Positions 1-33,036 of a stretch of 33,036 nucleotides of DNA are shown piece by piece. The first letter of the stretch is position 1. Every line of letters begins with the position of its first letter. Origin of the DNA: a bacterium. GTDB lineage: Bacteria > Patescibacteriota > Patescibacteriia > UBA9934 > GWF2-40-263. The position numbers and the translations under genes are program-made. Location of the stretch: assembly GCA_020051955.1 (NCBI GenBank), contig JAGVQB010000035.1:1-33036 (forward strand), given 5' to 3'. The notes beneath the pieces were generated by a model. That model did not search any database. It saw only the letters and a list, made by a program, of their open reading frames with translations, and was not told where the DNA came from.

Positions 1-63
1 CTTGTGAGAGGTGTCACAGACAAGAAGTTCTTCCTGTTCCGAGTGTCGAAGATCTATGGATAG
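1..63 (+). CDS. C-terminal end of an unidentified protein (partial, left edge)
   Basis: Frame 1 reads LVRGVTDKKFFLFRVSKIYG followed by TAG; too short to assign. Confidence 0.3.
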   Translation, partial: LVRGVTDKKFFLFRVSKIYG

Positions 64-103
64 ACGGGGATGCTCCACAGGATTTACGTGTGATCCGTCA
101 GTT

Positions 104-210
104 GGGGGTCAGGTCTTTAACTCGCACTTTCCCCATTTTCCAGACAAATTCTACGAGACTCTCGATCATCAATAATCAAAATTCCCAAAAAGTGCGAGTT
201 AAAGACCCCC
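104..210. mobile_element. Non-autonomous RAYT-associated inverted-repeat element (REPIN/MITE-like)
   Basis: GGGGGTCAGGTCTTTAACTCGCACTTT (104-130) and AAAAGTGCGAGTTAAAGACCCCC (188-210) are inverted copies of the terminal repeat bounding the RAYT gene at 8475-9420; no ORF between them. Confidence 0.85.
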
Positions 211-214
211 TCAC

Positions 215-239
215 GAAAAAAGCAACCAGCGTTGGTTGC
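215..239 (-). terminator. Intrinsic terminator downstream of the LMF-like gene
   Basis: Minus strand GGCAACCAACGCTGGTTGC followed by TTTTTT. Confidence 0.75.
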
Positions 240-406
240 CTAGTTGATCCAGATTGGTGACACATGACCGTGACGAGCAACTGCCCGCCCGAGCAGTTCG
301 GCGCCGCGAGCGAGCATTGGCGCATCACGAGTTGACGCGCCTTCTGGGAACGGTGTCTCCACTACGACCTTACGATGCCACACACTATCTCCATTGCCCG
401 TTCTCG

Positions 407-2116
407 TCAACGCACACCAGCCTCAAGCGTCGCGACTGGCAAATACAATCCCTCTGCCTCGCGCGACCACCAAGCGCCAGTTGACTTACGTTCCTCAGGA
501 GTCGTGAATCTATACTTGTATAATGCCGCGCGCAGTTGAAGCGGCCTCTCGCCGTTGAATGGATCTTGAGCGAGAAGCCCAAGCACTTCGGGCCGCGCCC
601 GAAGCAAACTCTCCGCGAAATCTACAAACCACTGGTTCTGTTCGTATGTTGATCGCGCCGCCAACCACATTTGCCAATCGAGTCTTGGTTGAAATAGAGC
701 CACAAAGGGCGGACGGCGATTCACGTCCCCTGGCTTGTACTTGAACTCGTAATCACTCCACGTCTCACCGTCCATGATCCCTTGCAGAACAATCTCGGGC
801 CTGCTTGTTGTCATGCGAGAAAAAAATCCATAACTATTTACGATACGTAGTGACGTTGGGGTGCCAACGATCGTTAAAGTCAAAACAACCCCAGCGACAA
901 TCTGTGAAAAACGAACCTGTGCTTTGCCTGCTCGCGACACGTAACGTTTCGGTGACCGATTAAAAAACCGATCATCAAACAAAAGTAGCGCGAGAATTAT
1001 CGCCAGCAAATTATAAAAAGCAAAATTACCAGTGATGCCTATCCAAACCTGCAAAACAATAAAACAAAACGCCGCGAAGAATCGCAATCTGCGCGGAGCA
1101 AAAACCAAAAATGGAATCACAAGCCCCACAACGAGCATTACCAAAGCGACAATGCGATCCAACCACCAAGGCATCTGATGCGCGAACCATGAAACCGCGT
1201 TTGGCAGAGGTTGAATCCAATAATGGAAATCAAGAACGGAAATATCGGGAATGTTGTAAGCCCCACTTGATAGTATCGACACCCCAAACCCGATCATTAT
1301 TCTAAACACGAGCAAGCGGTAAAGCCACACAATTAAATGAGGCGCGTCGTGCTTATCGCCAAACCTCGTTGGCGCGAAAAACATCGCGAGAAACCCAACC
1401 TCAAGCAAAAGCATGTCCCATGGGTAACTCATGAACGTTTGGCCTGTGTAGCAAACGGAAAGATACAAAATCCAGAGCATGAAAAAAATTGGGACAAGCT
1501 GGATACCAATGACAGCAAGCACCGCGAAGACGGCGCCAAGAACCGCAAGAAACCCCAAAAATAAATCAGCGTGAGAAATCCACGCGAGAGTTGGAAACTG
1601 AAATATCGCTTGGTTCCCAAAAGCCTCCCTTGCTCCATCAAGAAACTCCCCCACTGGAAGAATTCCATTCTCGCCGACAAGCCCTGGAATCTGAACATAA
1701 AAAGAAACAAACGCGATCAAGTAAATCAAACCCAGAAACCGCAAAAATAATCGTCGAGTAAAAAAATAAGTCGCTGGCTCAATCTCGCTCCCCCACAAAA
1801 AATGCGTCGCCTTCGCGGTACACGACCTGCACGCGCTAATAATCTTGTAGACTGTCTCTGACAGAAACGCGAATGGTGGCAGGTGAAGATAAAGCCATCG
1901 GTACCACCTCTTTCCTGGCGAGTTGGCAAGAAGTTCAAACACGCTTCGCGCGCCACGGAACACCACGCCGCGTGAGTCAATATATTCTGGAGATGTTTTA
2001 TCGTCCGCGTTCTCAAACGTGCGAAACTCCACGCTACTGCCAACCAACTTTTTCCAATACTGCGTCCAGTGTTGGCACAACCCACAACCGCCGTCATAAT
2101 AAAAAATGCCTTTCAT
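407..2116 (-). CDS. DCC (DUF393) thiol-oxidoreductase-like domain fused to lipase maturation factor / HTTM-like membrane domain
   Basis: N-terminal FYYDGGCGLC motif followed by multi-TM region with a WPxDxLLLExGF-type motif (SYPWDMLLLEVGFLAMFFAP). Internal start at 2116 preferred because the upstream gene ends at 2130. Confidence 0.75.
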   Translation of the reverse strand: MKGIFYYDGGCGLCQHWTQYWKKLVGSSVEFRTFENADDKTSPEYIDSRGVVFRGARSVFELLANSPGKRWYRWLYLHLPPFAFLSETVYKIISACRSCTAKATHFLWGSEIEPATYFFTRRLFLRFLGLIYLIAFVSFYVQIPGLVGENGILPVGEFLDGAREAFGNQAIFQFPTLAWISHADLFLGFLAVLGAVFAVLAVIGIQLVPIFFMLWILYLSVCYTGQTFMSYPWDMLLLEVGFLAMFFAPTRFGDKHDAPHLIVWLYRLLVFRIMIGFGVSILSSGAYNIPDISVLDFHYWIQPLPNAVSWFAHQMPWWLDRIVALVMLVVGLVIPFLVFAPRRLRFFAAFCFIVLQVWIGITGNFAFYNLLAIILALLLFDDRFFNRSPKRYVSRAGKAQVRFSQIVAGVVLTLTIVGTPTSLRIVNSYGFFSRMTTSRPEIVLQGIMDGETWSDYEFKYKPGDVNRRPPFVALFQPRLDWQMWLAARSTYEQNQWFVDFAESLLRARPEVLGLLAQDPFNGERPLQLRAALYKYRFTTPEERKSTGAWWSREAEGLYLPVATLEAGVR

Positions 2117-2129
2117 ATTTTTACACACT

Positions 2130-2516
2130 CTAAAACCCACGGCCGCCAATTTCATCCTCCTTCAAAATTTTTCCAATGCAATAGATGGTCATGGCTGTCA
2201 AAAAGAACGGCACGATCCAATCGAAATAATTTAGAAACCAAAGCTCACCCTCGTACACATATTTCACGAACACAAACTCATAAACCAAAACGCTCAACAT
2301 AGCATCGACCATAACGATGAATGGTTGTGCCATTGAATGAGTGCGGAAGTAAATCGCAAAAGCGATGCCAAACAAAAACACGACGAGCGCGTAATGAATC
2401 AACAAGTACAAAGCTCGTGGTAAATCCCCGCCCGCTCCGAACGTCAAAATAATTATGAGCCAAGGAATAAATGCCGTGACTGAAACTGTTATAAAATTAG
2501 TTGATCGCGCTGGCAT
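2130..2516 (-). CDS. small hypothetical membrane protein
   Basis: ORF rich in hydrophobic segments, directly upstream of the DCC/LMF gene; start MPARSTNF preferred. Confidence 0.55.
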   Translation of the reverse strand: MPARSTNFITVSVTAFIPWLIIILTFGAGGDLPRALYLLIHYALVVFLFGIAFAIYFRTHSMAQPFIVMVDAMLSVLVYEFVFVKYVYEGELWFLNYFDWIVPFFLTAMTIYCIGKILKEDEIGGRGF

Positions 2517-2564
2517 AGAGAAGAAGGTTTTATCAAAATGAATAATAACAAAGTCACGACACAT

Positions 2565-2592
2565 TTGACAGCATTATTACTTGGTGTAGAAT
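2565..2592 (+). promoter_or_regulatory. sigma70-type promoter for nrtR-like gene
   Basis: TTGACA -16 nt- TAGAAT, ending 10 nt before the ATG at 2603. Confidence 0.75.
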
Positions 2593-2602
2593 CCACACTA
2601 AT

Positions 2603-3268
2603 ATGACCACTCCAAATCAAAACATCAAAGTCGCGGTTGACGCAGCTATTTTTACAATTAAAAACGATTCGCTCCAAATACTGCTCATCCAAATGAAAAA
2701 AAACCCTTTTACTGAATCGTGGGCTATCCCTGGGGGCATGATCCAAAACGACGAGACGACTCTTGATTCCGCGTTGCGAATTTTAACAACCCAAACTGGT
2801 TTGAGAGGCGTATTTCTGGAACAGCTAAAAACTTTTGACGATCAGACGCGTGACCCAGCTGGCCGAGTGATAAGTGTAGCGCACTGGGCACTTGTACCTG
2901 ACCACGACATACAACTCAAGACAACTGAAAAATACGCTGACGTTAGGTGGTGGAATGTCAACAAACTTCCCAAACTTGCCTATGACCACGACCTCATTGT
3001 GAAAGAAGCGCTCGCGCGCCTGAAAAGCAAAATCCAATACACGAACATCGTTTGGAGTCTTTTGCCTGTTGAGTTCACACTCACTCAACTTCAACATGTT
3101 TATGAGATCATCCTTGGCAATGCAATGGACAAGCGCAACTTTCGCAAACGGATCAGTGATCTGAAACTCATCCGCCCGGTTGGGAAAAAATCAACAGGCG
3201 CCGCGCACCGCCCAGCAGAACTCTTCAGTTTCCGCCAACGGAAGCTGGATTATGTCGAGATAGTGTAA
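2603..3268 (+). CDS. nrtR: NUDIX domain with C-terminal winged helix, NrtR-family NAD metabolism regulator
   Basis: N-terminal degenerate NUDIX domain (AIPGGMIQNDETTLDSALRILTTQTG) and C-terminal wHTH-like region (TLTQLQHVYEIILGNAMDKRNFRKRISDLKLI); lies directly upstream of NAD salvage genes. Confidence 0.8.
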   Translation: MTTPNQNIKVAVDAAIFTIKNDSLQILLIQMKKNPFTESWAIPGGMIQNDETTLDSALRILTTQTGLRGVFLEQLKTFDDQTRDPAGRVISVAHWALVPDHDIQLKTTEKYADVRWWNVNKLPKLAYDHDLIVKEALARLKSKIQYTNIVWSLLPVEFTLTQLQHVYEIILGNAMDKRNFRKRISDLKLIRPVGKKSTGAAHRPAELFSFRQRKLDYVEIV

Positions 3269-3389
3269 ACATCCGTTGACCTTCTGACCATTTTCAGCTA
3301 GGTTGTCGCCTTCAACAACAAGGAGGATGGGATCAATCTGTCGCGTTCTCACAACGCGCCAGATCCTTCCCTTGAACCCCGGAGATGCA

Positions 3390-4163
3390 ATGGAAACTAC
3401 AGATGAGATCATCACCCTCACCGGCTCCGACGCGCTAATTGTCATTGATACTCAAATCGCTTTCATGGCGAAGCTCGGTGGTGGTCTGGGTATCCCCTTT
3501 GCGCACACGATCATCCCGACCATTCTGCAAGTCATGCGTCTCTTCAGGCGAAGGCAACGAATCGCCACCCTGGATATGCACCCACTGGGTCACATCAGTC
3601 GCCTGTCAAGCTACCTCTACCGTACCAGTGGAGAGATTCACCTCAAGCAAGTGCTTGCAAACAAGATCTGGCTCTCGCCGAAGGCACAGTTCACGCTTGC
3701 ACAGCTTGCCGAGGAGCTCCGACAACTTCCGGGCAACAAGCTCTACGTGTGGAACGATCATGCTGGGGTGGAGACGGAAGAGTGCCAGATGCACCCCGCT
3801 CTATCCAAGAACGCTTTCTGGTTCGTGCTCCTCAAGGGAGTCTGCCCCTGGGTGGATTCCTTCAGTGCCTTCCGCGACAACCGCTGGCACAGCACGTACC
3901 TCGCCCACTTACTCAAGTCAATGGGCGTCAAGCGAGTCTTTCTGATGGGGCTCGCCTATGACTTCTGCGTAGGTTTCTCCGCAGAAGACGCGGCCAAGGA
4001 AGGTTTCGAGGTGTATATCATCACTGACGCCACAGCAAGCGTTGATCTACCTGCCAACGACGACACCGGATACCCGGGATCAGTTGCGGCCATGAACGCC
4101 AGGCTGGACGACTGGGGTGTAAAGCGCGTCCTTTCAAGCCAGTTGCGAGCGAATACTCGCTGA
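3390..4163 (+). CDS. pncA: nicotinamidase / isochorismatase-family hydrolase
   Basis: ALIVIDTQIAFM ... MGLAYDFCVGFSAEDAAKEGFEVYIITDAT, cysteine hydrolase signature. Start at 3390 chosen (GGAG 5 nt upstream); ORF can extend to 3303. Confidence 0.8.
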   Translation: METTDEIITLTGSDALIVIDTQIAFMAKLGGGLGIPFAHTIIPTILQVMRLFRRRQRIATLDMHPLGHISRLSSYLYRTSGEIHLKQVLANKIWLSPKAQFTLAQLAEELRQLPGNKLYVWNDHAGVETEECQMHPALSKNAFWFVLLKGVCPWVDSFSAFRDNRWHSTYLAHLLKSMGVKRVFLMGLAYDFCVGFSAEDAAKEGFEVYIITDATASVDLPANDDTGYPGSVAAMNARLDDWGVKRVLSSQLRANTR

Positions 4164-4169
4164 ACCTCT

Positions 4170-4215
4170 TGCTCGTCCGGTCGGGTTCCAACGAACTCGA
4201 CCGGCGAGCATTTTC
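4170..4215 (+). terminator. Strong stem-loop / intrinsic terminator between pncA and nadK
   Basis: TGCTCG-T-CCGGTCGGGTTC-CAAC-GAACTCGACCGG-CGAGCA-TTTTC: about 18 bp with one bulge and one G.U. Confidence 0.8.
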
Positions 4216-4317
4216 AAAATCAAGAGACGTGCGATCGAAACAAACTCGACAACAGGTCTCTCCTCACGAGCTGTAAAAATTCGCGAGGGACGCCCCTTCA
4301 AAACCCAAAGGCCAAAC

Positions 4318-5133
4318 ATGGAACACGCAATCTACCCCTACGGCTCCACACAAATGGTGTTCAAGGGGCCAGGTATCGTTGCCTCTGACAACGGCCGTGA
4401 GAAGTCCGCGACACTGCGAGAAATCGCGACGCGCGTCTACGAATCACGAACGGGATCCCCTGACCACGTCCTTGTGATCGGTGGCGACGGATTCATGCTT
4501 GACCAAATCGAAGCGCACGCTGATCTTCACCTTCCTATCCTCGGTCTCAATGCTGGCACGCGCGGTTTCCTGCTCAACAGCGGGTCAAATCAAGAGATCG
4601 CTGACAGGCTCGCGCGCGGCGCAGTGAACGTCTATCACCAACCACTCCTTCTTGTTGAGGGAGTGACAAGCAGTGGCGAGACGTTCCAGGCCTTCGCCTT
4701 CAACGAGGCGTTCGTGCGAGCAAGCACGCAGCAAAGCGGGAGGATGCGGGTCGCCATTGATAGCACTGTCCGATTCGATCCGCTTAGCGGCGATGGGCTG
4801 ATGGTGTCAACTGCCGCTGGGTCAACTGGCTGGGCAATGCAAAAGGGCGCTGTGCCGATCCTCATCGGGACCCCGCAAATCCTTCTCACAGGAGACGCGA
4901 CTTCTTCCAAGCGTGGTCGCTTTTCCTGGGCTCCGCTCTCCAGTAACTCAAGGGTTGAAATCGAACTTCTGAATCGCGACAAGCGACCGATGTACTTGGT
5001 AGTGGATGGAAAACCACGCCAAGAGATCCGCTCGGTAACAATCCGCATGAGCCACACGCGCGCGATCGAGCTCGCGTTCTTCCCAGAAACTGATCTGGCG
5101 GAGAAGCTCATGCAACTTCACTTCCCTTCCTAG
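4318..5133 (+). CDS. nadK: NAD kinase
   Basis: VLVIGGDGFMLDQIEAH (GGDG motif), LGLNAGTRGFLLN, and DGLMVSTAAGSTGWA. Confidence 0.88.
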   Translation: MEHAIYPYGSTQMVFKGPGIVASDNGREKSATLREIATRVYESRTGSPDHVLVIGGDGFMLDQIEAHADLHLPILGLNAGTRGFLLNSGSNQEIADRLARGAVNVYHQPLLLVEGVTSSGETFQAFAFNEAFVRASTQQSGRMRVAIDSTVRFDPLSGDGLMVSTAAGSTGWAMQKGAVPILIGTPQILLTGDATSSKRGRFSWAPLSSNSRVEIELLNRDKRPMYLVVDGKPRQEIRSVTIRMSHTRAIELAFFPETDLAEKLMQLHFPS

Positions 5134-5145
5134 TCGGAGGCAACG

Positions 5146-6441
5146 ATGGACTTCAAAGCGCGTTGCGTGCGCGAGAAGATTGTACAGAACCTGGCGGACG
5201 TGGACTTCTACAAGCTCACGATGCTCCAGTTCATCTGGAACTTTTACAGAGAGACCGTCGTCACGTTCAGGTTCAAGAATCGGACAAGCGTCAAGCTTCC
5301 GGACTACATCGATCTGGACGAGCTGAGGGCACGGTTCGCACGCGTCACGAAGATGCGCTTCCCAAAGTGGTGTCTCGTTGATCTCAAGAAGAACTACGGG
5401 CACCTGTTCAAGCGCGAGTTCCTCGACTGGCTTGGCACCCTCAAGTTGGACATGCCGCGCGTGGGAGTGACGCCAGATGGAAACCTGCTCGTGGAAATTA
5501 CAGGGCCCTGGGCGCAGGTCATGCTCTGGGAGACGATCACAATGTGCGTCGTCAACCGATTGTACTTCCTCGCGAAACTGCGCGAGCTGAATCTCAATGA
5601 ACGTGACGTTCTCGCGGAAGGTCGCGCGCGAGCAGTGACAAAGTTCGATTTCCTAGCGCCACACCAAGGCCTGACTTTCGTTGACTTTGGCACGCGCCGC
5701 AGGTGGAGTTACGCCCATCATCAAGACGTTCTACGGGAGGCAATCCGCAGAAACCCGAGGCAGATCGTAGGTACTTCCAATGTCCTGCTAGGTCTCAAGA
5801 TAGGACTCCCCCTTGTTGGCACAATGGCTCACGAGCTAACAATGGGCCTGCAGGGTGTGTACTGGCTACAGGATGAGGGGTCTCCAAGGCTTGTCTCGCA
5901 GAGGATGCTCTGGCGCAAGTGGGCGTCGTTCTACAACGGCGAGCTGACAATCGTTTTGCCAGACACCTATGGCAACGACTTTGGTCTTGAGGACTTTAAG
6001 GAGTTCGCGGCTCAATGGGTTGGAGTGCGCCATGACTCTGGGGACCCATTCGAGTTTGGCGAGAAGGTCATCAACTTCTACGCCGCGCTTGGAATCAACC
6101 CTAAGGACAAGGCCATCGTCTTCTCTGACGGACTAACTGCCGAGGTGATGATCGGTCTGTGGACTCGCTTCAACGATCGCATTCGCGTGTCGTTTGGATG
6201 GGGAACACACCTCACAAACGATATGGGGTTCGACGTTTGGGTGGATGGGAACCGCGGCCTCAAGCCACTGCCCATCGTCGTGAAGCTCGAGGAAGTACTA
6301 CTCGGCGACACGATGATTTCGACGGTCAAGGTGCCAGACAACCCAAGCAAGGCAACAGGATCGCCCGACAGCGTCAGTCGGGTCATCAGCAAGACAGGGC
6401 AGAACATGAGTGCGCACAAGGCAGTCGTTTGCGAAGTTTAG
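5146..6441 (+). CDS. pncB: nicotinate phosphoribosyltransferase
   Basis: DVDFYKLTMLQFIWNFY, GTSNVLLGLKIGLPLVGTMAHEL, GVRHDSGDPFEFGEKVINFY; SD GGAGG upstream. Confidence 0.9.
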   Translation: MDFKARCVREKIVQNLADVDFYKLTMLQFIWNFYRETVVTFRFKNRTSVKLPDYIDLDELRARFARVTKMRFPKWCLVDLKKNYGHLFKREFLDWLGTLKLDMPRVGVTPDGNLLVEITGPWAQVMLWETITMCVVNRLYFLAKLRELNLNERDVLAEGRARAVTKFDFLAPHQGLTFVDFGTRRRWSYAHHQDVLREAIRRNPRQIVGTSNVLLGLKIGLPLVGTMAHELTMGLQGVYWLQDEGSPRLVSQRMLWRKWASFYNGELTIVLPDTYGNDFGLEDFKEFAAQWVGVRHDSGDPFEFGEKVINFYAALGINPKDKAIVFSDGLTAEVMIGLWTRFNDRIRVSFGWGTHLTNDMGFDVWVDGNRGLKPLPIVVKLEEVLLGDTMISTVKVPDNPSKATGSPDSVSRVISKTGQNMSAHKAVVCEV

Positions 6442-6457
6442 ACGATCACACGCGAGC

Positions 6458-6518
6458 GAGCTGGATACCAATGGTGTTCAAGCTCACTCCTTTTCTCCGC
6501 TTGCCGAAAAGTTTCGGC
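6458..6518 (+). other. Conserved intergenic structured element, copy A (two stem-loops)
   Basis: GAGCT-GGATACC-AAT-GGTGTTC-A-AGCTC then ACTCCTTTTCTCCGCTTGC and a second hairpin GCCGAA/TTCGGC; sequence-related to 7510-7561. Confidence 0.65.
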
Positions 6519-6543
6519 TAGCGAAGGTGAGGGAGACGTTCTG

Positions 6544-7494
6544 ATGGAACAAAGCCAACTCGTACATGGTTCGGGACAGATGCGCGCGCAGTCGATCTCT
6601 ATCCAGGTGAGCGACCGCGAGCAGTGCAATGCCGGATGCAGGTTCTGCATCAGCCGCACAACGCCCGGCACTGCGAACGTCGATCGCAAGAGCGTGAAGA
6701 CATGCGACATGCGCAGACTGCGCGTTGGTCTGGGCTATGCCAAACAGCTTGGCGCCACTCACGCGATCCTCACAGGACGTGCTGATCCAACGCAGGAGTA
6801 TGAGCAGTACTTGTGCGACCTTGTCAGCGCGGCCCGCGAGTATCTTCCGCTGGTGGACATGCACACCAACGGGTCCCTGATGTTGCCTGGCAACCCAGGG
6901 CAAAACCTGCTCAAGAAGTTGCGCGACGCTGGTCTCACGATGATCACGCTCTCAATCGCGCATCAAGACCAGGAAAAGAACCGCCGCCTCATGGCTCAAA
7001 AAGCCAGCGCGGCTGGTCTCATCCCGATCGCGCGCGACCTGGGGCTCCTGGTGCGCGTGTCCTTGGTCGTCAACCAAAAGGGGGTGGCGACTCTACAAGA
7101 ACTCGTTGACTACATCCAAGCGATGGGAAATCTGGGCGCGCAGATGGTCGTTGTGCGTGAGGTGTGGAGGCCAGAGACCTACGGCGACTTGAACAAGGTT
7201 GTCGCGGACTGGAATTACGAGAACCGAATTGACATCGGTCCTCTGCAGGAAGACTTCCACCAGATCGCTCGTGACAGACGCAACACCTACGGCCTGCGAG
7301 AAGGCAACCCACTCCCCTGGGGAACGCCGGTGTTCCTGATGGGCGGGGTCTTCAAGGACCCAACCCACGGCGTGAACATCACGTTCGCGCGCTGTGAGGA
7401 AGCGAACGTGGGCTCTGTCATAAAGTCCATTGTGCACAAGCCCGACGGTCACGGTTACCGCAACTGGGATCACAACGGCGACATACTGTACTAG
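6544..7494 (+). CDS. radical SAM domain protein, function unknown, embedded in NAD salvage operon
   Basis: CNAGCRFC (CX3CX2C) cluster motif; TGRADPT, DMHTNGSLM, ITLSIAHQD strands consistent with a radical SAM barrel. Confidence 0.85.
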   Translation: MEQSQLVHGSGQMRAQSISIQVSDREQCNAGCRFCISRTTPGTANVDRKSVKTCDMRRLRVGLGYAKQLGATHAILTGRADPTQEYEQYLCDLVSAAREYLPLVDMHTNGSLMLPGNPGQNLLKKLRDAGLTMITLSIAHQDQEKNRRLMAQKASAAGLIPIARDLGLLVRVSLVVNQKGVATLQELVDYIQAMGNLGAQMVVVREVWRPETYGDLNKVVADWNYENRIDIGPLQEDFHQIARDRRNTYGLREGNPLPWGTPVFLMGGVFKDPTHGVNITFARCEEANVGSVIKSIVHKPDGHGYRNWDHNGDILY

Positions 7495-7509
7495 GACGCT
7501 GAACAACTC

Positions 7510-7561
7510 GGATGAACTGAACACCAACGGTGCTCAACCTCATCCCTTTTCTCTGCTCGCT
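7510..7561 (+). other. Conserved intergenic structured element, copy B
   Basis: GGATGA-ACT-GAACACC-AAC-GGTGCTC-AACC-TCATCC then CTTTTCTCTGCTCGC; same layout as copy A. Confidence 0.6.
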
Positions 7562-7597
7562 CACATTTAGGTGGACGCGCGAACGAAGGAACACAAC

Positions 7598-8419
7598 ATG
7601 CCTCTCAAGCCTGTCACGCTCAACGAAATGAACAAGTGCGTTCAATGGATCACAAAACTGGTTCGCGCCTCGGGCGCAAATGGAGTTCTGGTTGCGCTTA
7701 GCGGCGGAGCAGATTCCGCGCTCGTGCTGGCGCTGTGCGTCAAGGCGCTGGGAGTAGAGAACGTATTGGCAGTCAACATTCCAATCGAATCAATGCCATC
7801 AGCGCAGGAGGACGCGTACAGAATCGCACGCTGGCTCAACGTTCGTATAGAGGATTGCTCAATGGACATCACTATGAGGACGTTCATGGTGGAATCGAAG
7901 TTGGGCAGTGACGGGGCATTCAAGCGTCTGAATCCAAAACGCATGGCGGTTCTCAACGGAAACGTGAAGGCCCGCCTGCGCACAACCCTTGCCAGGGCTT
8001 GGGCAGAGGCCAACGGGCTTCTCTTCGCCAACACATGCAACTGGTCAGAGAACGCTGTTGGATACGAGACCAAGGGTGGCGGAGACGCTGACGGCGATTT
8101 CGCTCCGCTCGCCCAGTTCGTGAAGGCAGATGTTTGGGCGATGTTGCGGATGCTGGGTGCGCCGCAATGGATCATCGACAAGATCCCCTCCGCGGACATC
8201 GAGCCTGGTCAGAGCGATGAGGCAGACATGGGTCTCACCTACACCGACCTGGATCAGCTCGCGGGTACGCTCGCGACCGAAGGAATGGTGGGTGTGGATG
8301 ATCTAACGGAGATCGACACCACAAACCGAAAGCGATTCCTGCGCATGGTCACTCACAGCGTCCACAAGCGCTCTCCGATGCCGGTCTTCCCCCGCAGGGG
8401 ATTCAACTTCAAGAACTAG
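7598..8419 (+). CDS. nadE: NH3-dependent NAD synthetase
   Basis: VALSGGADSALVLALC PP-loop motif; no glutaminase domain. ATG at 7598 has AAGGA upstream; the listed ORF extends to GTG 7571. Confidence 0.88.
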   Translation: MPLKPVTLNEMNKCVQWITKLVRASGANGVLVALSGGADSALVLALCVKALGVENVLAVNIPIESMPSAQEDAYRIARWLNVRIEDCSMDITMRTFMVESKLGSDGAFKRLNPKRMAVLNGNVKARLRTTLARAWAEANGLLFANTCNWSENAVGYETKGGGDADGDFAPLAQFVKADVWAMLRMLGAPQWIIDKIPSADIEPGQSDEADMGLTYTDLDQLAGTLATEGMVGVDDLTEIDTTNRKRFLRMVTHSVHKRSPMPVFPRRGFNFKN

Positions 8420-8438
8420 CCCATCAACCGCTCACGCC

Positions 8439-8468
8439 CGCCAGCGTCCTCTGACCCTGGCGTTTTTT
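8439..8468 (+). terminator. Intrinsic terminator of the NAD salvage operon
   Basis: CGCCAG-CGTCCTCTGACC-CTGGCG-TTTTTT. Confidence 0.85.
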
Positions 8469-8474
8469 CTTTGT

Positions 8475-9420
8475 CGGGGTCAGGTCTTAAACTCGCACTT
8501 TCATCATTTATCAGTCATTTCTCTCGCTTATTTTTTCAGAATCTTTCGAATTGTCGACTCGGTTAAACGAAGAATCTTCGCGATCTGCGCGTTCGAGTAT
8601 CCGCACCGCTCGTGCGCAAACGCGATTGCGTCATTCCTAGATTTTTTTTCACACACATCCTCAAAAATATCTTTGAGCGCGGGTCGTCCAATAATCCTTT
8701 CCGCCTTTGGCACCTCTTTCAAATCCTCTACCTCGCCCGCGGACTCCCACACAGAATACACAAACCGCTCCGAGCCAATGATCACCCCCTTGGCCGATTC
8801 CTTTATCGGCAACCCTTTCCGAATTCCTTCTGTTACAAATTCTTTGAATTGTTGAATAGCCTTGGTTTGATTGCTAGAAAAAAATTTCAGTAGCCAATCT
8901 GTTGTCAGCCACTTGGGTGAGGGATCGATCCCCACCATTGCCCTGTAGCTACTCCATTTCCAATCCTCTGGACGCGCAACAAGACCAGCACGGACTGGAT
9001 TCAAAACAATATATCGCGCCACCTCGAGCAAGTACGTTTCCTTTTCAACAAGGAACGCCTTGAACCGACCTTGGAACAAGTGACCGACCGTTGAGTTTTG
9101 TCTGTTGAACCGGCTGGTGTAAATCCCGTTGAGGTCACGCATGCCTTTTGAAAGGTTCCCGTCGGGTGTTTCAATTGCTAGGTGAAAGTGGTTGTCCATC
9201 AGGCAGTACGAGTGACAAAGCCAGTTATGTTTTTTGATGATTTCTCTCATCGTCTTGAGAAATATTTTTCGATCGATGTCGTTAAGAAAGATGGGGGCTT
9301 TTTTGTTTCCACGCACAGTAACGTGGTAGAGCGCGCCAGGAAATTGGATCCTAAGTGGTCTGGCCATATGAAAAAAAGGTAACAAATGATACGAAAGTGC
9401 GAGTTTAAGACCTGACCCCG
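8475..9420. mobile_element. RAYT transposon bounded by perfect 28-bp inverted repeats
   Basis: CGGGGTCAGGTCTTAAACTCGCACTTTC at 8475-8502 and its exact reverse complement at 9393-9420, enclosing a Y1 transposase. Confidence 0.9.
8528..9370 (-). CDS. REP-associated tyrosine (Y1) transposase
   Basis: MARPLRIQFPGALYHVTVRGN, MDNHFHLAIETP (HUH-type motif), HLFQGRFKAFLVEKETYLLEVARYIVLNPVRAGLV; C-terminal HTH. Start at MARPLR preferred. Confidence 0.92.
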   Translation of the reverse strand, partial: HMARPLRIQFPGALYHVTVRGNKKAPIFLNDIDRKIFLKTMREIIKKHNWLCHSYCLMDNHFHLAIETPDGNLSKGMRDLNGIYTSRFNRQNSTVGHLFQGRFKAFLVEKETYLLEVARYIVLNPVRAGLVARPEDWKWSSYRAMVGIDPSPKWLTTDWLLKFFSSNQTKAIQQFKEFVTEGIRKGLPIKESAKGVIIGSERFVYSVWESAGEVEDLKEVPKAERIIGRPALKDIFEDVCEKKSRNDAIAFAHERCGYSNAQIAKILRLTESTIRKILKK

Positions 9421-10595
9421 ATTTGGGAAACGAACGTTTTCAGATATAGGCTCTCGGGGAAATATATGCTGGTTGGGTGATCGCTGGACTGGTGGAGTGT
9501 TTGAAGAATTGAGAGGCGCACACCTGCCTGAACGCTCGCGCGGCGTAGAGCAAAAACCATGTCCTCTTCGCTCAAGTGCGCGGAACAACTTGAGGTCACA
9601 AAGACCCCACCGTCTCGCACGAGCCTCATACCTGCTCGGTTCAAAAAGTGATACGCCTTCTTCCCCGCCTCCGCGTCCTTGGAAGATTTGATAAGCGCCG
9701 GCGGGTCAAGAACCACAAGATCGTACGACGGCTTGTCGTGTTCATTGAGCCACTGGAACACGTCAGCTTCTTCTGTTGTAAAAACCGATTCGCCGATTTG
9801 ATTAAGACGCGCGTGTTCGCCACAAAGCTCAAGCGCGGGCGCGGACAGGTCAACGTTGTGCACACTTTTGGCGCCTCCCAACATCGCGGCAACACCAAAC
9901 GCACCAGAGTACGAAAAAAGATTCAAACACTCACGTCCCTTTGATAACCCAGCCACAGCATCGCGCGCGTCGCGTTGATCCAAAAAGAAGCCAGTCTTCT
10001 GTCCGCCGAGTGCATCCGCAACGTACGCCCGTCCGCGTTCCAAAAAAGGCGCGCACCCTTTCACCTCACCAAACCGCACCGCAACAACATCAACCAAACC
10101 ATCATCTTTGCGCACGCCGATATCGCTACGTTCAACGATCACCCTGGGATCAAGCGCGTTTTTTATCGCCGCAACAATCTCCTCGCGTAGATTATCTAAC
10201 CCAGCAGTCGCGATCTGAAATACAGCAACGTCGCCGTACCGATCAACAACAAGCCCAGGCACACCATCCGCCTCTCCAAACAACACTCTGTACCCAGTTG
10301 TGTCCTTTTTCCCAAACCCCATCAACTTCCGCCGATCCATTGCCTCACGCAAGCGCGCGACAAACCATTTTTTTTCAATGACAACTTCTTTCCAATCGAA
10401 TACCCGCACCGCGATTGAAGAACGACTCGAGTACGTACCAACCCCATACACAACATCATCCTCATCAACCACTCGCACAAGCCCGCCGTGTTCAACTCCA
10501 CTATCCATTCCGACGATTGCGCCAGAAAAAATCCACGGGTGTTGGAAGTGTAAACTCGCGGTGCGTTTTGAAGAGATAACAATTGTTGGATACAT
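9405..10595 (-). CDS. rlmI: class I SAM-dependent rRNA methyltransferase, RlmI-like
   Basis: N-terminal PUA-like HPWIFSGAI, central LNLFSYSGAFGVAAMLGGA, LVVLDPPAL. Start at MYPTIV (10595); residues upstream are translated from an inverted-repeat element. Confidence 0.85.
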   Translation of the reverse strand: MYPTIVISSKRTASLHFQHPWIFSGAIVGMDSGVEHGGLVRVVDEDDVVYGVGTYSSRSSIAVRVFDWKEVVIEKKWFVARLREAMDRRKLMGFGKKDTTGYRVLFGEADGVPGLVVDRYGDVAVFQIATAGLDNLREEIVAAIKNALDPRVIVERSDIGVRKDDGLVDVVAVRFGEVKGCAPFLERGRAYVADALGGQKTGFFLDQRDARDAVAGLSKGRECLNLFSYSGAFGVAAMLGGAKSVHNVDLSAPALELCGEHARLNQIGESVFTTEEADVFQWLNEHDKPSYDLVVLDPPALIKSSKDAEAGKKAYHFLNRAGMRLVRDGGVFVTSSCSAHLSEEDMVFALRRASVQAGVRLSILQTLHQSSDHPTSIYFPESLYLKTFVSQIGVRS

Positions 10596-10599
10596 AGTG

Positions 10600-10730
10600 G
10601 GTCTGTTCCCGAATTCGATGAGATTGCGGCGCGCGGGGAAGACAGCCTCCGAGACGTAGGTAAATCCTACGGCGAGGAGGTGTCGGGGTCCCTGCAAGCC
10701 GCAAGATCGCGAATTCGGGAACAGACCCAT
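10600..10730. mobile_element. Short palindromic inverted-repeat element (MITE/REPIN-like), second family
   Basis: GGGTCTGTTCCCGAATTCG near 10600 and CGAATTCGGGAACAGACCC ending near 10729; inner complementary blocks TTGCGGC/GCCGCAA, CCTCC/GGAGG and CGTAGG/CCTACG. Confidence 0.8.
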
Positions 10731-10756
10731 AGTGTGACTATTGTGCCACTATATGA

Positions 10757-11010
10757 TCGAAAACAAAACCCACCAAGTTTCCTTAGTGGGTTATGGCGCC
10801 TAACGGAATAATGGGTTGCCTGGGTGAAAGAGTAATGCTCTGGGTTTTCGTAGATCCGCGAGCGCGCGATGATGGCAGCTTGTCGAATCCACCATGTCGT
10901 CAACGTGGGCGGGTAAAACCGGATGGTTCTATTGCCGTGCAAAGCACGACATTCTCGAACCTATGGATGGTTGTTGAACTTAGGGCTCACCCATCACTCT
11001 GCTAGGCAAT
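10757..11010 (-). ncRNA. Candidate structured RNA of unknown family with intrinsic terminator
   Basis: Minus strand: long-range closing stem between 10989-11007 and 10798-10816 (19 positions, one mismatch, several G.U), internal hairpin GTCGTGC-TTT-GCACGGC, and terminator AACCCACTAAG-GAAA-CTTGGTGGGTT-TTGTTTTC; no convincing ORF. Confidence 0.5.
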
Positions 11011-11083
11011 TAAAATATACCATGTCGGCGAAGAATTCACATGCACAGGATATTCACATCTCTCCGACTTTTGCAGAGGTCCC

Positions 11084-11551
11084 TTAAACGCCCTCGCCAA
11101 GCACATAACGATCAGTGATCTTTTCGTAAGCGAAAATTTCTTCGTCATTGAAAAACCGTTTCAGTTCCGCGTCGGCCGCCTCTATTGAATCAGACGCGTG
11201 AATCAAGTTTGACGGAACGTTCATCGAAAGGTCAGCGCGAATCGTTCCAGCGTCAGCTTGTCTTGGATTTGTCGAACCGACTATTTTTCGAACTTCAGTG
11301 ATAGCCTCAAATCCCTCAAGCACAAGCCCAACAACCGGAGTCTGCATCATAAATTTTTTTATGTTCGCGAAAAACGGTTTGTCAGATAGATGCGCGTAGT
11401 GCTCATCCAAAAGCTCGTCTGTTAAACGGATGAATTTGAGGCCGACGATTTTCAATCCTTTGAATTCAAAACGACGAATTATCTCTCCCAAAAGATCGCG
11501 TTGAAGCGCGTCTGGTTTGAGAAGAACGAGCGTGCGTTGGATGTCGGACAT
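11084..11551 (-). CDS. ndk: nucleoside diphosphate kinase
   Basis: RTLVLLKPDALQRDLLGEII ... NLIHASDSIEAADAEL. Confidence 0.93.
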   Translation of the reverse strand: MSDIQRTLVLLKPDALQRDLLGEIIRRFEFKGLKIVGLKFIRLTDELLDEHYAHLSDKPFFANIKKFMMQTPVVGLVLEGFEAITEVRKIVGSTNPRQADAGTIRADLSMNVPSNLIHASDSIEAADAELKRFFNDEEIFAYEKITDRYVLGEGV

Positions 11552-11552
11552 A

Positions 11553-11630
11553 GTGGGAAGATGGGGAGGTGGTTAGGTGGGAAGGTGATTAGCTGCAAGG
11601 TGGGGAGGTGTAGGAGGGTTAGGAGGGGGA
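11553..11630. repeat. Degenerate ~8-bp tandem repeat (GGTGGGAA/GGTGATTA type)
   Basis: Consecutive words GGTGGTTA GGTGGGAA GGTGATTA GCTGCAA GGTGGGGA; pyrimidine-rich on the coding strand directly upstream of ndk. Confidence 0.75.
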
Positions 11631-11661
11631 AAAATACTGAAGAAAAGATAGCATGCGAAAA

Positions 11662-12570
11662 TTAGAACGGCAAGGGACGCGAAGTAACTTTTGGCTCACC
11701 GCCATTGGACAATAACAGTACATCGCCGTCTAAATCCGTTCGAAAAATACGCGCGCCAATATCCATTAGTCGGCTCACAATTGATGGATGCGGCAGTCCG
11801 TATGTATTGTCACGACCTACAGAAATCAGCGCGACTTCAGGTTGTGTGCGCGCCAAAAAATCATAACCCGTTGATGTAATACTGCCGTGATGCCCAACCT
11901 TGAGAACATCAACATCGCCAACTCGAGATTCAATTTTCTCTTCAACCTCTGTCTGCGAATCCCCAGTCAACAAAATGCTCGTTTCATAATACTCAAGCAG
12001 AACAACCAACGAAGTGTCATTCCTATCTTCTGGATACTCCCCCTCAAGCGTTTCGTCAGGCCAAAGAACACTGAACTTTGCCTCGCCCACAGAAATCACA
12101 TCGCCATGTGAGAGCAATCGAAGCACCGCGCCTTCGCTGGTAACTCGAGAGGAGAATGCCAGTGCCTCAGGGGTATGAGATCCAGCGCCAGTCTCATAAA
12201 CAGTCGCCACTTCATAGCGATCAAGAACCGACACCAAGCCACCCACGTGATCAGCGTCAGTGTGAGTAGCAATGATCGCGTCAAGCGAACGATCCCACGG
12301 CGGCAAAATCGCGCCAAGTTTAGAAAGCACAGCGTCGCTTGGTCCCCCATCAATTAAAAATTGCTCACCGCCTGGTAGCTCAATCAGAAAAGAATCTCCC
12401 TGGCCGACATTTAGCATCCAGAGTTTCAAAGGACGCTCGTGCCACGGCAATGTTTGCGCGCTTGCGAAACACCAAAGCAAAAACGAGAGTGCGAAAATAA
12501 TTACTACGATGCAAATCGTCGTGACACGCTCGCGATCAAAATAATAATTTGAGGGTTTAACGCGACGCAT
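11662..12570 (-). CDS. ComEC C-terminal-type metallo-beta-lactamase domain protein
   Basis: LNVGQGDSFLIELPGGEQFLIDGG, ATHTDADHVGGL, LKVGHHGS; overlaps the upstream comEC frame by ~14 nt. Confidence 0.85.
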   Translation of the reverse strand: MRRVKPSNYYFDRERVTTICIVVIIFALSFLLWCFASAQTLPWHERPLKLWMLNVGQGDSFLIELPGGEQFLIDGGPSDAVLSKLGAILPPWDRSLDAIIATHTDADHVGGLVSVLDRYEVATVYETGAGSHTPEALAFSSRVTSEGAVLRLLSHGDVISVGEAKFSVLWPDETLEGEYPEDRNDTSLVVLLEYYETSILLTGDSQTEVEEKIESRVGDVDVLKVGHHGSITSTGYDFLARTQPEVALISVGRDNTYGLPHPSIVSRLMDIGARIFRTDLDGDVLLLSNGGEPKVTSRPLPF

Positions 12571-14026
12571 AAAATTTATAAAGCCCGTACGCAAGCGCGA
12601 CTGCGGTCGCGACCGAAAGAATCTGCGCGTAAGCTGGTTCGATAAAAGCAAACGGGATCGCGCCAAAGAGACTGATTATCGTCAAGACGAAATATGAAAT
12701 CCCCCACGCTGGCAAAAGCGCGAGCGTGCCAATGTGTATGCTCACGACTGCACCAAGCAAACCGAGAGCCGTCAGCGCCATCGCGTAAACAACAAACGGC
12801 AGAACGAGCAGATTCGCGAATGGGGCAACAAGCGAGACCTGTCCAAACTGCCACAACAGGATCGGCATCGTGATGGCGATCGCCACAAGCGAGCCCGCGA
12901 ACGATTGACGCAAACCAAAACTTTTTGGAATGAACGCGAGCCGCTTGCTCATTGGATCAGTGAGAGTAAGGATCGCTGACGTAGCCGCGAACGAAAGCTG
13001 AAAACCAACATCGTGTAGAAGCGACGGGTTTACTAAAAGCATCAGGCTTGCCGTCAAAAGAATTATGTTCAACAAATAACCTCTGCGCGATATCCATTTT
13101 TGTACGACAAACAAGCTACCCATAATGCCAGCGCGCACAACCGCAGGTGTTGCTCCAGCGGCAATGACGTATACGAAAAGTAGGATCGAGGTGAGTATGA
13201 GCCCGCGACGGCGACCAACGCGAGTGGTAAGAATCCACGACAAAAACATCATTGAAAAAATCGAAACGTTAAACCCGGACGCGGCAAGAATATGCGATGT
13301 GCCAGTCGCACTGAAATCATCTTTGAGATCAGAAGATAAGCTCGAACTTCCACCAAACAAAAGCCCTGCCAAAAAAGACGCGTGCGGCTCTGACATTGAC
13401 ATCTTTAGACGCTCCAACAAAAAAGTTTTGAGAGAAAGTATGGTGCCACCCAGCGAGAACCCTTCAGTGTGGCGAACATCAATGTACTCAGGGCGCGCGC
13501 ATACAGCGAGTATCCCGTGGCTTTCAAGATATTTGTCATAAGCAAAACCCTCAAAGGGTTCTGGCTTTTGCACGCGACAATTAAACACAATCTCATTACC
13601 GTATTCGATTGAGGGGTACAAAGGCGCCCACACAAGCAACCTTCCTGCGACAGACGATTGAGCAAGCACGATGTTTTTCAGCACAACCCTCTGCGTATTC
13701 GCTCGCCTCTCAACTTCAGCGTCAACCACACCTTCAACACGAACAGCTGAGCTAGATGCCTGCGCGACCGTTGGCACATCCTCGCCAAAATCAGTTTGCG
13801 TGACTCGAAAAAGCGCGAACAGAAAAATGGTCAAGAGAATGAAAATAAACCGTGCCTGCTGGTCTCGCGCAAAAACCGCGCATGTTAACGCAAGGGCACA
13901 AACCAGAAGTAACCCTCCCCACCAACTCGCAGGAATAATTCCGCCCGCGAATATCCCAAAACAAAACGTCGCCAAGGAAATGGCGAGCGTTTTAGATGGG
14001 CTTGAAAGCACGTGCCTAACATTCAT
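12557..14026 (-). CDS. comEC: ComEC/Rec2-family DNA uptake channel (competence domain)
   Basis: FSATGTSHILAASGFNVSIFSMMFLSWI, multi-TM; start MNVRHVL overlapping the end of ugd. Confidence 0.85.
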   Translation of the reverse strand: MNVRHVLSSPSKTLAISLATFCFGIFAGGIIPASWWGGLLLVCALALTCAVFARDQQARFIFILLTIFLFALFRVTQTDFGEDVPTVAQASSSAVRVEGVVDAEVERRANTQRVVLKNIVLAQSSVAGRLLVWAPLYPSIEYGNEIVFNCRVQKPEPFEGFAYDKYLESHGILAVCARPEYIDVRHTEGFSLGGTILSLKTFLLERLKMSMSEPHASFLAGLLFGGSSSLSSDLKDDFSATGTSHILAASGFNVSIFSMMFLSWILTTRVGRRRGLILTSILLFVYVIAAGATPAVVRAGIMGSLFVVQKWISRRGYLLNIILLTASLMLLVNPSLLHDVGFQLSFAATSAILTLTDPMSKRLAFIPKSFGLRQSFAGSLVAIAITMPILLWQFGQVSLVAPFANLLVLPFVVYAMALTALGLLGAVVSIHIGTLALLPAWGISYFVLTIISLFGAIPFAFIEPAYAQILSVATAVALAYGLYKFYASR

Positions 14027-15347
14027 ACTTTCCCAGTCCGACTCCCTGATACTTGAATCCATACTTCGCGAGATCCAAATCAGCGAGACAGTTTCTTCCA
14101 TCAAAAATCCACGGATCAACCATTGCCTCACGCAAAGTCTGAAAAGACACCTCACGAAACTCCGGCCATTGAGTCAGCACGACTAAAGCGTCGGCGCCTG
14201 ACGCCGCATCAATCGCTGTTGGCGCAAACTCAACATGGTCAGAAAGAACTCGTCGAGCATTGTCCATTGCTTGAGGGTCGTACACTGCCAAGTCAGCTCC
14301 AGAGGCATGCAGACGTTGAGCGATGTCGATGCCTGCTGATTCACGAATGTCATCAGTCTGATCCTTAAACGCAAGCCCCCACACCGCGATTCGACGTCCC
14401 TTTAGAGACCCCAGCTCCTGAATTATCTTTTTGAAAAATCGCTCGCGCTGTCGGTTGTTCACCTCGATCACTGCTGAAAGAAGTTTGAATGTATAGCCGT
14501 TGGCACCAGAAATTTGTTCAAGCGCTGACACGTCTTTTGGAAAACACGACCCACCGTATCCAATCCCAGCTTGCAAAAAATGTTTACCAATCCTTTTATC
14601 CAGCCCAATCCCATGCGCGACATCACGCACATCCGCGCCAACACGCTCCGCAAGATTCGCAATCTCGTTGATGAAAGAAATTTTTGTGGCAAGAAAAGCG
14701 TTAGCCGCGTACTTAATCATCTCGGCAGATTCGATAGTTGTACAAACGCGCGGGGCAACAATCCCCTCGTGCAAACGATCAACAATCCGTGAAGCAACCT
14801 CATCGTCCGCGCCGATTACAACCCGATCTGGATGCAAAAAATCCTGAAGCGCTGTCCCCTCGCGCAAAAATTCTGGAACAGACACGACACGAATCAAGCT
14901 CGTTAATTCCCCTTGCCCAGCGTTTGTCATCGCGACACGGACACGCTCAAGGACTCGACGATTCGTGCCAACAGGCACAGTGCTCTTAACAACTATCACC
15001 GCCTCGTGATCGAGATACGCGCCGACCTGATCCGCAACAGCAAACAGCGCGGTGAGGTCAGCCTCGCCAGTAATTTTTGGCGGAGTCCCAACGGCTATCG
15101 CTACAACATCAGCGCCACCGATTACATTCTTCAAGTCAGTCGTAAACAAAATATTGCCAGACTCCTGCGCGCTTTTCATTGCCTCACCAAGCCCTGGCTC
15201 AAAAAACGGAACCTCGCCACGATCAAGCCGCGCGATTTTTGCCTCATCAACGTCAACGCACGCGACCGCGACACCAAGCGAAGCAAAACCAACGCCCGTT
15301 GTGAGCCCAACGTAACCAGTGCCAATCATTACGAGATTCATACGCAT
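14016..15347 (-). CDS. ugd: UDP-glucose 6-dehydrogenase
   Basis: MNLVMIGTGYVGLTTGVGFASLG, NAFLATKISFINEIANL, GIGYGGSCFPKDVSAL. Confidence 0.92.
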   Translation of the reverse strand: MRMNLVMIGTGYVGLTTGVGFASLGVAVACVDVDEAKIARLDRGEVPFFEPGLGEAMKSAQESGNILFTTDLKNVIGGADVVAIAVGTPPKITGEADLTALFAVADQVGAYLDHEAVIVVKSTVPVGTNRRVLERVRVAMTNAGQGELTSLIRVVSVPEFLREGTALQDFLHPDRVVIGADDEVASRIVDRLHEGIVAPRVCTTIESAEMIKYAANAFLATKISFINEIANLAERVGADVRDVAHGIGLDKRIGKHFLQAGIGYGGSCFPKDVSALEQISGANGYTFKLLSAVIEVNNRQRERFFKKIIQELGSLKGRRIAVWGLAFKDQTDDIRESAGIDIAQRLHASGADLAVYDPQAMDNARRVLSDHVEFAPTAIDAASGADALVVLTQWPEFREVSFQTLREAMVDPWIFDGRNCLADLDLAKYGFKYQGVGLGKYEC

Positions 15348-15359
15348 GAGAGCTTATCA

Positions 15360-15400
15360 AAACCGCGTAAAACAGCAAACCCGCCGTTGAAAGCGGGTTT
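15360..15400 (-). terminator. Intrinsic terminator downstream of the tRNA gene
   Basis: Minus strand AAACCCGC-TTTCAACG-GCGGGTTT-GCTGTTTT. Confidence 0.75.
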
Positions 15401-15440
15401 ACCATGATCCCGGATCATTGAGCCACATAATCACAGGTCG

Positions 15441-15516
15441 TGGTGGACCTGACGGGATTCGAACCCGCAATCCTCGGTGTCAAGACGAGTGAGGTTGCCT
15501 TTACCTCCACAGGCCC
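15441..15516 (-). tRNA. tRNA, tentatively Val(GAC); anticodon arm non-canonical
   Basis: GGGCCTG...CAGGTCC-A-CCA acceptor with encoded CCA, D arm GAGG/CCTC, T arm GCGGG-TTCGAAT-CCCGT. TTGACAC resembles the Val(GAC) loop, but the arm pairs best as CTCG/CGAG with a U.C mismatch or 9-nt loop. Confidence 0.85.
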
Positions 15517-15533
15517 AATTGATCCGGGGTAAA

Positions 15534-15574
15534 TAAAAACCCCCAACCGTTTTTTCGATCATTGGGGGGTTTTA
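15534..15574 (-). terminator. Intrinsic terminator between tRNA promoter and tRNA (also plausible on + strand)
   Basis: Minus AAAACCCCCCAAT-gatcgaaaaaacg-GTTGGGGGTTTTTATTT. Confidence 0.75.
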
Positions 15575-15610
15575 TTGACACCGAGATCTGGATAATATCC
15601 TCACTCGTCT
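15575..15610 (-). promoter_or_regulatory. tRNA leader with complements of the tRNA anticodon arm
   Basis: Minus AGACGAGTGAGG-ATATTATCCAGAT-CTCGGTGTCAA; the 12-nt and 11-nt blocks are exact complements of the tRNA anticodon-arm segments CCTCACTCGTCT and TTGACACCGAG. Confidence 0.7.
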
Positions 15611-15616
15611 GAGACT

Positions 15617-15645
15617 ATTACAGCACGTGTTTGGCACAACGTCAA
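15617..15645 (-). promoter_or_regulatory. sigma70-type promoter of the tRNA transcript
   Basis: Minus TTGACG -17 nt- TGTAAT; predicted start ~15610. Confidence 0.7.
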
Positions 15646-15702
15646 CCGTCGATTGTGGAAAACTCACTTTTTAAATCATCGCAACCAAAAAAAGAACCGA
15701 AC

Positions 15703-16356
15703 CTACCAAGGGAACTTTTCACCCTTATACCAAAACTGTCCGCTCTCAATTTTGGATCCTGCAAATTTGAAAATGTACTCAGCGGCTTCTTCGGGAGTGA
15801 GTTCAGCGTCAATACCGCCCATATCAGTTTTGACTCTACCTGGGTGAACCGAAGAAACGGTAATTTCCCCTACCAAACGGATAGCGAGTGTTCTGGTATA
15901 CATGTTGAGCGCGGCTTTGGATATTTTGTAACTTGGATATTTCGTGCGGGTCGTGCGATCCAAAGAACCTGCTGAAGATGAAATGTTGATGATGTGCCCT
16001 CCGACGTTGACAAGCGGAATAAGTCCTTCGGTAATCTGGATATGACCAAAAAGATTTACCTCCAGTGTTGATCGCAACTTTTCCATCACAACATTTGTAT
16101 CATCTTCATCTTTCAACACGCCCGCGTTGTTAATCAGTATGTCAATTTTTTTATTCAATCGTTCCACGCTCTGAATGCAATTGCCAATTGTTTCTTGTTT
16201 ATAAAAATCCAGAGGAAACACCACCAGATCCTCGTGAGAATAATCTATAACTCCTGGGACATAGGTGCCGATAACAAAATCTCCAGCCGCCAAAAACCTC
16301 TCTGCCAATGCTCGCCCTAAGCCTTTGTTAACACCGCTGATGAATATTGTTCTCAT
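15703..16356 (-). CDS. SDR-family oxidoreductase
   Basis: FISGVNKGLGRALAERF, INNAG, YPSYKISKAALN. Confidence 0.88.
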   Translation of the reverse strand: MRTIFISGVNKGLGRALAERFLAAGDFVIGTYVPGVIDYSHEDLVVFPLDFYKQETIGNCIQSVERLNKKIDILINNAGVLKDEDDTNVVMEKLRSTLEVNLFGHIQITEGLIPLVNVGGHIINISSSAGSLDRTTRTKYPSYKISKAALNMYTRTLAIRLVGEITVSSVHPGRVKTDMGGIDAELTPEEAAEYIFKFAGSKIESGQFWYKGEKFPW

Positions 16357-16919
16357 ATCTCAAAAAGTTTTCTCCTCATCTCCTCACGACTTGGCTCGTG
16401 GTATTTCGCGCGGATGAGCATTACGCGCAGATCCTGATCAAGACGGTAGAGCTCGCCAGCGTCAACTAGATCCAGCAACTCCTCGAAGCTAACCAGACGA
16501 GGAGAAATTTTTTCGCTTTTATCTGGCGCGTTCTCCCGAACCTTTCGCGCGCCTCGCCCGACAAAAACATTGACCGCCCATTTGATTGAATGGTGAACGC
16601 AGTGCGAGTAAAGAAGTTCCAATGTCTCAACCTCGTATCCAGTTTCCTCCAACAACTCTCTGCGCATTGCCTCCTCTGGTGTTTCTCCTTTCTCAATGCA
16701 ACCACCAGGTAAACTAAGAAACGGCTTCGCTACGTGTGACTGTTCCTCAAGCTGGATCAATATCTTGTCGCCAACCACGATGATCGCCTCCGCAGAATCA
16801 GCTCGCTCGATCATTTCAAACGCCTCTTCTGATCCATCGAATATCTTTTGGGACCACTGATAAATATCATACCTCACACCCTTGAACACCAATTTTGCGC
16901 CGTCAGGAATCTTGTCCAT
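16353..16919 (-). CDS. NUDIX hydrolase
   Basis: LPGGCIEKGETPEEAMRRELLEETGYE NUDIX box. Confidence 0.9.
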   Translation of the reverse strand: MDKIPDGAKLVFKGVRYDIYQWSQKIFDGSEEAFEMIERADSAEAIIVVGDKILIQLEEQSHVAKPFLSLPGGCIEKGETPEEAMRRELLEETGYEVETLELLYSHCVHHSIKWAVNVFVGRGARKVRENAPDKSEKISPRLVSFEELLDLVDAGELYRLDQDLRVMLIRAKYHEPSREEMRRKLFEI

Positions 16920-16920
16920 A

Positions 16921-19350
16921 TTATTTTACAACGATGTTTATAATCCTCCCCATCACATACACGACCTTCACAATTTCCTTCCCTTCGAGATGCTTGACAA
17001 CCGACTCGTTCGCTACCGCCATCTCTCGCGCGACTACCTCGTCAGCGTCTGGCGCGATCGTAATTGTCCCTCGCGCCTTGCCATTCACCTGCACAGCGAT
17101 CTCAACTGTATCGCGCGCGAGAAGTCGCTCATCAAACTGTGGCCACGCTTGATCCTCGACTAACCCATTCTCACCAATCATCTCCCAACACTCATTTGCG
17201 ACATGTGGCGCGAATGGACACAAGACAATTAGAAGTCGCTTGGTCTGCTCCAACGATAATGACTTTCCTTCCAACTCGTTTAACAAACTCATAAACGCGG
17301 AGACCGCAGTATTGAATTTGAATGCCTCGATATCATCGGAGATTTTTTTGAGATGGCGTTCAAGAACGCTGGCTGTGTTTCGATCTTCGATGTTTGGATT
17401 TTGGATTTTGAATTTTGGATTTTTCTCCACCCCATTATCATCAACATACCTCATCACCCTCTCCAAAAACCTTCTCACTCCAACCAGCCCATTTATATTC
17501 CACGGCACAGGCTCCTCAAATGGACCCATAAACAAAATGTACATCCTCAACGCGTCAGCTCCATACTCACTCACAATCTCATCCGGATTCACACCATTCC
17601 CCTTTGACTTGCTCATCTTGGTTCCGTCAGATGCCAGTACCAGCCCATGACTATGACGCCGCGCGTATGGCTCTGACGCGGGAACAAACCCGCGGTCAAA
17701 CAAAAACTTATTCCAGAATCGAGAATAAAGAAGGTGCAACGTGGTATGTTCCATTCCTCCGTTGTAAAGATCAACAGGCATCCACTTTTCAAGTTTCTCA
17801 CGCGACGCGAATGTTGTTTTATTTTGCGGATCAATGTAGCGCAAAAAGTACCAGCTTGACCCTGCCCAGTTTGGCATCGTGTCTGTCTCGCGCTTTGCCG
17901 CGCCACCACACTTTGGACACGTCGTGTTCACCCACTCGTCGATCGCTGATAGCGGCGACTCGCCAGTGTCAGTGGGTTCATACTTTTCGATGTCTGGAAG
18001 AACAACTGGCAACTGATCCATCGGCACTGGAATCCACCCCCCTGTTCCCTGTTCACTGTTCCCTGTTCCCTGTTCACTGTTCCCTGTTCCCTGTTCCCTC
18101 GCGCATCTCTCGCATCTCACCAACGGTATCGGCTCGCCCCAATACCGCTGTCTGGAGAATACCCAGTCGCGGAGTTTATATTGCGTAACTCGCTTGCCAT
18201 TTACTTTTTCGATCGCCTCTTCAATTGGAATAAGTGGGCAATCAACAATCGGGAGATTAAACTTTGACGCGAACTCTCTGTCTCTCTCATCATGCGCTGG
18301 CACGGCCATAATTGCGCCAGTACCATATCCACCAAGCACATAATCCGCGACCCACACGGGTATCTCTTTTTCGGTCGCTGGATTCACAACACGCAGTCTG
18401 GTATCCACGCCTGTCTTTTCTTTCTCGCTATTTGCCCGATCCATTTCACTCTTCGCCAACGCTTGCGATATATACGCGCGCACATCCCCGCTTGCTTCCC
18501 AACCTTCCGCGATCCATTTTCTTGCGAGCTCTGGGGACACAACCATAAACGTGGCGCCAAAGATCGTGTCAGGACGAGTAGTGAAAACTGGGATGCCTGC
18601 AGTCCCCGTACCGGCAACCCCCCTTGATCCCCCCTTGGGAAGGGGGGAGAATTCAAAAATTATTTCCGCCCCTTCGCTCTTCCCTATCCAGTTGCGCTGT
18701 TGCGTTTTGATCTTCTCGAGATAATCGACGCCATCAAGATCAGCAAGCAAACGCTCCGCGTACTTCGTGATCGCGATCATCCACTGTTCCTTGTCGCGTT
18801 TCTCTGTTGCCCCACCACACCGCTCACACTTTCCATCAACGACTTCTTCGTTCGCCAATCCAATCTTGCACGACAGACACCAGTTGATTGGTTGCTTGGT
18901 TTTGTACGCGAGTCCTGCTTTAAAAAATTCCAAGAACATCCACTGCGTCCATTTGTAATACTCCGGATCGGTCGTGTTCACTTCGCGAGACCAGTCAAAA
19001 CTCAATCCCAATGATTTTAGCTGTCGCTTGAACGTCGCGATATTTTCCGCTGTCACGTCCTGTGGCTTGCGCCCTGTCTTGATCGCGTAATTCTCAGTTG
19101 GCAACCCAAACGCGTCCCATCCGATTGGATACAAAACATTAAATCCCTGCATTCGCCGCTTGCGCGCTATGACATCCAACGCTGTGTAACTGCGAGGGTG
19201 CCCAAGGTGCAAACCCGCGCCGGAAGGATATGGAAATTCAATGAGGCAGTAGAACTTCGGTTTACCACTGCCATCATTTGCGTGAAAAGCCCCAGTGACC
19301 TCCCACCGCTCCTGCCATTTTTTCTCAATTGCTTGATGGTTGTATGACAT
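16921..19350 (-). CDS. leuS: leucyl-tRNA synthetase
   Basis: FPYPSGAGLHLGHPRSYTALDVIARKRRMQGFNVLYPIGWDAFGLPTENYA; KMSKSKGNGVNPD; contains three repeat-derived segments. Confidence 0.95.
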   Translation of the reverse strand: MSYNHQAIEKKWQERWEVTGAFHANDGSGKPKFYCLIEFPYPSGAGLHLGHPRSYTALDVIARKRRMQGFNVLYPIGWDAFGLPTENYAIKTGRKPQDVTAENIATFKRQLKSLGLSFDWSREVNTTDPEYYKWTQWMFLEFFKAGLAYKTKQPINWCLSCKIGLANEEVVDGKCERCGGATEKRDKEQWMIAITKYAERLLADLDGVDYLEKIKTQQRNWIGKSEGAEIIFEFSPLPKGGSRGVAGTGTAGIPVFTTRPDTIFGATFMVVSPELARKWIAEGWEASGDVRAYISQALAKSEMDRANSEKEKTGVDTRLRVVNPATEKEIPVWVADYVLGGYGTGAIMAVPAHDERDREFASKFNLPIVDCPLIPIEEAIEKVNGKRVTQYKLRDWVFSRQRYWGEPIPLVRCERCAREQGTGNSEQGTGNSEQGTGGWIPVPMDQLPVVLPDIEKYEPTDTGESPLSAIDEWVNTTCPKCGGAAKRETDTMPNWAGSSWYFLRYIDPQNKTTFASREKLEKWMPVDLYNGGMEHTTLHLLYSRFWNKFLFDRGFVPASEPYARRHSHGLVLASDGTKMSKSKGNGVNPDEIVSEYGADALRMYILFMGPFEEPVPWNINGLVGVRRFLERVMRYVDDNGVEKNPKFKIQNPNIEDRNTASVLERHLKKISDDIEAFKFNTAVSAFMSLLNELEGKSLSLEQTKRLLIVLCPFAPHVANECWEMIGENGLVEDQAWPQFDERLLARDTVEIAVQVNGKARGTITIAPDADEVVAREMAVANESVVKHLEGKEIVKVVYVMGRIINIVVK

Positions 19351-19450
19351 ACTGCGAAATCATACCAAACCCGACGATGTTTCTCCAATTGTATTCGGGG
19401 ATCGGATGCCCAACCAATCGCCTTTTTCTCTCTTTCCCCAGGGAGTACTA

Positions 19451-19560
19451 AATAAAATCCAAAACCCAAAGTCCAAAATCCAAACCTGATTATTTCTATT
19501 CTTCCTCCATTTGGATTTTTGAGTTTTGGATCTTTGAATTTTTCCTCTCCATTTGGATTT
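19451..19560. repeat. TTTTGGAT/AAAATCC word repeats in inverted arrangement
   Basis: AAAATCCAAAACCCAAAGTCCAAAATCCAAA ... TTTGGATTTTTGAGTTTTGGATCTTTGAATTTTT ... TTTGGATTT. Confidence 0.75.
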
Positions 19561-19662
19561 CTTCCCAGGCGTTCCATTGACGCATGCAGAGTTACATGTT
19601 AATTTTCGCCCCTGCGCGGTTGGGAATCAACCAGCTGGCGCATGGGAAAGAAGGGAACAAAA

Positions 19663-20703
19663 ATGCCAAGCCCAATGCTGACGGCAACCTTGCTCGCCCT
19701 CTCGACGACAGCCCAGGAGATTCAAACCACGAACTCTTTCGACGCGTGGGGAGTCTATGTGCTGGCAGGTGCGTCCATCGTTGTAGTGCTTCTGGCAACC
19801 TTGTTGCTGTTGACGCGCATGGCAAACAGAAAGTACGTGCGCTACGTCATTGGTTACATCAATCTGATCGCTGGAACCCACGGGTGTCGCGCGAAGAATC
19901 TTGCGGCGCTGATTGTCCGCATCAATGAAAAGTCGCTCGAAGTCGCGCGTGTCGTTTGCGAACAAGACGTGGAACAATTCCGCGATGCCTCGTCGCGATT
20001 GGACAGCGTGCTTCATGAGATGCAATCCTCAAAGAGGATGCTACTCGACCTCCTCGAAAAGAGTGGCGCCTACACTCTGAAGGATTGCGAAAACGCGTTT
20101 CAGGCTTGTGCAAAGCTCGTTGAGAACGCGGACAGAATTACAGACATATCCGAAGAAGCTGAAAAGCAGATCGACGAACTCCTGGAACTCGCGCGCGACG
20201 CGCAAGCGCAGATCAACGCGACAGAGCAAGAGATCGCGCTATGCAATTCGCGCATTTCCCAAGTCGAGGAAACTGGGATATGGGTTGCTGAAGCACGGGC
20301 TTCCATCTCAAGCGCGGTTATGGCTCTTGCCAACGCGACACTGGCCGCTGGCGCCAAGCAGATCAGGAGAACATACGAACTTCTCTCTCAAGCCAAGACG
20401 CTCGCGAGCGAGGCCGCGGAGATAGCAGAGAACGCGCAACGCGAAAGAGGAAATCTCATCACACGACACTTGAGTCTGCAAGGCGAGCTCGGACGCGTTG
20501 AGGAACAGCTCGGGATCGTCGTGGACGACAACAAGAGCGAGGCGCGGCAGGCTCTCGCGCGAGCGAAGAACGAGCTCGACGCGGCGCAGACCCTGTTTAG
20601 CCTGGGAAGCCAGAAGTGGGAAGAAGCGCGCAAGCGACTCGATGTCGCGCAAGACGAACTCGGTCGCGCGAACACTCTCGCGCGGACTGGCACCCAACAA
20701 TAA
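19663..20703 (+). CDS. membrane-anchored long coiled-coil protein, hypothetical
   Basis: One N-terminal TM segment (VYVLAGASIVVVLLATLLLLT) followed by long Ala/Glu/Lys-rich heptad-like sequence; SD AGAAGGG before ATG 19663. Confidence 0.7.
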   Translation: MPSPMLTATLLALSTTAQEIQTTNSFDAWGVYVLAGASIVVVLLATLLLLTRMANRKYVRYVIGYINLIAGTHGCRAKNLAALIVRINEKSLEVARVVCEQDVEQFRDASSRLDSVLHEMQSSKRMLLDLLEKSGAYTLKDCENAFQACAKLVENADRITDISEEAEKQIDELLELARDAQAQINATEQEIALCNSRISQVEETGIWVAEARASISSAVMALANATLAAGAKQIRRTYELLSQAKTLASEAAEIAENAQRERGNLITRHLSLQGELGRVEEQLGIVVDDNKSEARQALARAKNELDAAQTLFSLGSQKWEEARKRLDVAQDELGRANTLARTGTQQ

Positions 20704-20740
20704 ACCGCGCAATAGGCGCAAGGGGGAGAAGGGAGAGAAG

Positions 20741-21610
20741 GTGCTTGATCTGTTCTTCGCGATACACCACCAGGTTGTTTTCACAAACAGCAAGCGAATA
20801 AGTCTCGAAGACTACGCGTTTGCTAATGCGATGACAATTGCTGAAAGAAGTATCAAGCCACCGATTCGGGACATGCTTGAGAATCAGGCGCCACACAGGC
20901 GCCATGAAGCGCTGTACGAATTTCTTGCTGAAGAAGAAATGTGCAGTACCGAGATAACACCCAACGGGTACCTTGAAAGATCGCTTTATGAAGTGGTGAT
21001 CCTTCATAAGCTCATCGAGACCGAATCATCGGAGGGCCAAACCGGATCAATCAATCGAAGTGTTGCCGTTTTGGGAGGGATGATTCAAAGCAGGCTTACT
21101 CGTCTACTCGTCGAACTCGACGAAGAAAACGCACTGGCCATCCTTGAACTGTGCGACCACGTTGCGACGTTGAATAGGAATCGTTGGAAGTCGTCAATAT
21201 ACGGAGCAAGCGCAGAGGCAAAGGTGCTCATAGAACTTGGACGCTGTAAGGATGTCAGACTGTACGAGTCTTCTCTCCTAGACGACGTGCAGTATGGCAT
21301 TGACGTGATCGTAGAAACACGTGATGGCAAAACCGGCGTGTGCGTAAGCGTGAAGTCGCGCGCAAACCAGCCTGGGTACCTATGTCTTTCCCCGCCGCCT
21401 TACAAGGACCTGGCCCAAGACTGGATGAGAATCAAGGAAGGGACAACCGAGTTCAACGAAATATTCCACAGGCAATGGCGCCCTGTACTGCTACAGATTG
21501 GCAGGCCACACGATCAAATGGTTAATCTCTCGGTTACGAGGCCCAAATGGGCAATGGCACTCAGACAAGCGCTCTGGAATAACGAGTTCGTTTCCACACT
21601 TTGCCTCTGA
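20741..21610 (+). CDS. hypothetical protein, possible PD-(D/E)XK-like fold
   Basis: GTG start at 20741 preceded by purine-rich SD; C-terminal GASAEAKVLIEL ... GIDVIVETRDGKTGVCVSVKSR pattern. Confidence 0.6.
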   Translation: MLDLFFAIHHQVVFTNSKRISLEDYAFANAMTIAERSIKPPIRDMLENQAPHRRHEALYEFLAEEEMCSTEITPNGYLERSLYEVVILHKLIETESSEGQTGSINRSVAVLGGMIQSRLTRLLVELDEENALAILELCDHVATLNRNRWKSSIYGASAEAKVLIELGRCKDVRLYESSLLDDVQYGIDVIVETRDGKTGVCVSVKSRANQPGYLCLSPPPYKDLAQDWMRIKEGTTEFNEIFHRQWRPVLLQIGRPHDQMVNLSVTRPKWAMALRQALWNNEFVSTLCL

Positions 21611-21613
21611 AAC

Positions 21614-21640
21614 GCAAACGCCCCACACGGAGGGCGTTAT
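21614..21640 (+). terminator. Intrinsic terminator
   Basis: AACGCCC-cacacgga-GGGCGTT-ATTTATTT. Confidence 0.7.
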
Positions 21641-21674
21641 TTATTTCCAAATTATCTCCCCCCTTCCTACGTGA

Positions 21675-21737
21675 GTTGCCTATCTACAGATTACAGATTC
21701 TTACAGATTTACAGATTTTACAGATAGTTCAGGCAAC
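21675..21737. repeat. Tandem ACAGATTT repeats flanked by GTTGCCT/AGGCAAC inverted repeat
   Basis: GTTGCCTATCTACAGATTACAGATTCTTACAGATTTACAGATTTTACAGATAGTTCAGGCAAC. Confidence 0.75.
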
Positions 21738-21743
21738 CCCAAT

Positions 21744-22964
21744 TTATTTCATCGCGTCCTTAATTCTCTCCAGAGCAATCACGAATGCCGCTCTGCGCAA
21801 ATCTGTTTTTAGCTCACGAGACCTATTCAAAATCCCAACCGCTTCGCGCTCCATCATTGTTTTCAATTTTTCAAATACCTGTGCCTCGCTCCAATGTTCG
21901 CCATTCAGATTCTGCTCCCACTCAAACGTCGAGACAGTTACCCCGCCGGAGTTCGCGAGAATGTCTGGAATAACAGGAACGCCTCGCGCGAACAAAGCAT
22001 CATCAGCGTCTGGAGTTACTGGTCCATTGGCAAGTTCGAGAATCGCCTTGGCTTGAACGCGCCCCACGTTGTCCTGTCGAATTTGATTTTCAAGCGCGGC
22101 TGGGATCAAAAGGTCGCAAGGCTCAAAACATAATTCGCTCCCTTCAAACGTCTCCCCTCCCGCGAACCCGGCAACTGAACCAGTGGATTTTTTGTGCACG
22201 TACAGCGCCGCGATATCAAGCCCGTCAGGATTCCTCACGGCGGCTTTTGAATCACACGTCGCGACTATCTTGTGCCCTGCCTTTGACCAAATTTCCGCCG
22301 CGTGTTCACCAGCATTCCCAAACCCCTGGATCACAACACGGCATTGCTCTGGCAGACCCAGTTCGCTACGCAACGCTTCGAACACGTAAAACCCGCCTTG
22401 CGCTGTTGCTGTTCCTCTACCTTCTGATCCGCCAGCATCCAACGGTTTGCCCGTAATAACCGCGCCGTTCGTTTCTCCTGTCACCTTCGCGTATTCATCC
22501 GCCATCCACGCCATTATCTGCGGAGTTGTATTCACGTCTGGCGCTGGAACATCTTTGTGCGCTCCAACAACATCCGCGAGCGCGCGCATCCAACCGCGAG
22601 ACAATCTTTCAAGCTCGCCTGCTGACAATGTTTTTGGATTCACGCTCACTCCACCCTTACCTCCGCCCATTGGAATATTTGCAACAGCGCATTTTAGCGA
22701 CATCCAAAACGCGAGTGCCTTTACCTCTTCAATATCAGTATCCTGGTGATAACGAATGCCGCCTTTGTATGGACCTCGCGCGTTATTGAATTGCACGCGG
22801 TATCCCTCAAACACGCGCAGGCTTCCATCATCCATTGTGACAGGAATACTTACACGGATCTGACGGTTGGGATAACGCAGGCGCTCAAGAAACTCTGGAG
22901 AGAAAAAAGCGAGCTTGGTCGCTCGTTCAAGTTGGTTCATGGCATGATCAAATGGAGTAGGCAT
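21744..22964 (-). CDS. gdhA: Glu/Leu/Phe/Val dehydrogenase (glutamate dehydrogenase)
   Basis: YRVQFNNARGPYKGGIRYHQD, PMGGGKGGVSVNPK, DVPAPDVNTTPQIMAWMADEY; start at MPTPFD preferred over the repeat-encoded MTLITS extension. Confidence 0.9.
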   Translation of the reverse strand: MPTPFDHAMNQLERATKLAFFSPEFLERLRYPNRQIRVSIPVTMDDGSLRVFEGYRVQFNNARGPYKGGIRYHQDTDIEEVKALAFWMSLKCAVANIPMGGGKGGVSVNPKTLSAGELERLSRGWMRALADVVGAHKDVPAPDVNTTPQIMAWMADEYAKVTGETNGAVITGKPLDAGGSEGRGTATAQGGFYVFEALRSELGLPEQCRVVIQGFGNAGEHAAEIWSKAGHKIVATCDSKAAVRNPDGLDIAALYVHKKSTGSVAGFAGGETFEGSELCFEPCDLLIPAALENQIRQDNVGRVQAKAILELANGPVTPDADDALFARGVPVIPDILANSGGVTVSTFEWEQNLNGEHWSEAQVFEKLKTMMEREAVGILNRSRELKTDLRRAAFVIALERIKDAMK

Positions 22965-22978
22965 AGGGGCGAGGGAGG

Positions 22979-23130
22979 GAATCGAGGTTATCAAGGTCAT
23001 CGAGGTTATCAAGGTCATCGAGGTTATCAAGGTCATCGAGGTTACCGAGGTTGGAAAAATGATCTAAGTTGTTCGAAATAACATTGATAACCTTGCCCAC
23101 CTCGACAACCTCGACAACCTTGTCCCCCTC
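22979..23130. repeat. 9-bp word tandem repeats (GAGGTTATC/AAGGTCATC) with inverted counterpart
   Basis: GAGGTTATCAAGGTCATC repeated ~3-4 times, then ATTGATAACCTTGCCCACCTCGACAACCTCGACAACCTT. Confidence 0.8.
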
Positions 23131-23144
23131 GACAACCTTCTTCA

Positions 23145-24077
23145 TCAAGAAGTCAGCCAACGTTCCGCATCAAGCGCTGCCATACAGCCAGTGCCTGCCG
23201 CTGTAATTGCCTGACGATATTTGTGATCCGCAACGTCGCCACCAGCAAATACTCCTTCAACGCTTGTGCGTGAAGAGCCTGATTGCGTAACAATATATCC
23301 TTTCTCATCCAATTCAATCTGACCTTTCAAAAAATCAGTGTTCGGCTTGTGCCCAATTGCGACGAACAATCCATCTGCTGTGAGCGTACTTTCTTCGTTG
23401 GTCTTGTTATTTAATACCCTCACGCCCGTTATCTTCGATCCGTCGCCCAACACCTCCCTCACTTCTGTGTTCCAAACAAACTCAATCTTTGGATTGCTCT
23501 TTGCGCGTTCCTGCATAATCTTGGACGCGCGCAATTCTTCTCGACGATGAACAACGCGCACTCGCGACGCGAGGCGCGACAAAAACGTAGCCTCCTCAAG
23601 CGCCGCGTCCCCACCTCCTATCACAAGCACTTCCTTGTTGCGAAAGAAAAATCCATCGCACGTCGCGCAGATGCTCACGCCATGTCCGCGATATTTATTT
23701 TCACCTGGCACATTGAGCCACATTGATTGCGCGCCTGTGCATACTATTACCCCATTGGTCCTATAGGTCCCATTGGTCGTATTCACCACAAATGGTCTCT
23801 GTGAAAAATCCACTGCTGTCACATCTTCTAAAAAAATCTTCGTGCCAAACTTCAACGCCTGATTCTTCATTTTTTCCATCAACTCTGAACCCATCAGCCC
23901 ATCAGGAAAACCTGGGAAGTTCTCAATCTCCGTTGTAAGCATCAGCTGTCCGCCTGGTTGCCCGCCAATACTTTGCCCAGCAAACATAAGCGGAGCCATC
24001 TGCGCTCGCGCCGTATAAATCGCCGCGGTATACCCCGCCGGCCCCGAACCGATGATAATTAAATTCTCTGTACTCAT
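23145..24077 (-). CDS. trxB: thioredoxin-disulfide reductase
   Basis: LIIIGSGPAGYTAAIYTARA, CATCDGFFFRNKEVLVIGGGDAALEEA. Confidence 0.94.
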   Translation of the reverse strand: MSTENLIIIGSGPAGYTAAIYTARAQMAPLMFAGQSIGGQPGGQLMLTTEIENFPGFPDGLMGSELMEKMKNQALKFGTKIFLEDVTAVDFSQRPFVVNTTNGTYRTNGVIVCTGAQSMWLNVPGENKYRGHGVSICATCDGFFFRNKEVLVIGGGDAALEEATFLSRLASRVRVVHRREELRASKIMQERAKSNPKIEFVWNTEVREVLGDGSKITGVRVLNNKTNEESTLTADGLFVAIGHKPNTDFLKGQIELDEKGYIVTQSGSSRTSVEGVFAGGDVADHKYRQAITAAGTGCMAALDAERWLTS

Positions 24078-24084
24078 ACTAAAA

Positions 24085-24120
24085 CCCATAGGTCCAATAG
24101 GTCCTATAAGACCTATTGTA
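24085..24120. repeat. CCTATAGGT-type 9-bp word repeats upstream of trxB
   Basis: CCCATAGGTCCAATAGGTCCTATAAGACCTATT; same words inside trxB at 23751-23779. Confidence 0.75.
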
Positions 24121-24433
24121 CGTACTTTCGAATTTTATCTTTTAACTGTTCCTTGGTCATTATCCCAGAAAACTGCTCAACCACTTCGCCGTGCTTAAAA
24201 ATAATAAAAGTCGGAATTGAAAGTATATTATATTTCTGCGCGATGTCAGAACTCTCGTCAACATTGAGTTTGCCAATCACCACATCTTCCATCTCACCTG
24301 CCAGCTCTTCAACGATTGGTCCCATCAAACGACACGGACCGCACCACGGCGCCCAAAAATCCACGAACACTGGCTTATCGGACTGCAATACAGCGGCAGG
24401 AAAATTAGTAGAGTTTAGTGTGAGTTCAGACAT
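24113..24433 (-). CDS. trxA: thioredoxin
   Basis: VFVDFWAPWCGPCRLMGPIVEEL. Confidence 0.95.
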   Translation of the reverse strand: MSELTLNSTNFPAAVLQSDKPVFVDFWAPWCGPCRLMGPIVEELAGEMEDVVIGKLNVDESSDIAQKYNILSIPTFIIFKHGEVVEQFSGIMTKEQLKDKIRKYVQ

Positions 24434-24435
24434 AC

Positions 24436-26469
24436 TTATCGCAAATTAATTCCTTCAAGTTTAAATTGTTTTGCTTTTTTCTCTTCGCTGTAGGCCTCCA
24501 TCACGTCACCATCCTCTGGCTTAATCTTGCCTTCGAATAACATCCCGCACTCTTGCCCTGGTTGCCCCTCCTTAAGTTGCGAGCTCCCAAGCTGTAAAGT
24601 TTTTATCAACCCCTCACCGACGTACTCTCCGTTTCGAGAAAGACGTAGCTTCGCCCCAGGCATAATCTTCTCACCCTTAATGCGTATGCCGATTATCCAA
24701 CCTGTGTCTGTCTTGCGGAAGTTTTTCAGAACAACGCACTGCCCTTGTTCGTGGATAATGGTTTCAGACGGCACGCGCTTCTTCAACTCGCCAATCACGT
24801 CTTCAAACAGTTTGTAAATAATTTTGTACTGTCGCATATCCACGCCTTTTTCTCTTGCCTGCTCTTCCGCTCCCCCTCCTGGATACACGTTAAAACCTAT
24901 CAAGATCGCGTGCGTTGCCTGCGCGCTGTTTACGTCAGCGTCAGTGATATTTCCCAACCCTTTCTGAACAACCTTCACCCCAACCTCATCGTGCTGAATC
25001 TTGTCGAGCATTCCCAAAATCGCTTCCAATGATCCAAGCATGTCCGCGCGAATAATCAGATTCAAAAATTGTTTCCCATCCTCACCCTCTTTCCCTTCCT
25101 CATCCTTTGCCACGTGTTTTATTGATGCCATCTCCTCTGTCGCGCGCATTGACACATCCGTTGATTTTATTTTCTTGAGCGCGCGCATATTCTCTGGCAC
25201 CTCCATAATATCTCCAACCGCTGGCGCGAGCTTCCATCCAATAATCTTTACCGGCGTTGAAGGCGGCGCTGTCGACAGCGACTCCCCTTTCCAATTTTGC
25301 ATCGCGCGCACACGCCCGTACTGACACTCGCGCACGCCAAGATCATCACCCAAACGAAGAGTGCCGCTCTGCACCAAGACCGTGGCAATAGGACCAGAAC
25401 CAGGATTCACGCGTGACTCGATAACCGTGCCAATCGCTCGGCTCTCTGGGTTCGCGACGATTTTATCCTTCTCCATATCTTCAACCAACAACAACATATC
25501 CAACAACTCTTCAATGTTCTTCCCTTCCCTTGCCGAGATTGGCACCATAACCGTTTTGCCACCCCAATCCTCTGGCACAAGCCCAAGTTCGGAGAGCTGT
25601 GTCTTCACTCGCTCGATATTCGCTTCAGCGCGATCAATCTTGTTTAGTGCCACAACAAACGGCAGTGACGCTGACTTGATAATGTTGATTGCTTCCTTTG
25701 TCTGTGGCTGTACCCCATCATCAGCGGCAACCACGAGAATCGCAATGTCCGCGACTTTCGCGCCACGTGAACGCATGACAGTAAAAGCCTCGTGACCAGG
25801 CGTGTCGATGAATGTCAGAGACTTTCCATTGCGTTCAACTTGATACGCGCCAATGTGCTGAGTGATTCCACCGGCTTCAGACTCCATCACGTTGGTCTTA
25901 CGAATCGCGTCCAACAATTTTGTCTTTCCATGATCAACGTGACCCATTACTACGATGACCGGGGGTCGGCGTTTCAAATTCTTTGTCTCTTCCTTTTCAA
26001 CACGCTCGCGGATTCTTTCCATTCCAGTCGCGTCTTCAGATACCCCGCCGCCTTCAACGCGCAATGCTCGAAACCCCAAATCCTCCGCGATGATAGAAGC
26101 TGTATCAAAATCTATTCGCTCGTTGATAGAGGCGAGGATTCCGTTTTTCATTAGCTCCTGCATTAGACGTGGCACTGGCAATTCCATAAGAGACGCCAGA
26201 TCGCGCACAGTGGTAATTGGCGGAACCATCACCTGCTTGCGTTCGTGCTCTGGGATATCGCGCCCAAGCCCTTGCGCTTTTTGCGCTTCAACTTTTGCCG
26301 CGAGACGTTCCTTGCGCTTCATCTCTCCCCACGCCTCCATGATTTTTGTTGCCTGACGATTGTCGACCTTGAGCGCGTGACCGCCAACAGCAAAACCAAG
26401 CTCCGGGAGTCTGCGTCGAAGTTCCTCTGGGTGCGCGCGAAGGCGACGGGCTAATTCAGTAATGTTCAT
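24436..26469 (-). CDS. infB: translation initiation factor IF-2
   Basis: PPVIVVMGHVDHGKTKLLDAIRKTNV, DTPGHEAFTVMRSRGA, NKIDR. Confidence 0.95.
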   Translation of the reverse strand: MNITELARRLRAHPEELRRRLPELGFAVGGHALKVDNRQATKIMEAWGEMKRKERLAAKVEAQKAQGLGRDIPEHERKQVMVPPITTVRDLASLMELPVPRLMQELMKNGILASINERIDFDTASIIAEDLGFRALRVEGGGVSEDATGMERIRERVEKEETKNLKRRPPVIVVMGHVDHGKTKLLDAIRKTNVMESEAGGITQHIGAYQVERNGKSLTFIDTPGHEAFTVMRSRGAKVADIAILVVAADDGVQPQTKEAINIIKSASLPFVVALNKIDRAEANIERVKTQLSELGLVPEDWGGKTVMVPISAREGKNIEELLDMLLLVEDMEKDKIVANPESRAIGTVIESRVNPGSGPIATVLVQSGTLRLGDDLGVRECQYGRVRAMQNWKGESLSTAPPSTPVKIIGWKLAPAVGDIMEVPENMRALKKIKSTDVSMRATEEMASIKHVAKDEEGKEGEDGKQFLNLIIRADMLGSLEAILGMLDKIQHDEVGVKVVQKGLGNITDADVNSAQATHAILIGFNVYPGGGAEEQAREKGVDMRQYKIIYKLFEDVIGELKKRVPSETIIHEQGQCVVLKNFRKTDTGWIIGIRIKGEKIMPGAKLRLSRNGEYVGEGLIKTLQLGSSQLKEGQPGQECGMLFEGKIKPEDGDVMEAYSEEKKAKQFKLEGINLR

Positions 26470-26571
26470 AATTTTTCAATGTAGCCGTAGGCTACCTTTC
26501 AACAGATAAGACGCTCGAAAGTTTATCGGAAAAAACTATAAGGGTCAATCAAAACCCAATTGGCTCGTCAA

Positions 26572-27279
26572 TCAGACGGCGGTTTTTCTTGGCACGTACA
26601 CGATCCATTTATTTTCCCAGTATCTGCGCCAGCCCTCAAATTTTCCACATCCGCAATAACACAAACTTCCACGATAACCGACCATCTCTTCTTGCTTTGG
26701 GAAGTGAAAAGGCAAAAGGGTCGGCTCCGCCTGCGTCCTACCGCATACATATGCGTCAACCTCTGAAAAAAGCGCCATCTTCATTTCTGTCTCGTCATCC
26801 TGTCCAATCTCACGCGTCACAAACGCTGGACAATCATCCGATTCAAGAAGTTCTGGGTAATCTTTCGACAAAACATCGGAACCGTTTTCTCCATTTATCT
26901 GTTTTGGAATAACAATCCACCCCTCGTATTCGTTCCAGAATGGATCGGGACGAATCGCGTTTTTTGAATCATAATTTTCGCTTCGAACTAATTGAAACCC
27001 TTCGGTCAATAATTCTGGGCGTGGCGGGCGTTCAACCGCGCGTCTATCGTCCTTGAATAATGCTTGCCCAACTTTTAGCTCTGTCTTGTTCGGTCTGCGA
27101 ACTTTTGTAACTATCAACGATCCATCTTTCCACTTCGCGTGCGCAACCACCTTCTTTTTTTTTGTAATAAATATGACGTGACTGTCAATTAACTTTTCAC
27201 GTTTTTCAAAATCATAAAGCGTCTCTTTATAACTCCGTTCTGGTAATCTAGATACGCTGAAATTTTTTTCAGATGACAT
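26572..27279 (-). CDS. hypothetical protein
   Basis: 235-aa ORF with C-terminal CYCGCGKFEGWRRYWENKW. Confidence 0.6.
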   Translation of the reverse strand: MSSEKNFSVSRLPERSYKETLYDFEKREKLIDSHVIFITKKKKVVAHAKWKDGSLIVTKVRRPNKTELKVGQALFKDDRRAVERPPRPELLTEGFQLVRSENYDSKNAIRPDPFWNEYEGWIVIPKQINGENGSDVLSKDYPELLESDDCPAFVTREIGQDDETEMKMALFSEVDAYVCGRTQAEPTLLPFHFPKQEEMVGYRGSLCYCGCGKFEGWRRYWENKWIVYVPRKTAV

Positions 27280-27346
27280 ATTGATCCTTACTAGCGTACT
27301 GCCTTGAAGGAGGAAACGTCAAAGTAGTTTCAATAACAACATATTT

Positions 27347-27374
27347 TTGCTTCAATCCCAAAGTAAAGTAAGAT
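27347..27374 (+). promoter_or_regulatory. promoter of truB, near-leaderless
   Basis: TTGCTT -16 nt- TAAGAT, 8 nt before ATG 27383. Confidence 0.55.
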
Positions 27375-27382
27375 GACGATAT

Positions 27383-28108
27383 ATGGAAGGTTTCCTACTC
27401 ATCGACAAACCCGCTGGAATCACAAGCCATGATGTTGTGAATCGCGTGAGAAGAATCACTGGAGAAAAGCGCGTTGGACACGCTGGAACGCTCGATCCGT
27501 TTGCGACAGGGCTTTTGATTGTTGGTGTTGGACGTGCCGCAACAAGAGAGATGGAAAAACTTGTTGGACTGGATAAGACGTACGAAGCGGTTTTCGTGTT
27601 GGGCGCGAGGTCGGACACGGATGATAGGACAGGAAAAATCGAAGAGGCGCCGATCGGCAACCTCCCCCTACCCGAGGGGGGTATTCAAAAAGTCCTTAAA
27701 CAATTCGTAGGCGAGATAGAGCAAGTACCTCCAACGTACAGCGCGATCAAAATCGGTGGAAAAAAAATGTATGAGGAGGCGCGCAAGGGAAGACCAATGG
27801 AAGCGACCCCTCGTCACGTTACTATTTACTCAATCGAAATTCTCAACACTCAACAACTCAACGACTCAACGACTCAACGACTCCATCTTCGCATCCACTG
27901 CTCGAGCGGTACATACATTCGCGCGATTGCTCGAGACCTTGGAGAGGCACTCGGTGGCGGAGGTTATGTTGAGACGCTCCGCCGCACATCTATTGGACCG
28001 TTTTTAGTTGATGATGCTATTTCAGTCACGACACAAGCTAAAGCGTGGGGCAACACCACTTCCACCTCCTTTCTCATCCCAATTTCCCAATTTCTCGCGC
28101 GCCTTTGA
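27383..28108 (+). CDS. truB: tRNA pseudouridine(55) synthase
   Basis: GFLLIDKPAGITSHDVVNRVRR, VGHAGTLDPFATGLLIV, SGTYIRAIARDLGE. Confidence 0.94.
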   Translation: MEGFLLIDKPAGITSHDVVNRVRRITGEKRVGHAGTLDPFATGLLIVGVGRAATREMEKLVGLDKTYEAVFVLGARSDTDDRTGKIEEAPIGNLPLPEGGIQKVLKQFVGEIEQVPPTYSAIKIGGKKMYEEARKGRPMEATPRHVTIYSIEILNTQQLNDSTTQRLHLRIHCSSGTYIRAIARDLGEALGGGGYVETLRRTSIGPFLVDDAISVTTQAKAWGNTTSTSFLIPISQFLARL

Positions 28109-28134
28109 CACGAGACCGATACCGATGTTATTCT
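28105..28134 (+). promoter_or_regulatory. sigma70 promoter overlapping truB stop codon
   Basis: TTGACA -18 nt- TATTCT. Confidence 0.75.
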
Positions 28135-28140
28135 TTCTTG

Positions 28141-28330
28141 GCGTAAATCATCAAAAGTTTTGCTGGAAAGTGCACGGACGTGGAAGAAAAACCCTTATTA
28201 TGCGATCCCCTGGTTTAACACCATTTGCATATTCGACAATTGCCTCACAAAGGGCAGATTTGTTATAAGAGTTTGTTTCCACAATTCGTGAAATCACAAA
28301 GGCTTCTCCAGCGGCGAGAAGTTTTATTTT
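28141..28330 (+). promoter_or_regulatory. Structured leader / candidate small RNA upstream of rny, ending in intrinsic terminator
   Basis: Pairs GCTGGA (28162)/TCCAGC (28307), CACG/CGTG, GTGGAA (28180)/TTCCAC (28277); terminator CTTCTC-cagcggc-GAGAAG-TTTTATTTT at 28303-28330. Confidence 0.55.
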
Positions 28331-29899
28331 ATGAACATCCCAATCATTATTCTCATCCCAATGATACTTAGCACGCTTATCGGCGTCGCATTGGGTTATG
28401 AGTTGCGTAAAGCAAAGGCAAGAAAGAGCGCTGATGACGCAGAGACTCGATCAGAACGCATCATCGCGGAGGCGAAGAACAAGCAACAGGAATTAATTCA
28501 ATCAGCTAAAAACGAGGAGCACGGGTTACTAATCAAGGCCAAAGAAAAGGCGTTGACAATCATTGATGATGCCAAGGCAGAGGAACAAACGCGCCGCCGC
28601 GACCTGCAGGATCAACAGCATCGCTTGGAAAAACGCGAAACACTCTTTGACCAGAAGCTCATCGAGATAGAAGACAAAAAAACAAAACTCGATGACCGCG
28701 CGAAAGAGATCGAAGAAGTAAAGGAAAAAATCTCAGCGATAAAAAACGAACAAGTCACAAAATTACAAGAGATCGCCGGGCTTAGTCGTGATGAGGCTAC
28801 TGATCGTCTACTTAAAGAAGTCGAACGCGATTGCCAGGACGCTCTAATGAGCCGACTGCACAAGATTGAACAACTAAACGAAGAAGAGCTTCAGACAAAA
28901 GCGAACCAAGTCCTTTCCCTCGCGCTCACGCGTTACTCCTCATCTGTATCAGTTGACACAACCACGACATCAGTCGAGTTGCCAAACGACGAAATGAAAG
29001 GGCGCATCATTGGCAAGGAAGGACGAAATATCAAAGCCATTGAAATGCTCACCGGAACCGAGATCATCGTTGATGATACGCCAGAGATGATCACGATCAG
29101 TGGCTTTTCCCCCATCCGTCGCCAGGTTGCGAAGCGCGCGCTTGAGGAGCTAATCAAAGACGGTCGCATTCAGCCAGCGAGAATCGAAGAGGCAATCAAC
29201 AACGCAAAGAAGTCAATCTCGCAAGACCTGCGTAAGGCTGGCGAGGACGCGCTTTACCAGCTCGGCATCCCAGTCTCATCAATTGATCCAAAACTTATTT
29301 CGATTTTGGGGCGCATGAAGTATCGAACAAGTTACGGACAGAACGCCCTACAACACTCAATCGAAGTAGGAACAATCGCCGGTATGATTGCCGAGGAGCT
29401 TGGAGCCGATGTGTTTGTATGCAAGAAGGGTGGGCTGTTCCACGATATTGGCAAGGCAGTTGACCATGATATGCAGGGCGCGCATCCAGAGATCGGATAC
29501 AACATCATGAAAAAGTTCGGCTTCCCAGAGGAGATCTGTTACCAGTCTGTCGCGCACCACGATGACCGACCACGCACAATTGAAGGCGCGATCGTGAAGG
29601 CGGCGGATGCCATTTCTGGAGCAAGACCAGGCGCGCGTAAACAAAGTTTGGAACAATTTATCCAGCGCATGGAAGAACTTGAGCGCACTGCCGCGGCATT
29701 CGATGGAGTTGAGAAGGCATACGCGATCCAGGCTGGCCGCGAAGTACGCGTGTTCGTAGAGCCGCTAAAAATTGATGACCTCACCGCTTACCGACTGGCC
29801 AAAGACATCGCGAACAAAATCGAAGCTGAGTTGAATTACCCAGGTGAGGTAAAAGTGACAGTGATCCGTGAGACTCGTGTAATCGAATACGCGAAATAA
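28331..29899 (+). CDS. rny: ribonuclease Y
   Basis: N-terminal TM, coiled coil, KH domain GRIIGKEGRNIKAIEMLTG, HD domain LFHDIGKAVDHD. Confidence 0.95.
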   Translation: MNIPIIILIPMILSTLIGVALGYELRKAKARKSADDAETRSERIIAEAKNKQQELIQSAKNEEHGLLIKAKEKALTIIDDAKAEEQTRRRDLQDQQHRLEKRETLFDQKLIEIEDKKTKLDDRAKEIEEVKEKISAIKNEQVTKLQEIAGLSRDEATDRLLKEVERDCQDALMSRLHKIEQLNEEELQTKANQVLSLALTRYSSSVSVDTTTTSVELPNDEMKGRIIGKEGRNIKAIEMLTGTEIIVDDTPEMITISGFSPIRRQVAKRALEELIKDGRIQPARIEEAINNAKKSISQDLRKAGEDALYQLGIPVSSIDPKLISILGRMKYRTSYGQNALQHSIEVGTIAGMIAEELGADVFVCKKGGLFHDIGKAVDHDMQGAHPEIGYNIMKKFGFPEEICYQSVAHHDDRPRTIEGAIVKAADAISGARPGARKQSLEQFIQRMEELERTAAAFDGVEKAYAIQAGREVRVFVEPLKIDDLTAYRLAKDIANKIEAELNYPGEVKVTVIRETRVIEYAK

Positions 29900-29919
29900 G
29901 ACTTGCAAGAAGAGAGATT

Positions 29920-30026
29920 AGGGGATAGCTTATAGCTTATAGGAGGGACAACAGACGAACTTTCCGAACTACCTCCCTCTCCCTTCCTCCCTCCTCCCTC
30001 TCCCTTCCCCCCTCATCCCTCCCCAT
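29920..30026. repeat. ATAGCTTATAGC words followed by CTCCCTCTCCCTTCC pyrimidine repeats upstream of HU
   Basis: GGGGATAGCTTATAGCTTATAGG then CTACCTCCCTCTCCCTTCCTCCCTCCTCCCTCTCCCTTCCCCCCTCATCCCTCCCCAT directly before ATG. Confidence 0.7.
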
Positions 30027-30317
30027 ATGAACAAAGCCGACCTCGCAACGCGCATCGCAGAAAAACTCGATGTGCCAAAAAAACTTGGGGAAGATTTTAT
30101 CGCGGCGTTTGAAGAACTCGTAACCCGAGCGCTCGTCCAGGGAGATGAAGTTATAATCGCTGGTTTCGGCACGTTCAGCGCTCGCACTCGCAAAGGCCGC
30201 GTTGGAGTGAACCCGCAAAAGCCAAGCGAAAAAATCAACATCCCTTCTGTGCTGGTTCCAAAGTTCAAGGCTGGAAAGGGTCTCAAGGATACACTCAAGG
30301 GAAAACGAACAATCTAA
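30027..30317 (+). CDS. HU-family DNA-binding protein
   Basis: MNKADLATRIAEKL ... GFGTFSARTRKGRVGVNPQKPSEKINIPSVLVPKFKAGKGLKD. Confidence 0.93.
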   Translation: MNKADLATRIAEKLDVPKKLGEDFIAAFEELVTRALVQGDEVIIAGFGTFSARTRKGRVGVNPQKPSEKINIPSVLVPKFKAGKGLKDTLKGKRTI

Positions 30318-30323
30318 TTTTAA

Positions 30324-30354
30324 AAACAACCTTCGACATTCGGAGGTTGTTTTG
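30324..30354 (+). terminator. Intrinsic terminator of HU gene
   Basis: AACAACCT-tcgacattcgg-AGGTTGTT-TTG. Confidence 0.75.
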
Positions 30355-30424
30355 TTTAACGATTTCGAATTATACCTTTACACTCTTATCCTATGGTGGC
30401 ATGATCTTGCGCAAGGAGGCAACA

Positions 30425-30898
30425 ATGCCAGCAATCGGAATCGTTCGTGGATGGACAATGGGAGCCGTTGGAATGAATAGACATCCTCCATCGGTAACAG
30501 TCATCAATGCACTGCGCAATTACGATCATCCCAATTACGCTGATGGTTTCATCGTGACATTCCTCAAGGCAGGAGACGTGTTTTGCTGTCACGTCTCCCA
30601 TGAGTCACAAGCGCAAGCACAACTCGGAGACGACATCACGTTCCGCCCCGTCGAGGGCGACGAAGACATTCAAACGACACTGCGCGAAGACCGCGTTCTC
30701 GTGCGCTGGCGAGACCTTGGGTTGGTCTTTCCAGACAACGGCACCCCACCGCCCGCGCACTTCGTCCTCTTGCGCGTTGATGACACACGCGAACACACAA
30801 TCAACGCGCTTCGCGCCGCGATCGTACGCGCGTTCGACGACGAAGAGAGTGCGTCGATCTGGGCTCGCGCCTGCGCCGCAAGCCTGACTCTCGGCTGA
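30425..30898 (+). CDS. hypothetical protein
   Basis: AAGGAGG SD before ATG 30425; followed by terminator CCCATCG-CAAGAAA-CGATGGG-TTTTT. Confidence 0.65.
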   Translation: MPAIGIVRGWTMGAVGMNRHPPSVTVINALRNYDHPNYADGFIVTFLKAGDVFCCHVSHESQAQAQLGDDITFRPVEGDEDIQTTLREDRVLVRWRDLGLVFPDNGTPPPAHFVLLRVDDTREHTINALRAAIVRAFDDEESASIWARACAASLTLG

Positions 30899-30949
30899 TC
30901 GTCTCACCCCCACCCTGCCCATCGCAAGAAACGATGGGTTTTTAAAAAC

Positions 30950-30977
30950 CAAAAAACAGCCTCCGTGTGAGGCTGTT
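30950..30977 (-). terminator. Intrinsic terminator of MFS gene
   Basis: Minus ACAGCCTC-acacg-GAGGCTGT-TTTTTGG. Confidence 0.75.
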
Positions 30978-30980
30978 TCG

Positions 30981-32153
30981 TTAGCTCTCCTTTGGCCGCG
31001 TGAACCACAGAATAAGCGCACCAAACAGAAGGAACACGGCACAGGTCAACCAGACACCACTGATCGTCTCGCGAGTATTGGGCTTTCCATGAATCACAAG
31101 CCAGATGAGGAATGGAATAATTGCGAATCCCATCCTTCCCAAGAAAGACTGGAGTGAGCCGAACGTTGCGCGGTAACTTGTGTGAACGCGATGTTGTACG
31201 AAGGCGCTTGAGAGCGGTTCAAAAAGCCCGCGACCAACCTCGTGAACAAACAGCGCTGGGACGGCAAGCCAGAGCGTGGGAGCAAGCGCGACCAAGCCAA
31301 GACCAAAACCGCTCAAGAGAATCGAGAGCGCGATCAAGCCCGCCTCCTGCCCTTGCCTCACGCTGGTGCGGCGCACGAATTGCGATGCACCCACAAGCCC
31401 CAGATACATCAGCACCCAAATCCACGACAGCCCCAGCTGACCAACCACTGGCAAGAAAAAGAGCGCCCAGTAGTGATTGAAGGAAACAACCGCGCCAAAC
31501 ACCAGCAACGCGCACACCACCCAAATGAGTGCGCGATTGCGCGTCAACGCGCCCAGGGCAAGACTAAGAGCTCGCACCTCACTCACATATTCAAGTGGCT
31601 CGCCGCGACCATTCATTCGCCAGTGCGCGACAGCGGCGGCGAAAACCCCGGCGACAGCGAACGGCACCCAGATTAGACGATAGTCGATAAGCGCGATCGC
31701 TGTCCCAACCAATCCTCCGGCGAGCATTATGACCGACTTGATGAGCGACTCAGTGGCGTAGACATGACGCAGTTTCTCCATCTGCCCCTCGCGTGCAAGC
31801 GCGTCCGCGATCCAGGCTGTTCCAGCGCCTGAAACAAACGCGCCACCGATTGCAATGATCGCCTCCGCAAGTGCCGCGCTCCAGAATCCAATCGCCACCA
31901 AATAAATGAGCGCGCCGAACGAATAAAACACAGCGCCCATCTTGAGCGAGAACGCGCGCGAACGACCATCAGCGAACATGCCGGTTGGAAGTTCCGCGGC
32001 TATCAGCACGCACCAAAATATCGTGTTCACCAAAGCGATCTGACCAAGCGTTAGACCAATGGAGACGAGAAACGGAGTGTAGGCTGTGATAGTCGCGCTC
32101 ATTCCAAGGTGGATGAGTGCCATGAACAGGTAATAAGTTTTTGCCGCTGACAT
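30981..32153 (-). CDS. MFS transporter
   Basis: ~12 hydrophobic segments; NTIFWCVLIAAELPTGMFADGRSRAFSLKMG. Confidence 0.85.
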   Translation of the reverse strand: MSAAKTYYLFMALIHLGMSATITAYTPFLVSIGLTLGQIALVNTIFWCVLIAAELPTGMFADGRSRAFSLKMGAVFYSFGALIYLVAIGFWSAALAEAIIAIGGAFVSGAGTAWIADALAREGQMEKLRHVYATESLIKSVIMLAGGLVGTAIALIDYRLIWVPFAVAGVFAAAVAHWRMNGRGEPLEYVSEVRALSLALGALTRNRALIWVVCALLVFGAVVSFNHYWALFFLPVVGQLGLSWIWVLMYLGLVGASQFVRRTSVRQGQEAGLIALSILLSGFGLGLVALAPTLWLAVPALFVHEVGRGLFEPLSSAFVQHRVHTSYRATFGSLQSFLGRMGFAIIPFLIWLVIHGKPNTRETISGVWLTCAVFLLFGALILWFTRPKES

Positions 32154-32169
32154 ATTTTTCCTTTGGTGG

Positions 32170-32330
32170 AAACAAAACGACCCGAGGGGTTCCCGGGTCG
32201 TTAGAGACTTGATGTTTAAAAAATCACACCATCAAAACTCTGCTACCAGGGAACGCAAAGACGACCGGATAAATGGAATCTCCGAGCATCCAATTTGTTC
32301 CTTTCTGGTAACAGGTGTTCCGCATACATT
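32170..32330 (-). promoter_or_regulatory. Structured leader with intrinsic terminator upstream of MFS gene (attenuator/riboswitch-like)
   Basis: Minus promoter TTGACC-17-CATTAT (32362-32334); stem GTTACCAG-aaa-GGAAC / GTTCC-CTGGTAGC; TTGATG/CATCAA hairpin; terminator ACGACCCG-ggaacccc-CGGGTCGT-TTTGTTT before the gene's RBS. Confidence 0.55.
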
Positions 32331-32387
32331 GAGATAATGCGCTGTTTTTCGATTTTGGTCAAGGAAACCGTGCTAGAATGATCGCGT

Positions 32388-32942
32388 ATGGAAACACCAA
32401 TACACCACGAACCAGAACAAGACCAAGACAGCGTTCTTCGTTCAATTACACAAGAAAGCCTCGGGATACAACCTAAAACCCAAGATGATCCTATGGGTAT
32501 TTCTTGGATAGTGGGAGACTTCAAACAATGGTGCTTGGATCATTGGGGATACCCACAAGTACAGCGCTCTGCAAAAAACCGTGAATGGAAAACTCTATAT
32601 GAACTCTTTCTTGAGTCCCCACGTCTACTCAAAAATGAAAAGATAGATTTAGAATTAAGATCAAAACGTAACACCGCATTAAAAATGTTAGATGATTACA
32701 GGACGAACTTGCTCAATACCTTGGATGACTTCTATAAACCCGGAAAATCACCAGCGGAAAAAACCATCGCGAAACAACAGTCGCGCGTTCAAGACAGCCA
32801 CGCCTTTTATTCCATGGTCTCTCAAGCAAAGGGCGAACAATCTATTCCAATTCTAAAACACATTTTTCGTTACAGAGAAAAAATCCAGACCGCTTATGAG
32901 GTCGAGGATCCAAAACTGCTGGACGCAATTACACAAGCTTGA
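32388..32942 (+). CDS. hypothetical protein
   Basis: 184-aa ORF; extended -10 TGCTAGAAT 8 nt before ATG. Confidence 0.6.
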   Translation: METPIHHEPEQDQDSVLRSITQESLGIQPKTQDDPMGISWIVGDFKQWCLDHWGYPQVQRSAKNREWKTLYELFLESPRLLKNEKIDLELRSKRNTALKMLDDYRTNLLNTLDDFYKPGKSPAEKTIAKQQSRVQDSHAFYSMVSQAKGEQSIPILKHIFRYREKIQTAYEVEDPKLLDAITQA

Positions 32943-32964
32943 ATTCTAAGTCAAACTGCAACAC

Positions 32965-33036
32965 TCATGAAAACACCTCAAGTGGTGTGTGATAGCCATG
33001 GCGTTTGCGTGGCCGTGAATTAATGAGATGCTCAAC
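32965..33036 (-). CDS. IS30-family transposase, C-terminal fragment (truncated by window edge)
   Basis: Minus strand reads VEHLINSRPRKRHGYHTPLEVFS followed by TGA, matching the LNxRPRKxxGxxTPxEVF C-terminal signature of IS30-like transposases. Confidence 0.75.
   Translation of the reverse strand, partial: VEHLINSRPRKRHGYHTPLEVFS

Follow-up and report, generated by a model that had tools for sequence, protein, structure and literature searches.

A probable two-RNA module in Patescibacteria: an alanine-type tRNA and a linked small RNA complementary to its anticodon arm

Why should a tRNA gene be preceded by complements of its own anticodon arm? The question is raised by a locus on the minus strand of the window, a 33,036-nucleotide stretch of DNA from a bacterium that we judged, by its nearest named relatives, to belong to Candidatus Uhrbacteria (Patescibacteria). 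The original prediction described a 12-nt and an 11-nt leader block, each an exact complement of part of the anticodon arm and the two lying in swapped order, downstream of a TTGACG-17-TGTAAT promoter with a start at about 15610 and separated from the tRNA by an intrinsic terminator. All of these features were found in the sequence (Table 1). Two readings had been offered for them: an attenuator of the tRNA gene resembling a T-box, or a scar of recombination at the anticodon loop. Our analysis suggests a third, that the locus is probably a two-RNA module in which a dedicated Ala-type tRNA is accompanied by an anti-tRNA RNA (anti-RNA) that masks its anticodon arm.

The locus and its tRNA

The -10 box places the predicted start exactly where the first block begins. 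This block, A', complements the 3' strand of the D stem and the 5' strand of the anticodon stem; the second, B', complements the anticodon loop, including the anticodon, and the 3' strand of the anticodon stem. By sequence comparison, the two blocks are exact complements of tRNA nucleotides 23-34 and 34-44. The space between the terminator and the tRNA is insufficient for a separate tRNA promoter. A short CCCCGG flank precedes the tRNA where relatives commonly have CCCGG, and the flanking stems around the tRNA are conserved in relatives. The same genome carries two more modules (L035:408-484, C18; L002:1501-1577, C24), with TAA and TGA in the anticodon position, each with its own matching leader.

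Table 1. Features of the window locus, listed from promoter to final hairpin.
Feature	Position	Strand	Basis
Promoter of the unit, TTGACG-17-TGTAAT	15617..15645	minus	direct reading of sequence
-35 box, followed by 17-nt spacer	15640-15645	minus	
-10 box	15617-15622	minus	
A' block AGACGAGTGAGG, predicted 5' end of transcript	15599..15610	minus	12-nt exact complement
A'-B' spacer ATATTATCCAGAT, small hairpin with end of A'	15586..15598	minus	folding
B' block CTCGGTGTCAA	15575..15585	minus	11-nt exact complement
Intrinsic terminator ending the anti-RNA	~15536..15573	minus	direct reading and terminator scan
5' flank ACCCCGGATCAATT, can pair with tRNA 3' flank	15517..15530	minus	
Odd tRNA, alanine acceptor identity (G3:U70, A73), TGA in anticodon position	15441..15516	minus	
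3' flank CAATGATCCGGG, partner of 5' flank	15409..15420	minus	read directly
Hairpin and T-run 3' of tRNA, probably terminating the entire unit	15370..15402	minus	read directly

The tRNA was detected by ARAGORN and matched Rfam RF00005 at 43.5 bits. ARAGORN labelled it Ser(TGA), that is, tRNA-Ser(UGA). The label is misleading because the tRNA combines G3:U70 and A73 with a short variable loop, and the short loop and the alanine identity pair rule out an ordinary tRNA-Ser. In a near-complete relative (G022), which possesses a complete set of ordinary tRNAs, the real Ser tRNAs belong to class II and have a long variable arm. Of the ordinary tRNAs checked, G3:U70 occurs only in tRNA-Ala. The acceptor stem of the window tRNA begins G1-C72, G2-C71, G3:U70, and its TGA departs from the NGC anticodon of tRNA-Ala.

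Relatives were collected with a covariance model of the tRNA part only, with the leader left out; in genomes of the window's family this model separates the odd tRNAs from ordinary ones. G3:U70 was present in all 63 parsed members and A73 in 61, and G3:U70 was also invariant in 16 members mostly from a second clade. Across 25 aligned relatives the first three acceptor pairs are invariant, stem positions 4-7 vary with compensation, and the acceptor branch is 7/5, with the 7-bp acceptor and 5-bp T stem paired in every cell of the alignment. The anticodon arm is far more variable. The triplets in the anticodon position were TGA (27 of 63), TGC (9), TGT (6), CGT (4), CGA (4), TAA (3) and TGG (3), with the others found once each; most members thus have a non-alanine anticodon, and true alanine anticodons (TGC, CGC) occur in 10. 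Position 37 is C in 57 of the 63, which is unusual because purines are normally found there. Most members have a break in the anticodon stem, generally at 31-39 or 30-40, and an interrupted or enlarged loop; by our own reading of the fold, the arm of the second clade appears to consist of 5 bp and a 9-nt loop. At second-clade loci (L245, L248 and others) a flank 5' of the tRNA, GCCTGGTG, can pair with CACCAGGC, which spans the encoded CCA end, and by this pairing the precursor may hide its own 3' end.

Distribution of the module and covariation of its partners

The module was found in 33 of the 73 genomes of the window's order, at 1-8 copies each. Searches based on the tRNA, which sampled genomes outside the order, also recovered it from other Patescibacteria lineages (L100, L099, L217 and the second clade around G692). 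The distribution is patchy and multi-copy among genomes that are apparently mostly draft assemblies. The odd tRNA genes number about 100 from several lineages, and about 97 of them have both blocks nearby. Both blocks were detected together in 60 of the 63 parsed elements and in 13 of 13 further ones. At two loci (L016, L021) an apparent lack of blocks proved wrong, as the blocks sit further upstream. The exceptions among the 100 are two loci with a clear B' only (L139, L231) and one with no block (L310). This last locus (L310:959, G802) holds the sole odd Ala-type tRNA in the set without an anti-RNA inside its 2-kb locus. The same scan of about 35 ordinary tRNA-Ala genes returned no module and two weak, evidently spurious matches.

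Two ordinary tRNA genes showed arrangements of another kind. Upstream of a tRNA-Thr(CGT) in L050 (minus strand, 1312-1387) lie an incomplete copy of the gene's 5' half and a 15-nt stretch complementary, in inverted orientation, to the D and anticodon region; the arrangement looks like a duplication scar, unlike the anti-tRNA family. A tRNA-Ala(TGC) in L026 closely follows an incomplete copy of its own 5' portion, upstream of 1450, possibly an insertion or attachment scar.

A search of 50,697 phage records for the module gave 0 matches, and viral contigs searched with one exact pattern gave none. The loci lie at conserved inherited positions, and recognisable mobile elements are not their carriers. 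A conserved partner gene was considered and rejected: flanking proteins, such as those of uvrA/uvrB and of a NUDIX-like/UDP-glucose dehydrogenase locus, recur only through orthology of the locus. A link to FemAB-family proteins, which are aminoacyl-tRNA-dependent ligases, was likewise rejected; such proteins are near universal in the order (71 of 73 genomes, compared with only 3 of 14 named controls) and do not track the module.

These proteins bear on one alternative, in which the tRNA is a reserved alanine donor for a non-ribosomal enzyme, for example a FemAB-type peptidoglycan ligase, and the anti-RNA bars it from the ribosome. The alanine identity is indeed maintained while the anticodon arm drifts, and the enzyme is available in nearly every genome of the order. 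However, FemAB is independent of the module, a genome with six modules (G023, 89% complete) has no FemAB match, and losing the anticodon would be simpler than coevolving an antisense RNA. We regard this role as improbable.

The complementarity in the window was confirmed to be far above chance. Each block matches the tRNA at 11 of 11 positions, against means of about 7.1 and 7.2 and maxima of 9.5 and 10.0 of 11 for shuffled leaders (1260 shuffles), and 60 of 63 relatives reach at least 8 of 11 in both blocks. Over the family, leaders and their own tRNAs matched at 9.80 (A) and 10.05 (B) of 11 positions, compared with 7.37 and 7.74 for swapped pairs and 7.07 and 7.22 for shuffled leaders. Blocks were placed for best fit to their own tRNA, a choice for which the swapped and shuffled controls correct, since block position was re-optimised for every pair of loci, swapped pairs included.

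The blocks also change together with the tRNA in homologous loci, the covariation by which the original prediction had proposed to check itself. At fixed positions, 60 of 60 loci have a Watson-Crick pair at anticodon position 36, where every one of the four pair types occurs; several types also occur at other paired positions, among them 24, 27, 29, 31 and 41. Paralogs in four genomes discriminate among partners: for each anti-RNA the best fit was its own tRNA (18 of 18 rows). Orthologous loci L006 and L015 differ by a single compensatory change. At the NUDIX-like/UDP-glucose dehydrogenase locus, the arms of G001 and G002 differ at one base and their leaders at the complementary base, and the window's copy has eight arm differences from G001, which its leader follows. 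Covariation of this kind strongly supports pairing between the predicted anti-RNA and its tRNA. It also disposes of the second original reading, a recombination scar at the anticodon loop, and of an inverted duplication arising there by chance. The exact complementarity and swapped order of the blocks are what such an event could leave, but about 97 of 100 loci, in distant lineages and several gene orders, retain the blocks and co-change them with the tRNA, and for that reason the scar has next to no probability.

Design and gene order of the anti-RNA

The anti-RNA is built in a constant order: A', complementary to tRNA 22-32, comes first, followed by a hairpin, then B', complementary to tRNA 33-43, and finally an intrinsic terminator. 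Promoter-like sequences, scored as consensus matches, reached at least 8 of 12 at every one of the 60 loci, and at 58 of these the -10 box ends 5-8 nt before A', making A' the predicted 5' end. The terminator lies directly 3' of B' in all 60. In 56 of 60 loci the leader can fold with A' paired to B', imitating the anticodon stem; a hairpin lies between the two blocks, and the 3' tail left unpaired is a complement of the anticodon loop. In a crude energy balance, with the energies of the two hairpins subtracted from those of the two duplexes, the exchanged complex is favoured by a mean of 19.5 kcal/mol; for the window the figure is 26.

These energies bear on a further alternative, in which the anti-RNA is a guide for folding or processing that matures, modifies or protects the tRNA instead of silencing it. 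The conserved flanking stems suggest special processing, and the pairing spans the usual modification sites of the anticodon loop. Full complementarity over 22 nt would nevertheless break the anticodon and D stems, and the crude energy strongly favours the opened complex; a guide function is therefore very unlikely.

The position of the anti-RNA relative to the tRNA differs among lineages. In f166 genomes (L243, L244, L266, L270) the anti-RNA unit lies 170-260 nt upstream and ends in its own terminator, and a promoter-like sequence precedes the tRNA. L249 and L099 have the unit downstream of the tRNA in the same orientation, with TTGACA...TATAAT before it in L099. L222 and L217 also have it downstream but on the opposite strand, where it is convergent with the tRNA and shares a bidirectional terminator. 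Across these gene orders nothing is constant except the A'-hairpin-B'-terminator design and the tRNA match.

Such arrangements argue against the general validity of the first original reading, a T-box-like attenuator in which mature tRNA would bind the nascent leader and alter read-through at the terminator, regulating its own gene in cis. The window and most relatives fit it, with a terminator between leader and tRNA, no room for a second promoter and B' directly adjoining the terminator stem. Yet no antiterminator was found: leader segments pair with the 5' arm of their own terminator no better (-7.92 kcal/mol) than swapped segments do (-8.39 kcal/mol). Where the unit is downstream, convergent or separately terminated upstream, it is unable to attenuate the tRNA in cis, and a function common to separate, downstream and convergent anti-RNA genes must act in trans. 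A cis attenuator is thus not supported as the general explanation, and we consider it unlikely. The predicted link between leader and tRNA stood, with its covariation, start and terminator; the cis sensor, as a general mechanism, did not. Cis attenuation may still be an extra effect in the window's own arrangement.

A proposed mechanism, its role and known systems

We propose that the non-canonical tRNA is charged with alanine through its acceptor stem despite the unusual anticodon arm, and that the anti-RNA pairs with this entire arm, closing the ribosome to the tRNA. The anti-RNA would fold as a hairpin imitating the anticodon stem, and its free 3' tail (GGUG-codon-A) would contact the anticodon loop first, as a toehold. 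A four-way strand exchange could then open both stems and yield the duplexes A:A' and B:B', each about 11 bp long, the free 5' end of the anti-RNA removing a topological barrier. One promoter would serve both RNAs in the window, and the intervening terminator would keep the anti-RNA in excess, the tRNA being made by read-through only.

As the most likely role of the masked tRNA we tentatively favour a toxin-antitoxin-like pair, in which free tRNA would mis-decode or frameshift through a foreign anticodon or its altered, often 9-nt anticodon loop and the anti-RNA would be the antidote. Few odd tRNAs lack an anti-RNA, the spread is multi-copy and patchy, and partners are specific, a combination that resembles an RNA-RNA toxin-antitoxin pair. 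A simple mistranslation toxin is weakened by the 10 of 63 members with true alanine anticodons, and inheritance at conserved positions counts against a simple toxin reading. It is otherwise possible that the tRNA is set free only under some condition. The modules could conceivably form an RNA-RNA addiction or control class in Patescibacteria, with an alanine-charged rogue tRNA as effector, a strand-exchanging anti-tRNA RNA as antidote and pairs that diversify towards recognition of their own partner, though we hold this suggestion with less than even confidence.

If the anti-RNA silences its tRNA, then antisense RNA can control tRNA activity, and the tRNA itself may serve as a toxin or conditional decoder. 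For a very large bacterial radiation with reduced genomes, the module also bears on how charging identity (G3:U70) can be uncoupled from decoding. Being short and partner-specific, the pairs lend themselves to direct tests in laboratory E. coli.

We know of no dedicated small RNA aimed at the anticodon arm of an equally dedicated tRNA, and the open-access papers that we searched described none. In 3'ETS-leuZ, a tRNA spacer acts as a sponge of small RNAs; there, too, a small RNA pairs with RNA from a tRNA transcript, whereas the anti-RNA is matched to the anticodon arm of its one dedicated partner. The likeness to T-boxes lies in a terminator-bearing leader with a codon-like triplet complementary to the tRNA anticodon; B' matches the anticodon, position 36 being paired throughout. 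The present leader differs in that its two permuted blocks match the anticodon arm over its full length; it also accompanies a tRNA gene rather than an amino-acid gene, and in some lineages it stands as a gene of its own. Neither an antiterminator with a bulge pairing the tRNA 3' end nor leader-terminator coevolution was found, and in the Rfam search of the window only the tRNA model passed threshold, with no T-box match.

Allo-tRNAs and reassigned tRNA-Ala likewise combine G3:U70 identity with non-alanine anticodons (PMC7609411). The acceptor branch of allo-tRNAs is 8/4 or 9/3 (PMC7609411), and no antisense partner is known for them; the 7/5 branch of the module tRNA, with its 7-bp acceptor and 5-bp T stem, is neither of these. 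One of the closest known parallels is the type VIII toxin-antitoxin system CreTA, in which the CreT RNA sequesters a rare tRNA and CreA represses CreT via Cascade (PMC12737573). The module resembles it in having two linked RNAs, an expected interference with translation that is neutralised by the partner, and a basis in tRNA biology. Both partners here would be RNA, a presumably transcribed sRNA-like gene and a tRNA with no coding partner, and their linkage (about 97 of 100) and specificity (the cognate tRNA fitting best in 18 of 18 rows) agree with the type VIII pattern. The module differs from CreTA in that its candidate effector is itself a tRNA and its predicted antidote pairs with the anticodon arm.
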